64,000 nt of DNA from an uncultured Holophagaceae bacterium (GTDB lineage: Bacteria > Acidobacteriota > Holophagae > Holophagales > Holophagaceae). The stretch covers positions 1 to 64,000 of the forward strand of contig CAIMQW010000298.1 in the NCBI GenBank assembly GCA_903843705.1, given 5' to 3'. A model generated the notes under the pieces. It had not been told where the DNA came from, searched no databases, and worked only from the letters and a program-made list of their open reading frames with translations. Positions 1 through 64,000 of the stretch are shown here, one piece after another (the first letter of the stretch is position 1; the number at the start of each line of letters is the position of its first letter). The position numbers and the translations under genes were made by a program.

Positions 1-7
1 GCAGTAC

Positions 8-53
8 CTCCTTGGTCATCTGGCGGTGCGCATACACCGCGATGACCAAGGAG
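8..53. repeat. Strong hairpin: CTCCTTGGTCATC / GATGACCAAGGAG plus inner GCGGTG / CACCGC
   Basis: Perfect 13-bp outer arms (8-20, 41-53) and 6-bp inner arms (23-28, 35-40) read directly. Confidence 0.85.
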
Positions 54-136
54 CCTGCTTTTACCCTTCCGCGCTAGCTGTCTTTATCGACCGGGCTGCC
101 TGGATGACCGTCCCCCGCCGCGCAGCGGCTTCGTTC

Positions 137-246
137 AACAACTCTCGCAGAGAACTGACGGGAAGGGCGGAGGTGCGCGGAGAAGAGCGGAGTTGTTCTT
201 CCTCGGCGAACCTCCGTTCGCTCCTCCTTTCTCCGCGAGAGTTGTT
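137..246. repeat. Inverted repeat AACAACTCTCGC ... GCGAGAGTTGTT upstream of recG
   Basis: Perfect 12-bp arms at 137-148 and 235-246 with G/A-rich and C/T-rich complementary interior segments. Confidence 0.8.
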
Positions 247-296
247 ATCAGGAAGGCAGGTATTCCGGTACGAGCCCGGGGGCTTTAGGCTGAGGC

Positions 297-2381
297 ATGT
301 CTCTGGCTCCGCTCCCGCTGTCGTCGAAGGTCACGGTCCTCCAGGGCCTGGGCCAGGCGCGGGCTACGGCACTGCAGGACGCAGGCATCGACACCCTGCG
401 GGACCTGCTGTGGGAGCTGCCCTTCCGCTACGTGGACCGGGGCAGCCTGAAGTCCCTGGGCAGCCTGGAGCTGCGGGGCTTCGAGCCCCAGGAACCGGGC
501 ATTGTGACGGTGCTGGGGACCATCCAGGACCTGCGCCAGAGCACCACGCGGGTGCAGCACATGACCCTCACGGAGGTGCTGCTGGGCGATGGCACCGGCA
601 CCCTGCGCCTCATCTGGTTCAACCAGCCCTACCTGGGCCGGAGCCTGAAGGTGGGCGACCGGCTGCTGGTCTTCGGGTCCCTGGCCGCGGGTCGGCATGG
701 GCTGGAGATGCGGGGGCCGCAGTTCGAGCTGATGGAGCGCACGGGCGACATCGGCTGGGTGCGGCGCTACCTGCCCCTCTACCGGCGCCTGGGCGCGCTA
801 CCCGGCCGGGCCCGGCAGAAGCTGGTGGCGGAGGCGCTGCCCCGGGTCCATGTCGCGGAGGAGTGGCTGCCCCTGGAACTCTCCCGGGACCTGCCGGACA
901 CCCTGACGGCCCTGCGCCTGCTCCACGAGCCGCCTGACGAGAGCGACCCCCGGGCCCTGGAGGAGGGCAGCACGCCGGCCCACAGCCGCCTGGCCTCGGA
1001 GGAGCTCTTCGCCTTTTGCCTGGGCGTGGCCCTGCGCCGGGCTGGGCGCCTGAAGCGGCCGGGCCTGGTGGTGCCCACCTCGCCGGAGCTGCGGGAGCGG
1101 CTGCGGGGCTTCTTGCCCTTCCACCTCACCGCCGCCCAGCGCCGGGCCTTCCGGGAGCTGGTGGCGGACCTCACCTCGGGCCGGGTCATGAACCGCCTGC
1201 TCCAGGGAGATGTGGGCAGCGGCAAGACGCTGGTGGCCCTGCTCGCCATGGCCATGGTGGCCGAGACGGGCGGGCAGGGGGCACTGCTGGTGCCGACGGA
1301 GGTCCTGGCTCGCCAGCACGCGGACAGCTTCCGCCGCTACCTGGGCCCCCAGGCCGATGCCCTGCAGCTGCTGCTGGGGGGTATGAAGGTGGCCGAGAAG
1401 CGGGCGGCCCTGGCCCGCATCGCCAGCGGCGAGGCCCGCTACGTGCTGGGTACCCACGCCCTCTTCCAGGAGGCCGTGGCTTTCCACCGCCTGCAGCTGG
1501 TGGTGGTGGACGAGCAGCACCGCTTTGGGGTGAAGCAGCGCGAAGCCCTCAAGGAGAAGGGTGGTGATCCTCACTGGCTGGTCATGAGCGCCACGCCCAT
1601 CCCCCGCTCCTTGGCCCTGGCAGTCTTCGGGGACCTGGACCAGAGCGTGCTGGACGAGCTGCCCCCAGGCCGCCAGCCCATCACGACGAAGCTTCACAAG
1701 CCGGAGTTCGCGGAGCGGGCCTGGGAGCGGGTGCGCAAAGAGCTGGCCCAGGGCCGGCAGGCCTTCGTGGTGAGCCCGAGCATCGATCCCTCCGACGAGG
1801 CCAAGGTGCCCCTGCGCGACATCCAGGCCATGGAGGGGCTGCTGCGCAGCATCTTCCCGGACGAGGTCATCGAGGTGGTCCATGGCCGCCTCAAGGCCGA
1901 CGAAATGGCGGCCCGTATGGGGCGCTTCGTGCGGGGCGAGGCGGGCATTCTCCTGGCCACCACGGTGATTGAGGTGGGCGTGGACGTGCCCAACGCCACG
2001 GTGATGGTAGTGGACCACGCCGAGCGCTTCGGCCTGAGCCAGCTGCATCAGCTGCGGGGCCGGGTGGGCCGCGGGGCGCACCCCAGCCACTTCCTCATGC
2101 TCAGCGGCTCGGAGACGGAGCGGCTCCAGACCCTGGTGGAGACCCAGGACGGCTTCCGCATCGCCCAGCGGGACCTGGAGCTACGCGGTCCTGGCGAGTT
2201 CTTCGGCGTGAAGCAGGCAGGGCTGCCCCGCTTCCAGGTGGCGGACATCGTGCGCGACCGGGCCCTGCTCCTGCGCTGCCGCGACGCCGCGGACCGGGCC
2301 CTGGCCCTGGGCCTCAGCGAGGCTCAAACCGAGTGGTTGCGGCGGGAGCAGGCGCGGCTGAAGCTGGCGGAGATCAGCTGA
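297..2381 (+). CDS. recG: ATP-dependent DNA helicase RecG
   Basis: 694 aa; Walker A GDVGSGKT, DEQH box, helicase C-terminal QLRGRVGRG motif and wedge domain organisation. Confidence 0.97.
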   Translation: MSLAPLPLSSKVTVLQGLGQARATALQDAGIDTLRDLLWELPFRYVDRGSLKSLGSLELRGFEPQEPGIVTVLGTIQDLRQSTTRVQHMTLTEVLLGDGTGTLRLIWFNQPYLGRSLKVGDRLLVFGSLAAGRHGLEMRGPQFELMERTGDIGWVRRYLPLYRRLGALPGRARQKLVAEALPRVHVAEEWLPLELSRDLPDTLTALRLLHEPPDESDPRALEEGSTPAHSRLASEELFAFCLGVALRRAGRLKRPGLVVPTSPELRERLRGFLPFHLTAAQRRAFRELVADLTSGRVMNRLLQGDVGSGKTLVALLAMAMVAETGGQGALLVPTEVLARQHADSFRRYLGPQADALQLLLGGMKVAEKRAALARIASGEARYVLGTHALFQEAVAFHRLQLVVVDEQHRFGVKQREALKEKGGDPHWLVMSATPIPRSLALAVFGDLDQSVLDELPPGRQPITTKLHKPEFAERAWERVRKELAQGRQAFVVSPSIDPSDEAKVPLRDIQAMEGLLRSIFPDEVIEVVHGRLKADEMAARMGRFVRGEAGILLATTVIEVGVDVPNATVMVVDHAERFGLSQLHQLRGRVGRGAHPSHFLMLSGSETERLQTLVETQDGFRIAQRDLELRGPGEFFGVKQAGLPRFQVADIVRDRALLLRCRDAADRALALGLSEAQTEWLRREQARLKLAEIS

Positions 2382-2405
2382 GACCCTGAGCCTGCCTGAT
2401 CTGGG

Positions 2406-2885
2406 CTACTTCCCCAGCCGGTTGGCGATCCGCTCCCGGAGCACCTCGGGGACCAGCTCCGACAGGTTGCCGCCCATGCCGCCGATCTCCCGCACCAGGC
2501 GGCTGCTCACGGCGCTGTATTTCTCTTTGGGCATCAGGAAGACCGTCTCCAGCTCCGGCGCCAGCTTGCGGTTCATGAGGGCCATCTGGAATTCATATTC
2601 GAAGTCGCTGAAGGCCCGCACGCCCCGCACGATCACCTGGGCGTTCTGGGCCTTGGCGAAGTCCACTAGCAGGCCGTGGAAGGAGGTGATCTCCACGTGG
2701 GGCAGGGTGGTGGTCAGTTCCTTGAGCATGGCCACCCGCTCCTCCACCGTGAAGGCCGGGGACTTGGAAGGGTTGTGCAGCACGGCCACCACCAGCCGAT
2801 CCACCAGCTTCGCGGCCCTCTGGACGAGGTCCCAGTGGCCGAGGGTGACGGGATCGAAGGAGCCTGGGTAGATGGCCGTGCGCAC
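2406..2885 (-). CDS. coaD: Pantetheine-phosphate adenylyltransferase
   Basis: 159 aa; YPGSFDPVTLGHWDL and YSAVSSRLVREI motifs. Confidence 0.97.
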   Translation of the reverse strand: MRTAIYPGSFDPVTLGHWDLVQRAAKLVDRLVVAVLHNPSKSPAFTVEERVAMLKELTTTLPHVEITSFHGLLVDFAKAQNAQVIVRGVRAFSDFEYEFQMALMNRKLAPELETVFLMPKEKYSAVSSRLVREIGGMGGNLSELVPEVLRERIANRLGK

Positions 2886-2985
2886 AGATACTCCGGGGTG
2901 GAGTTCCAGCCTAACGCACTGGCCCTGGAACCGGTGGTCCAGTCTCGGCGTGCGCCGCGCTACCGCGTTGGGTTACAGTGGCTGC

Positions 2986-4083
2986 ATGGATCAGAAACGG
3001 GGCGTCGGGCTGCTTTTCGGCGGGGAATCTCCCGAGCACGAAGTCTCCATCGTCACCGCCAGGGCCATCGCGGAGCACCTGGATCCCACCTGCTTCGTGG
3101 TGCGCCCCATGGGCATCGCGCGCAACGGCGTGTGGGTGGTCACCGGGGATCCCTTCGCTCGACTGGCCGCGGGTGAGCTGCCGGCGCGCGGAGTACACCC
3201 CTTCCTGCCCCTGGAGCAGGGCGCCGAAGCCACGCCCCTGCCCGACATCTTTTTCAACGCCCTGCACGGCGCAGGTGGCGAGGACGGCCAGCTCCAGGGC
3301 TACCTGGAGCTCCTGCACCGGCCCTACACCGGGGCGGGCCTGCTGGCCATGGCGGCGGGCATGGACAAGTGGATCACCAAGCGCCTCTGGGAGTCCGAGG
3401 GCCTGCCGGTGGTGCCCTACGTGGGACTCACCGAGGAGCGCTGGAACCGGGAGCGCACCGCCTGCCTGACTGAATGCGCGGGACTGGGCCTGCCGCTCTT
3501 TGTGAAGCCCGCCAACCTGGGCAGCAGCATCGGGGTGGAGAAAGTGAAGGGCGACGGGGACCTGGCCGCGGCCCTGGACCGCGCCTTCACCTATGACCGC
3601 CGGGTGCTGGTGGAGCAGGGGCTGGATGTCCGGGAGATCGAGGTGGCAGTCCTGGGTGGCGACGACCCGTTGATCTCCAAGCCCGGCGAGGTGATCGTCG
3701 CGGATGAGTTCTACACCTTCGAGGACAAGTACATCCATGGCCGCAGCCGGACGGAGATCCCGGCCCAGATCTCCGCCGACCTGACTGACCTGGTGCGGGG
3801 CCTGGCAGCCAAGGCCTTTGCCACCTCTGACGGCTACGGCATGGCCCGGGTGGACCTGTTCCTGGAGCGCCCCACGGGCCGGGTCTTCCTCAACGAGCTG
3901 AACTTCATCCCGGGGTTCACCAGCATCTCCATGTATCCCAAGATGATGGCCGCCAGCGGCGTGCCTTATGCCGAGTTGTTGACCCGGCTCATCGACCTGG
4001 CAGTGGCCCGCCACGCCCAGATGGCGGCGAAACAGAAGGGCTTCCAGTCAGGCAGCGACTGGTTCCGAAATCCTCAAGTCTGA
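2986..4083 (+). CDS. ddl: D-alanine--D-alanine ligase
   Basis: MDQKRGVGLLFGGESPEHEVS start at 2986; KPANLGSSIGVEKV; FLNELNFIPGFTSISMYPKM. Confidence 0.95.
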   Translation: MDQKRGVGLLFGGESPEHEVSIVTARAIAEHLDPTCFVVRPMGIARNGVWVVTGDPFARLAAGELPARGVHPFLPLEQGAEATPLPDIFFNALHGAGGEDGQLQGYLELLHRPYTGAGLLAMAAGMDKWITKRLWESEGLPVVPYVGLTEERWNRERTACLTECAGLGLPLFVKPANLGSSIGVEKVKGDGDLAAALDRAFTYDRRVLVEQGLDVREIEVAVLGGDDPLISKPGEVIVADEFYTFEDKYIHGRSRTEIPAQISADLTDLVRGLAAKAFATSDGYGMARVDLFLERPTGRVFLNELNFIPGFTSISMYPKMMAASGVPYAELLTRLIDLAVARHAQMAAKQKGFQSGSDWFRNPQV

Positions 4084-4108
4084 CCGCCCGACGGCCGATA
4101 ACATCCCC

Positions 4109-4426
4109 ATGGACGTGGTCGGCATTGCACTCTCGGGTCTCCGCGCTGCAAGCGCAGGACTGACCGTGCAGGCCAGCAACGTGGCCAACCAGCAGTCGGA
4201 CGGTTTTAAGGCCAAGCGAGCCGACCTGGTGGCTGAAGCCTCGGGGGGGGTGCGGGTGTCGGGGGTTAGTGAAGACCCGACATCCGCCGGCCCCGGCACC
4301 TCGAACGTGGACCTGGCTACCGAAGCCGTGCAGGGCATGAGTCTGGAAGTCATGTACAAGGCCAACCTGAAAGTGCTACGGACCCAGAGCGAGCTGGATA
4401 AGGTGACGCTGGATCTGAAGGGGTAG
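4109..4426 (+). CDS. Short flagellar basal-body rod family protein (FlgC/FlgG-like)
   Basis: ALSGLRAASAGLTVQASNVANQQSDGFKAKRADL N-terminal rod motif; C-terminal EVMYKANLKVLRTQSEL. Confidence 0.75.
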   Translation: MDVVGIALSGLRAASAGLTVQASNVANQQSDGFKAKRADLVAEASGGVRVSGVSEDPTSAGPGTSNVDLATEAVQGMSLEVMYKANLKVLRTQSELDKVTLDLKG

Positions 4427-4431
4427 CTTCC

Positions 4432-4568
4432 GGCTGTCAGCTGTCAGCTATCGGTGAAAGCAGGCGCCGAAGGCCTGATCGTATGGGTCGGATCCTGCCC
4501 TTAGCTGGCAGCTGAGAGCTGATAGCTGACAGCCAACCCAGACAGCTGATAGCCGATAGCTGACAGCC
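4432..4568. repeat. Intergenic repeat cluster built from CTGTCAGCTATC / GATAGCTGACAGCC words
   Basis: GGCTGTCAGCTGTCAGCTATC at 4432-4452; inverse-complement words GATAGCTGACAGCC at 4521-4534 and 4555-4568. Confidence 0.8.
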
Positions 4569-4598
4569 ATCAGCCCGCTTTCCCACTACACTATCCCC

Positions 4599-5810
4599 AT
4601 GCACGCACGCACCTGGCTCTCGGTTCTGTCGCTTCCCCTGGTGGCGGCCTTCACCCTGCCGGTGGTGCAGCAGGGCACGCCGCCCAAGCCTGCGGCCAAG
4701 GCCGGGGCCAAGTCCGCGCCCCAGGATCCCCTCGCCGGCCTCTCGGACATCCAGGACGTGCTCTCGCTCGTCCAGCAGAACTACGTGGATCCGCCGGACA
4801 TGGAGAAGGTCCTCTCGGGCGGCATTCAGGCCGTGCTCGAGCGCTCGCATCCCCTCAATGCCTACCTCTCGGCGGAGGACCTGCGGCTACCGGATCCGGG
4901 TCCCGCCTCCGTGGGGCTGACGGTCTTGAAGCGCGGCATCTACGCCAGTGTCCTGGCCGTCACGCCGGGGGGACCCGCCGCCAAGGCCGGCATCCAGCCC
5001 GGGGACGTGATCCGCAAGATGGACGGGGACTCCGTGGGTCGGCTCAGCGCCTGGGCCCTGGAACGCAGGCTGTGCGGGCCGGTCGGTTCCTCCCTGGACC
5101 TCTATCGCTACAACGCCACCGGGGACCTGACTAAGACCACGGTGGTGCGCGCTCTGCCCGGCCATGCCGAACTGACGGTGACGCATGGCACCGGTGCTCT
5201 GCTGGTCGCGGTGCCGGATCTGCTCCCGGGCCGGGCCGAAGAGCTGAAGAAGGCCATGGCGACGGCCGACCGCGGCCAGACCCTGGTGCTGGACCTCCGC
5301 CTGTGCGAGCGGGGTGCCATGGACGAGGCGGCCCTCGTGGCGGGTCTGCTCGGTGCCAAGGGTTCCTTCGCCACGGTGCAGGAGGCCGGCAAGCCGGACC
5401 TTGCTATGCCCGTGACTGGCGGTGGCGCTCCCTTCGCCCGCCTTGCCCTCCTGGTCGGCCGCTCCACCCTCGGCGCCCCGGAAGTGTTGGCCGCCTGCCT
5501 CAAGAAGGGGGGTGCCCGCACCTTCGGGGAGCGCACCCCGGGCCTCGGTGTCGAGCGCTCGCGCTTCCTGCTGAAGCAGGGCGGGGCCGTGGAGCTGGTC
5601 TCCCGGCGCTGGCTCGGTGTCGGTGGCGAGAAACTGGACCGTCAGGGGGTGGCCCCTGAGCAGGTGCTCCGCCTCGCCGAGACCGATGACTCCTTGGCCA
5701 AGGTGCTCACGGCCCTGGCCACGCCGCCCAAGGCCGCGGCCGCGGAGAAGACGCCCGAAGGCGCTCCGATGGTGCCCCCTCACGTCGTTCCTAAGAAGCC
5801 GAATCCCTGA
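4599..5810 (+). CDS. PDZ-containing S41 (C-terminal processing) peptidase-like protein, probably degenerate active site
   Basis: Signal peptide; PDZ VTPGGPAAKAGIQPGDVIRKMDG; S41-like region LLVGRSTLGAPEVLAACLKKGGARTFGERTPGLG. Confidence 0.75.
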   Translation: MHARTWLSVLSLPLVAAFTLPVVQQGTPPKPAAKAGAKSAPQDPLAGLSDIQDVLSLVQQNYVDPPDMEKVLSGGIQAVLERSHPLNAYLSAEDLRLPDPGPASVGLTVLKRGIYASVLAVTPGGPAAKAGIQPGDVIRKMDGDSVGRLSAWALERRLCGPVGSSLDLYRYNATGDLTKTTVVRALPGHAELTVTHGTGALLVAVPDLLPGRAEELKKAMATADRGQTLVLDLRLCERGAMDEAALVAGLLGAKGSFATVQEAGKPDLAMPVTGGGAPFARLALLVGRSTLGAPEVLAACLKKGGARTFGERTPGLGVERSRFLLKQGGAVELVSRRWLGVGGEKLDRQGVAPEQVLRLAETDDSLAKVLTALATPPKAAAAEKTPEGAPMVPPHVVPKKPNP

Positions 5811-6739
5811 TGGCGAAAGGCCGGGGGAAGCGCACCTCCACCCTCGCGTTGCTGGGCTGGGCGGTGCTAGTGCTGGGCCTGGGGCTGGTCACCGGGCTGG
5901 TGCTGGGGCAGCAGGGCTGCGGCCGGCGCCACACGCCCGCGCCGCGCGAGGAGCCGAAGCCCGAGCCGAAGAAGGGCGAGCGGAAAGCCCCGGAGCCGAA
6001 GGCCAAGCCCACCGAGCCTGCGCGACCTGCCGAAGCCGTGAAGCCCCCCAGTCCGGAACCTGGGCAGGGACTCCCCCGCCTGGCGCTGGTCATCGACGAC
6101 CTGGGCTACATCCAGCCGGAGCTGGTGACCCGGCTCTGTAGCCTGCCGGTGCCCCTGAGCGTGGCGGTGCTGCCCTACCTGGAATACACGCGGGAGAGCG
6201 CCGAGATCGCCCACCGCCTGGGCAAAGAGGTGATGCTGCACCTGCCCATGGAGCCCCTCGGCTACCCCGGCCCCGGCCACGACCCGGGCCCCAACGCGAT
6301 CCTCTTCAACTTGGCCGAGCCTGAAGTCCGTCGGCGCGTGCGTCTGGCCCTGGATGACATCCCGCACCGCAGCGGCGTCAACAACCACATGGGCAGCCGC
6401 ATCACGCCCGACCGCGAGCGCATGAAGTGGGTGCTGCAGGAGCTCAAGGCCCGGAAGCTCTTCTTCGTGGACAGCCGTACCGAGAAGGACAGCGCCGCCT
6501 TCGACGTGGCCCAGGAGCTGGGCATTCCGGCGGTGCAGCGGCGGGTCTTCCTGGATGACGACAAGGCCTTCCCGGAGATGGAGAGGCAGTGGGAGCGGGC
6601 CCTCAAGCTGGCCGAGAAGGACGGCTTCGTGCTGGTCATCGGCCACATCTATCCGGAGACCGTCGCGGCCCTGGAGAAGCTGGTGCCCCGGGCCAAGGGG
6701 CAGGTGCGCTTCGTGACGGCCGGGCAGCTGGTGCGGTGA
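5810..6739 (+). CDS. Divergent polysaccharide deacetylase family protein (YibQ-like)
   Basis: [36 protein letters not shown] motifs; N-terminal TM and P/K/E-rich linker. Confidence 0.88.
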
Positions 6740-6773
6740 TAGGCTGGCCAGCGATGATGAGGAGCAGCGAAAC

Positions 6774-7160
6774 ATGGGCTTTCTTCCGGTTCTCGCGGTA
6801 GGTGTCGGGGCGGCCCTGGGCGCCTGGCTGCGCTGGGGTCTGGGCCTGCTACTGAATCCAGTTCTGGCGGAGGTGCCCATGGGCACCCTGGCCGCGAACC
6901 TGCTGGGTGGCTACCTGGTGGGCCTGGCGGTGGCCCTGTTCACCCAGCACCCGGGGCTGGCCCCCGAGGCCCGGCTGTTCATCATCACGGGCTTCCTGGG
7001 CGGGCTGACGACCTTCTCGACATTTTCCGCCGAAGCGGTGCACCTGATCACCCGGGGGGAATACGGCTGGGCGGCGACCCACATGGGATTCCACCTGGCA
7101 GGCTCGCTGGCAATGACCATGCTTGGGTTGTGGACGTTCAAGAGCTTCATCAAGGCCTGA
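6774..7160 (+). CDS. crcB: Fluoride efflux channel CrcB/Fluc
   Basis: 128 aa, four [17 protein letters not shown] and [15 protein letters not shown] motifs. Confidence 0.95.
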
Positions 7161-7179
7161 GCGTCCGGGGGGTGGCGTC

Positions 7180-7506
7180 ATGAAGGGCACCTACCTGATC
7201 TTCTTCATGCAAGAGGACCGCACGAACCACGGGATCCTGGCCTACGAGTGGCTCCTCAAGGAGGCACGCCACCTGGGCCTGCGGGGCGGTTCGGCCTTCA
7301 AGGCCATCGCGGGGTTCGGCCGTCATGGCCTCATCCACGCGGATCACTTCATCGAACTGGCGGGGGACCTGCCAATCGAGGTGGCCTTCATGGTCACCGA
7401 GGAAGAGGCCGACCGCCTCATGGCCGCCGTGGCCGCGGAGGGTCTGGAGATGGTCTACGTGCGGCTGCCCGGGGAGTGCGGCATCATCAGCGCAAACAAG
7501 GCCTAG
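7180..7506 (+). CDS. DUF190 domain protein (small PII-like fold, frequently linked to crcB)
   Basis: LKEARHLGLRGGSAFKAIAGFGRHGLIH motif; directly downstream of crcB. Confidence 0.88.
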   Translation: MKGTYLIFFMQEDRTNHGILAYEWLLKEARHLGLRGGSAFKAIAGFGRHGLIHADHFIELAGDLPIEVAFMVTEEEADRLMAAVAAEGLEMVYVRLPGECGIISANKA

Positions 7507-8126
7507 TGCCCACAGCCGCAGCCGCCGGTGAAGGCCGCGCTGCGGGCAGCGCGGACCATGCCCAGGCCATCCCGGCCGATGAGCGTCGCCAGGGCCAGGG
7601 CCGAGACTGCATCCACCCACCAGAGGGCGGGGGAGAGCAGAAACAGCAGGCTGCCTGCCAGCAGGACACCGGAGAGCTGGATGCAGGCTAGGCTGCAGGC
7701 GGCGTCCGCGGCCAGGGTGGCGCTGTCCAGAGCCTGGGCCGCGCGCAGCTTTGCCTGCCAGAGAAAGGCCATGAAGGAGAGCGACAGCAGGGCGATGATC
7801 AGGCCCGGCAGCGTGGTGGGCGGGTGGGTTCGGGCGGTCAGCTGCAGCACGGCGCCGCCGGCGATGCCCATGGCCAGGGCGAGGAAGAGCCAGCCAATGC
7901 GGAGCGTTGCCTGGCGCTCCCGGGCGAGGTTGCCGTGGTCCAAAAGTTTCCAGAGGACCAGCAGCGCCGAGGCCACCTCGATGAAGCTGTCCGCGCCGAA
8001 GCCGAAGAGGGCCACAGAGTCGTCGGCCCAGCCGAAGGCCATCGAGACCACGCCCTCCACCAGGTTGTAGGCGATGGTCAGGCCGGCCAGCCAGAGGGCG
8101 CGACGGCGCCAGTCCACGGCCTTCAT
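7503..8126 (-). CDS. Cation transporter (cation efflux-like membrane protein)
   Basis: About six TM; NLVEGVVSMAFGWADDSVALFGFGADSFIEV. Confidence 0.75.
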   Translation of the reverse strand: MKAVDWRRRALWLAGLTIAYNLVEGVVSMAFGWADDSVALFGFGADSFIEVASALLVLWKLLDHGNLARERQATLRIGWLFLALAMGIAGGAVLQLTARTHPPTTLPGLIIALLSLSFMAFLWQAKLRAAQALDSATLAADAACSLACIQLSGVLLAGSLLFLLSPALWWVDAVSALALATLIGRDGLGMVRAARSAAFTGGCGCGH

Positions 8127-8563
8127 GCCTGGGCTTCGCGGACCTTCCGGGCCTTCACCAGCACCAGGGTGGAGCCCGCAGGCGTGGGCTCCATGAAGAC
8201 CTCGTCCATGACCTGGCGCATGAAGAAAACACCCCGGCCGCCGGGCTTGAGGAGGTTCTCGGGGAGGTTGGGATTGGGCAGGGCATCCAGGTCCACGCCG
8301 GGACCCTTGTCCTCGATGCGGATCTCAAAGCGGTCCGCCCGGGGCGTAAAGGTCACCTTCAGGGGCTTGTCCTTGTCCAGCTTGTTGCCATGGCGCATGG
8401 CGTTGGCGATGCCTTCCTGGATCGCCAGCCAGAGGCGCTCACCATCCTCCTGGGTGAAGCTCAGGTGCTTGAGGAACTCCGCGCCCACCACCTGGATCAG
8501 GTCGATGAACCGCAGATCCGTATTGCAGGTGAGAACGACGGGCAGCAGCGCGGGGTGGGCCAT
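8123..8563 (-). CDS. ATP-binding protein, anti-sigma-factor-type histidine kinase fold (RsbW/SpoIIAB-like)
   Basis: EGIANAMRHGNK N-box, IEDKGPGVD G1 box, GGRGVFFMRQVMDEV G2 box; ATGA overlap with the downstream gene. Confidence 0.85.
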   Translation of the reverse strand: MAHPALLPVVLTCNTDLRFIDLIQVVGAEFLKHLSFTQEDGERLWLAIQEGIANAMRHGNKLDKDKPLKVTFTPRADRFEIRIEDKGPGVDLDALPNPNLPENLLKPGGRGVFFMRQVMDEVFMEPTPAGSTLVLVKARKVREAQA

Positions 8564-8684
8564 GGACGACAATTCCCTTTCACAGACCAGAAGAACCAAG
8601 CCCAAGGTACTTGGAATCCATCCACGGGAGCCAGTGGTTTTGCCGGAGAGGCCCCTGGGGAGGGTCGGGCGGGTGTCCTGGATC

Positions 8685-8724
8685 ACAATTAAGAATTGTT
8701 GGTCCTAAATATGGAGAATTAGGA
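8685..8724. promoter_or_regulatory. Two adjacent inverted repeats upstream of norB: ACAATT-N3-AATTGT and TCCTAA-N10-TTAGGA
   Basis: Read directly at 8685-8699 and 8703-8724, in the divergent promoter region. Confidence 0.5.
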
Positions 8725-8767
8725 GATACTCCTCCCTGGCGTCGGTTGCGCCGGTTCGGAGGAAGTC

Positions 8768-10999
8768 ATGAAAGCAAGGTGGTGGCTGGTTCTGCTGGTG
8801 CTGCTGGCAGGTTTTGGTGTGCTGGGACTGGGAGGGCGGCAGATCGCCCAGAATGCCCCGCCGATTCCGCAGCGGGTGGTGGCCGAGGACGGCACCCTCC
8901 TGGTGGGACCCGGTCAGATCCTCGCGGGGCAGGTCAGCTACCTGGGCCATGGTGGGCAGCACATCGGTTCCATCCTGGGGCACGGCTCCTACCTGGCGCC
9001 GGACTGGACCGCCAAGGCCCTGCACCAGTGGGCGGCGGGCACCCTGGCCAGAGTGACCGCCCGGGGCGTTTCCCCAGCGGAAGCCAGGGCCCAGACCGTG
9101 GCTTTATTTCAGGGTAACAAGTATGAAATAGCCACCGACACCCTGAAGCTGGATGCGGCCCAGGCCCAGGCCTACCTCAAGACCCGTGCCGAGCTAGCCC
9201 GCATCGCCGTGGAGGGTGACAAGGAAGCCGCCATCCCCGCCCGCTGGATTCCCACCCAGGCCGAGGGCGAGCGGGTGGCCGACTTCTGGCTGTGGACCGC
9301 CTGGACCGCCGCCGCGCGCCGACCCGGCTCCGAGGCCAGCTACACCCAGAACTGGCCCCATGAGCCCCTGGTGGGCAACACCATCACGCCCATCAGCCAC
9401 CTCTGGAGCATCCTGTCCATCATCCTGCTGATCCTGGGCGTGGGCCTCATGGTCTGGCACCACGCCAGCCAGCCCGCCGAGGAGTTCCCGGCCCCCCAGG
9501 CCATCCCCGCGGCGCCCGCCACCTCCAGCCAGCGCTGGTCGGCCCTCTACTTCGCCGTGGCCATGGCCCTCTTCCTGGTGCAGATCGGCATGGGCGTCCT
9601 GACGGCCCATGACGCTGTCGAAGGCAACGCCCTCTACGGCGTGGACCTCTCCCGCATCCTGCCCTACGCCGCATCCCGCACCTGGCACCTGCAGCTGGCC
9701 GTCTTCTGGATCGCCACCTGCTGGCTGGCCACGGGCCTCTACCTCGGCCCCAAGCTCAGCGCCAAGGAGCCCAAGGGCCAGTGGATCGGCGTGGCCGGCC
9801 TGCTGGTGGCCCTGGTGGTGGTCGTCGTCGGGGCCCTCACGGGCGCCCACCAGGCCATCCTGGGCAAGCTGTCCGGTTCCTTCATGCTGGGCCATCAGGG
9901 CTATGAATACGTGGAGCTGGGCCGCCTATGGCAGATCCTGCTCACCGTGGGCATGATCGGCTGGCTGGTGATGGTGGTGCGGGCCCTGCTGCCCGCCCTG
10001 CGCGGCGAGAAGGGCCGCGTGGGTCTGCTCAAGCTCTTCGTGCTCTCCGCCGTCGCAATCCCGCTCTTCTACTCCGCGGGCTTCATGTACACCCGTGAAA
10101 CCCACATTGCCATGGCCGAATACTGGCGCTGGTGGGTGGTCCATCTCTGGGTGGAGGGCTTCTTCGAGGTCTTCGCCACCGTGGCCATCGCGCTGCTCAC
10201 CACCCGAATGGGCCTGCTCCGCGAGAGCACCGCCCTGCGTGCCGTGAGCCTCTCCGTGGGCCTCTTCCTCGGCAGCGGCATCATCGGCACATTCCACCAC
10301 CTCTACTACACGGGCTCCCCGGCCTCCATCGCAGCCCTGGGCTCCGTGTTCAGCGCCCTGGAGATCGTGCCCCTCACCATCGTGGGTTTCGAGATCGCGC
10401 AGAGCCTCAAGGCCGGCCGGGCCCTGGGCAGCGGCTACGAGTGGCCCTTCAAGTTTTTCGCCGCCGTCTGCTTCTGGAACCTGCTGGGCGCCGGCGTCTT
10501 CGGCATGCTCATCAACCCGCCTTCGATCCTCTACTTCAGCCAGGGCCTCAACACCACGCCCATCCACAGCCACGCCGCGCTCTTCGGGGTCTACGGCTTC
10601 CTGGCCATATCCCTCATGCTGTTTGCCCTCCGCGGCATGACCCCGGACAAGGCCTGGGACGAGAAGTGGCTGCGCTACGGCTTCTGGGGCCTGAACCTGG
10701 GCCTGGTCTTCATGCTGGTCTTCTCGCTGATTCCCAGCGGCCTCTACCAGTTCGTGCAGAGCCTCGAGCACGGCACCTGGTATGCCCGCAGCGCGGCCGT
10801 GGTGCAGAGCCCGCTTATGCGCACCTTCACCTGGCTGCGCATGCCCGGCGACGTGCTCTTCGGCCTCGGCGCCCTCTCGGTGATCACCTTCACCTTCAAG
10901 GCCGTCATCGGCGCCTGGGGCTGGAAGACCGCCGAAGCGACCGCACCTGCAGTCCCTGAAGCCGAGGCTGCACCCGCCCTCGCTACTGGTCAGGACTGA
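8768..10999 (+). CDS. norB: Quinol-dependent nitric oxide reductase large subunit (qNOR-type)
   Basis: 743 aa; N-terminal extension VAEDGTLLVGPGQILAGQVSYLGHGGQHIGSILGHGSYLAPDW; multi-TM heme-copper oxidase core with GTFHHLYYTG and IHSHAALFGVYGFLA. Confidence 0.93.
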   Translation: MKARWWLVLLVLLAGFGVLGLGGRQIAQNAPPIPQRVVAEDGTLLVGPGQILAGQVSYLGHGGQHIGSILGHGSYLAPDWTAKALHQWAAGTLARVTARGVSPAEARAQTVALFQGNKYEIATDTLKLDAAQAQAYLKTRAELARIAVEGDKEAAIPARWIPTQAEGERVADFWLWTAWTAAARRPGSEASYTQNWPHEPLVGNTITPISHLWSILSIILLILGVGLMVWHHASQPAEEFPAPQAIPAAPATSSQRWSALYFAVAMALFLVQIGMGVLTAHDAVEGNALYGVDLSRILPYAASRTWHLQLAVFWIATCWLATGLYLGPKLSAKEPKGQWIGVAGLLVALVVVVVGALTGAHQAILGKLSGSFMLGHQGYEYVELGRLWQILLTVGMIGWLVMVVRALLPALRGEKGRVGLLKLFVLSAVAIPLFYSAGFMYTRETHIAMAEYWRWWVVHLWVEGFFEVFATVAIALLTTRMGLLRESTALRAVSLSVGLFLGSGIIGTFHHLYYTGSPASIAALGSVFSALEIVPLTIVGFEIAQSLKAGRALGSGYEWPFKFFAAVCFWNLLGAGVFGMLINPPSILYFSQGLNTTPIHSHAALFGVYGFLAISLMLFALRGMTPDKAWDEKWLRYGFWGLNLGLVFMLVFSLIPSGLYQFVQSLEHGTWYARSAAVVQSPLMRTFTWLRMPGDVLFGLGALSVITFTFKAVIGAWGWKTAEATAPAVPEAEAAPALATGQD

Positions 11000-11011
11000 T
11001 CAACAACGCAC

Positions 11012-11067
11012 CACCAAGGCACCAAGAACAGCAAGAGCTCCTGCTCTGCTTTCTTGGTGCCTTGGTG
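11012..11067. terminator. Hairpin ACCAAGG/CACCAAG-type intergenic inverted repeat downstream of norB
   Basis: CACCAAGGCACCAAGAA (11012-11028) versus TTCTTGGTGCCTTGGTG (11051-11067), perfect 17-bp arms. Confidence 0.75.
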
Positions 11068-11071
11068 TCTT

Positions 11072-11110
11072 CTCGGTATCGGCTGTGCCAATACGCGAGA
11101 CAAACAGATA
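11072..11110. repeat. Dispersed palindromic element, copy 1 (CTCGGTATCGGCTGTGCCAATACGCGAGACAAACAGATA)
   Basis: Near-identical to 33131-33168. Confidence 0.8.
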
Positions 11111-11137
11111 CCTGGTAGTGAAGATTTCCTTTCTGTT

Positions 11138-13888
11138 TCACCCGCTGTTGCGCAGGCCAGCGGCGAGGCCATTAATGGAGAGCAGGATGCCACGCTCGGT
11201 GCGGCCGTCGAGGTCGCCGGCGCGGTAGCGGCTCAGCAGCTCCACCTGGAGGTGGTTCAGCGGGTCCAGGTAGGGGAAGCGGTGCTGGATGGAGCGCCGC
11301 AGGGTGGGGTTGTCCTCCAGCAGCTCTGCCTGGCCGGTGATGGTGCGCAGGGCCTCGAGGGTGGCCTCGCACTCCAGCTCGATGCGCCCGAAGATGCGGG
11401 TCCGCAGGGCCGCGTCGCCCACGAGGTCCGCATAGCGGCTGGCGATGGCCAGGTCCACCTTGGCCAGCACCATGTCCAGGTTGGAGAGGAGGCTGCGGAA
11501 GGGGGGCCAGTGGGCGTACATCTCCCGCAGCAGCGCCAGCCCCGCCTCGCCCCGCGCTGCGCGGAAGGTCCGCACCGCCGAGCCGAAGCCGTACCAGCCC
11601 GGCAGCATCAGGCGGCACTGGCCCCAGCTGAAGACCCAGGGGATGGCCCGCAGGTCCGTGATGGCCCGGCCGCCCTTGCGGCTAGCGGGCCGCGAGCCGA
11701 TGTTCAGGCGGGCGATCTCGGAGATGGGCGTGGACTCCCAGAAGTAGCGCTCGAAGCCTTCGGTCTCATAGACCAGGTTGCGGTAGGCTGCGCAGGCTTC
11801 CGCGGACAGGAGGTCCATGGCTGCGGAGAAGCGTGGGTCCTCACCATCTCCGGGGCCCTTGGGTAGGCTGGCCTCCAGGGTGGCGGCCACCAGCACCTCC
11901 AGGTTGCGGCGGCCCACGGCGGGGTGTCCGTATTTGGCGGCGATGACCTCGCCCTGCTCCGTGAGGCGGATCTGGCCGTTCACCGCACCCGCGGGCTGGG
12001 CCAGGATGGCCTCGTAGGCAGGGCCGCCGCCGCGGCCTACGGAACCGCCGCGGCCGTGGAAGAGGCGCAGCCGAACGCCGTGGCGTCGGGCCACGGCCAC
12101 CAGGTCCTGCTCGGCCTTATAGAGCTCCCAGCGGGAGGTGACGAAGCCGCCGTCCTTGTTGCTGTCCGAGTAGCCCAGCATCACCTCCTGCTCGCCACCC
12201 CGGCTGTCCAGCAGGCGCCGGTAGAGGGGCAGGGACAGCAGGCGGTCCATGATGGCGCCGCAGCTGCGCAGGTCCTCGATGGTCTCGAAGAGCGGGATTA
12301 GGTTGAGGTCTAGGTGCCCTTCCGCCGGTCGGAGCAGGCCAGTCTCCCGCAGCAGCAATGCGGCCTCCAGCAGGTCTGAGACGCCTTCGGTGTGGCTGAT
12401 GATGCAGTTGGGCACAGCCGCCATACCCAGGCGCTGCTGGGCCTGGGCCACGGTGCGGAAGAGGCCGAGCTCCGCCTGGGTCTCCTCGCTGTAGGCCAGG
12501 AAGGGCGAGGCCAGGGGGCGCGGACTGGCCAGCTCCGCCGCCAGCAGGGTGATGCGTGCCTCCTCATCCAGGGCTAGGTAGCCGGTGCCCGGCTGGAGGG
12601 TCTCCAGCAGCTCAGCCACCACCCGGCCATGGACCTCGGAGGTCTGGCGCAGGTCCAGGGGCACCAGGTGGAAGCCGAAGACGGCCACGGCGCGGCGCAG
12701 GTCCCGCAGGCGGCCCCGGGCCAGGCGGCGGCCGCCGTGGGCCCGCAGGGAGCGATCCATGATGTCCAGGTCCGCCTTCAGCTCGGTCGCCGAGCCGTAG
12801 GGCGCCACGACCTCCGTCGGCTGCGCCGAGCCCGTCGGCAGCAGCTTGCGCCGGGTGGCTTCGAGTCGCGCGGAGATGAGGGACTGGGCCAGCCGGTAGG
12901 CCTCGTCGGCTCGCTGCGGGGAGCTGCTCGGGGACTTCGCCGCCAGGTTCAGCACCTCCTGGGAGGCCTTGGACACCTGGAGGCTGAGGGAGAGCTCGGA
13001 GCCGAGGCTCTCCAGCTCCCGCAGGAGGAAGTCCAGGATGGTCTGGGACTGCATCCGCAGCGCGCGCTCCAGCACCTCGGCGGTGACGAAGGGGTTGCCG
13101 TCTCGGTCCCCGCCGATCCAGCTGCCCAGTTGCAGGAAGGGGGGCAGCTCCGTGTCGCCCCAGGCGGGGTCCAGGGCCAGCCGGTCCTCAAGCTCGGCAT
13201 AGAGGGCCGGGACTTCGCGCAGGAAGGTGCGCTCGAAGTAGGAGAGGGCGCTGGCCACCTCGTCCGCCACCGCGGGCCGGTGGGCGCGCAGCATGCGGGT
13301 CTGCCAGAGCAGCAGCACCTGCCGCTGCAGGTGCTCGTCGCGCAGGGCGGTTTCCCGGGGCGTAGAGGTGGTGCGGTCCCGCTCCTCCAGCAGGTGGGCG
13401 ATCTCCATCTGCGCGTTCAGGATGCTCTTGCGCTGCACCTCGGTAGGGTGGGCCGTGAGCACCGGGCGCACCTGGGCGCCGTCGAAGAAGGCCTTGAGCC
13501 CCGCTGCGTCCAGGCCGGCCCCGGCGCCCTGCGCCAGCGCGTGGTCCAGAGAGCTGGGCCGGGGCGCGCCGTCCTCGGAGCGGTGGGCCCGGGAGCGGCG
13601 GATGTGGTGCTGGTCCTCGGCCAGGTTGGCCAGTTGGGAGAAGTAGCTGAAGGCGCGGATGACCATGATGGCCCGGCCCGGCGTGAGGGCCTGGAGGATG
13701 CCCTTCAGCTCCTTGACGGCCCCGGGGTCGCCGCCCCGGCGAAAGCGCACGGCGCAGCGCCGGATCTGCTCGATGAGCTCGAAGGTCGCCTCGCCCTCCT
13801 GCTCCCGCACCGTATCGCCCAGCAGCCGGCCCAGCAGCCGGATGTCCTCCTTCAGCGGCAGATCCTTGTCGGGCTGTGCGGCGTTCAT
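11138..13888 (-). CDS. ppc: Phosphoenolpyruvate carboxylase
   Basis: LTAHPTEVQRKS, GSWIGGDRDGNPFV, LGYSDSNKDGG, FHGRGGSVGRGGGP, NIGSRPASRK motifs. Confidence 0.97.
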   Translation of the reverse strand: MNAAQPDKDLPLKEDIRLLGRLLGDTVREQEGEATFELIEQIRRCAVRFRRGGDPGAVKELKGILQALTPGRAIMVIRAFSYFSQLANLAEDQHHIRRSRAHRSEDGAPRPSSLDHALAQGAGAGLDAAGLKAFFDGAQVRPVLTAHPTEVQRKSILNAQMEIAHLLEERDRTTSTPRETALRDEHLQRQVLLLWQTRMLRAHRPAVADEVASALSYFERTFLREVPALYAELEDRLALDPAWGDTELPPFLQLGSWIGGDRDGNPFVTAEVLERALRMQSQTILDFLLRELESLGSELSLSLQVSKASQEVLNLAAKSPSSSPQRADEAYRLAQSLISARLEATRRKLLPTGSAQPTEVVAPYGSATELKADLDIMDRSLRAHGGRRLARGRLRDLRRAVAVFGFHLVPLDLRQTSEVHGRVVAELLETLQPGTGYLALDEEARITLLAAELASPRPLASPFLAYSEETQAELGLFRTVAQAQQRLGMAAVPNCIISHTEGVSDLLEAALLLRETGLLRPAEGHLDLNLIPLFETIEDLRSCGAIMDRLLSLPLYRRLLDSRGGEQEVMLGYSDSNKDGGFVTSRWELYKAEQDLVAVARRHGVRLRLFHGRGGSVGRGGGPAYEAILAQPAGAVNGQIRLTEQGEVIAAKYGHPAVGRRNLEVLVAATLEASLPKGPGDGEDPRFSAAMDLLSAEACAAYRNLVYETEGFERYFWESTPISEIARLNIGSRPASRKGGRAITDLRAIPWVFSWGQCRLMLPGWYGFGSAVRTFRAARGEAGLALLREMYAHWPPFRSLLSNLDMVLAKVDLAIASRYADLVGDAALRTRIFGRIELECEATLEALRTITGQAELLEDNPTLRRSIQHRFPYLDPLNHLQVELLSRYRAGDLDGRTERGILLSINGLAAGLRNSG

Positions 13889-14038
13889 GGGGGTTGATCC
13901 TTCCAGGGAGGGTTCAGCCAGCCTACCGGAAGGCAGGGGGGTTGCCACCCGGTCTCCACGGAGAAGGGAGCGCCGTCCCCGCCCCAGAGCCGCTATGATG
14001 GATTACCTGACCAATCCGGTCGGGATTTCGGGGCACTC

Positions 14039-15763
14039 ATGAAAGTGATCGTCGCCAAGACCGCGGGCTTCTGCTGGGGCGTGAAGCGCGCCATGGACGC
14101 GGTGTTGGAGGCCTCGGTGCGCAACGATGGACGCCCGGTGCAGACGCTGGGGCCCCTCATCCACAACCCCCAAGCCCTCGATCTCATCGGCAAGCGGGGG
14201 GTGGCGGTGGCCGAATCCCCGGCGGCGGTGCGCGACGGCACGGTGGTGATCCGGGCCCACGGCATCCCCATCCAGGATCTGCGCGGCCTCAAGGAGCGCC
14301 AGGCCCGGGGCGAACTCAAGATCGTCAACGCCACCTGCCCGGAGGTGGCCAAGGTCCACCACAAGATCAAGAAGTGGAGTCCCAAGGGCTACTTCACGGT
14401 GATCCTGGGCACCCACGGCCATGCGGAGAGCGTGGCCCACCTCAGCTTCGCCGAGAGGGGCAGCGCCATCGTCGCAAACATGGCCGAAGCCGAAGCGCTT
14501 ACAGACGAGCAGGTGAAGAAGGTGCTGGTGGTGGCCCAGACCACCTTCACGGTGAAGGACTACCACGAGATCACGGACTACCTCAGAACCCGCGCCGGGG
14601 ACGCGGTCTTCGAGAACACCATCTGCGAAGACACCTGGACCCGCCAGGAGGAGGCCGAGCACCTGGCCCGCACCGTGGACGCGGTCATCGTGGTCGGCGG
14701 CAAGGCCTCCAGCAACACCAAGCACCTGGCTGAGCTGGCGGGGAAGCACGGCAAGCCCGTGCAATACCTCGAGACCGCCGCGGAGCTGGACCTGACGGCC
14801 TTCAAGGGCAGTGAGACTGTGGGCGTGCTGGCGGGTGCCTCCACCCCCACCTGGCTGGTGGATGAGGTGGTGGACGTGTTGGAGCAGCTCGGGGATGGCC
14901 CCAGCCGCTGGCGCAACTTCCTTCAGGCGGCCTTCGGCGCATCTTTTCTCATGGCCGTCGGCGCGGGCCTCATGACCCTCGGGGCGCACAAGTGGCTGGG
15001 CCTGCCTATGGGCTGGCGCTACCCGGTGCTGACAGCCACCTACGTGATTGCCATGTACCTGGTCAGTCCCTTCCTGGATCCCCTCGGCCTGGGCGCCAAG
15101 GGCCCCGCCCGGGCCCGGTTCCTGGAGCGCAACCGCCGGATGCTGAAGGCTTCGGCGGCGGCGGCACTGGGCATCACTCTGGTGCTGGCGGCCACCCTCG
15201 GGCTCAAGGTGCTGCTGGTGGTGGTTGGTGCCTCCCTGGTGGGCGCCCTCTACAAGCAGCGGTTCCCGCTGGGCGGCCGGGTCTTCAGCCTGCGGAGCAT
15301 CCCGGGTTCCAAGGACCTGGTGGTCTCCCTAGCCCTAGCCAGCGTGGCAATTCTCCTGCCCGTCTGGCAGGAGGGCCGGGCCTGGGACCTGCGGACCTTC
15401 GCGGCGGCGTTCCTGGTGGGGGTCCTGGCCTTCGTCCGCACGGTGATCTACGAGATCCGCGACATGCAGAACGACCAGATCATCGGCAAGGAGACCCTGC
15501 CGATCTTTCTGGGCAAGGCCGCCACCAAGGTCATCCTAATGGTGCTGCTGGGGGCACTGCTGGCGGGTACCCTCTGGCTCACCTTCCAGAACCGCAACCA
15601 AGGCCACCCCTTGGCCGTGGCGCTGGTGCTGGTGCTGTGCTCGGCCTACCCGGTGCTCTACCTGTGGCTGTTCCACGAGCGCTTCACCACCGGCCGGACC
15701 CGCTTCGAGCTCAGCGTGGACTTCAGCTTCTACCTGGTGGGCCTGCTGGCCATCGTCTGCTGA
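14039..15763 (+). CDS. ispH: 4-hydroxy-3-methylbut-2-enyl diphosphate reductase (IspH) fused to a UbiA prenyltransferase-like membrane domain
   Basis: N-terminal about 285 aa: KTAGFCWGVKRAMD, RAHGIP, NATCPEV, GKASSNTKHL, GASTPTWLV. C-terminal about 290 aa hydrophobic with EIRDMQNDQIIGKETLPIFLGK (UbiA second motif type). Single uninterrupted ORF. Confidence 0.88.
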   Translation: MKVIVAKTAGFCWGVKRAMDAVLEASVRNDGRPVQTLGPLIHNPQALDLIGKRGVAVAESPAAVRDGTVVIRAHGIPIQDLRGLKERQARGELKIVNATCPEVAKVHHKIKKWSPKGYFTVILGTHGHAESVAHLSFAERGSAIVANMAEAEALTDEQVKKVLVVAQTTFTVKDYHEITDYLRTRAGDAVFENTICEDTWTRQEEAEHLARTVDAVIVVGGKASSNTKHLAELAGKHGKPVQYLETAAELDLTAFKGSETVGVLAGASTPTWLVDEVVDVLEQLGDGPSRWRNFLQAAFGASFLMAVGAGLMTLGAHKWLGLPMGWRYPVLTATYVIAMYLVSPFLDPLGLGAKGPARARFLERNRRMLKASAAAALGITLVLAATLGLKVLLVVVGASLVGALYKQRFPLGGRVFSLRSIPGSKDLVVSLALASVAILLPVWQEGRAWDLRTFAAAFLVGVLAFVRTVIYEIRDMQNDQIIGKETLPIFLGKAATKVILMVLLGALLAGTLWLTFQNRNQGHPLAVALVLVLCSAYPVLYLWLFHERFTTGRTRFELSVDFSFYLVGLLAIVC

Positions 15764-15769
15764 CGCTAT

Positions 15770-15802
15770 GAGAATCAGGGCGCCAGCGGCGCCCTGATTC
15801 TC
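15770..15802. terminator. Perfect 15-bp stem, 3-nt loop hairpin between ispH fusion and SDR gene
   Basis: GAGAATCAGGGCGCC-agc-GGCGCCCTGATTCTC; no clear U-tract. Confidence 0.7.
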
Positions 15803-15826
15803 AACCTGTGAAAAGATGGAAGTCCT

Positions 15827-16651
15827 ATGCGCCACTGGGTCTTGATCACGGGTTGTTCTACGGGCATCGGGCGGGCCTTGGTGCCGCTCTGCCGCCTGGC
15901 GGGCTGGGGGGTGGTGGCCACGGCGCGGCGGATGGAGGCCCTCGCGGACCTGCCGCTGGGCGAGGACCTGCGGGTGTTGGCCCTGGATGTGACCGATGCG
16001 GCGAGCATCGCAGCAGCCGTGGAGGCCTGCGCAGAGCTGCGGCTGAAGGCCCTGGTGAACAACGCGGGCTATGGCCAGGTCGGCCCCCTTGAGCTGCTGC
16101 GCACCGACGAGCTGAGGGCCCAGTTCGAGACGAATGTCATCGGTCTGCAAATGGTCACGAACGCCTTCCTGCCCCTGCTGCGGCGGGAGCGTGGCGCCCG
16201 CATCCTGCAGGTGGCGTCGATGCTGGGGCGACTGTCGATCCCCCTGGCGGGCGCTTACAACGCCTCCAAGCACGCGGTGGTGGCCCTGGCCGAGAGCCTG
16301 CGCCTGGAGGTGGGCCGCGAGGTGGCGGTGGTGCTGGTGGAACCCGGCGCCATCCGCACGGCCTTCCGGGATACCCTGGCCCAGAGGTGGGGGGACCTGC
16401 CAGAGCGGGGCCGGGGCACGCGGTGGGAGAAGATCCTCGCCCGCCACATGGCCGTGCGGAAGGAGCAGGCTGACCGCTACGCCATGGACGCAGAGTCTTG
16501 CGCCAGGCGCATCGTCAACGCACTGAATGCCGCGGTGCCGCCCCGGCGCGTGGTCATCGGCCACGACGCGAGGTGGGTCGGGAAGCTAAAGGCCCTGCTG
16601 CCCGCCGTCTGGTGGGAGTGGCTCCTGCGCCGGGCCTACCGGCTGGGTTGA
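15827..16651 (+). CDS. Short-chain dehydrogenase/reductase
   Basis: ITGCSTGIGRAL, NNAGYGQ, Y-x3-K (AYNASKHA). Confidence 0.92.
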   Translation: MRHWVLITGCSTGIGRALVPLCRLAGWGVVATARRMEALADLPLGEDLRVLALDVTDAASIAAAVEACAELRLKALVNNAGYGQVGPLELLRTDELRAQFETNVIGLQMVTNAFLPLLRRERGARILQVASMLGRLSIPLAGAYNASKHAVVALAESLRLEVGREVAVVLVEPGAIRTAFRDTLAQRWGDLPERGRGTRWEKILARHMAVRKEQADRYAMDAESCARRIVNALNAAVPPRRVVIGHDARWVGKLKALLPAVWWEWLLRRAYRLG

Positions 16652-16652
16652 G

Positions 16653-17108
16653 CTACTTGTAGATCCCGCAGCCCACCACGAGGCCGCTGTCGGCCAGGCA
16701 GAACGAGGTCTTCTGCTCGATCTTGCGGGTGTCGGGGTTCATGCGCTTGTAGTCGGACCAGCCGCCGCCCTTCTTCTGGCCTGCGGCGAGGTTCTCCTTG
16801 ATGTACTGCTTGCCGTCCGGGTCCTTGACGTTGAGCCGGTTCACGCCCAGCAGGTTGGACTCGGCGCCGTGGGCCACGACCACCCCGTTCAGGTCGTAGA
16901 CGAAGAGGTAGAGCGGGTTGCCGGGCTTGGCGTGGAATCGGCCCGACCCCTTCTGAACCTCGGCGATGAAGGCCTCCTTGCTGTTGGCCTTCATGAAGGC
17001 GATGCCCTCCTTCACCAGGGCCTCGGCCTTGGCCCGCTCGGCGGGTTGGGCCCCCAGGGGCAGCGCCAGGATCAGGGCAAAGGCAGAGATGACAAGGCGG
17101 CTGCGCAC
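16653..17108 (-). CDS. Secreted single Cache-domain protein
   Basis: Signal peptide; LYLFVYDLNGVVVAHGAESNLLGVNRLNVKDPDGKQYIKE typical of sCache_2. Confidence 0.8.
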   Translation of the reverse strand: MRSRLVISAFALILALPLGAQPAERAKAEALVKEGIAFMKANSKEAFIAEVQKGSGRFHAKPGNPLYLFVYDLNGVVVAHGAESNLLGVNRLNVKDPDGKQYIKENLAAGQKKGGGWSDYKRMNPDTRKIEQKTSFCLADSGLVVGCGIYK

Positions 17109-17191
17109 TGGATTCTCCTGGGTCGGAATGCTTCCCTATCGACGGCGGCCCGGGGGGACCTGAATCCCGGCGGCCCTGCCAGACTGGGGGC

Positions 17192-19990
17192 ATGTCTGAA
17201 GACCGCCTCTACCTCATCGACACCTTCGCGTTCATCTTTCGCGCCTACTTTGCCAATCCCCGGCTGAAGAACGGGGCGGCTTACACCTTCACCCGGCTGT
17301 TGCTGCAGCTGCTGGAGAAGCACAAGCCGACCCACATCGCCTGTGTGTTCGACACGCCGGAGCCCACCTTCCGGCACGTGATCTATCCCGAGTACAAGGC
17401 CAACCGTGCCGAGATGCCTGAGGACCTGCGCCCCCAGATCCCCATGATCCGGCAGCTGGTGGAGGCGCTCTCCATTCCCATCGTGGAGCTGCATGGCTAC
17501 GAGGCCGATGACGTGCTGGCCACCCTGGCGAGGGAGTCTGCGGCCCAGGGCCTGCCCTCGGTCATCGTGAGCCCCGACAAGGACCTGCTGCAGCTGGTGG
17601 ACGACGACCTCCACATCCAGGTGCTCAACACCAAGGATGGCGAGATCTGGCATGACCGTGCCGGCGTCAAGGAGCGCATGGGCGTCTGGCCCGAGCAGGT
17701 GGTGGACTTCCTGAGCCTCGTGGGGGACGCCTCGGACAACGTGAAGGGTGTGCCGGGCATCGGCGAGAAGGGCGCTGCCGTGCTGCTGGAGCAGCACGGC
17801 AGCCTGGAAGCGGTCATCGCCGCCAAGGCCGACCTCAAGCCCAAGCAGCGCGAGGGACTCGAGCGGGCCGCCGAGTGGCTCGATCTCACGAAGCGCCTCG
17901 TCACGGTGGTGACGGACCTGCAACTGACCCTACATCCTGCGGACCTGGCCTACCCCGGCGTGGACGAGGCCAAGGCCCGGGAGACCTTCAAGGCCCTGGG
18001 CTTCCAGGGACTGACCAAGGAGTTCACTCAGACGGCCAAGGAATCGGGCAACGCCCGCACCTACCGGGCCGCGGCCAGCCTCGCGGACCTAGAAGCCGCC
18101 GTCGTCGCCTGCCGGGCCGCGGGCCGCTTCGGCCTCGACACCGAGACCACCAGCATCGATCCCACCCGGGGCCACATCGTGGGCCTGAGCCTGGCCTGGG
18201 CGCCCAACGCGGGCCTGTATGTGCCCCTGGCGCACCTGAAGCCTGCCACCGCCGACACCGAGGGTTCGCTGCCGGGGCTGCTGCCCGACAGCGGCCTCCC
18301 GGAGGGCCTGCTGGACCTGCAGGGTGAGGCCGGGGCCTTCTTCACAGAGCTGGCGCCCCACCTGGATCCCCGGAACCTGCCCTTCCAGGACGTGCGGCGC
18401 GTGCTGAGGCCACTGCTGGCGGATCCCTCTCTGGGCAAGTGCGGCCAGAACCTCAAGTACGACCTGCAGGTGCTGGCCCGCCACGGCCTGCCGGTGGCGG
18501 GGCTGGCAGACGACAGCATGGTTCTGAGCTTCCTGCTCGAGAGCGGCGTGCGCCACAACCTGGATGACCTCTCCACACGGCACCTGGACGTGAAGCCCAT
18601 CGCCTTTGAGGAGATCGTCGGCAAGGGGAAGGGCCAGAAGCGCTTCGATGAGGCCGAGTTCGAACCCGCGGTGCAGTACGCCGCCGAGGACGCGGACCTG
18701 GCCCTGCAGCTCTGCGACAAGCTGCGGACGATGCTCACGGATTACCGGCTGCGACGCCTCTACGAGGAGGTGGACCTGCCGCTGGTGGAGGTCCTGGCTG
18801 CCCTGGAGGGCAACGGCATCCGGCTGGACCGGGAGGTGCTGGCGCAGCTGGCGGTGCGGATGCACGAAGCGCGGAAGCGGGCCGAGACCCGGGTGCTGGA
18901 GCTGGCGGGCGAGCCCTTCAACCTCAACAGCCCCACGCAGCTCGGCGGCATCCTGTTCGGCAAGCTGGGCTACAAGCCCGTCAAGTTCACCGGCAAGACC
19001 AAGGCCCCCAGCACCGATGAGGACGTGCTCCAGGAGCTGGCCGAGACCCAGGGCGCAGAGATCGCTCGGGAGCTGCTGCGGCACCGACAGATGGTGAAGC
19101 TGCTGGGCACCTATGTGGAGGCCCTGCCGCAGATGGTGAACCCCGTGACGGGCCGGGTGCACACCCGCCTGCACCAGGCTGCGGTGGCCTCCGGGCGCCT
19201 GGCCTCCAGCGAGCCCAACCTGCAGAACATCCCCATCCGCACCGAGGAGGGCCGGGCCATCCGCGGCGCCTTCGTGCCGGAGCCTGGCTGGGTGCTGCTG
19301 GACGCGGACTACAGCCAGATCGAGCTGCGGGTGGCTGCGGCCCTGGCCCAGGACCCGGTGCTGCTGGCCGCCTTCGAGGCGGGCGAGGACATCCACCGCC
19401 GCACGGCTTCGGAGGTCATGGGTCTACCCATGGACCAGGTCACGGCGGACGACCGCGGCAAGGCCAAGGCCGTGAACTTCGGCCTGCTCTACGGCCAGGG
19501 CGCCTTCGCCCTCGCGGCCAACCTGGGCATCTCCCAGAAGGAAGCGAAGGCCTTCATCGAGCGCTACTTCGAGCGCATGCCCAAGGTGGCCTCCTGGATC
19601 GCCAGCGCCAAGGAAAGGGCCCTCGCCGAGGGGCTGGTGCGCACCCACTGGGGTCGCATCCGCCGCATCCCGGAGCTGGAGAGCCCCAACAAGCAGTTCC
19701 AGGCCCAGGGCCTCCGCGAGGCCGTGAACACCATCGTGCAGGGCACTGCGGCCGACCTCATGCGCCGGGCCATGGTGCGCCTCCACCACAGCCTCCAGGC
19801 TTCGGGCCTGCGGGCACGCCTGCTGTTGCAGGTCCACGACGAGCTGCTCATGGAAGCCCCGCCCGAAGAGGTGGAGGCAGCCTCGGCCCTGCTGAAGGAC
19901 GCCATGGAGGGTGCCGACGACCTGGACCCCCTGGGCGTCAAACTCGCCGCCGAAGTCCGCACCGGCGCCAGCTGGTTAGCCTGCAAATAG
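17192..19990 (+). CDS. polA: DNA polymerase I
   Basis: 5'-nuclease domain, DTETTSIDPT exonuclease I motif, polymerase motifs DYSQIELRV and QVHDELLMEAP. Confidence 0.98.
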   Translation: MSEDRLYLIDTFAFIFRAYFANPRLKNGAAYTFTRLLLQLLEKHKPTHIACVFDTPEPTFRHVIYPEYKANRAEMPEDLRPQIPMIRQLVEALSIPIVELHGYEADDVLATLARESAAQGLPSVIVSPDKDLLQLVDDDLHIQVLNTKDGEIWHDRAGVKERMGVWPEQVVDFLSLVGDASDNVKGVPGIGEKGAAVLLEQHGSLEAVIAAKADLKPKQREGLERAAEWLDLTKRLVTVVTDLQLTLHPADLAYPGVDEAKARETFKALGFQGLTKEFTQTAKESGNARTYRAAASLADLEAAVVACRAAGRFGLDTETTSIDPTRGHIVGLSLAWAPNAGLYVPLAHLKPATADTEGSLPGLLPDSGLPEGLLDLQGEAGAFFTELAPHLDPRNLPFQDVRRVLRPLLADPSLGKCGQNLKYDLQVLARHGLPVAGLADDSMVLSFLLESGVRHNLDDLSTRHLDVKPIAFEEIVGKGKGQKRFDEAEFEPAVQYAAEDADLALQLCDKLRTMLTDYRLRRLYEEVDLPLVEVLAALEGNGIRLDREVLAQLAVRMHEARKRAETRVLELAGEPFNLNSPTQLGGILFGKLGYKPVKFTGKTKAPSTDEDVLQELAETQGAEIARELLRHRQMVKLLGTYVEALPQMVNPVTGRVHTRLHQAAVASGRLASSEPNLQNIPIRTEEGRAIRGAFVPEPGWVLLDADYSQIELRVAAALAQDPVLLAAFEAGEDIHRRTASEVMGLPMDQVTADDRGKAKAVNFGLLYGQGAFALAANLGISQKEAKAFIERYFERMPKVASWIASAKERALAEGLVRTHWGRIRRIPELESPNKQFQAQGLREAVNTIVQGTAADLMRRAMVRLHHSLQASGLRARLLLQVHDELLMEAPPEEVEAASALLKDAMEGADDLDPLGVKLAAEVRTGASWLACK

Positions 19991-20050
19991 TCGCCCCGAA
20001 ACTGCTGCCGGTGACTCCGGGTGCCGGGGCAAGCTTTCCATATCCCCGTC

Positions 20051-20213
20051 CATCCCCGCTCATCCCCGGCTATTTCCTTTTTTCCCCCGGCGAATGTTCG
20101 GGACCTGAACCAGAGAAAAGGGAAGCCTCTCCAGCGTGGAAGAGCGGTTGCTCTTGTTACATCGGCACTCATCATTTGCTGAAACGCGATTATGCCGGGG
20201 ATGGCCGGGGATG
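20051..20213. repeat. Long-range inverted repeat CATCCCCGCTCATCCCCGGC ... GCCGGGGATGGCCGGGGATG
   Basis: 18 of 20 positions complementary; arms are themselves tandem (CATCCCCG)2. Confidence 0.75.
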
Positions 20214-20459
20214 AAAGTACCGTAACGCGAAGTGCTCTGGGGACGCGGTGCCTGCAGTCGCTTTGCCTTGTGCACCAGCGCATCTCTGGCTAGGTCCTGT
20301 AGCCGCCTGATTTTTACAAAATGTCGAAGGAACCGCTGGCAGGGCAGGTTTTCGGGGGGTTTTGTGATGGCTTCCCGGGCTGAAAGCTGACGATGGGGGC
20401 ATGATTGGCGGGTCTGGCGGCTGCGCCGGGAGACTGTGGACCTGTCCGGAGGAACGATC

Positions 20460-21578
20460 ATGAGCCAGTACAACATCGCGTGGCTGCCCGGTGACGGCGT
20501 CGGCATCGAGGTCATGGAAGCTGCAAAGATCTGCCTCGACGCGCTGAAGTTCGACGCCACCTACACCCACGGCGATATCGGCTGGGAGTTCTGGTGCACG
20601 GAGGGCGAGTCCTTCCCCCAGCGCACCATCGACCTGCTGTACGCCAGCCACGCCGCCATGTTCGGCGCTATCACCTCCAAGCCCGTGAAGGACGCCGAGG
20701 CCGAGCTGGTGCCGGAGCTGAAGGGAAAGGGGCTCATCTACCGCAGCCCCATCGTCCGCATGCGGCAGATGTTCGACCTCTACACCTGCCTGCGGCCCTG
20801 CAAGGGCTATCCGGGCAACCCCCTGAACTACAAGGAAGGTATCGACTTGGTGATCTTCCGCGAGAACACCGAGGACCTCTACTCTGGTGTGGAGTTCAGC
20901 CCCGTGCCCGAGGAATTGAAGGCCTGCCTGAAGAAGCTCAGCAAGCCCTTCGGCCACTTCGCCGACATCCCCGGCGATCAGTTCGCCATCACCTGCAAGA
21001 TCAACACCCAGAAGGGCTGTGATCGCATCATCCGAGCGGCCTTCGAGTACGCCCAGAAGTTCGGCTATCCCAAGGTCACGGTCATCCACAAGGCCAACGT
21101 GGTACGGGCCACCGAGGGCATGTTCCTGGAGACGGGCAAGCGCATCGCCAAGGAGTTTCCGGGCATCGCCATGGACGACGCCAACGTGGATGCCATCACC
21201 ATGTGGATGCTGAAGAACCCCAAGAGCTACGGCGTCATGGTGGCCACCAATCTGTTCGGCGACATCGTCAGTGACCTGGCGGCGCAGATGGTGGGCGGCC
21301 TGGGCTTTGGCTGCTCCGGAAACATCGGCGAGAAGCTGGCCGTGTTCGAACCCAGCCACGGCAGCGCCCCGAAGTACGCGGGCCAGTACAAGGTCAACCC
21401 CATCGCCACCATCCTCGCCGCCAAGATGATGCTGGACTGGCTGGGTGAGACTGAGAAGGGCACCCGCCTCGAGGCCGCCACCGCCGCCGTCATCGCCGAG
21501 GGCCAGGTCCGTACCTACGACATGGGCGGCAACGCCACCACCCTCGACATGGGCGAAGCCATCGCCCGAAAGCTCTGA
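20460..21578 (+). CDS. Isocitrate/isopropylmalate dehydrogenase family (NAD-dependent beta-decarboxylating dehydrogenase)
   Basis: LPGDGVGIEV; FRENTEDLYSGVEF; NLFGDIVSDLAAQMVGGLGFGCSGNIG; FEPSHGSAPKYAG. Confidence 0.92.
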   Translation: MSQYNIAWLPGDGVGIEVMEAAKICLDALKFDATYTHGDIGWEFWCTEGESFPQRTIDLLYASHAAMFGAITSKPVKDAEAELVPELKGKGLIYRSPIVRMRQMFDLYTCLRPCKGYPGNPLNYKEGIDLVIFRENTEDLYSGVEFSPVPEELKACLKKLSKPFGHFADIPGDQFAITCKINTQKGCDRIIRAAFEYAQKFGYPKVTVIHKANVVRATEGMFLETGKRIAKEFPGIAMDDANVDAITMWMLKNPKSYGVMVATNLFGDIVSDLAAQMVGGLGFGCSGNIGEKLAVFEPSHGSAPKYAGQYKVNPIATILAAKMMLDWLGETEKGTRLEAATAAVIAEGQVRTYDMGGNATTLDMGEAIARKL

Positions 21579-21585
21579 GGGTTCC

Positions 21586-22482
21586 ATGAGCGCGATCCTC
21601 ATCCATGAAGTCGGCCCCCGAGATGGTCTCCAGGCGGAGGCGGCGGTGGTGCCGACGGCGGTCAAGCTGGACTGGATCCGGCGGGTGGCGGACTGCGGCG
21701 TGGACATCGTGCAGGTGGGGTCCTTCGTGCGGGGGGACAAGGTACCCCAGCTGGCGGACACGGACGACCTGTTCCGCACCCTGGCGGGGGAGTCCCACCG
21801 GGCCCTGCTGTCAGCCCTGGTGCTCAACGACAAAGGCCTGGAACGGGCGCTGGCGGTGGGGGTGCCGCTCATCTGCCTGGGCGTCTCGGCCTCCGAGACC
21901 CACAGCCTCAAGAACACGGGCATGGGCACCGAAGACGCCCAGGGCCGCATCATCGCCCTGGCCCTGGAGGCCAGGCAGGCGGGGCGGCGGGTGCAGGTGA
22001 GCGTGCAGAGCGCCTTCGGCTGCGGCTTCGAGGGGGCCATCTCCGAGGATCGCGTGCGGGCCATGGTCGAGGCCTACCTGGCGGCCGGTCTGACGGCCAT
22101 CAGCCTGGCAGACACCGCCGGCCACGCCCATCCCGCCCAGATGAAGCGCCTGGTGGCGCAGGTGCTGTCCCTGGAACCAACCGCCGAGGTCACTGCGCAC
22201 ATCCACGACACCTACGGCCTGGGCATGGCCAACGTCTATGCGGCCATGGAAGCCGGGGCCACGGCCATCGAGACCAGCTTCGGCGGGCTGGGCGGCTGCC
22301 CCTTCACCAAGCTGGCCGCCGGCAATGTCGCCACCGAGGACCTCGTGCACGGCCTCCAGCGGGCAGGCCAGCGCACGGACATCGACCTCGCCGCCCTCGT
22401 CAGCGTCGCCCGGGACGTGGCCACCCACTTGGGCCGCGAATTGCCGGGGCGAGTCCATCGCGCCGGACCCCTTCATCCATGA
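21586..22482 (+). CDS. HMG-CoA lyase family protein (candidate citramalyl-CoA-type lyase)
   Basis: EVGPRDGLQ start motif; SFGGLGGCPFTKLAAGNVATEDLVHGL, matching the HMG-CoA lyase signature. Confidence 0.88.
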   Translation: MSAILIHEVGPRDGLQAEAAVVPTAVKLDWIRRVADCGVDIVQVGSFVRGDKVPQLADTDDLFRTLAGESHRALLSALVLNDKGLERALAVGVPLICLGVSASETHSLKNTGMGTEDAQGRIIALALEARQAGRRVQVSVQSAFGCGFEGAISEDRVRAMVEAYLAAGLTAISLADTAGHAHPAQMKRLVAQVLSLEPTAEVTAHIHDTYGLGMANVYAAMEAGATAIETSFGGLGGCPFTKLAAGNVATEDLVHGLQRAGQRTDIDLAALVSVARDVATHLGRELPGRVHRAGPLHP

Positions 22483-22510
22483 GGACATCCCAAGTGATCT
22501 ATTTCGCAGA

Positions 22511-22567
22511 ATCAAATTCATCGCAGTGCGAAGCGCCTGAGGCACTTAGCACTGCGATGAATTTGAT
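22511..22567. repeat. Intra-operon hairpin, perfect 19-bp arms
   Basis: ATCAAATTCATCGCAGTGC (22511-22529) and GCACTGCGATGAATTTGAT (22549-22567). Confidence 0.9.
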
Positions 22568-22583
22568 AGGGTGAAAGGACTTT

Positions 22584-23783
22584 ATGTCTAACAAGATCCT
22601 CGATGGCATCAAGGTGCTGGACCTGACGAATGTGCTGTCGGGGCCGTTCACGACGCTGCACCTGGCGCTGCTGGGGGCGGAGGTCCTCAAGGTTGAGAAC
22701 CCCAAGGACGGGGATTTGGCCCGCAAGCTGGGCATCGTGCCGGCGCTGAACAAGCAGCTCATGGGCACCAGCTTCCTGGCCCAGAACTGCAACAAGCAGT
22801 CCATCACCCTGAACACCAAGTCCCCGGAGGGCAAGGAGCTCTTCCGGCGACTGGTGCAGGACGCCGACATCCTGGTGGAGAACTTCCGGCCCGGCGTCAT
22901 GGACCGGCTGGGGCTGGGCTACCCGGCTTTGGCAGAGCTCAACCCGCGCCTGATCTACTGCGCCATCTCGGGTTTTGGCCAGACCGGCCCGGATGCGCTG
23001 AAGCCAGCCTACGACCAGATCATCCAGGGGCTCTCGGGAGAGATGGCCGTGAACGGCGATGAGCGGCTGAGCCCGCTGCGCACTGGCTTCCCCGTGTGCG
23101 ACACCGTGGGCGGCCTCAACGCGGCCTTCGCGGTCATGGCGGCGCTGTTCCATCGGGAGCGCACGGGGCAGGGGCAGTTCATCGACGTGGCCCTGCTGGA
23201 CAGCATCATGCCCCTCATGGGCTGGGTGGCGGCCAACCTGCTCATCGGCGGCGAGCAGCCCACCCTCATGGGCAACGACAACTTCACGGCGGCCCCCAGC
23301 GGGACCTTCCGCACGCAGGACGGCCACATCAACATCGCGGCCAACAAGCAGGAGCAGTGGGAGGCGGTATGCGAGGTGCTGGGCGTACCCGACCTGAAGA
23401 CCGACCCGCGCTTTCAGGAGCGGGATACCCGCAAGCAGAACCGGCTGGCGTTGACGCCTCTCCTGGAGGCTCGGCTTGCCCAGAAACCTACTGGTTTCTG
23501 GGTTCGGGAGCTGAATGCGAAGGATGTTCCAAGCGGGGAAATTCTCGGACTTGAAGCGGCGCTGCGGCAGCCTCAGGCGGCGCACCGGCAGGTGCTCCAG
23601 AAGGTGACCGTGGCGGGCTTCGGGGACATCGAGGTGTTCGGGCTCACGGCCCGCTTCGACAAGACGCCAGGGGCCGTGGAGACGCCGCCGCCCACCCTGG
23701 GCGAGCACAATTCGCAGGTCTACGGGGCCCTCGGGCTCACGGCGGCCGAGCAGTCCGACCTGAAATCCCGAGGCGTCATCTGA
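22584..23783 (+). CDS. Family III CoA-transferase (CaiB/BaiF)
   Basis: GIKVLDLTNVLSGPF; NFRPGVMDRLGLGY; FGQTGP; DVALLDSIMPLMG. Confidence 0.93.
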   Translation: MSNKILDGIKVLDLTNVLSGPFTTLHLALLGAEVLKVENPKDGDLARKLGIVPALNKQLMGTSFLAQNCNKQSITLNTKSPEGKELFRRLVQDADILVENFRPGVMDRLGLGYPALAELNPRLIYCAISGFGQTGPDALKPAYDQIIQGLSGEMAVNGDERLSPLRTGFPVCDTVGGLNAAFAVMAALFHRERTGQGQFIDVALLDSIMPLMGWVAANLLIGGEQPTLMGNDNFTAAPSGTFRTQDGHINIAANKQEQWEAVCEVLGVPDLKTDPRFQERDTRKQNRLALTPLLEARLAQKPTGFWVRELNAKDVPSGEILGLEAALRQPQAAHRQVLQKVTVAGFGDIEVFGLTARFDKTPGAVETPPPTLGEHNSQVYGALGLTAAEQSDLKSRGVI

Positions 23784-23793
23784 GGAGGCATCC

Positions 23794-25080
23794 ATGGGCA
23801 TGACCGTTGTTGAGAAGATCCTGGCCCGCGCGGCAGGCCGACCCTCTGTGACCGTGGGCGACGTGGTGGAACCCCGCGTGGACCTGGCCATGTCCCATGA
23901 GAACGCGGCCCTGGTGATCAACCAGTTCCAGGAGGTCTACCAGGGCACCGGGATCGCGCCGAAGGTCTGGGACCCCTCGCGGATCGCCATCATCTTCGAC
24001 CACCGCGTGCCGGCGGAGTCCCCTAAGACCGCCACCAACCACAAGAAGATCCGCGGCTTCGTGGCGGCCAACGGCATCACCAAGTTCCATGATGTGCGCG
24101 GCGACGTGGGGGGCATCTGCCACCAGATCCTGCCGGAGTACGGCTACGTTCGCCCCGGCTTCGTGGTGGTGGGCACCGACTCCCACACCACCAGCCACGG
24201 GGCCCTGGGCGCTTTCAGCTTCGGCGTGGGCGCCACGGAGATGGCCTCGGCCTGGGCGCTGGGCATCGCCGTGAACATCGAGGTGCCCGCCACCATCAAG
24301 GTGGTGGTGCAGGGCACCTTTCCCCCCATGGTCGGCCCCAAGGACCTGATCCTGCACCTCATCGGCCTGCTTACGGCCCAGGGCGCCAACTTCAAGGTGC
24401 TGGAGTTCCACGGCGAGACCATCCGCCAGATGAGCACCAGCGGTCGCATCGCCATCTGCAACATGAGCGTGGAGGCCGGCGCCACCTCGGGCATCGTCCC
24501 CGGGGATGCGGAGACGGTGCGGTACCTGCGCGAAGAAGCGAGTGTCACCGACGCCATCAACTGCGTCACGCCGGATGCCGATGCAAGCTACGTGCGGATC
24601 GTGGAGATCAACGTCTCGGCCCTGGTTCCGCAGATCGCCTGCCCGCACATGGTGGACAACGTGAAGCCCATCGACCAGGTGCTGGGCATCCCGGTCCAGC
24701 AGATCGTCATCGGCAGCTGCACCAACGGCCGCCTGGACGACCTGGCGGACGCCGCCGCCATCCTCCGGGGCAAGAAAGTAGCCGAGGGCACCCGCATGCT
24801 GGTGTTCCCGGCCTCGAGCAAGATCTTCGCCCTGGCTCTGGACAAGGGCTACATCCACGACTTCATGCGGGCCGGGGCCGTGGTCATGAACTCCGGCTGC
24901 GGGCCCTGCCTGGGGGTCCACGAAGGTGCCTTGGGGGATAACGAGGTGGCCCTCAGTACCACCAACCGCAACTTCAAGGGCCGCATGGGGAACCCCACGG
25001 GCGAGGTCTACCTCTGCAGCCCCGTGGTGGCCGCCGCCTCCGCCATCACCGGCGTCATCACCGATCCGAGAAAGGGCTGA
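23794..25080 (+). CDS. 3-isopropylmalate dehydratase / homoaconitase family, large subunit
   Basis: IIFDHRVPAESPKT; GTDSHTTSHGALGAFSFGVGATE; IGSCTNGRLDDL; MNSGCGPCLGVHEG. Confidence 0.94.
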   Translation: MGMTVVEKILARAAGRPSVTVGDVVEPRVDLAMSHENAALVINQFQEVYQGTGIAPKVWDPSRIAIIFDHRVPAESPKTATNHKKIRGFVAANGITKFHDVRGDVGGICHQILPEYGYVRPGFVVVGTDSHTTSHGALGAFSFGVGATEMASAWALGIAVNIEVPATIKVVVQGTFPPMVGPKDLILHLIGLLTAQGANFKVLEFHGETIRQMSTSGRIAICNMSVEAGATSGIVPGDAETVRYLREEASVTDAINCVTPDADASYVRIVEINVSALVPQIACPHMVDNVKPIDQVLGIPVQQIVIGSCTNGRLDDLADAAAILRGKKVAEGTRMLVFPASSKIFALALDKGYIHDFMRAGAVVMNSGCGPCLGVHEGALGDNEVALSTTNRNFKGRMGNPTGEVYLCSPVVAAASAITGVITDPRKG

Positions 25081-25083
25081 ACC

Positions 25084-25575
25084 ATGCCGAAAGTGATCAT
25101 CGCCCTCGAGAACGACATCAGCACTGACGACATCTACCCGGGCCGCTTCATGGCCACGGTACTCCCCACGGAGACGCCCCAGTTCGCGTTCTTCGACCGC
25201 ACGGACTTCAACGCCGCGCTGAAAGCCAAGGCTTTCCCGCCGGGCTCGGTCATCGTCGGCGGCGAAAACTTCGGCTGCGGCTCCAGTCGCGAGCAGGCCT
25301 GCTCGACCTTGAAGGGCTACGACCTGGCCGTGGTGGCCCGGAGCATCTCGCGCATCTTCCTGCAGAACAGCATCAACCTGGGCCTGCAGGTGGTCATCTG
25401 CCCCGGCATCGAGGCGAGCGTTGGCGACGACCTGGAGATCACAGCAGACCAGGTGCTGAACCGCAGCACCGGGAAGGGCTATGACCAGGTTAAGCTGCCC
25501 GCTGCCCGCAAGGGGATCATGGATGCAGGGGGACTCATCGCCTACACCCGGGCCCGGCTCATGGCGCGGGGCTAA
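25084..25575 (+). CDS. 3-isopropylmalate dehydratase family, small subunit
   Basis: DISTDDIYPGRF; GGENFGCGSSREQA; 4-nt spacing from the large subunit gene. Confidence 0.94.
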   Translation: MPKVIIALENDISTDDIYPGRFMATVLPTETPQFAFFDRTDFNAALKAKAFPPGSVIVGGENFGCGSSREQACSTLKGYDLAVVARSISRIFLQNSINLGLQVVICPGIEASVGDDLEITADQVLNRSTGKGYDQVKLPAARKGIMDAGGLIAYTRARLMARG

Positions 25576-25593
25576 GAACAGGCGACCTCGGGT

Positions 25594-25968
25594 TCAGCAG
25601 TCTCGGGAGAAGGGCGTCGGCCATAAGTGCGCCATGGAAAATGCCTCGGCGTTTCGGGCCAGGTCGCTCCCTGCGGCCCAGGACAGGGTTTGCGCCTGCT
25701 CCTGCTCCGTGGCATCGACCCAGGCGTTCATGAAGGCGACCACGTCAGTCGGGCTGAAGAACAGCCCCGGAACCCCTAGGACCCGGACCACCGGCAGACC
25801 GCTCTGGCGGGGCCAGCTCCTCGCGTCCAGCAGCTCGGTTTCCTGGATGTAGAAGCCGGCCCCATCCAGGAGCTGGGCCATCTCCCGGGCCACCACCAGC
25901 CCGCCGAGGGTGAAGAGCTGCAGGCCAACCTCGGGTTCCAGTTCCTTCAGCGGTTTGACTGGATCCAT
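25594..25968 (-). CDS. Hypothetical protein
   Basis: ORF of about 124 aa from ATG 25968; no recognised family. Confidence 0.5.
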   Translation of the reverse strand: MDPVKPLKELEPEVGLQLFTLGGLVVAREMAQLLDGAGFYIQETELLDARSWPRQSGLPVVRVLGVPGLFFSPTDVVAFMNAWVDATEQEQAQTLSWAAGSDLARNAEAFSMAHLWPTPFSRDC

Positions 25969-26132
25969 GGTTCGCCTCCCGGAATGCTCAAGCGGGTCCA
26001 AATCCGCGAGGATTCTGCCCGTCTCATCGACGGCATGGGAGGAAACCTTAGCATTGACAAATTGTGTTAAAAATATCTAGACAAATCGTTCAATGTCACA
26101 AGAGATCTAACCAGTGCGCCCAGAGCCATTGG

Positions 26133-26678
26133 CTACTCCGTGGACTCCTGGGCATCCTCGGGGCAGGGATGGTGGTGGTTCCGGATGGCATGGAGGGCCA
26201 GGTCGTAGTCTGGCTCCCGGGTGAGCTCGGTCACCAGCTCGGTGTGCAGGACCGTACCGTTCTCGTCCAGGGCCACCACAGCCCGGGCCAGGAGGCCGCG
26301 CAGGGGGCCGTCCGTGAGGGTGACGCCAAAGGTCTGGCCGAACTCCGGGTGACGGAAGGCCGAGGCCGTCACGACCCGGTTCAGCCCTTCGGCGCCGCAG
26401 AACTTAGACTGCGCGAAGGGCAGGTCCATGGAGATGCAGAGCAGCACCGTGTCAGGCAGGTCGGCAGCGGAGTGGTTGAACCTGCGGACGCTCTCGGCGC
26501 AGGTGGCCGTGTCCAGGCTGGGGAAGATGCTCAGCAGAACTCGCTGGCCCTCCAGGTCCACGCTGGTGAATTCGGTCAGGTCCTTGCGGGTGAGTGTGAA
26601 GGGCGGCGTCGCGATCCCCGGCAGGGGTAGCTCGCCGCAGGTGTGGGTGGGAGCGCCATTCAGCATGAGGGTGGCCAT
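26133..26678 (-). CDS. tpx: Thiol peroxidase
   Basis: SIFPSLDTATCAESVRRFN and ISMDLPFAQSKFCGAEG motifs. Confidence 0.93.
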   Translation of the reverse strand: MATLMLNGAPTHTCGELPLPGIATPPFTLTRKDLTEFTSVDLEGQRVLLSIFPSLDTATCAESVRRFNHSAADLPDTVLLCISMDLPFAQSKFCGAEGLNRVVTASAFRHPEFGQTFGVTLTDGPLRGLLARAVVALDENGTVLHTELVTELTREPDYDLALHAIRNHHHPCPEDAQESTE

Positions 26679-27053
26679 GGAAAACCTCCGAGCGGGGTCA
26701 TGCTAACCCGATTCCCCGGTGTAGGGGGGCATTCTTGACCTGGGGGTTGGCACGCCTGGCGGGGCCAACAGGGATGGCCCCTGGACTGGAAACGGGATTC
26801 GCCCAGTAACTGCAGATCCCCTTCACATCCCCTTCGTAACTGTTCTCCAAAAGCATTTCTTTGACGGGGAAGGGGATGGAGGCGATAAAATTTTGTCCCA
26901 TCCTGAACGACGAGATTGCGCAAAAGCACCCTTATATCCCCGCCCTAAAGAACGGGGGTTTACGGGCTTGCTGCTAAAGAAGGCCTCTGTCGCCCCACAC
27001 CTTCGGCAGGGCGCTGTCCCCGGCCCTGGGCGATACTGAAACCGGAGGTCCCT

Positions 27054-28352
27054 ATGAAGATCCTGCTCCTCGGCTCCGGCGGCCGGGAACATGCCTTGGC
27101 CCTGAAGCTCAAGGCCGGGGGGGCGGACCTGACTTCGGCCCCGGGCAGCGATGCCCTGGCGACCCTGGGCGTCCGGGTGGACTTGGACTTGGAGAACCCT
27201 GCCGCCGTGGCCGCCTGGTGCACCGCGAACCGCCCGGACCTGGTGGTGCCCGGGCCGGAGGTACCTCTGGTGGCCGGTGTGGCGGATGCCGTGCGGGCCC
27301 TGGGCATCCCGGTCTTCGGCCACGGCGCCGCCACGGCGCAGCTGGAGGGCAGCAAGGCTTTCGCCAAGGAGTTCATGCAGCGCCACCAGCTTCCCTGCGC
27401 CGCCAGCCACACCGTGACGGACCTGGCTGCGGGCGAGGCCCTGATCCGGTCCTGGCCCCACGGCTACCCAATTGTGCTCAAGGCGGACGGCCTGGCGGCG
27501 GGAAAGGGCGTGGTGCTCGCCGCCACCGAGGCCGAGGCCCTGGCGACCTACCGGGCCTTCCTGGCGGGGCAGTTCGGCGAAGCCAGCAAGACCGTGGTCC
27601 TCGAGGCACCCCTGGCGGGCATGGAGCTGTCCCTGCACGTGCTGGCGGATGTGGACACGGACCACGCAGCCTACGCCCTGCTGCCCGCCTGCCAGGACCA
27701 CAAGCGCATCTTCGATGGCGACCAGGGCCCCAACACCGGCGGCATGGGCGCCTTCGGCCCGCTACCCTTCCTGCGGCCCGAGGACATCGAGCTCATGCGC
27801 ACCCGGCTGGTGGAGCCCACCCTGCGGGGCCTCCAGGCCGATGGGCTGGTGGCCCGGGGCGTGCTGTTCCTGGGCGTCATGTGGACGACCCGGGGCCCGG
27901 AGCTGCTGGAGTACAACGTGCGCTTCGGCGACCCCGAGACCCAGGTGATGATGCAGCTCCTGGATGAGGACCTGGCTGCCCTGCTGCTGGAGGTGGCCGA
28001 GGGCCGCCTGGTGACCCGGGACCTGAAGCTCAAGCCCCACACCGCCATTGCCGTGGTGCTGGCCGCCGAGGACTACCCGGCCGGCGCCAAGAAGGGCGTG
28101 CCCATCCAGATCGGTCCCACCGAGGTCACGGTCATCCACGCGGGTACCCGCCTTCAGGGCGGCCAGTGGCTCACTAACGGGGGCCGTGTGCTGAACCTGG
28201 CCACCTCCGCCCCGGACCTCGCCGCCGCCCGCGCCGCCATCGAGGCCGCCCTCCCCGCTGTCACTTGGCCCGGCCGCCAGGTCCGCCACGACATCGGCCT
28301 TAAGGCCCTGAAGCACGCCGAGGCAGGGAAGACCGTTCAGGATCCCTGGTAG
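27054..28352 (+). CDS. purD: Phosphoribosylamine--glycine ligase
   Basis: MKILLLGSGGREHAL; GPNTGGMGAFGP; YNVRFGDPETQ. Confidence 0.97.
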   Translation: MKILLLGSGGREHALALKLKAGGADLTSAPGSDALATLGVRVDLDLENPAAVAAWCTANRPDLVVPGPEVPLVAGVADAVRALGIPVFGHGAATAQLEGSKAFAKEFMQRHQLPCAASHTVTDLAAGEALIRSWPHGYPIVLKADGLAAGKGVVLAATEAEALATYRAFLAGQFGEASKTVVLEAPLAGMELSLHVLADVDTDHAAYALLPACQDHKRIFDGDQGPNTGGMGAFGPLPFLRPEDIELMRTRLVEPTLRGLQADGLVARGVLFLGVMWTTRGPELLEYNVRFGDPETQVMMQLLDEDLAALLLEVAEGRLVTRDLKLKPHTAIAVVLAAEDYPAGAKKGVPIQIGPTEVTVIHAGTRLQGGQWLTNGGRVLNLATSAPDLAAARAAIEAALPAVTWPGRQVRHDIGLKALKHAEAGKTVQDPW

Positions 28353-28353
28353 C

Positions 28354-28704
28354 TCAGGCCCGGTCGCGCAGAAGCCAGAAGACTAGGGCCAGGGCGAAGC
28401 TCACGAGGGTGAGGGTGCCCAGGGCGCGGTGGAAGCGGGGGACCTGGGGGTTGCGGTTGCGGCCCTCCCGCCAGGCCAGGGCGCCTCGGCCCAGGATCAT
28501 GGCGCCGCCCGCGAGGCCCAGCACCGCCAGACCGGTCTCCAGGTGGCCCGGGGGGAAGGCCCGGGGCCGCAGCACCATCCGCAGGGCCACCACCGTGAAG
28601 GCCGCGGTCATGAGGTAGCTGTGGAGCCGGTGGGCGCCGCGCCGCGCCGCCTGCAGCGCGAAGGCCACCAGCAGCACCGCAGGGATCAGCAGGACATCCA
28701 GCAT
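28354..28704 (-). CDS. Small integral membrane protein
   Basis: 116 aa with about 3-4 hydrophobic segments. Confidence 0.55.
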   Translation of the reverse strand: MLDVLLIPAVLLVAFALQAARRGAHRLHSYLMTAAFTVVALRMVLRPRAFPPGHLETGLAVLGLAGGAMILGRGALAWREGRNRNPQVPRFHRALGTLTLVSFALALVFWLLRDRA

Positions 28705-28732
28705 CCGGACAGCCTACAACACCCGCGCCGGT

Positions 28733-30364
28733 TCACGGCCGGTGGATGCCCTCTTTCCGCATGCGGCCCCGGAGGGTGCTGGGGTTCATGCCGAGCAAGT
28801 TGGCCGCGCCATTGAGGCCTTCGATCCTCCAGTTGGTCTTTTTGAGCACCTGGCCGATGTAGTCGCGCTCGAGATCCACCAGCAGCTTCCCCTCCTCCTG
28901 CGGGCCCACGGGAGTGGGGGGGGCGCTGAAGTGATCCAGCATCTGCAGGGTCGTGCCCTGGGAGATGATCACGGCTCGCTCGATGACGCTTTCCAGCTCC
29001 CGCACATTGCCGGGCCAGACATGGGCCATGAGGTCGCTCATGGTCTCGTTGGAGATGCTCCGGACGCTCTTGCCGAGCTTGCGGTTGAGCTTGGCCAGGA
29101 AATACTCCACGAGCAGGGGGATGTCTTCCTTGCGGTCCCGCAGGGGCGGCACGGTGATGGGGAAGATGTTGAGCCGGTAGAACAGGTCCTCCCGGAACCG
29201 GCCCAGCCGGATCTCTTCGTAGAGGTCCCTGTTGGTGGCCGCGATGATCCGGACATCGACCTTGATCGTTCGGGCGCTGCCCAGGCGGCTGAACTCGCCT
29301 TCCTGGATGACGTGCAGCAGCTTCGCCTGCAGCTCGAAGGGCAGGTCCCCGATCTCGTCCAACAGGATGGTGGCCTTGTCGGCCAGCTCAAAGCGGCCCA
29401 GCTGCTGGGAGCTGGCTCCCGTGAAGGCGCCCTTCTCGCGTCCGAAGAGCTCGCTCTCGATCAGGTTGCCGGGCAGGGCCGTGCAGTTGACGATGACGAG
29501 CGGGCGGTGGCTGCGCAGGCTTCGGCTGTGGATGGCACGGGCCACCAGCCCCTTGCCGGTGCCCGTCTCTCCCAGCAGGAGCACCGTCGAATCCAGTGGG
29601 GCCACGGCTTCGACCCGAGAGAACACGCCCTCCAGGCAGCGGCTCTGGCCGATCACCTCCCCAAAGTTGTAGGTATGGTTGATCTCCTGGAACAGGTGTT
29701 CGTTTTCGAGATGGAGGTGCTTCTTCAGGTCCTGGATCTCGGCGTGGGCGCTCTGGAGGTCCTTTTCCGCCTGTTCCCGCAGGTGTGTCTCTCGGGCGAG
29801 CAAATCCTTGGACCGGCCTGCTTGCGCCAGTTCCTCCAGAGTATGAGGGTCGAAACGGGAAGGGCCCGCTATGGAGATGTCGGAGTGGATGGCCACAGCG
29901 CCGATGATGCGGCCTCGGCTCCGAATGGGGGCGGCGGTGACGCGGATGGTGATCTCTTCTCCGGTTCCGCCGTGGGTTGCCAGGAGCACCTCGGTCACCT
30001 TCTCGCCCAGGAGGGCCCGCGTGAGGGGTCGCTCCTCTTCGCGCAGCGAGAGCTGACTACCTGGCCAGCGCAGGCCGAACGCTTCACCTCTCCGGCCGAA
30101 GCACTTCTTCAGTTCTTCGAGAGTATTGACACCGAACATCCGGAAGGCGGCGGGATTGCAGCGGGTGACCCCGTCACAGGAGACGATGCAGACCCCGTTG
30201 GGGGTGGTATCGAGGATCGCATTCATCTCCAGACGCTTCAGGAGGACTTCGAAAACGTGCGCGGTGATCGCCCGTTTTCGTTTCCCATGGATCGCATCGA
30301 ATTTCAATCGCGTGCCGGAAGCCTTGGTGAAGCGCAATGTGTAAGATTCAGAAAATATTGACAA
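28733..30364 (-). CDS. PAS-containing sigma54-dependent transcriptional activator
   Basis: GETGTGKGLVARAIHSRS Walker A, FGREKGAFTGA (GAFTGA loop), Fis-type C-terminal HTH (AANLLGMNPSTLRGRMRKEGI), N-terminal PAS. Confidence 0.95.
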   Translation of the reverse strand: MSIFSESYTLRFTKASGTRLKFDAIHGKRKRAITAHVFEVLLKRLEMNAILDTTPNGVCIVSCDGVTRCNPAAFRMFGVNTLEELKKCFGRRGEAFGLRWPGSQLSLREEERPLTRALLGEKVTEVLLATHGGTGEEITIRVTAAPIRSRGRIIGAVAIHSDISIAGPSRFDPHTLEELAQAGRSKDLLARETHLREQAEKDLQSAHAEIQDLKKHLHLENEHLFQEINHTYNFGEVIGQSRCLEGVFSRVEAVAPLDSTVLLLGETGTGKGLVARAIHSRSLRSHRPLVIVNCTALPGNLIESELFGREKGAFTGASSQQLGRFELADKATILLDEIGDLPFELQAKLLHVIQEGEFSRLGSARTIKVDVRIIAATNRDLYEEIRLGRFREDLFYRLNIFPITVPPLRDRKEDIPLLVEYFLAKLNRKLGKSVRSISNETMSDLMAHVWPGNVRELESVIERAVIISQGTTLQMLDHFSAPPTPVGPQEEGKLLVDLERDYIGQVLKKTNWRIEGLNGAANLLGMNPSTLRGRMRKEGIHRP

Positions 30365-30628
30365 TGGAACTCCACGTCAACCGATGAATACACCGTGGTC
30401 ATCTATTAGTGTAGGTCGTTCTGCGTGAATAACCAGCGAACGGAAAAAAAATATTGAAGAGTCTTTACAAAGTGTCTTGGCTTCGCCCCGTGCCGCCCAC
30501 CGTCGCATTTGACGGATCTGTTGCGGGGGGTGGCGGGTGGGGTTGGTGCCTTGGTTGTTTGGTTGGATAGGTATTATATAAGATTAATAATAATAGCGTT
30601 TAAAATTATCATAGCTCATCGCATGCCG

Positions 30629-30644
30629 TGGCACGGGAATTGAT
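30629..30644 (+). promoter_or_regulatory. Candidate sigma54 (-24/-12) promoter TGGCACGGGAATTGAT
   Basis: Matches TGGCACG-N4-TTG; -12 dinucleotide is GA not GC; about 85 bp upstream of the Fe-S gene and divergent from the sigma54 activator. Confidence 0.5.
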
Positions 30645-30728
30645 AATTAACTTGGTGGTCGGTTATCGCCAGACCTTGCAAGAAACCAAACGATTCCAAG
30701 GAATTCCACAAAAAAGTGGGGTGGGAAT

Positions 30729-31502
30729 TTGAACGCAAAAAAAGCCATGCTGATCGACCTGACGCTCTGTGTTGGCTGCAACGTCTGTCAGGGCGCCTGC
30801 AAGGAAGAGAACCAGCTGCCTCCGAGGGAAGAAAAATACCTCTCGCTCACCGCCTTTACCGCCCTGAGCAAGTACAACGACCTCTACATCCGCCGTATGT
30901 GTCAGCACTGCGATGTCCCCACCTGCGTGTCGGTCTGCCCGGTCGCTGCGCTCAGCAAGGCGGAAGCGGGTCCGGTGGCCTACGATGGGGAAAAGTGCAT
31001 CGGGTGCCGCTACTGCCTGCAGGCCTGCCCCTACCACGTGCCGAAATACGAGTGGAGCAGCACCAAGCCTCGCATCCAGAAGTGCAAGTTCTGTGCGCCC
31101 AGGTTGGCCAAGGGACTCCCGCCGGCCTGCGCGGAGGCCTGCCCGACCGGGGCGACCATCTTCGGCGGTCGCGAGGAGCTGCTGCTCGAGGCAGCCCACC
31201 GGGTCAGCGCCGAGCCGACCAAGTATGTGCCCCGAATCTATGGCAAGGACGATGTGGGCGGCACCTCGATGCTGTATCTGAGCCCGGTTCCCTTCGAACA
31301 GCTGGGTTTCGACTCCAGGCTGGGGAAGATCCCCATGCCCATGCTGACCATGAGCGCCCTCTCCAAGGTTCCCAATGTGCTGTCCGTGGGTGGCGTGATG
31401 CTCGGCGGCATCTGGTGGATCACCAACCGGCGCAGCGAAGTCGCGGCCTTTGAAGCTTCCGAGAAAAAGGGCGAGACGCCCCGGCACGAGGACAAACCGT
31501 GA
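30729..31502 (+). CDS. Four-cluster ferredoxin-type subunit (HybA/HmcB/NrfC-like) with C-terminal TM anchor
   Basis: Cys motifs CVGCNVCQGAC, CQHCDVPTCVSVCP, CIGCRYCLQACP, CKFC...CAEACP; C-terminal VLSVGGVMLGGIWWI; no Tat signal seen. Confidence 0.9.
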   Translation: MNAKKAMLIDLTLCVGCNVCQGACKEENQLPPREEKYLSLTAFTALSKYNDLYIRRMCQHCDVPTCVSVCPVAALSKAEAGPVAYDGEKCIGCRYCLQACPYHVPKYEWSSTKPRIQKCKFCAPRLAKGLPPACAEACPTGATIFGGREELLLEAAHRVSAEPTKYVPRIYGKDDVGGTSMLYLSPVPFEQLGFDSRLGKIPMPMLTMSALSKVPNVLSVGGVMLGGIWWITNRRSEVAAFEASEKKGETPRHEDKP

Positions 31503-32701
31503 AAATTCGACTTCTCCCCCGCATCTCAAGATGGCACCCGATCGCCACCACCTTGATCCTGGCTGGCACCCTCGCCGCCATTGCCAGGTTTACCTATGGG
31601 CTCGGCGCCACCACGAACCTCAGTGACGAATTTCCCTGGGGACTCTGGATCGGCTTCGACTTCCTGGGGATTGGGCTCGCCGCCTCCGGCTTCACCATCG
31701 TCGCCGCCGTCCATTTGTTCCACGCCAAGGAGTACGAACCGATCGTGCGTCCCGCGATCCTGACGGCCTTCATCGGCTACATGCTGGTGGTGCTCGTGCT
31801 CATCCTCGACCTGGGCCGCCCCGACCACTTCTGGCATCCGCTGGTCATGTGGAACCCACACTCGGTCATGTGCGAGATCAGCTGGTGTCTCATGCTTTAC
31901 ACCTCCGTGCTCTCCCTGGAGTTCGCCCCGATTGTGCTCGAACGGTTCAACATTCTTTGGCCCATCAAGTGGATTCATACCATCTCGTTGCCGCTCATGA
32001 TCTTCGGCGTGCTGCTGTCCACACTGCACCAGTCCTCGTTCGGTTCGCTCTACCTCATCGTTCCGAACCGGTTGCATGCCCTCTGGTACACCCCGCTGCT
32101 GCCGGTCCTCTTCTTCATCTCCTGCCTCGCCTCCGGGATCTCGATGATCCTCCTCGAGTCCCTCATCTTCTCGCGGGGCGGACGCGATCTGCTGCCGACC
32201 CGGCTCCGGGCTAACCTGGCCAAGGTCATCGCCGTCATCCTGGCCCTCTACTTCGTCGTGCGGGTCGAGAACCTGCTGGCGCGGGGGGCCCTGGCCGAGA
32301 TGACGACCCTGACCTACTTCAGCCTCGCCTTCTATGCCGAGATGCTGATCGGCTTCGTCATTCCCTTCGGCTTGCTGGTCGTGGAACGGGTCCGGAACTC
32401 ACGCCGTGGGCTGTATGCCGCCACCCTCCTGGTGGTGGTGGGTTTCGCCCTCAACCGCATGAACACCGCGATCACCGGCCTGGAGACCTACCCGGCGCAG
32501 ACCTACTTCCCGTCCCTGATTGAGATCTTCATCATGCTCGGGATCACTGCGCTCGGTTTCAGCGCCTTCTCCTTCATCGTCAAACACCTTCCGATCTTCG
32601 AGCCTGTGGCCGTCACGCCACGCGTTCGACAAGAGGCCGTGACCGCGCGGCCTGAACCCGTATTCCTCACCCGTCACGGTGGAGACCTGGAGTCTTCGTG
32701 A
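31499..32701 (+). CDS. NrfD/HybB-family polytopic membrane quinone-interacting subunit
   Basis: About 10 TM; FPWGLWIGFDFLGIGLAASGF and LDLGRPDHFWHPLVMWNPHSVMCEISWCLMLYTSVLSLEF (HybB-like); 4-nt overlap with the upstream gene. Confidence 0.9.
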   Translation: MKIRLLPRISRWHPIATTLILAGTLAAIARFTYGLGATTNLSDEFPWGLWIGFDFLGIGLAASGFTIVAAVHLFHAKEYEPIVRPAILTAFIGYMLVVLVLILDLGRPDHFWHPLVMWNPHSVMCEISWCLMLYTSVLSLEFAPIVLERFNILWPIKWIHTISLPLMIFGVLLSTLHQSSFGSLYLIVPNRLHALWYTPLLPVLFFISCLASGISMILLESLIFSRGGRDLLPTRLRANLAKVIAVILALYFVVRVENLLARGALAEMTTLTYFSLAFYAEMLIGFVIPFGLLVVERVRNSRRGLYAATLLVVVGFALNRMNTAITGLETYPAQTYFPSLIEIFIMLGITALGFSAFSFIVKHLPIFEPVAVTPRVRQEAVTARPEPVFLTRHGGDLESS

Positions 32702-32741
32702 GTGGCAGTTTCCCGCACCAACAGCACCACAGGAGGTTTAT

Positions 32742-32900
32742 ATGTTCGATCTGGCCAACTGGAAGAACTCGGAAACGCTCTGGCTGAACATCACGAATGG
32801 CTCACTGGGCCTGCTCACCATCGGACTGCTCGGCTGGATCATCGGCGGATCGATCCGGGAGTTCGTCCACCACTACCGTGATGCCCACATCAAGCACTAG
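32742..32900 (+). CDS. Small single-TM protein (52 aa) in Fe-S/NrfD operon
   Basis: AGGAGG RBS upstream; LGLLTIGLLGWIIGGSIREFVHHYRDAH. Confidence 0.7.
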   Translation: MFDLANWKNSETLWLNITNGSLGLLTIGLLGWIIGGSIREFVHHYRDAHIKH

Positions 32901-32915
32901 CCAGGGAGAGTCACC

Positions 32916-33101
32916 ATGACCGTTCTGCTCGTCCTGTTCCTGATCTTCGTCTTTGTCGCCACGGACCAGCTTGTTCAAGCCGCGTCCCGGCGGGCCGCAG
33001 CCCGGCGGAAGGAACTTCTGAAAGGGCCTGCGCCTCTGACCCTGCCTAGGGTTCCAGTTACGCTCCGCAACATTGAGCCCCAGGGGCTGCTCCACCACTG
33101 A
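32916..33101 (+). CDS. Small single-TM protein (61 aa) in Fe-S/NrfD operon
   Basis: GGGAGAG RBS; MTVLLVLFLIFVFVATDQLVQAASRRAAARRKEL. Confidence 0.65.
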   Translation: MTVLLVLFLIFVFVATDQLVQAASRRAAARRKELLKGPAPLTLPRVPVTLRNIEPQGLLHH

Positions 33102-33130
33102 ACTGCCAGGCCTGCGGGTCCCTGCGTCTA

Positions 33131-33168
33131 CTCGGTATCGGCTGCGCCGATACCGAGATAAACAGATA
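33131..33168. repeat. Dispersed palindromic element, copy 2 (CTCGGTATCGGC-tgc-GCCGATACCGAG ATAAACAGATA)
   Basis: Perfect 12-bp stem; near-identical to 11072-11110. Confidence 0.85.
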
Positions 33169-33188
33169 AAAAGATGTAAAAGCTTGAC

Positions 33189-34076
33189 TTATAGCGACAA
33201 GGCCTCCAGGCGCTTCTCGCCTTCCCAGCGGTAGAAGCCGCTGCCGGTCTTGCGGCCGAGGCGGCCGGAGGCGACGAGCTGGCGCAGGAGGGACGGGGCC
33301 TTGAAGCGGGGCTCGCCAAAGGCGTCGAAAAGGACTTCCGCCACGCTCTGCATGGTGTCCAGGCCGATGAAGTCGCTGAGGTGCAGCGGCCCCATGGGAT
33401 GGCCGCAGCCCAGCTTCATTGCGGCATCGATGTCCTCGGGAGTGGCGAGCCGCTGCTCGGCGCAGCGGATGGCGTCCAGCAGGTAGGGCACCAGGAGCCG
33501 GTTCACCACAAAGCCCGGGGCGTCCGGGGCCATGACGGCGGTCTTGCCGAGGCCCTGGACGAAGCCCCGCAGGGCGGCCAGGGTTTCCTCGGTGGTGGCC
33601 AGGGTGCGAATGATCTCAACCAGGGGCATGACCGGGACGGGATTGAAGAAGTGCAGGCCAGCGAAGCGGCCTAGGCGCGTGGGTTCGAGCACCGGGCCGA
33701 TCTGGGCCACGGACAGGCTGGAGGTGTTGGTGCACAGGATGGCCGCGGGTCCCAGGATGCGGTCGAGCTCGGCGAAGGTCTGCAGCTTGAGGTCCAGGCG
33801 CTCGGGAATGGCCTCCACCACCAGGTCGCAGTCGGCCAGGGTGGCAAAGGACAGAGTGCCCTGCAGGTTCTTCTGCCAGGCACTGCGCTGCCCCTCGGTG
33901 ACCTTGCCCTTGGCCACGGCCCGGTCCCAGGCTCCGTGGATGCGGGCCAGCCCCTTGGCGAGGAAGCTCTCCTCCGCTTCTTTCACCCAGACCTGGCAGC
34001 CGGCTTCTGCCGCGCACTGCGCAATGCCCGAGCCCATGAGCCCACAACCGACGATGCCGACGCGCTGGATGTCCAC
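33189..34076 (-). CDS. 3-hydroxyacyl-CoA (3-hydroxybutyryl-CoA) dehydrogenase
   Basis: VGIVGCGLMGSGIAQCAAEAG, GLHFFNPVPVMPLVEIIR, GFVVNRLLVPYLLDAI; GTG start at 34076 preceded by AAAGGGAGA. Confidence 0.93.
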   Translation of the reverse strand: MDIQRVGIVGCGLMGSGIAQCAAEAGCQVWVKEAEESFLAKGLARIHGAWDRAVAKGKVTEGQRSAWQKNLQGTLSFATLADCDLVVEAIPERLDLKLQTFAELDRILGPAAILCTNTSSLSVAQIGPVLEPTRLGRFAGLHFFNPVPVMPLVEIIRTLATTEETLAALRGFVQGLGKTAVMAPDAPGFVVNRLLVPYLLDAIRCAEQRLATPEDIDAAMKLGCGHPMGPLHLSDFIGLDTMQSVAEVLFDAFGEPRFKAPSLLRQLVASGRLGRKTGSGFYRWEGEKRLEALSL

Positions 34077-34211
34077 GGGTGTCTCCCTTTGATGATCTTC
34101 GCCCATTGTGGGAGCTTTCGGCGGGGCAGGGGAGGCTGACCTTGGGTAGGGGGGCTGTGAGCCGACAGCTGACAGCACTGGCATAAACTGTTCCCCATCC
34201 CCGGAGTCCCC

Positions 34212-34697
34212 ATGACCATCTCAGTACAGGACCTGCTTCGCCACCAGGCTTGGGCGGACGCTCACTTCTTCGGGGCCTGGGAGGCCTCCGGGTCCCAGGA
34301 GGACGAAGACCTCCGGCAGCGCGCGGACCACATCCTCTCGGTGCAGGAGATCTTCCGGAAGCTGATCCAGGGCGAAAGGCCCGAGTTGAACCAGGGGCCG
34401 CCCCCGATCTTTGCGGATCTGAAGGCCCGCTGTGTGGCCAGCCACGAGGCTCTGGAGGCCCTGGCCGCAGGCCTCGGTGAGGCGGAACTGGCCCGAACAC
34501 TGCGGGTGCCCTTCTTCCCGGAGCCTCCCTGTGTCATCCCTGTCCAGGACGCTCTGCTGCAGGCCTGCATGCACTCCCAGCACCACCGGGGTCAGTGCAT
34601 GACTAGGCTCGTGGCACTGGGCGCCTCCGCCCGGAACGTGGACTACCTCATCTGGCTCTGGAAGGGCCGGCCCGAGCCGCGCTGGATGGCTTCCTAA
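34212..34697 (+). CDS. DinB-family protein
   Basis: DLLRHQAWADAHFF; ADHILSVQEIF; CMHSQHHRGQCMTRLVALG. Confidence 0.85.
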   Translation: MTISVQDLLRHQAWADAHFFGAWEASGSQEDEDLRQRADHILSVQEIFRKLIQGERPELNQGPPPIFADLKARCVASHEALEALAAGLGEAELARTLRVPFFPEPPCVIPVQDALLQACMHSQHHRGQCMTRLVALGASARNVDYLIWLWKGRPEPRWMAS

Positions 34698-34816
34698 GTG
34701 TTCCAGGGCATTTTGTTGGCTTCACTCTGCAGGAATCCCCCTCCTGTTGGTATCCTTGGTGACAACTCCACCAGACCCTGGCGATTTCAACCCATCACCG
34801 AATTTCGGAGGCTGTC

Positions 34817-35971
34817 GTGAACCGAGCAACCAAGCATCTCCTCTTTGCCGCGGCTGGCCTGCTGGCCATCAGCGCCGTGGCGGGCGACCTCAAGATCGGT
34901 GTGGCGGAGGCCCTGACCGGCGGCGCGGCCCAGTACGGCGTGCCCATCCGCAACGGCTTCCAACTGGCCGCCGATGAGATCAATGCCAAGGGCGGCATCA
35001 ACGGCAATAAGCTCGTGCTCGTCATCGAGGACGAGCAGGGCAAGAAGGAAGAGGCCATCAACGTCTTCAAGAAGCTCATCTTCCAGGACAAGGTCCTGAT
35101 GATCTTTGGGCCCACTCTGTCCAACTCGATGTTCGCCGCAGGCCCCGTGGCCAACGCCGCAAAGGTGGTGGCCTTCGGCACCTCCAACACCGCCAACGGC
35201 ATCAGCGAGATGGGGCCCTACATCTTCCGCAACTCGGTGATGGAGAGCGACGTGCTGCCGGTGACCGTCAGCACCGCCGTGAAACACTACAAGATCAAGA
35301 AGGTCGCGGTGATCTACGGCAACGATGACGCCTTCACCAAGAGCGGCTACGACGTCTTCAAGAAGGTGCTGGAGGACCAGAAGATCCCCGTGACCACCAC
35401 CGAGACCTATGTGAAAGGCGACGTGGACTTCAAGGCCCAACTCACCAAGATCAAGGCCACGAACCCCGATGCCGTCATCTGCTCTGGCCTTGCGGAGGAG
35501 GCGGCCACCCTCATGGTCCAGGCCCGCGGCCTCGGCCTGAAGGTACCCTTCATCGGCGGCAACGGCTTCAACTCACCCAAGCTGTTCGAGGTCTCCAAGA
35601 CCGCGGGCGAGGGCACCTTCGTGGGCAGCCCCTGGGCCAACACCAATCCCACCCCGGCAAACCAGCACTTCGTGGAGGCCTACCGGGCGAAATACGGCTC
35701 TGAGCCCAACCAGTTCGCGGCCCAGGCCTTCGACGCCATGACCATCGCAGCTGCGGCCCTGAAGACCGTCAAGGTCACCGGCAACCTGGCCAACGACCGG
35801 GAGGCCCTGCACGCCGCGCTGCCCAAGGTGGCCATCAGCGGCGCCACTGGCCCGTTCAAGTTCCGGCAGTCGGTCGGCAAGGACGGCAAGCTCGCGGGCT
35901 ATGACGCCGATCAGAAGCCGTTCATCTACGTGATCCGGGAAGGCAAGTTCGTCCTATTCACCGGCAAGTAG
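34817..35971 (+). CDS. livK: Branched-chain amino acid ABC transporter, substrate-binding protein
   Basis: LKIGVAEALTGGAAQYG...GFQLAADEINAKGGINGNKLVLVIEDEQGK. Confidence 0.9.
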   Translation: MNRATKHLLFAAAGLLAISAVAGDLKIGVAEALTGGAAQYGVPIRNGFQLAADEINAKGGINGNKLVLVIEDEQGKKEEAINVFKKLIFQDKVLMIFGPTLSNSMFAAGPVANAAKVVAFGTSNTANGISEMGPYIFRNSVMESDVLPVTVSTAVKHYKIKKVAVIYGNDDAFTKSGYDVFKKVLEDQKIPVTTTETYVKGDVDFKAQLTKIKATNPDAVICSGLAEEAATLMVQARGLGLKVPFIGGNGFNSPKLFEVSKTAGEGTFVGSPWANTNPTPANQHFVEAYRAKYGSEPNQFAAQAFDAMTIAAAALKTVKVTGNLANDREALHAALPKVAISGATGPFKFRQSVGKDGKLAGYDADQKPFIYVIREGKFVLFTGK

Positions 35972-35989
35972 GCGACTTCCCCAGGTCCC

Positions 35990-36871
35990 ATGCTCGAACA
36001 GCAACTCGTCAACGCCCTCACCCTGGGCAGCGTCTACGCCCTCTTCTCCCTGGGCTTCACGCTGGTTTTCGGTGTGCTGGAGGTCATCAACCTCTCCCAC
36101 GGCGCCATGTTCATGGCCGGCAGCTTCGCGGCCATGACCGTGGTGACGCGCTTCAAGGCGCCCCTGGCCGTGGGCATCCTGGCCGCCATGCTGGTCTCGG
36201 GTCTCCTGGGCCTGGCCATCGACGCGCTGATCCTGAAGCGCCTGCGGGCCCGCCACGCGCCGCACCTGATCCCGATGATTGCCACGATCGGAGCCACCAC
36301 GGTCCTCACCAGCGCCGCCCAGGGGCTCTTCGGGGTGGAGGTCCAGCGCTTCCCTGACGAGCTGCTCTCCACCCGGGAGTTCATCTTCGGCAGCGTGCAC
36401 GTGCGGGCTCTGGAATTGGCCATCGTGGGCATCTCCTTCCTGCTCATGACGACCCTGTTCCTGGTGCTGCGGCACACCCGCCAGGGGCGCGCCCTGCGGG
36501 CCATCGCCGAGTCCCCGAAGGCCGCTGCCCTGCTGGGTGTCAACGTCGAGGGCCTGTTCATGGCCACCTCCTTCACCGCCGCGGCCTTGGGCGGCGTGGC
36601 TGGTCTGCTCATCGGCCTGAACTTCAACTCGGTCACCCCTCTCATGGGTCAGCCCATCCTCCACAAGGGGATCGCGGTGGTCATCCTGGGCGGCATGGGC
36701 GACATCCGCGGCGCCCTTTTCGGAGGGCTGTTCCTGGGCTTCGCCGAGGTGCTGAGCAAGGCCTACCTCTCGTCCCAGATGGGCGACGCCGTGGCCTTCG
36801 GCCTGCTGTTCCTGATCCTCCTGGTGCGGCCCGCGGGGCTGTTCGGCCGGGTGCTGGAGCGCAAGGCCTGA
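35990..36871 (+). CDS. livH: Branched-chain amino acid ABC transporter permease
   Basis: LVNALTLGSVYALFSLGFTLVFGVLEVINLSHGAMFM. Confidence 0.93.
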   Translation: MLEQQLVNALTLGSVYALFSLGFTLVFGVLEVINLSHGAMFMAGSFAAMTVVTRFKAPLAVGILAAMLVSGLLGLAIDALILKRLRARHAPHLIPMIATIGATTVLTSAAQGLFGVEVQRFPDELLSTREFIFGSVHVRALELAIVGISFLLMTTLFLVLRHTRQGRALRAIAESPKAAALLGVNVEGLFMATSFTAAALGGVAGLLIGLNFNSVTPLMGQPILHKGIAVVILGGMGDIRGALFGGLFLGFAEVLSKAYLSSQMGDAVAFGLLFLILLVRPAGLFGRVLERKA

Positions 36872-36872
36872 C

Positions 36873-37745
36873 ATGGAAGCCTTTGCCGACTTCTGGGCCA
36901 CCTACAGCACGCTCATCTTCACGGTGGGCATCCACGCGCTGCTCGCCCTCTCCCTCTGGTTGACCCTCTCCTGCGGCCTGCTCTCCCTGGCCAACGCGGC
37001 CTTCATGGGCATCGGCGCCTACACGGCGGCGCTGTTGACCCTGCATCTGCACTGGCCCTTCCCCATGGTCCTGGCGGCCGGCGGACTGGCTCCGGCGGTT
37101 GTGGCCCTGGTCATCGGGGCCCCGACGCTCCGCCTATCGGGGGTCTACCTGGCCATGGCGACGCTGGCCTTCGGCGAGGTGACCCGCATCCTGGTCCTCA
37201 ACCTGGAGATCACCGGCGGCCCCGAGGGACTGAACGGGATCCCGCTGCTCACCACCTGGTGGCACATCGTCCTGATCCTCGCGGCGGCTGGCTACGCCCT
37301 GGCCCGTCTGCGGCGCTCCCGCATGGGGCGGGCCTTCGAGGCCATCCGGGAGGACGAGGTGGCGGCGCGGATGATGGGCATCGACGTGGAAGGGCACAAG
37401 CTCGCAGCCTTCACGCTTGGGGCCGTACTGGCGGGGCTCGCGGGGGCCCTGAACGCCCACTCCACCTTCTTCATCAGTCCCCGGGAGTACGGCTTCGAGA
37501 ACGCCGTGGACATCCTGACCATGACCATCCTGGGCGGCATCTCCAGCCTCATCGGCCCCGTGCTGGGGGCCACCATCCTCACCCTGCTGCCAGAGCTCCT
37601 GCGCTTTCTCCATGCCTACCGGCTGGCGGTGAACGGCCTGATCCTCATCGGCGTGGTGCTGTTCCTCCCCACAGGGCTGTGGGACTCCCGCCGCCTCGGT
37701 CAGATGCTCCGCGCCTGGCGCACCCGCTGGGAGGGAAAGCCATGA
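36873..37745 (+). CDS. livM: Branched-chain amino acid ABC transporter permease
   Basis: LSLANAAFMGIGAYTAALL; MGIDVEGHKLAAFTLGAVLAGLAGAL. Confidence 0.93.
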   Translation: MEAFADFWATYSTLIFTVGIHALLALSLWLTLSCGLLSLANAAFMGIGAYTAALLTLHLHWPFPMVLAAGGLAPAVVALVIGAPTLRLSGVYLAMATLAFGEVTRILVLNLEITGGPEGLNGIPLLTTWWHIVLILAAAGYALARLRRSRMGRAFEAIREDEVAARMMGIDVEGHKLAAFTLGAVLAGLAGALNAHSTFFISPREYGFENAVDILTMTILGGISSLIGPVLGATILTLLPELLRFLHAYRLAVNGLILIGVVLFLPTGLWDSRRLGQMLRAWRTRWEGKP

Positions 37746-38521
37746 GCATGCTGTCCAGCCGTGGCCTCGGGAAGCACTTCGGCGGGCTCCAGGTCCTGCA
37801 CGACGTGAACCTCGAGGTGCCAGGCGGCGCCATCTTCGCGCTCATCGGTCCCAACGGCGCGGGCAAGACCACGGTCTTCAACCTGGTGACGGGACTCCTG
37901 CGGCCCTCGGCCGGCGCCATCAGCTTCGAGGGCCAGGACCTCGCTGGCATCGCGCCCCACCGGATCACCCGGCTGGGCATCGCCCGCACCTTCCAGAACA
38001 TCCGCCTCTTTCCCGACATGACCCTGCTGCAGAACGTCATGGTGGGCCGGCACCACCTGACGAACTACAGCGGCATCGCGGCCCTCTTCGCGCTGCCGTC
38101 CTTCCGGGAGGCCGAGCGGCGCTCCCGCGAGCGGGCCCTGGAGCTGCTCTCCTGGGTTAAGCTGGACCACAAGGCCGAGTCCACCGCCGACAACCTCTCC
38201 TATGGCGAACAGCGGAAGCTGGAGTTCGCCCGGGCCCTGGCCACCGAGCCCAAGCTGCTGCTGCTCGACGAGCCCGTGGCGGGCATGAACTCGACTGAGA
38301 AGGCCGTGCTGATGGAGGAGATCCGGAACATCCGCGACCGCGGCTATGGTGTCTTCCTCATCGAGCACGACATGCGCTTCGTCATGAACCTCTGCGACCG
38401 GGTCGCCGTGCTCAACTTCGGTCGGATCATCGCCGAGGGCGCCCCGGAGGAGATCCGCAACAACCCCGAGGTCATCGAGGCCTACCTGGGCCGCGGCGAC
38501 GAGGCGGAGGTGCTGCCATGA
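37742..38521 (+). CDS. livG: Branched-chain amino acid ABC transporter ATP-binding protein
   Basis: GPNGAGKTTVFNLVTG; LSYGEQRKLEFARAL; LLDEPVAGMN. Confidence 0.95.
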   Translation: MSMLSSRGLGKHFGGLQVLHDVNLEVPGGAIFALIGPNGAGKTTVFNLVTGLLRPSAGAISFEGQDLAGIAPHRITRLGIARTFQNIRLFPDMTLLQNVMVGRHHLTNYSGIAALFALPSFREAERRSRERALELLSWVKLDHKAESTADNLSYGEQRKLEFARALATEPKLLLLDEPVAGMNSTEKAVLMEEIRNIRDRGYGVFLIEHDMRFVMNLCDRVAVLNFGRIIAEGAPEEIRNNPEVIEAYLGRGDEAEVLP

Positions 38522-39231
38522 GCGTCCTGCTGGAGGTCCAGGACCTTGCGGTGGCCTACGGGCACATCGACGCCGTCAAAGGCGTCTCCTTCCAGCTCGA
38601 GGAGGGCAAGATCACCGCTCTGGTGGGAGCCAACGGCGCCGGTAAGAGCACCACCCTGCTGGCACTCTCCGGCCTGTTGCATCCCAAGGCTGGCTCCGTG
38701 CGCTTCGCGGGCGAGGACATCACGGGCCTTGCCCCGCACCAGATCGTGAGGCGGGGTATCGTCCAGGTGGCCGAGGGGCGGGCCATCCTCACCACGCTCA
38801 CGGTGCGGGAGAACCTGGACCTGGGGGCCTACACCCGCCGGGACCGGGCTGGGGTGGCCGACAGCCTGGCGCGGGTGTTCCACCTCTTCCCGCTGCTGGA
38901 GGAGCGCACCCGGCAATACGCGGGCAACCTCTCCGGGGGCGAGCAGCAGATGCTGGCCATCGGGCGGGGCCTGATGGCGAAACCCCGACTGCTGCTGCTG
39001 GACGAGCCCTCCATGGGACTGGCCCCCCTCATGGTCCAGGAGATCTTCCGCACCCTCGTCGAGATCAACCGCGACGGTCTGACGGTCCTGCTGGTGGAGC
39101 AGAACGTCCGCCAGGCGCTGAAGATCTCCGCGCAGGGCTACGTCCTGGAGACTGGCCTGGTCGTGCTGGCAGATACCGGGGCCAGCCTGCTGGTGAACCC
39201 CAAGGTCGCCGAACACTACCTAGGCGGCTGA
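38518..39231 (+). CDS. livF: Branched-chain amino acid ABC transporter ATP-binding protein
   Basis: GANGAGKSTTLLALSG; LSGGEQQMLAIGRGL; LLDEPSMGLAP. Confidence 0.95.
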   Translation: MSVLLEVQDLAVAYGHIDAVKGVSFQLEEGKITALVGANGAGKSTTLLALSGLLHPKAGSVRFAGEDITGLAPHQIVRRGIVQVAEGRAILTTLTVRENLDLGAYTRRDRAGVADSLARVFHLFPLLEERTRQYAGNLSGGEQQMLAIGRGLMAKPRLLLLDEPSMGLAPLMVQEIFRTLVEINRDGLTVLLVEQNVRQALKISAQGYVLETGLVVLADTGASLLVNPKVAEHYLGG

Positions 39232-41757
39232 TCAGACTCTCCCCGGCGGCCCTGCCAGGATGCCCCGCAGGCGGTGGGTGAGCTGGGCCACGGTGAAGGG
39301 CTTGCGGAGCAGGGGCGCATCCAGCCGGGCCAAGCCGTGGGGGCCCAGCTCGTTGGCGGTGTAGCCGGACATGTACAGCACCCGGAGGGAGGGATGCGAG
39401 GCCACCAGATCCGTCGCCAGGACGGGGCCGCTGTCCCCGGGCATGATCACGTCCGTGAGCAGGAGGTCGATGCCGGCGGGGTTGCTCCGGAAGATCCAGC
39501 GGGCCTCCTCGGCGTCCCGGGCCGCCAGCACCTTGTAGCCATGCGCCATGAGGCACCCCTGGGTGGACTCCCGCACGGCGGGTTCGTCCTCCACCAGCAG
39601 GATGGTCTCGCTGCCCCGCAGGGCCTCGGACCCGCTGGGCGCATCCGGTGCCGCCACCGGGGCCGTGGAGCGTGGAAAGGCCAGACGGATGGTGGTGCCG
39701 TCGCCGGGCTTTGACCAGACATCGATGCCGCCCTGGGCGGACTTCAGCAGGCCGTAGACCGAGGCCAAACCCAGCCCGGTGCCCTTGCCGCGGCTCTTGG
39801 TGGTGAAGAAGGGCTCGAAGAGGTGCTGCAGGGTGGCCTCATCCATGCCGGTGCCGGAATCCGTGACATCCAGGACCACGTTCTCTCCGGAGTCGATGGG
39901 CAGATAGGGCGTGATGACGGTCTCCTGGACCCGCTGGTTGCGGAGCCGGAGGGTGAGCTTGCCGCCGTCGGGCATGGCGTCCCGGGCGTTGGCGGCCAGG
40001 TTCAGGAGGGCCTGCTCCAGCTCGTTGGGGTCCATGGTGATAGACCAGGCCTGGGGATCCAGATCCAGGACCAGGCGGACCTGCTCGCCCAAGAGGCCCT
40101 CCAGGAGCGGCGCCACGCCCTGGATCAGATCCCCCGGATCGATGGTCTTGGACTGGGGCGAGTCCTTGCGGCAGAAGGAGAGCAGGCGGCCGGTCAGCAC
40201 GGCGCCGCGGGTGGCGGCCCCGTAGATCCGCCGCAGGTCCTGCGCTGCTGGGTGGCCCTCTGGAAGGTGGGTCTCCGCCAGCTCTGCGTTGCCGAGAATG
40301 GCGCTCAGCAGGTTGTTGAAGTCATGGGCGATGCCGCCGGCTAGGCGGCCCACGGCCTCCATCTTCTGCGACTCCCGCAGCTGGTCCTCCAGCCGGTGGC
40401 GCTCGGTGATGTCCCGGGCATTCAGCACCAGACCGTGGACGGTGGGGTCGGCCAGGTGATCGCTGCCCGAGATCTCGAGGATCCGCCAGCTGCCGTCCGT
40501 GTGCCGCATCCGGCACTGGTGGATGAGGGGCTGGGACTGCCGGAGCAGTGCCTTCAGGAAGATCGTGGTCGCCGCCGCGTCGTCGGCATGGATGAGATCC
40601 CTGAGACCCTGGCCGGTTAGGTCCTCGGGAGCGAGGCCCAGCACCTTGGTCGCTGCCGGGCTCGCGAAGCTCACCTCGCCCTGTGGATCCAAGACCAGGA
40701 CCAGATCCGAGGAATGCCGGACCAGGGCCACGAAGCGGGACTGGACCTGGGCGGTGGCAGCCTCGGCGGCGAGCCGGGCGGTCTCCCGCAGGGCCAGGGA
40801 TTCCCGGAGGAGCAGGACGACGATGAGCAGCAGAATCCCCACCAGCATCTTCTGGGCCGTGGCGGCATCCACCGAGCCATGGAGGAGCAGGTAGGCCAGG
40901 CCGATGGAGACGAAGAGGATGGTGAGCATGGGCACAGGGCTCACCGTGGCGGGCCGGAGGGGCTGCGCAGGCGCAGGGTCGGTCCGGATCCGCCAGCTCC
41001 CCAGGAGGGTCAGCACCAGGGCGAGGGCGTTGCCGATGTTCACCCAGTAGCGGATGCCCGCCTGCATGGCCTGGGCGATCTCCATGGCGAAGACCAGGTC
41101 CGCCAGCCAGGAGATGCCCAGGCCCGCCAGAAGGAGGTTCATCCCTAGCCGCGAGGGGAAGGGCACGGACTGGAGCAGGACCTTGTTCAGGACCATCACC
41201 CCCACGAAGGCCATGAGCGGGTAGGCGGCACTGAGGACGGCAGCGAGATTCAGGGAGCGTTGCAGGGTCGGTTGCACCACGAAGACCCAGACCGGGGCCC
41301 CGACGCCGACGATGAACGCCGCGCTGTCCAGGAGCACCCGCCAGAAGCCGGGAAGGGGCGGGCTGGCCTTGGGTAGGCGGTAGAGGCCCATGAAGGTGAG
41401 GGGGTAGGCGGACAGGTAGAAGATGTCCACTAGGCCGAGGTTGGCGAGCTGACCCTGGAGGTTGGAGGTGAAGGGAAAGAGCAGCCCAGCCACCACGGAC
41501 GAGAGCCAGGCCCCCGCCAGCCAGCGGGTGGCCGAACGGTAGCCTTCTGGCAGGTCCGGTCGGGCCGAGGCCTTCCAGAGTGTCCAGGCCGTTGCCCCCT
41601 GCAGCAGCATCAGGTAGCCGATCTCCAGGATGCGGTGTCCGGTCGTGGGCTCCGGATAGGTGGTGAGCCAGGCCACATAGACCGGGGCACAGCCAAGCAG
41701 GCCCAGGAGCCAGAGTGGGCCCCGGGGGAGCGGAGCAGAGGTGGTTCCAGAAGGCAT
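39232..41757 (-). CDS. Hybrid sensor histidine kinase (7-9 TM, PAS, HisKA, HATPase, REC)
   Basis: [19 protein letters not shown]-box, [16 protein letters not shown], receiver [14 protein letters not shown]. Confidence 0.93.
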
Positions 41758-41876
41758 GCGGTCCCGGTCAATGGGAGAGGAAGGGCGCGTGGGCGCTCAC
41801 TCCTCCTTCGGCAGCTAAGCCCAAGGCATGAATCGGAGCCAGTATTTTTTTCCCGACCTTGGGGGTGGGCGTCCGC

Positions 41877-43772
41877 TCAGATCTCCAGGTAGGTGTGCAG
41901 CTTCCGCTCTTCGGTGAGAAGGACCCGCAGGGCCTCGGCGGCATCGTTCTTGGCGCTGGCCTTACGCTTGGTCTGGGGCCCCTGGATCAGCACGTCGGGA
42001 TCGTAGTGGACACTGCGCAGCACGTGATCCACGGTGTCGCCCTTGACGATGTGCTGGATCTTGAAGGTGTCGTCCTCGTGGACCATGATGTGCGCCTCGT
42101 TGGGGGCGCCGAAGAGGTTGTGCCGCATGCCCAGGATGTCCTGGTATGCACCGGTCAGGAAGAAGGCCACGTAGTAGGCCTCGCCGCCCCGGGGCTCGTG
42201 GAGCGGGATCTCGTCGCGGACGTCCTTCAGATCGATGAACTTCTCCATCTTCCCGTCGCTGTCGCAGGTGATGTCGCAGAGCGTCGCGGACAGGCCCGGC
42301 TTCTCCTTCAGGCGGTGGATGGGCATGACCGGGAAGAGCTGCTCGATGGCCCAGTGGTCGGGCATGGACTGGAAGATGCTGAAGTTGGCGATGAGCTTGT
42401 CGGCCAAGCTCTTGTTGAGGTCCTGGAACTCCTCGGGCACGTACTTGAGGCTCTTGCTGCTGAGGATGCGCGACAGCTTCCGGCAGACCTCCCAGAACAG
42501 TGTCTCGCCCTTGCTGCGATCCTCCAGACCCAGGTAGCCCAGGTTGAAGAGCGTGAGCATCTCGTCCTTCTGGGTGATGGCGTCGTGGTACATCTCGGCG
42601 AAGTTCTTGATGGAGATGTTGTCCCGGGTGTAGGCCAGCTCCTTGAGGATCTGCGGCTCGTTGCCCGTGAGGGTCACGGTGTATTTAGTGTGCGTGGTGT
42701 CGATGAGGCCGATGATGTCCACCACCACCACCTCGTGGTAGGCCACGATGGCGCGGCCCGACTCGCTGAGCAGGTCCGGCATGGGCACCTGTTCCTGGGT
42801 GCAGATGTCCTTGGTGGTGTAGACCACGTCTGCGGCGTACTCGGAGATGGTGTAGTTCATGGAGCTACTGAAGGTGGTCTTGCTGCCGTCGTAGTCCACG
42901 CCGAGGCCGCCGCCCACGTTCAGGTAGCGGATGGGCACGCCCATCTTGCGGAGCTTGGCGTAGATGCGGGTGGCTTCCTTCATGGCCGACTTGATCTTGC
43001 GGATGTCCGTGATCTGGCTGCCGATGTGGAAGTGCAGCTCGATGATCGAGTCCAGGAGGTCGCGCTTCTCTAGCACTTCGACGGCGTCCAGGATCTCCCG
43101 GGTGGTGAGGCCGAATTTGGCGTGGTCGCCGGCGCTGGTCTCCCACTTGCCGGAGCCCTGGGCGTTGAGCTTGGCCCGCAGGCCGATGAGGGGCTCGACC
43201 TTGAGCTCCTTGGCCACCTTGAGGATCAGGGGCAGCTCGGTCATCTTCTCGACGGTGATGACCACCTTGCGCCCGGCCTTGCGGGCCAGCAGGGCCATGC
43301 GGATGAAGGACTCGTCCTTGTAGCCGTTGCAGAGCACCAAGGCTTCGGGGTGCAGGTCTAGGCTGAGGGCGATGATCAATTCGGGCTTGGAGCCCGCCTC
43401 GAGGCCGTAGTGGTACTTGTTGCCGGCGCGGACGATCTCTTCGACCACTTCCTTGGTCTGGTTGGTCTTCACCGGGTAGACGCCCTGGTAGCCGCCTTCG
43501 TAGCCGAACTCGTTGATGGCGTGCCTGAAGGCCTCGTTGACCTCGACTACACGGTGGGCCAGGACCTGAGGGAAGCGCAGGTTCAGGGGTGTCCGGAGGC
43601 CCTTCTTCTTGAGCTGCTGGATGATCTCGTAGACATCGCAGCTGAGGGCATCGTCCTGGGTGGGGGTGATCTCGAGGTGCCCCTTGGCGTTGATGCCGAA
43701 GTAGCCATTTCCCCATTCTTTTACGCCATACAGCGCCGTTGCGTCCTGGACAGTCCAGTGCTTCATGGGCAT
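41877..43772 (-). CDS. speA: Biosynthetic arginine decarboxylase
   Basis: YPVKTNQTKEVVEEIVRAG, LEAGSKPEL, YLNVGGGLGVDYDGSKT; start chosen at MPMKHWTVQDATALYGV. Confidence 0.95.
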   Translation of the reverse strand: MPMKHWTVQDATALYGVKEWGNGYFGINAKGHLEITPTQDDALSCDVYEIIQQLKKKGLRTPLNLRFPQVLAHRVVEVNEAFRHAINEFGYEGGYQGVYPVKTNQTKEVVEEIVRAGNKYHYGLEAGSKPELIIALSLDLHPEALVLCNGYKDESFIRMALLARKAGRKVVITVEKMTELPLILKVAKELKVEPLIGLRAKLNAQGSGKWETSAGDHAKFGLTTREILDAVEVLEKRDLLDSIIELHFHIGSQITDIRKIKSAMKEATRIYAKLRKMGVPIRYLNVGGGLGVDYDGSKTTFSSSMNYTISEYAADVVYTTKDICTQEQVPMPDLLSESGRAIVAYHEVVVVDIIGLIDTTHTKYTVTLTGNEPQILKELAYTRDNISIKNFAEMYHDAITQKDEMLTLFNLGYLGLEDRSKGETLFWEVCRKLSRILSSKSLKYVPEEFQDLNKSLADKLIANFSIFQSMPDHWAIEQLFPVMPIHRLKEKPGLSATLCDITCDSDGKMEKFIDLKDVRDEIPLHEPRGGEAYYVAFFLTGAYQDILGMRHNLFGAPNEAHIMVHEDDTFKIQHIVKGDTVDHVLRSVHYDPDVLIQGPQTKRKASAKNDAAEALRVLLTEERKLHTYLEI

Positions 43773-43857
43773 TCCAGGGGCCTCCTTGAATCGGGGCGGC
43801 CACCTTCGGCCGGAAGCTTGTTTATAGAAAAAAAAGCCGAATAACTCCAATGAAAAT

Positions 43858-44820
43858 TTAGGATTTCTCGATTCGGGCCAGGGTTGCCCGCCAGTGGCGG
43901 TCCCGGACGCGCCTCAGGGCGGTCCTCCGGGTGAGCTTCCGCCACTGGGCGGCACCGCGCGGCAACTCGCTGGCTGGGCGGGTATGCAGCGGGCTGAGGC
44001 CGCCCCAGAGGGTCGAATCGCCCCAGACCGGGGCCCGGTTCCAGGGGCAGGCCTCCTGGCAGGCATCGCAGCCCGCAGCCCACTGGCTGGTGGCCATGGC
44101 CGCCGCCACCTCGGCGGGGGGTTCGGCCTCGGTCTCGATGGTGTAGGTGGTCAGGCAGCTGGCCGGATCCAGGAGGAAGGGGGTCAGCGCCCCGGAGGGA
44201 CAGGCCTCCAGGCAGGCGGTGCAGGTGCCGCAGTGCTCTGCCGTGAACGGCTCGTCCGGTGGCAGCTCCACGGACAGCAGCAGGACCCCCAGAAAGCCCC
44301 AGGACCCCTCCTTGCCGGCGATGAGCAGGGTGTGCTTGCCCTGCCAGCCCAGCCCGGCCCGGGCGGCCAGCTGGCGCTCCAGCAGGGGGGCCGTGTCCAC
44401 GCAGACCCGCCCCTCCAGTCCCGGCCAGCGGGCCTGGGCGGCCTCCAGCAGGCGGGTCAGGCGGGGCTTCAGGAGCATGTGGTAGTCCGGCCCCCACAGG
44501 TAGCGGCTCAGCTTCAGGCTGCCCGGGGCGGCCCCGGGCAGGGCCTCGGGGCGGGCGGAGGGAAAGAAGGCCACCAGGGCGGTGCGGGCCAGGGGGAAGA
44601 CGGCCCGGGGATCCGCCAGGATCGCGGGATCCAGGTAGGACAGGAGGGCGCCTCGGCCCTCCTGGAACCAGGTTTCGAGGCGTGCTGCCTCGGCTGCGAA
44701 GGGGTCGCAGGGGGCGAAACCCGCCAGGGCAAAGCCCGCCGAAAGCGCTTCGGCATGAAGCCAGCCCTTGAAAGCCAAGGGATCCAGGTGTTCAACTGGC
44801 ACGCGAAGGCCACCTCCCAT
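43858..44820 (-). CDS. queG: Epoxyqueuosine reductase
   Basis: CVDTAPLLERQLAARAGLGWQGKHTLLI; C-GTCTACLEACPSGAL; CDACQEACPWNRAP. Confidence 0.93.
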   Translation of the reverse strand: MGGGLRVPVEHLDPLAFKGWLHAEALSAGFALAGFAPCDPFAAEAARLETWFQEGRGALLSYLDPAILADPRAVFPLARTALVAFFPSARPEALPGAAPGSLKLSRYLWGPDYHMLLKPRLTRLLEAAQARWPGLEGRVCVDTAPLLERQLAARAGLGWQGKHTLLIAGKEGSWGFLGVLLLSVELPPDEPFTAEHCGTCTACLEACPSGALTPFLLDPASCLTTYTIETEAEPPAEVAAAMATSQWAAGCDACQEACPWNRAPVWGDSTLWGGLSPLHTRPASELPRGAAQWRKLTRRTALRRVRDRHWRATLARIEKS

Positions 44821-45385
44821 GGACATTCTTACCCTCGAACTCCTCGACGTCACGGTCTTCCAGGCTCTGCTGGAGCTGCGGGCCCTCTTGGCGGAGCATC
44901 CGGGCGAGCCCATGCGCATCCTGGGCGAGGAGGACCTGCTCCGCCTCAACGTGGTGGGCTTCCTGGAGAAGCAGGGTCGCATCGTCCGGACGACCCAGCC
45001 CGGCAACCCCTGGGAGGTGCAGGTGGCAGCCGCCTCCCGCCCCCTGGCTCCGATCGTGCCCGCGGCCCCGCTGCGGCTGCCGGTGCTGCTGCTGCGGAGC
45101 GCCTTTGCCCCCGGCGACCGGGCCCTGGGCCGGCGCCTGCTGCTGGAGACCCTGGCCCTGCTGGAGGCGGGCACCCCCTGGCTCTGCCTCGCCCACCAGG
45201 CCGTGGAGCTGCTGGAGGACCCCGGGGCCCTGGTCATCCTGGAAGGCCTGCGGGGTCGGGGCATCCCGGTCCACGTCTCGGCGGCAAGCCTGGCCCATAG
45301 CGGCCTGGGTCCCACCACCTTCGACCAGGTCTCCGATGAAGGCTGGCAGAAGCTCCTTTCGCGCGGCGGCTTGACCGTGCTGTAG
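44819..45385 (+). CDS. YedF-like protein (TusA-like plus DsrE-like) lacking catalytic cysteines
   Basis: TusA-like N-terminus VFQALLELRALLAEHPGEPMRIL; DsrE-like C-terminus RSAFAPGDRALGRRLLLETLALLEAG...VELLEDPGALVILEGLRGRGIPVHVS. Confidence 0.55.
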   Translation: MDILTLELLDVTVFQALLELRALLAEHPGEPMRILGEEDLLRLNVVGFLEKQGRIVRTTQPGNPWEVQVAAASRPLAPIVPAAPLRLPVLLLRSAFAPGDRALGRRLLLETLALLEAGTPWLCLAHQAVELLEDPGALVILEGLRGRGIPVHVSAASLAHSGLGPTTFDQVSDEGWQKLLSRGGLTVL

Positions 45386-45412
45386 GCTGGTGGAGGAGCC
45401 CATGCCCTCCCG

Positions 45413-46060
45413 ATGAACCTGCCCAACATTCTCTCCGTTGCCCGCATCCTTATGGTGCCGGTGCTGGTTGTCGTCCTGATGACGAAGGTGACGAATCATG
45501 AGGTCATCGGGGTGGTCGTCTTTTGGATCGCCTCCATCACGGACTGGCTGGACGGCTACCTGGCCCGCCGCTGGAAGCAGGTGACGACCCTGGGCAAGCT
45601 CCTGGATCCCCTGGCGGACAAGCTGCTGGTCTCTGGAGCGCTGATCTCGCTGGTAGAGCTCAACCTGGCCCCGGCGTGGATGACCTTCATCATCCTGGCG
45701 CGGGAGTTCGCCATCACAGGGCTGCGGGGCATCGCCAGCGAGGAAGGCCTCACCATCCCTGCCGGTACCGTGGGCAAATGGAAGATGGGCTTCCAGGTGG
45801 CGGCCATCTCCTGTCTCCTGCTCGGGCCCCGCCTGGACTACTGGCTCTACCTCTGGACCCGCTACGAGATCTTCTCCTTCTTCATCCAGCTCAACCGGCC
45901 CTACACCTTCTTCTGGGGCATGGGCGTCCTGCTGCTCTGGGGCGCCGTGATCCTGGCGATCTGGAGCGCGGTCTCCTACTTCCACGGCTTCTGGAAGGTG
46001 GTGGGACCCCGCATCATGGCCGAAAACAGCCACCTGACTGGCCCCGAGGACACCGAATGA
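45413..46060 (+). CDS. pgsA: CDP-diacylglycerol--glycerol-3-phosphate 3-phosphatidyltransferase
   Basis: MNLPNILSVARILMVPVLV; DWLDGYLARRWKQVTTLGKLLDPLADK (CDP-alcohol phosphotransferase motif). Confidence 0.95.
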   Translation: MNLPNILSVARILMVPVLVVVLMTKVTNHEVIGVVVFWIASITDWLDGYLARRWKQVTTLGKLLDPLADKLLVSGALISLVELNLAPAWMTFIILAREFAITGLRGIASEEGLTIPAGTVGKWKMGFQVAAISCLLLGPRLDYWLYLWTRYEIFSFFIQLNRPYTFFWGMGVLLLWGAVILAIWSAVSYFHGFWKVVGPRIMAENSHLTGPEDTE

Positions 46061-46674
46061 TCCGCAAGTACCTCCTCGCAGGCCTTTTTACTCTGCTGCC
46101 GCTGGTGGTGACCCTCTGGATCCTCAAGGGCATCTTCAACTCCCTGCTGGACATCTTCCGGGTTCCGCTGACCTGGCTGGCCCACCTGATGCGGATGCCG
46201 GACCCACCGACCTGGGGGCTGGCCCTCGTTTCGGCGGTGGGCACGCTGCTGCTGCTGGTCCTCGTCGGCGCCCTGGTGGGCAACTACGTCGGCCGCCAGC
46301 TCCTGACCTGGCTTGATGACGTGATGATGCATGTCCCCCTGGTCAAGTCCATCTATGGCGCCACGCGCCAGCTCATGGGCGCCATCCAATCGGGGCAGGG
46401 CGGCAGCTTCAAGGACGTGGTGATGGTGGAATGGCCCCACGCAGGGTCCTACACCCTGGGCTTCGTGGCCAGCCGGGACTGCTCCTGGGCCATGGACGGG
46501 GGGCCGGAGATGGTCGCGGTCTATGTGCCCACCGCCCCGAATCCCACCTCCGGCTACGTCGTCATGATCGAGGCCACCCGGGTGCGGCCCCTGCCGATCA
46601 ACGCCGATCAGGCCCTCACCTGGGCCGTCAGCGGCGGGGTCGTAGTGCCCGTCCCCTCCAGCCACCCCAAGTAA
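46057..46674 (+). CDS. DUF502 family membrane protein
   Basis: GLFTLLPLVVTLWIL; PLVKSIYGATRQLMGAI; VYVPTAPNPTSGYVVMI. Confidence 0.9.
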   Translation: MIRKYLLAGLFTLLPLVVTLWILKGIFNSLLDIFRVPLTWLAHLMRMPDPPTWGLALVSAVGTLLLLVLVGALVGNYVGRQLLTWLDDVMMHVPLVKSIYGATRQLMGAIQSGQGGSFKDVVMVEWPHAGSYTLGFVASRDCSWAMDGGPEMVAVYVPTAPNPTSGYVVMIEATRVRPLPINADQALTWAVSGGVVVPVPSSHPK

Positions 46675-46735
46675 GGACGGCCCCGGCAAGAGCCGGCTCC
46701 TGCCAACCAAGGAAGTTCCCCATGACGGTGCCCGA

Positions 46736-47161
46736 GTGAGTCTGCTGGTCTGGAACCCCGAGTGGGACACGGGCATTGCCCTGATCGACGCGCAGCACCG
46801 GATCCTGCTTGGGCAGGTAGACGTCCTCATGACCGCCATTCACGAAAATGATGTGGATCGCCACATGCCCAGCCTGCTGGCCTTCCTCGCCGACTATGTG
46901 GACGAGCACTTCCAGATGGAAGAGGAGAGGATGGCGGCCACGGGCTATCCCGGCATCGAGGGACACCGCGCCATTCACGACGGCATGCGCCGGGACGTGG
47001 CCAGCCTGGTCGAGCGCTTCGAGGTGAACTCGCAGACCCTCAACGAGGAGGTGCTCGACTTCCTCATGGACTGGCTCGTCAAGCACATCAACGGCGAAGA
47101 CCGCCGCCTGGCCCGGCACCTCCACCAGTGGGCCGATGCGAACCCGAGGACCCAGCCATGA
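46736..47161 (+). CDS. Bacteriohemerythrin
   Basis: GTG start; WDTGIALIDAQHRILLGQVD, DEHFQMEEERMAATGYPGIEGHRAIHD, DWLVKHINGEDR. Confidence 0.93.
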   Translation: MSLLVWNPEWDTGIALIDAQHRILLGQVDVLMTAIHENDVDRHMPSLLAFLADYVDEHFQMEEERMAATGYPGIEGHRAIHDGMRRDVASLVERFEVNSQTLNEEVLDFLMDWLVKHINGEDRRLARHLHQWADANPRTQP

Positions 47162-47892
47162 CTGGCGCTGGGCTGTCCGGGAAGCGCCTCCTCGTGACCG
47201 GGGCAGGCAGCGGCCTGGGCAGGGCCGCTGCGCGGCTGTTCCAGGCCCGCGGGGCAGAGGTGTTGCTGGTCGGCCGGCGTCTGGAGGCCCTGCAGGAGAC
47301 CTTGCCGGGTGCGGTGTGCATCGCCCTGGATCACGCCGACGAGGCCGCCGTCCGCGCCTTCGCCCAGAGCTGCCCCCCCCTGGATGGGCTGTTCCTGGCG
47401 GCGGGCGCTCTCCGCACTGGCGCAGTGGAGGCTTCCCCGGGAGCGGTCTTCGACGCAATGATCGCCGCCAACCTGCGTGGACCCTGGCTGCTGGCGCACC
47501 ACCTGGGCCCGCTCCTGAAGCCGGGCGCAAGCGTCGTGCTGGTAGGCTCCAACATCGCTCTGCGGGCCATCCCGGACAGCGCCGCCTACACCGTCGCCAA
47601 GGCCGGTGTGCACATGCTGGCCAAGGTCCTGGCCCTGGAGTGGGCGCCCCGGCAGATCCGCTGCAATGCCATCGCGCCTGGTCCTGTGCACACGCCCATG
47701 GTGGACAAGCGCCTAGCCGGCAGCGCCGATCCCGCCGGAGATCTGGCGCGGCTGGCCGGGGTGAATCCCCTGGGGCGCTTGGGCACCGCAACCGAGGTTG
47801 CGGCCCTTGCGGCCCACCTCCTGAGCGACGAGAGCGCCTGGACCACGGGGACCGTGATCCCCATCGATGGCGGTGCCGACGCGGTGTACTGA
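47158..47892 (+). CDS. Short-chain dehydrogenase/reductase
   Basis: VTGAGSGLGRAAARLF; YTVAKAGVHML; APGPVHTPM. Confidence 0.92.
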   Translation: MTGAGLSGKRLLVTGAGSGLGRAAARLFQARGAEVLLVGRRLEALQETLPGAVCIALDHADEAAVRAFAQSCPPLDGLFLAAGALRTGAVEASPGAVFDAMIAANLRGPWLLAHHLGPLLKPGASVVLVGSNIALRAIPDSAAYTVAKAGVHMLAKVLALEWAPRQIRCNAIAPGPVHTPMVDKRLAGSADPAGDLARLAGVNPLGRLGTATEVAALAAHLLSDESAWTTGTVIPIDGGADAVY

Positions 47893-47913
47893 CCCCGCCA
47901 CTCAGGCACACTG

Positions 47914-49161
47914 GTGCAAGGAGGCCCCGTGCCTGAAGCTGCCTGGCCTGTACCGCCTCAAGGCACCTGCCCGCTGCCTTCGGCGCTGGACGTGGACGTG
48001 GCCATCCTCGGCGCGGGCATCCACGGCGCGGCGCTGGCGCGGGAGCTGGGCCTGCGCGGCGTCTCCTGTGCCCTCGTGGACAAGGGCGAGGTGGGCGGCG
48101 GCACCAGCCAGTGGTCCAGCCAGCTGCTGCATGGCGGCATCCGCTACCTGCTCACGGGGGACATCCGCCAGATGCGCGAGGGGCTAGCCGAGCGGGCCGC
48201 CTGGGCGCGCATCGCGCCCCGCCGATGCCGCTGGGAGGCCTTCTGGATGCCCCACCGCTCCTGGCCCGAGGGCCTGGCCCACCGGATCGGTATCGGCCTC
48301 TATGACCACTGGGGCTCGGACCGCCCGGACTGGCCACCCGAACTGCGCCTGGGGCCAGTGCCGCAGGATGTCTTCCAGGCAGACCCGCGCAGCGTCCAGG
48401 CCCCTTTCCGGGGCGCCACGGCCTATGCGGACCTGATGACCTGGGACCGCGAGCTGACCAAGGACCTGGCGGCCTCCAGTGACGCGCTGGTCCTGGACTT
48501 CCACGACCCGGAGGCCTTCGAGGACGCGGGCGGCGAGCTGCGGACCCTGCGCCTGCGGGATCGCCGTGACGGCACCTGTCGGCAGCTCCGGGCCCGCCGG
48601 TGGGTGGGCGCGCTGGGCCCCTGGACCGACGGCGCCCTCGCGGCCTGGTTCGGCGAGACCCGCCCGCGCCTGCGCCTATCCGCGGGCATCCACCTTTGGT
48701 TCGACGCCCTGCCGGGCTGCGAGCGCCCCTGGGCCATCCGCCGACCCAAGGGCCGCATCCTCTTCGTGATCCCCCGGGACGGCCAGCTGCAGGTGGGCAC
48801 CACCGAGCGGGAGGTGACCGACGGCTGGGTGCCCATCGTCGTGGAGGAGCGCGAGGAGCTGTTCCAGGCCCTGGAGGAGAACCTCCCCGCCGTGCCCTGG
48901 CGCAGCCTGCCGGTGCGGGCCGAGGAGCTGGGTGTGCGGCCCCTCGTCGTCGCCGCCGGCCTCACCACCCACCTGAGCCGCGAGGCCATCCTGGAGCGGC
49001 ACCCCCGCTTCAGCAACCTCCACCTGGTGCTGGGCGGCAAGCTCACCACCGCCCGCGCCCTCATGGACCGCCTCGCCACAGACCTCACGGGTCAGCCCTG
49101 CAGTGCGTCTACCACCGAGCCCCTGCGCCTTTGGGATGGACACTCCCCAGCGTTCCGGTAG
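47914..49161 (+). CDS. FAD-dependent glycerol-3-phosphate dehydrogenase-like protein
   Basis: VAILGAGIHGAALARELGLRG; SQWSSQLLHGGIRYL; TTEREV. Confidence 0.82.
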   Translation: MQGGPVPEAAWPVPPQGTCPLPSALDVDVAILGAGIHGAALARELGLRGVSCALVDKGEVGGGTSQWSSQLLHGGIRYLLTGDIRQMREGLAERAAWARIAPRRCRWEAFWMPHRSWPEGLAHRIGIGLYDHWGSDRPDWPPELRLGPVPQDVFQADPRSVQAPFRGATAYADLMTWDRELTKDLAASSDALVLDFHDPEAFEDAGGELRTLRLRDRRDGTCRQLRARRWVGALGPWTDGALAAWFGETRPRLRLSAGIHLWFDALPGCERPWAIRRPKGRILFVIPRDGQLQVGTTEREVTDGWVPIVVEEREELFQALEENLPAVPWRSLPVRAEELGVRPLVVAAGLTTHLSREAILERHPRFSNLHLVLGGKLTTARALMDRLATDLTGQPCSASTTEPLRLWDGHSPAFR

Positions 49162-49178
49162 AATCATTCTTTCAGTAC

Positions 49179-49255
49179 GGTCCCGTAGCTCAGCTGGATA
49201 GAGCATCAGACTACGAATCTGAGGGTCGGACGTTCGAGTCGTCTCGGGACCACCA
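49179..49255 (+). tRNA. tRNA-Arg (anticodon ACG), CCA encoded
   Basis: GGTCCCG acceptor / CGGGACC; GCTCAGCTGGATAGAGC D-arm; CAGACTACGAATCTG anticodon arm; GTTCGAGTC T-loop; ACCA end. Confidence 0.97.
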
Positions 49256-49262
49256 AGAAAAC

Positions 49263-49285
49263 AGAGGCACTATATAGGTGCCTCT
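49263..49285 (+). terminator. Hairpin after tRNA-Arg: AGAGGCAC-tatatag-GTGCCTCT
   Basis: 8-bp perfect stem followed by TGTTAATTTT. Confidence 0.7.
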
Positions 49286-49522
49286 TGTTAATTTTAGACA
49301 TGCGGGTTTGCCCAAAAATGGCTGGGTGGCAAATGGGTGGCAGATCGGGGAAGAATTGCCACAACTCGCCTCGCTTGGGTGCCGGAAGAGAGCTTCGTAC
49401 GGTTCCACGGAATGTGACTTACAAATCCTGGGCTCTGAAAAAATTACGATGCTCCGGTGGGAAGCCAGATCCCCCAGGTTTGTCCCGAGAAGTCTGAGCT
49501 TGGCCACCTATGCGCACCTATA

Positions 49523-49586
49523 GCTCCGTTTGGGTCCCACCGTCACCCCCGCGAGGACACGGGTGACGGTGGGACCCTTACGGAGC
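49523..49586. repeat. Very long hairpin: GCTCCGT-TT-GGGTCCCACCGTCACCC / GGGTGACGGTGGGACCC-TT-ACGGAGC
   Basis: 24 complementary bp (7+17) around a symmetric TT/TT mismatch, 12-nt loop. Confidence 0.9.
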
Positions 49587-49627
49587 GTGCCAAAGCAGGA
49601 GTGCCGGAGAAGGTACAGTGGTTTGCC

Positions 49628-50407
49628 TCAGTACTCTGTTCGCTCCACGACCGTGGCCACCAGATGGCACACCATGGACACCCGCTCCGGTGTATCGGCG
49701 TCAAGGTAGTAGTCCGAAGCGATAAGCGCTCCCAAAATGTTCTCGCTGTGGGTCAACCACTGGAGAGTTCGAGCGACAGGCGGTACCGCCCAAAAGGTTT
49801 GAAGTTGTGTGATGCACCAACTCAAAGCAAGGGCGCTCTCAGACTCGACAGAGACGTCCTGGAGCCTGTAGGTGAGGTCCAGGAAATCGCTAACGGCCTC
49901 GTCTGACTTCAGGTACCGGGTGAGAGCACGGAAATCGAGGTGAATCCTAGGACTACTGATCGCCAGCCCTTCTATTGTCAGATGCTGGGTCAACGCCGAG
50001 CCCACCTGCCTCTGGGCCAAGCGAACCCTATCAGCAAGCTGGTAGTAGGTAGCTTCGTCCACGGCTTCGAACAGCGTTTCCAGAGCCTCAGGTTGAGTGA
50101 GCCACCTCGTTGCACGTGCAACGGTTCTCGAAGACCAATACTGCCCAAGGTGTTCGACAATCCGGGCCAAAGACCACATCGCTTCTTCTCTTGGTGTCAG
50201 ACATCCAAGTCGGCGGTAGCCGCCTCTGGCGCTGTCATACGGTCCGAGTTCGATGCTGCCCGCGACTTCGAAGAACATGTCTTCCCCAAGCACCATTTCG
50301 ACCAGGGTCGGAATGAAGGCTGCATCGTCTGGGATTGCCGGTTCAGGCTGCATCGTCGCTCCAGGGGCCAACGGTCGGCCCATAACCTTCGGGTCCCCGC
50401 CTCCCAT
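49628..50407 (-). CDS. Hypothetical island protein
   Basis: About 260 aa from ATG 50407; no recognised family; the longer called ORF translates the tandem repeat at 50417-50461. Confidence 0.6.
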   Translation of the reverse strand: MGGGDPKVMGRPLAPGATMQPEPAIPDDAAFIPTLVEMVLGEDMFFEVAGSIELGPYDSARGGYRRLGCLTPREEAMWSLARIVEHLGQYWSSRTVARATRWLTQPEALETLFEAVDEATYYQLADRVRLAQRQVGSALTQHLTIEGLAISSPRIHLDFRALTRYLKSDEAVSDFLDLTYRLQDVSVESESALALSWCITQLQTFWAVPPVARTLQWLTHSENILGALIASDYYLDADTPERVSMVCHLVATVVERTEY

Positions 50408-50416
50408 GGGTCGGAC

Positions 50417-50461
50417 CGGGAACGACGTGAGCGGGAACGACGTGAGCGGGAACGACGTGAG
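50417..50461. repeat. 3 x 15-bp tandem repeat (CGGGAACGACGTGAG)3
   Basis: Three exact consecutive units; diverged single copy near 57563-57583. Confidence 0.9.
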
Positions 50462-50742
50462 CGGGAAGCGAAGCGGGTAGAGCCAGGGGCGGCGGAAGAG
50501 GACCCGAAGTGGCCCGACCGGATGGACCCTGGGGCAGGGATGAAGGCGGGCCAACTCGAAGTGGTCAGGAATTAATGGACACCAAATGGCAAATAGGTTG
50601 GTGTATCCGTCTGTCATGCCTGTACAGACTGAGGTTTCGGGCGACATTTCAAATCGGACCCTGCTAGGTTCTATGCATACCTGACAGAGCGTTTGTGACC
50701 CGTCCTGCCGCATTTCCACCCACCACGGAGTCCGTGATCCCC

Positions 50743-52197
50743 ATGTTCGAGCAGACCTTCAAGAACATCGACGACATCCTGCACAAGGATGCCGGGTGCA
50801 CCAGTGAACTGGACTACACGGAGCAGTCCTCCTGGCTGCTGTTCCTGAAGTACCTGGATGCCCTGGAGGAGGACAAGGCCACCGAGGCTGCCCTGGACAG
50901 CAAGACCTTCAGCTTCATCCTGGACAAGCCGTTCCGGTGGGGGACCTGGGCGGCGCCGAAGGGCAGGGATGGGAAACTAGACCACAACAAGGCCCTGACG
51001 GGGGATGACCTCCGGGACTTCGTGAACCAGAAGCTTTTCCCCTACCTGCACGGCTTCAAGCAGAAGGCCAGCGGACCGGACACCATCGAATACAAGGTCG
51101 GGGAGATCTTCGGGGAGATCAAGAACCGCATCCAGAGTGGCTACAACCTCCGGGAGGTCATCGACCTGGTGGACGAACTCCGATTCAAGTCCCAGGACGA
51201 GAAGCATGAACTCTCCCACCTATATGAAGCCAAGATCAAGAACATGGGCAACGCCGGGCGTAACGGCGGCGAGTATTACACGCCCCGGCCCCTTATCCGG
51301 GCCATCGTCCAGGTGGTTCAGCCCAAGATCGGTCAACGCATCTATGACCCGGCAGTGGGGTCGGCAGGATTTTTGTGCGAGTCCTTCGAGTTCCTGAAGC
51401 AGAAGAAGGGGCTCACCGTCACGGAGTCCCAGACCCTCCAGAAGAAGACCTTCTACGGCAAGGAGAAAAAGAGCCTGGCCTATGTCATCGGGATCATGAA
51501 CATGATCCTCCACGGCATCGACGCCCCGAACATCATCCACACGAACACCCTGGCCGAGAACCTATCGGACATCCAGGAGAAGGACCGCTACGACATCGTG
51601 CTGGCCAATCCGCCCTTCGGCGGTAAGGAGCGGGCTGAGGTCCAGCAGAACTTCCCGATTCGGACGGGCGAGACCGCCTACCTGTTCCTCCAGCACTTCA
51701 TCAAGAGTTTGAAGGCCGGGGGCAGGGCAGGCATCGTCATCAAGAACACCTTCCTCAGCAACAACGACAACGCCTCCATGTCCCTACGGAAGAAGCTGCT
51801 GGAGGAGTGCAACCTACATACGGTCTTGGACTGCCCCGGTGGCACCTTCCAGGGTGCGGGCGTTAAGACCGTGGTGCTGTTCTTCGAGAAGGGTGCACCC
51901 ACCCAGAAGGTTTGGTATTACCAACTCCAGCCAGGCCGGAACATGGGGAAGACCAACCCGTTGAACGATGAGGACCTGTCCGAGTTCATGGCCTTGCAGA
52001 AGACCCTGGCAAACTCGCCCAAGTCCTGGTCCGTGGATATAAAGGCCATTGATATGGCCAGCTTTGACCTGTCGGTGAAGAACCCCAGCGGAGGCGAGGA
52101 AGTTGTCCTTCGGACCCCGGAAGACATCCTGGATGAGATCGCGGCCCTGGATGCCGAGAGTGCCGAGGCGTTGGCAACCATCCGGGGGCTGTTGTGA
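50743..52197 (+). CDS. hsdM: Type I restriction-modification system methyltransferase subunit
   Basis: YYTPRPLIRAIVQVVQP; DPAVGSAGFLCESFEF; DIVLANPPFGGKE (NPPF). Confidence 0.96.
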   Translation: MFEQTFKNIDDILHKDAGCTSELDYTEQSSWLLFLKYLDALEEDKATEAALDSKTFSFILDKPFRWGTWAAPKGRDGKLDHNKALTGDDLRDFVNQKLFPYLHGFKQKASGPDTIEYKVGEIFGEIKNRIQSGYNLREVIDLVDELRFKSQDEKHELSHLYEAKIKNMGNAGRNGGEYYTPRPLIRAIVQVVQPKIGQRIYDPAVGSAGFLCESFEFLKQKKGLTVTESQTLQKKTFYGKEKKSLAYVIGIMNMILHGIDAPNIIHTNTLAENLSDIQEKDRYDIVLANPPFGGKERAEVQQNFPIRTGETAYLFLQHFIKSLKAGGRAGIVIKNTFLSNNDNASMSLRKKLLEECNLHTVLDCPGGTFQGAGVKTVVLFFEKGAPTQKVWYYQLQPGRNMGKTNPLNDEDLSEFMALQKTLANSPKSWSVDIKAIDMASFDLSVKNPSGGEEVVLRTPEDILDEIAALDAESAEALATIRGLL

Positions 52198-53360
52198 AGG
52201 CTGGGTGGGAAAGGAAAAAACTTCGAGATGTCTGCAGGCTCATTAATGGACGAGCGTACAGCAAACCAGAATTGTTGAATTCAGGGAAATACCCAGTGCT
52301 CCGCGTAGGTAATTTTTTTACTAACAACAGTTGGTACTACTCTGACCTTGAGCTTGATTCAGATAAGTATTGCGAAGACGGTGATCTGCTATATGCCTGG
52401 TCCGCTTCGTTTGGTCCGCGAATTTGGAACGGGCCGAAGGTCATATTCCATTACCACATCTGGAAGGTAGATCCTGATCAGTCCCTAATTGACAAGGGCT
52501 TCCTATTCAATTGGTTTCTATGGGATATGGAGCAGATAAAACTTGATCAAGGAACTGGAACAACAATGATGCATGTTGGGAAAGGTTCCATGGATGACCG
52601 GGATATTTGGATTCCCCCACTTCCCGAGCAAAAGCGCATTGTTGCCATCCTCGACGAAGCCTTCAACAGCATCGCCATTGCGAAGGCTAACGCCGAACAG
52701 AACCTTCAGAATGCTCAAGATGTGTTTGAGAGTTTCCTTCAATCCACCTTCAGCCAGTCCGGCAAAGGTTGGGTTGCCAAGAGGCTGTCAGATGTATGCA
52801 GAGAAATTACTGTTGGTCATGTCGGATCAATGGCCAAGCGCTACCAAGAGAGTGGTATCCCTTTTCTTCGTTCCCAAAACATCCGCCCGTTTGAAGTGTC
52901 GCTAGACAATGTCGTATTCATTGATTATGCGTTCCATTCTGAACTGAAAAAGTCACGACTACGCCCCGGTGACCTCGCCATTGTCAGAACTGGGTATCCC
53001 GGTACGGCGGCGGTCATCCCATCAGACCTCGTTGATGCAAATTGTAGTGATCTCGTCATTGTTAGACCTGGCAAAGAAATCAATCCGCACTACCTCGCCG
53101 CATTTTTCAACTCCACCTACGGCAAGAGTCTTGTGCTTGGGAAAATAGTTGGCGCGGCCCAGAAACACTTCAATGTCACATCGGCGAAGGAAGTCGCGTT
53201 GCACATCCCACCAATGCCCTACCAGCAAGCCTGTGTTGATAAGGTGGATACAATCCGATCCGAAACCCAACAATTAGAATGCATCTATCAACAGAAGACC
53301 GCTGCCCTTGATGAACTGAAGCAGTCCCTCCTTCACCGTGCCTTCAACGGCGACCTTTGA
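52194..53360 (+). CDS. hsdS: Type I restriction-modification system specificity subunit
   Basis: Two target-recognition-domain halves; PLPEQKRIVAILDEAFNSI linker; LDELKQSLLHRAFNGDL C-terminus; 4-nt overlap with hsdM. Confidence 0.95.
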   Translation: MKAGWERKKLRDVCRLINGRAYSKPELLNSGKYPVLRVGNFFTNNSWYYSDLELDSDKYCEDGDLLYAWSASFGPRIWNGPKVIFHYHIWKVDPDQSLIDKGFLFNWFLWDMEQIKLDQGTGTTMMHVGKGSMDDRDIWIPPLPEQKRIVAILDEAFNSIAIAKANAEQNLQNAQDVFESFLQSTFSQSGKGWVAKRLSDVCREITVGHVGSMAKRYQESGIPFLRSQNIRPFEVSLDNVVFIDYAFHSELKKSRLRPGDLAIVRTGYPGTAAVIPSDLVDANCSDLVIVRPGKEINPHYLAAFFNSTYGKSLVLGKIVGAAQKHFNVTSAKEVALHIPPMPYQQACVDKVDTIRSETQQLECIYQQKTAALDELKQSLLHRAFNGDL

Positions 53361-53382
53361 ACCGAATAACAAAAGGACAGAC

Positions 53383-54303
53383 ATGACCAGCGACGGAAAG
53401 AGTTTGGAAGCGCTGGTTGCCTTCGTCGAGAAGACACTTCTTCCTGGAGGGTTTCATGTCGTATCAAATCAGAAAATTTTCAATGACGACGGGATTCAAA
53501 TAGCCGAATTCGACATCGAGATCAGAGGTAAAGTTGGAACCACTGAATTTATTTGGCTAATTGAATGTCGAGACCGTCCAAGCGAGGGCCCTGCGCCTGG
53601 ATCATGGATTGAACAACTTGTTGGGCGTCGAACTCGTTTCGGTTTCAACAAGGTGACTGCTGTCTCCACGACCGGGTTTACAGCCGGTGCCATCGAATTC
53701 GCCTCTCAACAAGGGATAGAACTTCGAGAAGTGGCATCAGTCTCGCCCGAATCGTTTGGATCCTGGTTGGTACTTCGCCACATAAGCCAGGTGGAGCAGC
53801 TTGTGAACCTGGAGGCCATGCAATTGAATATTGCCCCTTCCGAAGATGGCGAGCGAATGGTGGCACTTGCAGAAATCCTTAATTGCACTCTGATCTCTGA
53901 AAAGCTGCTCAAGGCGGTCAAGACTGGAGAAATCGTACGAGGGTGTGATGCATTCTGTGCTGCGGTAATGCAAACAGAATTACCCTTTGATGGTCTATTA
54001 ATGAATGGTCCGGGGAAGGAAGTTCGGCTTCAAGTCGAATATCCGAGCGATGATCATTTCGTCGTCGAAACTCCTGCTGGTCCAATCCGCATTTTGTCCA
54101 TCAATTTTATTGGGACATTGTCCATAAAGGAGACCCTCCTTCCGCTTGTCGATACGCATGAATATCGGCATATCGAGACGGGTTCCCCTATCTCTCAACA
54201 TGCGGTATTCGCAACTACTGAGGTTCATGGAACGAAGGTGAACTTTGAATTTCATAAACTTCCTGAATCTGGCCAAGGCTACCTGGTGATTAGAAGAGCC
54301 TAA
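53383..54303 (+). CDS. Mrr-like (PD-(D/E)XK fold) restriction-endonuclease domain protein between hsdS and hsdR
   Basis: AEFDIEIRGKVGTTEFIWLIECRDR catalytic-type region; NKVTAVSTTGFTAGAIEFASQQGIELREV typical of Mrr_cat. Confidence 0.65.
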   Translation: MTSDGKSLEALVAFVEKTLLPGGFHVVSNQKIFNDDGIQIAEFDIEIRGKVGTTEFIWLIECRDRPSEGPAPGSWIEQLVGRRTRFGFNKVTAVSTTGFTAGAIEFASQQGIELREVASVSPESFGSWLVLRHISQVEQLVNLEAMQLNIAPSEDGERMVALAEILNCTLISEKLLKAVKTGEIVRGCDAFCAAVMQTELPFDGLLMNGPGKEVRLQVEYPSDDHFVVETPAGPIRILSINFIGTLSIKETLLPLVDTHEYRHIETGSPISQHAVFATTEVHGTKVNFEFHKLPESGQGYLVIRRA

Positions 54304-54336
54304 GATTTCTGAGTAACAGTTTGTGAATGGGTACAA

Positions 54337-56646
54337 ATGAACGAGGCCGAAACCCGAGCAGAGCACATTGACCCCGCCCTGAAGGCGGCGGGGTGGGGCG
54401 TGGTCGAGGGTAGCCGTGTCCTGCGAGAATATGGCATCACGCAAGGGCGGCTCCAAGGTGGCGGCAAACGGGCCAAGGCTGAGGTCGCGGACTATGTGCT
54501 GGTATACCGAAACACCAAGCTGGCTGTGGTGGAGGCCAAAGCCTGGGATAAGCCCTATACGGAGGGCGTGGGCCAGGCCAAGAGCTACGCCGCCAAACTG
54601 GCCGTCCGGTTCACATACGCCACCAACGGGCAGGCCATCTACGGCATGGACATGGAGATGGGGCAGGAGGGGGATGTACCGGTCTTCCCCAGCCCGGATG
54701 AACTCTGGAACCGGGTCTACGCCAAGGAGAACGCCTGGCGGGATCGGTTCTCTGCCGTCCCCTTCGAGGACAAGGGCGGCTCCCATCCTGGCCGCTACTA
54801 CCAGGACATCGCTGTCCTGAGGGTCCTGGAGGCCATCACAGCCGGGAAGGATCGCATTTTGCTCACCCTGGCCACGGGCACGGGCAAGACCTTCATCGCC
54901 TTCCAGATCGCCTGGAAGCTGTTCCACAGCCGCTGGAACCTGACCGGTGAACCCACCCGCAGGCCCAGGATTCTCTTCCTGGCTGATCGGAACATTCTGG
55001 CTAACCAAGCCTACAACGCCTTCTCGGCCTTTCCGGATGACGCATTGGTTCGAATCGCGCCGGACGAGATCCGCAAGAAGGGCAAGGTCCCAAAGAACGG
55101 GAGCATCTTCTTCACCATTTTCCAGACCTTCATGTGCGGCCCGAACGATTCGGAATATTTCGGGGAATACCCACCGGACTTCTTCGACTTCATCGTGATC
55201 GATGAGTGCCACCGGGGCGGGGCCAAGGACGAAAGCTCTTGGCGGGGCATCCTGGACTACTTCGCCCCAGCGGTGAAGCTTGGCCTCACGGCCACACCCA
55301 AGCGCACGGACAATGTGGACACCTACGCCTACTTCGGGGAGCCGGTGTTCGTCTATTCCCTGAAGGAAGGCATCAACGATGGCTTCCTGACGCCCTTCAA
55401 GGTCAAGCAGATCGCCACGACCCTGGATGAGTATGTCTACACCCCGGATGACATCCTGATTGAAGGGGAGGTCGAGGAAGGGAAGCGGTACACCGAGCCG
55501 GACTTCAACAGGATCATCGAGATTAAGGAGCGAGAAGCCTACCGGGTGAAGGTCTTCATGGAGCAGATGACCCAGGATGAAAAGTCCCTGGTGTTCTGTG
55601 CCACCCAGGCTCACGCCCTGGCGGTGCGTGACCTCATCAACCAGATGAGCACCAGTACCAACCCGCTCTACTGTGTCCGGGTCACGGCCAATGACGGGGC
55701 CTTGGGTGACCAGCACCTGCGGGACTTCCAGGACAATGAGAAGACCATCCCCACTATCCTGACCACCTCCCAGAAGCTATCCACCGGCGTGGATGCCCGG
55801 AATATCCGAAACATCGTCCTCATGCGACCGGTGAACTCCATGATCGAGTTCAAGCAGATCATCGGACGGGGTACCCGGCTCTTCGAGGGCAAGGACTACT
55901 TCACCATCTACGACTTTGTGCAGGCCCACCACCACTTCAACGACCCGGAGTGGGATGGGGAACCTGAGGAACTGGAGCAGGCCGGTGATGGACCCAAGCG
56001 GATCGTCGAACAAGCCGCCCCCGATCCGAAGGAGAAGGATCCAGACCTTGAAAGGACGCAGAAGACCAAGATCAAGTTGGCCGATGGGAAGGAACGGACC
56101 ATCCAACACATGATGTCCACCACCTTCTGGAGCGCCGATGGCAGGCCCATGTCGGCGGCCCAGTTCCTGGAGAACATGTTTGGGGCCCTGCCGGAGTTCT
56201 TCAAGAATGAGACCGAGCTAAGGCTCATCTGGAGCAAGCCAGATACCCGGAAGGCCCTGCTGGCGGGCCTATCGGACAAGGGGTTTGGCCGGGACACCAT
56301 GACGGAGATGCAGCGGATCATCGAGGCCGAGAACAGTGACCTGTTCGATGTGCTGGCCTATGTCGCCTTCGCCCTGCACCCCGAAACCCGCGAGGCCCGT
56401 GCCGACCAGGCCAAGGTCCTCATCCACAGCAACTACTCTGACAAGCAGCGAGGTTTCCTGGAGTTTGTCCTGGCCCAGTACGTGGAGCAGGGCGTGGACG
56501 AACTAGACCAGGAGCGTTTGTCACCCCTGCTCAGGCTGAAGTACCACAACGCCATTCAGGATGCCGTTGCCGACCTGGGAAGCGTGGAGGAGATCAGGGA
56601 TGCCTTCACCGGCTTCCAGCGGTTCCTGTATGAATCTGTTGGATAG
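54337..56646 (+). CDS. hsdR: Type I restriction-modification system endonuclease/helicase subunit (EcoEI-type)
   Basis: VVEAKAWDKPYTEGVGQAKSYA nuclease motif; LATGTGKTFIAFQI; DECHRGG; QIIGRGTRLFEGKDYFTIYDF. Confidence 0.96.
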   Translation: MNEAETRAEHIDPALKAAGWGVVEGSRVLREYGITQGRLQGGGKRAKAEVADYVLVYRNTKLAVVEAKAWDKPYTEGVGQAKSYAAKLAVRFTYATNGQAIYGMDMEMGQEGDVPVFPSPDELWNRVYAKENAWRDRFSAVPFEDKGGSHPGRYYQDIAVLRVLEAITAGKDRILLTLATGTGKTFIAFQIAWKLFHSRWNLTGEPTRRPRILFLADRNILANQAYNAFSAFPDDALVRIAPDEIRKKGKVPKNGSIFFTIFQTFMCGPNDSEYFGEYPPDFFDFIVIDECHRGGAKDESSWRGILDYFAPAVKLGLTATPKRTDNVDTYAYFGEPVFVYSLKEGINDGFLTPFKVKQIATTLDEYVYTPDDILIEGEVEEGKRYTEPDFNRIIEIKEREAYRVKVFMEQMTQDEKSLVFCATQAHALAVRDLINQMSTSTNPLYCVRVTANDGALGDQHLRDFQDNEKTIPTILTTSQKLSTGVDARNIRNIVLMRPVNSMIEFKQIIGRGTRLFEGKDYFTIYDFVQAHHHFNDPEWDGEPEELEQAGDGPKRIVEQAAPDPKEKDPDLERTQKTKIKLADGKERTIQHMMSTTFWSADGRPMSAAQFLENMFGALPEFFKNETELRLIWSKPDTRKALLAGLSDKGFGRDTMTEMQRIIEAENSDLFDVLAYVAFALHPETREARADQAKVLIHSNYSDKQRGFLEFVLAQYVEQGVDELDQERLSPLLRLKYHNAIQDAVADLGSVEEIRDAFTGFQRFLYESVG

Positions 56647-56810
56647 GATCCCGGTCCAATTTTGGCTTTGTCGAAATCGCGTTGCACATGGCCTACTTGT
56701 GCCCCAGGAGTTCAATAGGGGCATTTCGGAGGTAGCCCTGGAGTGCCTGCTGATCCTTGGGCTACTTCGAGCGACCAATGGAGCTTCGGAACCTGAAGGT
56801 TGAGGAGAAC

Positions 56811-57395
56811 CTAGGATTCCTTCACAGTGGTGGCGGCAGCAAGGCTGGCTGCGAGTAATTCGATTCGAGCATCCTTTTCGGCGAGGCGTTCCCCCATCAT
56901 TGCTTCCGAGGCTTCGAGTTTCGCCCGCAGGTAGCCGACCTCTTCCGAGAGTTTGACCAACTGTGTTTGGGTTACCTTATCCTTGTCGTTCGCTTCGGAT
57001 AGCTGCGTCTTTAGAGAATCCATTTGGATCTCCAACTCGCGCATATCTTCCTCATTCTTATCCTCGGCTTGTTCGATTACGGTCTTCAGCCCAGCGGCCT
57101 GTATGGCAAGTGCCTCTCTCTGGGGAGCAAGTTCGGCAAGGGCGAGGATCTGGGCGATGGACCAAACCTTCGCGAACTCGGTTTGGATTTCCTCTGGGAT
57201 TGGCACAGGCGCTGCCAACAACTCCTGGGACGATGACTGTTTAATCTTCCAAGCCCTGATATGGGGCAAGAGCGTACCAAAACTACCTGTGCCAAGTTCA
57301 TCCCGCACAGAATTTCTCGTCACCTTCACACCCCGGGCGTGGACAGCTTCAATGGCTGCGAGGATCTGTTGTTCTGTCACTCCAACTCGTGGCAT
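56811..57395 (-). CDS. KfrA-like plasmid DNA-binding protein with coiled coil
   Basis: GVTEQQILAAIEAVHARGVKVTRNSVRDELGTGSFGTLLPHIRAWK N-terminal domain followed by a long coiled coil. Confidence 0.8.
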   Translation of the reverse strand: MPRVGVTEQQILAAIEAVHARGVKVTRNSVRDELGTGSFGTLLPHIRAWKIKQSSSQELLAAPVPIPEEIQTEFAKVWSIAQILALAELAPQREALAIQAAGLKTVIEQAEDKNEEDMRELEIQMDSLKTQLSEANDKDKVTQTQLVKLSEEVGYLRAKLEASEAMMGERLAEKDARIELLAASLAAATTVKES

Positions 57396-57410
57396 TGAGA
57401 ACCTCCAGGA

Positions 57411-57472
57411 TTTCATATCATATCATATCGTTTCGTTTCGTTCGTTCTAATAAAAGTATGAAACGAATAATT
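57411..57472. promoter_or_regulatory. Repeat-rich probable operator of the KfrA-like gene
   Basis: Stuttered (ATATC)n / (GTTTC)n tract with inverted TTCGTTTC (57432-57439) and GAAACGAA (57460-57467), just upstream of the start. Confidence 0.45.
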
Positions 57473-57687
57473 GGAAGGCCTCTTGGAATTGGCTTCCTAT
57501 GGCGGCAGTTATCCTGCTGAGGCAGGAACATCCAGCAGGATCCAGGGTCCCGTGGGTTGAACCGGGAGCGACGTGAGTGGGAAGGGGGGTTACCCAGGAG
57601 TGTCCGAGGCGCTACGAATCCAGGTTTAACCTCATTCCTGTTGGAAGCCTCACGCTTGCCCTGGCCACAAGGGGTGGGAATTTATTT

Positions 57688-58254
57688 TCAACCGGCGTCC
57701 CTGAGGTACGAATACAGGGTCTCTCGGGAGATTTTGAACTCTCTAGCCAGGGCTGATTTTTTCTCTCCGGCCAGGGCCCGAGAACGCAATTCCTCGGCCT
57801 TGGCTGGGTTCAGGGATGGCTTGCGGCCCTTGTAGACATTGCCTTTGGCCTTTGCGAGGGCGATGCCTTCCGCTTGGCGGGAGCGGATTATTGATCGTTC
57901 AAATTCGGCCACCCCGCCCATGATCGACAGCATCAGTCTGGCCATCGGGTCATCATCACCTGTGAAAGTGAGGGATTCCTTCACGAAGGTCACCCTCACT
58001 CCTTTGGAAGTTAGATCGGTCACGATCTTGAGAAGATCTGATAGGTTTCGAGCCAGCCGGTCCATGGAATGGACGAAGAGTTGGTCACCCTCACGGAGAA
58101 ACCGGAGCATTTCCTGTAGGACAGGCCGAAGCTGGTCTTTCCCTGAGGCCTTCTCTTCAAATACGCGATCCAGGGGCAACGAGTCCAGTTGGCGTTCTGT
58201 GGATTGGGTGATTGAACTGACCCTGAGATACCCGACCTTCTGACCGGCTGACAT
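57688..58254 (-). CDS. Resolvase/invertase-family serine recombinase
   Basis: VGYLRVSSITQSTERQLDSL; HSMDRLARNLSDL; C-terminal Hin-type HTH (ALAREFKISRETLYSYL). Confidence 0.95.
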   Translation of the reverse strand: MSAGQKVGYLRVSSITQSTERQLDSLPLDRVFEEKASGKDQLRPVLQEMLRFLREGDQLFVHSMDRLARNLSDLLKIVTDLTSKGVRVTFVKESLTFTGDDDPMARLMLSIMGGVAEFERSIIRSRQAEGIALAKAKGNVYKGRKPSLNPAKAEELRSRALAGEKKSALAREFKISRETLYSYLRDAG

Positions 58255-58442
58255 TTTGCACTCCTGTAAAGTTGGGTTCTAGACCACATTAAGAAACTGT
58301 CAAAAATTGGAAATTGAGACCCTTGTTCGACAGTAATTGAGGAATTCCTTAGCCCTGGTTGAGGTATACCCAAACCTGACGGATACGAGTTGACCCCCTA
58401 GGGATAGGCGGGGTGGTATTGGTTGTCCATTCGAGCGTTCAG

Positions 58443-59054
58443 CTAGGCCCTCATTGCGACAACTGTCATGTCGTCTGCTCTGCCAGATCTTCCAGCTTCA
58501 TCCAGGATCAGGGCTGGGAATTCTGAAAAGTGCAGAGATAAGGATCTACCCCAGAGCCTTTGCAGTTTGGAGAGATTCAACGGAGTCCAGGCTCCATCAG
58601 ACATCAAGAGAAGGATGTCTCCATGGCTGATCTGCCTATGAATCGGGAAGGGGGTGGCCTCCCCACTCCCCAGGCGATGCTTGGAGGCATCCTCACTCAA
58701 GATTTGGATCTCGCCCCCGAAGGGAAGGTAGTAGAGGCGCGAGTCACCTGCGCAGACCCCCACAACCCGATCCTTGATTGCTGCCACGGCCACGAAGGTA
58801 CTCTGTGGGCCACCAAGCAGGGCGGAGTCCAACAGGCGAGTCCAGTTCACCCAATTTGGGAAAAGCTCGAAATCCTCAACAGAAGCCTGTGCCGCCAGGC
58901 CTTCTAGGATTTTGAGGGCCCTCTTGGCTACCTGCCCAGCATTACCCGAACCATCACAGAGGGCGGCATAGGGCACCGAGCCTCTCCCTATCAGATAGGC
59001 GTCCTCGTTGGAGGTTCGCCCATCTTGAAGTCGGGAACTCGCAAAAATCTCCAT
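58443..59054 (-). CDS. PP2C-like serine/threonine phosphatase
   Basis: SNEDAYLIG; ALCDGSGNAG; GVCAGDSRLYYLP; LLLMSDGAWTPL; GRADDMTVVAMR. Confidence 0.85.
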   Translation of the reverse strand: MEIFASSRLQDGRTSNEDAYLIGRGSVPYAALCDGSGNAGQVAKRALKILEGLAAQASVEDFELFPNWVNWTRLLDSALLGGPQSTFVAVAAIKDRVVGVCAGDSRLYYLPFGGEIQILSEDASKHRLGSGEATPFPIHRQISHGDILLLMSDGAWTPLNLSKLQRLWGRSLSLHFSEFPALILDEAGRSGRADDMTVVAMRA

Positions 59055-59096
59055 GGGTCCTTCAATTACAAAAACTGGCTGAGCGTAGTGAATGTT

Positions 59097-59588
59097 CTAT
59101 TTCGAGGTAAGGAAGGCCACCTCCACATGGCTAGCTATTCCTACTTCTTCCTCCGACACACCGGAAAGGCGACAGGGGACTCTATCTATTGAATTACTGG
59201 AGACAAGGTTGATCGTTTCAGTTCCAGTCGCCAAAATAAGGCCATAGGTAGAAATTAGTTCGAATTTTACGGTTGCACTGGGTGCGGAAAACGAGAATGT
59301 GCTTTTGTATCTTCCATAATCTTGATAACTTCTATTAACATTAGCTAGGCAAACAACATCAAAGTTGGTGATATTCTCACCATTCTGCCCCTTGGTCCTT
59401 CTTGGAATTATCGCTGCTTTGATTTCACCAAGTTTTGCAGTCATAAATACCGAATCACCACCCCAATATAGTGTATTACCAATGCCCGTATCGGCTGCAC
59501 GGATCACTTTGGGCTTTGGCCGCCAGGGAGCATCGGATCCACATGCTGCCGTAAGCATCAGAATGGACATAGTGAGTACCCACTTCAT
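59097..59588 (-). CDS. Hypothetical lipoprotein
   Basis: MKWVLTMSILMLTAACGSD lipobox; 163 aa; no recognised family. Confidence 0.6.
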   Translation of the reverse strand: MKWVLTMSILMLTAACGSDAPWRPKPKVIRAADTGIGNTLYWGGDSVFMTAKLGEIKAAIIPRRTKGQNGENITNFDVVCLANVNRSYQDYGRYKSTFSFSAPSATVKFELISTYGLILATGTETINLVSSNSIDRVPCRLSGVSEEEVGIASHVEVAFLTSK

Positions 59589-59858
59589 GCCACGCCCCCA
59601 TCGGCACTAGGCCGAAATCGGTATTTCTCTGCTGCCAGTCTACGCTAGGGCGGTCTCGGTGGGGTCCTTCATCATTAGCGCTCATGGATACCCAGCCACA
59701 CCCAGTCCTGACGGTGGGAAATTGCCAGGATCGTGACAGCTGCTCAACGACAATTACTCGTCCCCACTGGCGACAATGACAACTCCCCATAAGGGGTAGC
59801 GCTTAGGTGGCAAAGGGGTCACGGTCAGCCTGCGTCTGCACGCAGGGTGGGCGGTGCC

Positions 59859-61352
59859 ATGGGCCGGATAACTGATCAGCAGGTGCGGAAGTTGATGGAG
59901 GAGATGGCCAAGCACGGGGAGTTGGGGCTTGCAGCAATGCGAGCCGGCATGAACCGAACCACGGCCCGGAAGTATCTGCGGGCGGGGAAGCCACCTTCCG
60001 AGTTGCAGTGCCCCAGAACATGGCGAACCCGGCCAGACCCCTTTGCGGAGGACTGGTTGGACATCGAACTTCGCCTGGCTCAGGCCCCTGAACTGGAGGG
60101 GCTGGCCCTGTTCGAGGACCTGATGCGGCGCTGCCCGGGACGTTACCAGGAGGGCCAAGTTCGGACCTTTCAGCGGCGGGTGAAGGAGTGGCGTGCGAGG
60201 CACGGCCCAGAGAAGGAAGTGTTCTTTCCGCAGAACCATCGACCCGGGGAAGCACTTCAGACCGACTTCACCCATGCCACAGAGTTGCGAATCACCATCC
60301 AGGGTCAAGGCTTTGCCCACCTGCTATGCCACGTGGTTGCGCCCTATTCCAACTGGCAGTGGGCAACAGCCTGCCATTCGGAATCAATGCTGGCCCTACG
60401 CCGGGGGATTCAATCGGCTTTGATTCAACTCGGCCGGGTCCCAGAGTTCCACCAGACGGACAACTCCACGGCGGCAACTCACGATCTCGCCACCGGGAAG
60501 CGGGGCTTCAACGAGGCGTATCTGGCGCTGATGCGCTACTTCGGGATGACACCGCGGACAACGGCCGTTGGCGCTAAGGAGCAGAACGGTGACGTGGAAT
60601 CGGCCAACGGTGCCTTGAAACGGCGCCTACGACAGCACCTGCTTCTGCGTGGATCCAGTGACTTCGAGTGTGTCGAAGCCTATGAACGCTGGGTCCAGGA
60701 AGTGTGTACCCGGGCCAACGAGCGCCGCCGCGTGAAGGTCGCCGCTGAATTGGCGGTGATGCGCCACCTATCGGCGCGGGCCTTCCCGGACTACGACGAG
60801 GTGATGGTCAGGGTGAGCCAGGAGAGCACCATCCGTATCAAACGGAACAGCTACTCAGTGCCCACACGCCTGATCGGAGAGCAGGTCCGGGTGCGGATAT
60901 TCGAGCTACGCCTGGAGGTCTGGTACGGCCAGCAGCAGGTACTGAGCCGGGACCGCCTTCTGGGCGTGAACCAGCACCACATCGACTACCGGCATGTGAT
61001 TCATTCCCTGCTACGCAAGCCAGGGGCCTTTGCCCGTTACCGCCACCGGGATGACCTGTTCCTGAGCCTCACCTGGCGGAAGGCCCACGAGGCCCTGGTC
61101 CAGAAGGAGGGGAACCGACGGGGTGAGGTGTCCTACCTCCGACTTCTCTACCGGGCAGCCATGGGAATGGAGTCCGAGGTGGAGGCGTCACTCGCACAGC
61201 TCCTGGAACAGGGTGAGGTCCCGACGCCGGACAAGGTGAAGGCACTGCTGGGGGGTACGGCGCCCGTGGAAGCGCCCGACATGGAAGCCCCGGAAGTGGA
61301 CCTGCGCGCTTACGACGCATTGATGCGGGATGGGTGGAGGGAGGCCATATGA
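59859..61352 (+). CDS. istA: IS21-family transposase IstA
   Basis: QTDFTHATEL, FHQTDNSTAA, KEQNGDVESANGALKRR (DDE residues present). Confidence 0.95.
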   Translation: MGRITDQQVRKLMEEMAKHGELGLAAMRAGMNRTTARKYLRAGKPPSELQCPRTWRTRPDPFAEDWLDIELRLAQAPELEGLALFEDLMRRCPGRYQEGQVRTFQRRVKEWRARHGPEKEVFFPQNHRPGEALQTDFTHATELRITIQGQGFAHLLCHVVAPYSNWQWATACHSESMLALRRGIQSALIQLGRVPEFHQTDNSTAATHDLATGKRGFNEAYLALMRYFGMTPRTTAVGAKEQNGDVESANGALKRRLRQHLLLRGSSDFECVEAYERWVQEVCTRANERRRVKVAAELAVMRHLSARAFPDYDEVMVRVSQESTIRIKRNSYSVPTRLIGEQVRVRIFELRLEVWYGQQQVLSRDRLLGVNQHHIDYRHVIHSLLRKPGAFARYRHRDDLFLSLTWRKAHEALVQKEGNRRGEVSYLRLLYRAAMGMESEVEASLAQLLEQGEVPTPDKVKALLGGTAPVEAPDMEAPEVDLRAYDALMRDGWREAI

Positions 61353-62110
61353 GCCGAGAACTGTTTGAACTTCTGCGGGAATTAAAACTTCCTAGCTTTG
61401 TGGCCAGGCATGGGGAGTTAGCTGCCGAAGCCGAGCGGGCCGGCTGGGGATTTGAGCGTTTCCTGCGGGCATTGGCCGAGGCCGAGATCGATCAGCGCCA
61501 CCAGAAACGCCTGGAACGGTTACTGAAAGCCTCCAAACTGCCGCTGGAAAAGAGCCTAGCCACACTCGACACGGCCCGGTTACCGGTGCCGGTGCGGCGG
61601 ATGCTACCGACCCTCTGCGACGGGGGGTTCGTTGAACGGGCCGAGAACCTGCTGGCTTTCGGCCTCCCTGGCCGAGGCAAAACTCACTTGGTCTGTGCCA
61701 TCGGCTTAGAGCTGATCCAGCGGGGGCACACAGTCCACTTCACTCCCACCTACGCACTGGTGCAGCGGTTGCTGGCCGCGAGGAGGGACCTCGCCCTGGA
61801 GAAGGAGTTACACCGACTGGACGCCTTCGACGTCCTGATCCTCGACGATATCGGCTATATCCAACAGGACCGTGACGAGATGGAAGTCCTGTTTACCCTA
61901 TTGGCCGAGCGCTATGAGCGCCGCAGCGTTGTCATCACCTCCAACCTCGTGTTCTCCCAGTGGGACCGCATATTCAAGGACCCGATGACGACAGCAGCGG
62001 CCATTGACCGCATCGTCCACCATGCGGTGATCCTCGAGCTGACAGGTCCCAGCTACCGAGCGGAGGCTGCGAAAGCCCGAATGCCGGAGGACCCTAACGC
62101 CAACCACTAA
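61349..62110 (+). CDS. istB: IS21-family helper ATPase IstB
   Basis: FGLPGRGKTHLVCAIG Walker A; DVLILDDIGYI Walker B; 4-nt overlap with istA. Confidence 0.96.
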   Translation: MSRELFELLRELKLPSFVARHGELAAEAERAGWGFERFLRALAEAEIDQRHQKRLERLLKASKLPLEKSLATLDTARLPVPVRRMLPTLCDGGFVERAENLLAFGLPGRGKTHLVCAIGLELIQRGHTVHFTPTYALVQRLLAARRDLALEKELHRLDAFDVLILDDIGYIQQDRDEMEVLFTLLAERYERRSVVITSNLVFSQWDRIFKDPMTTAAAIDRIVHHAVILELTGPSYRAEAAKARMPEDPNANH

Positions 62111-62273
62111 TAGCCCCCACTGGGACCATGAACCCTCTCCGGCCGTGGGGAGGTGTAATTGTCGTTGGCTATTTTATGTAGTTGACTGACTGAGGGTTGA
62201 CCAAATCTCTGGCCACCAAAACTGACCCCCTGCGTCAAAACTACTGACCCCCTAGAGGCGAGGCGGGCGACCG

Positions 62274-62330
62274 ACCGATGGGGTGCCCTCCGCTTCGGCC
62301 TACGGCCTCCGCTCCAGGCACCCCATCGGT
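62274..62330. repeat. Inverted repeat ACCGATGGGGTGCC / GGCACCCCATCGGT
   Basis: Perfect 14-bp arms. Confidence 0.85.
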
Positions 62331-62434
62331 GTTACCCCACTCATGGGGAATCCTAATTGTCGTTGAGGGGGAAATCTAGTTGACGCCAAGGAGACAGCCC
62401 ACGGGAACAGGCGGGGTCAACCTGTATCGGCCCA

Positions 62435-62503
62435 AGTTCCAATCAGCACTCTGCAGTTCCGATCAGTACTGCAGCAGCACTGATCGGCAATGCTGATCAG
62501 AAC
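62435..62503. repeat. Fourfold repeat: two direct plus two inverted copies of a GATCAG-centred motif
   Basis: AGTTCCAATCAGCACT, AGTTCCGATCAGTACT, then AGCACTGATCGG and TGCTGATCAGAAC in inverse orientation. Confidence 0.85.
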
Positions 62504-62695
62504 ACGCCTCCTGCCTTTGATGGGTCAACCTGATTTGGTCCCACCATGTTTCATGACAGGCGGGGTCTGCGTTAGCGAGGCTTCTACGTGGAAGTAGAAC
62601 CGCCCCTGTGGCGGAGTTATCGGTCTGGTCCGAGTTGCACTAGAAGTGGGTTCCCATTTTGGACAGGAAACCTCTTTTGTTGAGGAGGGCCCACC

Positions 62696-63091
62696 ATGGA
62701 AAGTCTAGGCCCAAAACCCCCGAAAGCCCCCGAACCCCCAAAGCCGCCGAAGTTCAAAGGGCCGGAGGGCCCCGTCAAGCCAGAGAGGCCGTCCTCACCC
62801 TCTGGGCAGGGGGGTAGCGGGGCCCAGGCCCCTCCAAAGCCGAACTTGCACCCTCCCAAGGCCCCGCCATCGCCTGCCAAGCCAGCAGCCCCGCCAGCGC
62901 CTCCGAAACCTCCAGCCCCGCCGAAACCTCCGGTTCCAGGAGGGCACTCATCGGCCACTGCCCTGTCTCAGGTGATGACGCTGCCCGAATACCTCAAGAG
63001 CATCGGGCTACAAGACCCTGGTAGTGGTGGGAATCCGGACACACCGAAGGGTGTATTCAACCCCAACCGCATCCCTCCCAAGGAGTGGTGA
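62696..63091 (+). CDS. Small proline/lysine-rich hypothetical protein
   Basis: GAGGAGG RBS 7 nt upstream of the ATG; 131 aa, PPKP-type repeats and C-terminal TLPEYLKSIGLQDPGSGGNPDTPKGVFNPNRIPPKEW. Confidence 0.65.
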   Translation: MESLGPKPPKAPEPPKPPKFKGPEGPVKPERPSSPSGQGGSGAQAPPKPNLHPPKAPPSPAKPAAPPAPPKPPAPPKPPVPGGHSSATALSQVMTLPEYLKSIGLQDPGSGGNPDTPKGVFNPNRIPPKEW

Positions 63092-63107
63092 AGGGGTGGA
63101 ACAAATG

Positions 63108-64000
63108 TCAGGCCTTTGGGTTCTTCCATGTCCATCCTTCCAGGAGTACGTTTAGCTCCTCCTCATCCGAACTAAACAATTTGGGAACCTTATTGTCTTG
63201 ATCCCAAGACAGTCCATGGACCCCGATGACCTGGGATCTATCAGAGTCCGCCCACCGCAGAGCCACACGGCCATAGCCATCCCGCTCAGTCCAGATCTTG
63301 TCACCGCTACAGTAGAGGTTGTCAGCCCATTCGTAAGCGAGGTTGAGTCCCTTGGTCGTCATCAAGCCATAGAACGAAGCCAAGCTTTTCGGATTCTTGG
63401 CGAACTTAAGGGAGTGGAGCTTCTTGGTGTGCCACACCCAAAGCATAGCCATTTGGAATCGGATGTACCAACGGTCGTGGGAATCCACCATGTTGGCCCA
63501 TTGACGCCTCGTCTTGGGGTCAGTGGGATTCACGGGCAACAGGTCAGTGTGATATCCACACAGGACATTCCAATGCCTCAGCGGAGCAGTATTGAAGTTC
63601 TCTGCATACCAAGACGTAATGACTCGCATGTCTGTGAATAAGGTATAAGCCTCATTCTCACGCCAGATCCTGTATTCCTTTGAACCAAGATCCTCATCAG
63701 ACTTTTCGTCTTGATAGAAGCCACCCTTACCATTGCCCGTAGGTTCCCAGCCCACTGTGGTGGGCTGTTCCTCTTGGACGCCCGTAGGGCTGCTTGGAGG
63801 ACAAGAGGATGAAGATGGGCCAATAGAAGGCCCAACGCCCGAAGGGCTTACCTCCGCAGGAGCATCGTTAGACGCCGCCGCCCGATCGGGCGGCAAGACA
63901 TCCGAAGGATCCGTCTTGGGACTCTCATTCTGAGTCCCGTCTAAATCCTGTCCTAGTCTAGGATCTTCATCCGATCCTGTCTTAAATCCAGTATTAGTCC
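63108..64000 (-). CDS. Hypothetical Trp-rich protein with disordered N-terminus; 5' end beyond window
   Basis: Reading frame stays open from 63896 to the window edge (...TNTGFKTGSDEDPRLGQDLDGTQNESPKTDPSDVLPPDRAAASN...); globular part about 200 aa with roughly 14 Trp. Confidence 0.6.
   Translation of the reverse strand, partial: TNTGFKTGSDEDPRLGQDLDGTQNESPKTDPSDVLPPDRAAASNDAPAEVSPSGVGPSIGPSSSSCPPSSPTGVQEEQPTTVGWEPTGNGKGGFYQDEKSDEDLGSKEYRIWRENEAYTLFTDMRVITSWYAENFNTAPLRHWNVLCGYHTDLLPVNPTDPKTRRQWANMVDSHDRWYIRFQMAMLWVWHTKKLHSLKFAKNPKSLASFYGLMTTKGLNLAYEWADNLYCSGDKIWTERDGYGRVALRWADSDRSQVIGVHGLSWDQDNKVPKLFSSDEEELNVLLEGWTWKNPKA

Follow-up and report, generated by a model that had tools for sequence, protein, structure and literature searches.

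An IspH-UbiA fusion in Holophagaceae with an eroded first Asp motif in its membrane half

In a bacterium of the Holophagaceae, IspH is joined in a single polypeptide to a membrane domain with the predicted UbiA fold, whose first Asp motif is degenerate. The gene lies in a 64,000-nucleotide stretch of DNA, referred to here as the window. The architecture itself is not new, since Rao et al. (2015) described 47 IspH-UbiA fusions as 'Rosetta stone' proteins, all placed in sulfate reducers and carrying two DXXXD repeats in the UbiA half; they proposed local IPP/DMAPP supply or sensing, and could not express the full-length protein (PMC4746011). What is new is the range of the fusion, which extends to two further phyla, the Acidobacteriota (Holophagaceae and others) and the Nitrospinota, and, as read from the aligned family, the erosion of the first Asp motif, where the equivalent of Asp72 of the Archaeoglobus fulgidus homologue AfUbiA has been lost about five times. 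A third new finding is purifying selection on the UbiA half. We tentatively propose that the UbiA half is an anchor and product sensor for IspH, which would bind prenyl diphosphates and carry out little or no conventional transfer.

The window protein shares with the Desulfobacterales fusions of Rao et al. an N-terminal IspH and a C-terminal UbiA-like domain in one chain, separate UbiA/MenA genes elsewhere in the genome, and the expected placement of a cytoplasmic IspH on a membrane domain. However, judged against the published description of that set, only its second DXXXD is present and the first is eroded; as two DXXXD repeats are a descriptive trait of the set, the window protein is filed as a variant of the architecture. 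Its hosts also differ, being Holophagaceae including Geothrix, other Acidobacteriota and Nitrospinota instead of the sulfate reducers named by those authors, a wider range that speaks against the earlier view of the fusion as a trait of sulfate-reducing anaerobes. A targeted literature search, with thin coverage of the subscription literature, showed no report of the fusion in Geothrix, Holophaga or Acidobacteria among the papers listed (8 of 61 matches).

According to ORF reading and translation, the frame is uninterrupted over 574 codons in this Geothrix-like host (Table 1). A preliminary description of the locus had recognised IspH and a UbiA-like domain in one ORF, a reading confirmed by profile searches, fold and a family-wide alignment. 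The census across genomes that it had suggested recovered 83 non-redundant full-length fusions from several lineages. The possibility that two neighbouring genes were joined by a sequencing or assembly fault, for which the fragmented state of the assembly (362 contigs, 86% complete) might speak, is practically ruled out by these 83 homologous sequences, which show the identical single-ORF layout in many independent assemblies, Geothrix isolates included.

Table 1. Features of the ispH-ubiA locus in the window
Feature	Position	Strand	Basis or remark
Complete ispH-ubiA fusion ORF	14039..15763	+	ATG to TGA, 574 aa plus stop
IspH half, residues 1-284	14039..14890	+	PF02401, TIGR00216
Short linker, residues 285-289 (approximate)	14891..14905	+	Boundary between domain matches; model helix 289-320
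UbiA-superfamily membrane half, residues 290-574	14906..15760	+	PF01040, model, Foldseek
Degenerate first Asp motif, S343 PFL D347 PLG L351	15065..15091	+	Alignment to NxxxDxxxD of canonical paralogues
Tyr405, equivalent of AfUbiA Y139, near-universal TM4 Tyr of UbiA	15251..15253	+	83/83
Lys425, IPGSKD loop between TM4 and TM5	15311..15313	+	83/83
Second Asp motif DMQND, D475 and D479	15461..15475	+	Both Asp in 78/83
Short-chain dehydrogenase	15827..16651	+	PF00106 4.7e-37; 63 nt downstream of fusion

Where the MEP pathway is the sole isoprenoid route, IspH is essential. The IspH half matches PF02401 over residues 3-281 (E 2.2e-79, 266.9 bits, cut-off 24.5), TIGR00216 (254.4 bits, cut-off 187.85) and PDB 3dnf (5e-50). 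The cluster cysteines Cys12, Cys100 and Cys196 are present, as are the active-site residues H42, H74, H128, E130, T169, S224 and N226, and across the 83 fusions the checked IspH residues are kept, except for one gap at C12 (82/83) and one T168S. Within the 86% complete genome of the window, a PF02401 scan found the fused IspH and no free-standing second copy, IspG is encoded, and HMG-CoA reductase was not detected; likewise, every fusion-bearing genome scanned with PF02401 has a single IspH. Sequence comparison argues strongly for an ordinary 4Fe-4S IspH in this half, which would be the only IPP/DMAPP source of the cell found here.

For the C-terminal half, the profile and structural checks proposed in the preliminary description both came out in favour of UbiA. 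PF01040 matches above its gathering cut-off (45.5-47.9 versus 34.2 bits), with the match beginning at profile position 70, past the first Asp motif. In a structure search, the full-length AlphaFold2 model (pLDDT 84.4, pTM 0.72) matches IspH structures over one half and UbiA structures over the other. Modelled alone (pLDDT 82.7, pTM 0.84), the UbiA half has 4TQ3, AfUbiA with GPP and Mg, as its best Foldseek match (TM 0.63, E 3.9e-5). The eight to nine membrane helices of the UbiA fold are represented in the model by eight long helices and a short C-terminal one. Compared with the superfamily (PF01040; AfUbiA 4TQ3, ApUbiA 4OD5, MenA), the window protein shares the fold, the TM4 tyrosine (Tyr405) and the second DXXXD, but it carries an N-terminal IspH and lacks NDXXDXXXD. 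As first supposed, EIRDMQNDQIIGKETLPIFLG is the second Asp motif (D475, D479). Where N-D-x-x-D-x-x-x-D is expected it has S343-P-F-L-D347-P-L-G-L351, with deviations at S343, P344 and L351, a degeneracy that had been noticed at the outset. Since the first motif defines the active enzyme and not the fold, we assign the protein to the fold family and no further.

In AfUbiA, Mg is held by two residues of the first motif (N68 and D72) and two of the second (D198 and D202); the N68A and D72A mutants no longer bind GPP, D198A and D202A have a comparatively mild, weakening effect on binding, and in MenA equivalent Asp-motif mutations killed activity and the Tyr equivalent to Y139 was needed (PMC4106721). 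In the window protein, N68 corresponds to S343, D72 to D347, D76 to L351, D198 to D475, D202 to D479 and Y139 to Y405. The first-motif part of this mapping comes from a profile alignment to canonical UbiAs of weak score, which places S343, D347 and L351 on N, D and D, and leans also on intermediate Nitrospinota sequences (NQLND). Canonical UbiA proteins from the same genomes, used as comparison, have NxxxDxxxD at this place. The N68 equivalent is Asn in 26/83 fusions and replaced in the other 57, the window protein among them (Ser343), with Ser or Thr in 48/56 Holophagaceae. The D72 equivalent is Asp in 65/83, including the window protein (Asp347) and 51/56 Holophagaceae, and E, N, S or R in 18, being Arg in most members of the Nitrospinota B group. 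The D76 equivalent is never Asp in the 83 fusions, although this loss alone tells little, as UBIAD1 has Gly at that position (NTYYDFSKG; PMC9314443). D475 is kept in 78/83 and D479 in 81/83, members of three families (f19, f9 and f27) having lost part of the second motif, while Tyr405 and Lys425 are invariant. When kept/lost changes are counted on a tree built from the IspH columns only, the N68 equivalent changes 4 times, the D72 equivalent about 5, D475 3 times, D479 once, and Tyr405 and Lys425 never. Given this repeated erosion, a canonical Mg-dependent transferase is an unlikely function for the family as a whole, yet it may still apply to the window protein itself.

Comparison of close relatives gives an omega of 0.13-0.26 for the UbiA half against 0.06-0.16 for the IspH half, and both halves are therefore under constraint, with purifying selection on the UbiA half. 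That this half would merely hold IspH at the membrane, its cavity being vestigial, is a distinctly improbable explanation. Its omega is indeed about two to three times that of the IspH half, no subfamily has the canonical first motif, and some deviate in the second as well, but a mere anchor fails to explain the invariance of Tyr405 and Lys425 and a second motif kept far above the domain average.

The fusion occurs in Holophagaceae including cultured Geothrix species, in Nitrospinota and in MAGs labelled Nitrospirae. A profile of the UbiA half matched 56/396 Acidobacteriota genomes, 51 of which (51/396) carry true fusions; the five left out gave weak matches of another kind, in frames of 311-453 aa. 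These 51 genomes comprise 41 of the window's own family (f1), six of a second family of its class (f2), and one, two and one of f9, f19 and f27, respectively. In the third family of the class (f3), the UbiA-half profile detected no fusion among three genomes, and IspH is free-standing in the one genome examined. Among the Nitrospinota, 19/24 genomes were matched and all intact IspHs are fused. No split version was seen in any intact locus examined; apparent short genes in three Nitrospinota genomes (G421, G422 and G404) were rejected as splits, since they lie at contig ends.

In a tree of the IspH domain, 39 fused sequences of both phyla and 20 unfused acidobacterial ones fall on opposite sides of one branch (SH-aLRT 98), this being a quick search with several long branches, built from a set without unfused Nitrospinota or Desulfobacterota. 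The tree of the UbiA half shows the same four main groups, and the distances of the two halves track each other (r 0.87), which gives no hint of domain swapping. The pattern is consistent with one fusion event and subsequent inheritance, transfer and loss.

The genes around the fusion vary by lineage. In Geothrix-like genomes the downstream gene is a short-chain dehydrogenase (cluster c0), which in Holophagaceae frequently follows the fusion directly or a little further downstream and is of interest as context only. Deeper Holophagaceae, and not the window, have ResB-like and in some cases ResC-like cytochrome c assembly genes 6-21 nt past the fusion (loci L035, L036, L037, L042, L043, L053 and L103). 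In four Nitrospinota loci (L047, L049, L157 and L159) an O-methyltransferase starts 4-33 nt after it, assigned to PF00891 in the one scanned, and another Nitrospinota group has ParA/ParB-like genes downstream, identified by reading their sequence. A TIM barrel gene is a further lineage-specific neighbour. Among these neighbourhoods no conserved operon naming an acceptor was found. As the fusion is never split while its neighbours differ between lineages, the fusion itself appears as the conserved unit. Upstream, the window encodes a quinol-type nitric oxide reductase at 8768-10999(+), with COX1 and NorB cytochrome c-like domains; various Holophagaceae loci likewise have this gene (cluster c4) upstream of the fusion.

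Three other UbiA-family genes are present in the window's genome: a UbiA/MqnP-like quinone prenyltransferase; a heme O synthase-like gene, so named from its best NCBIfam match, which lies under the cut-off; and a divergent gene overlapping a DUF116 gene (L056:1411-3089, G000:C286), which reaches no NCBIfam cut-off. The heme O synthase-like gene adjoins a CoxB-like gene, CoxB being read from sequence, and the pair suggests oxygen respiration in this organism. Sampled fusion genomes have further UbiA-family genes too. Because the quinone and haem prenyltransferases have genes of their own, a role of the UbiA half in quinone or haem synthesis is less likely.

These separate genes also count in favour of a bifunctional enzyme, following the proposal of Rao et al. 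2015, in which the UbiA half would prenylate an acceptor that is neither quinone nor haem and IspH would raise the local precursor supply. We consider this a serious, if somewhat doubtful, possibility. The nearly invariant second DXXXD, Tyr405 and Lys425, the Asp347 kept in the window protein, the match of the predicted fold to substrate-bound UbiA structures and the O-methyltransferase of the four Nitrospinota loci all speak for it. Nevertheless, the Asn equivalent to N68 is replaced in most fusions, the window protein included, most of the Nitrospinota B group has Arg at the position of D72, the D76 equivalent is never Asp, members of f19, f9 and f27 lose part of the second motif instead, and no set of pathway genes accompanies the fusion from one lineage to the next.

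We place an anchor and product sensor slightly ahead of an atypical transferase, since the residues on which diphosphate binding depends most have been repeatedly lost while the fusion persists. According to this proposal, the UbiA-fold domain would anchor IspH to the cytoplasmic face of the membrane and still bind prenyl diphosphate near Asp347, DMQND, Tyr405 and Lys425, with little or no conventional prenyl-transfer activity, and would thereby tie IspH to the membrane isoprenoid pool. Binding, reduced catalysis and regulatory coupling are what we infer from the pattern of conservation. That erosion has struck precisely the first-motif positions of greatest weight in prenyl-diphosphate binding counts in favour, as do the separate UbiA/MqnP-like and heme O synthase-like genes, the purifying selection on the UbiA half, and a fusion that is never split while its neighbours vary. 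Against it, the second motif, Tyr405 and Lys425 are kept as strongly as an active site would be, Ser or Thr could partly stand in for Asn, and Asp347 is present here and in nearly all Holophagaceae. The preliminary description had offered either the coupling of precursor supply to membrane prenyl transfer, or an anchor or sensor; the identification of the two halves stands, and both functions fit the sequence.

That such a device can exist in principle is indicated by UBIAD1, a GGPP sensor bound to HMG-CoA reductase, whose N102S variant has lowered GGPP affinity and activity (PMC9314443). Both systems physically link a UbiA-fold protein to a central enzyme of isoprenoid precursor synthesis, and Ser343 sits at the motif position of N102S. 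However, UBIAD1 and HMG-CoA reductase are distinct polypeptides and belong to the mevalonate pathway of eukaryotes, which makes the likeness one of analogy and not homology, and as a precedent this also weighs against the sensor proposal. By this analogy, the fusion could be a bacterial one-polypeptide counterpart, in which a pseudo-prenyltransferase senses membrane prenyl diphosphates and feeds back on IspH, an extension we regard as rather unlikely; if true, feedback control would act on the last step of the MEP pathway. The IspH-RPS1 fusions also have a second protein joined at the IspH C-terminus, but there the partner, ribosomal protein S1, is a soluble and unrelated protein.

That IspH is fused to a membrane domain throughout a lineage, without being split, suggests that these bacteria benefit from having precursor supply coupled to the membrane, and the eroded first motif provides a direct test of the partner as enzyme or sensor, a question that can be addressed because culturable Geothrix species carry the fusion.

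Other unusual domain combinations were seen in the same material. A further UbiA fusion of another kind exists in this lineage: in Geothrix fermentans, a Flavodoxin_2/FMN-reductase and a UbiA domain with the first motif NEWFDQGTD share one 511-aa ORF (L123:805-2337; G396:C1 near 735164). The same species has a 733-aa ORF (L134:1414-3612(-); G396:C13) with a weak C-terminal UbiA match of 31.5 bits, below the cut-off, and an N-terminal part in which the domain scan recognised no domain. Finally, the most divergent fusion is preceded, at a distance of 3 nt, by an ORF for tyrosyl-tRNA synthetase (L098:3602-5506(-)) that carries a pyruvate-ferredoxin-oxidoreductase (POR) domain at its N-terminus, an arrangement that may be natural or an assembly fault.
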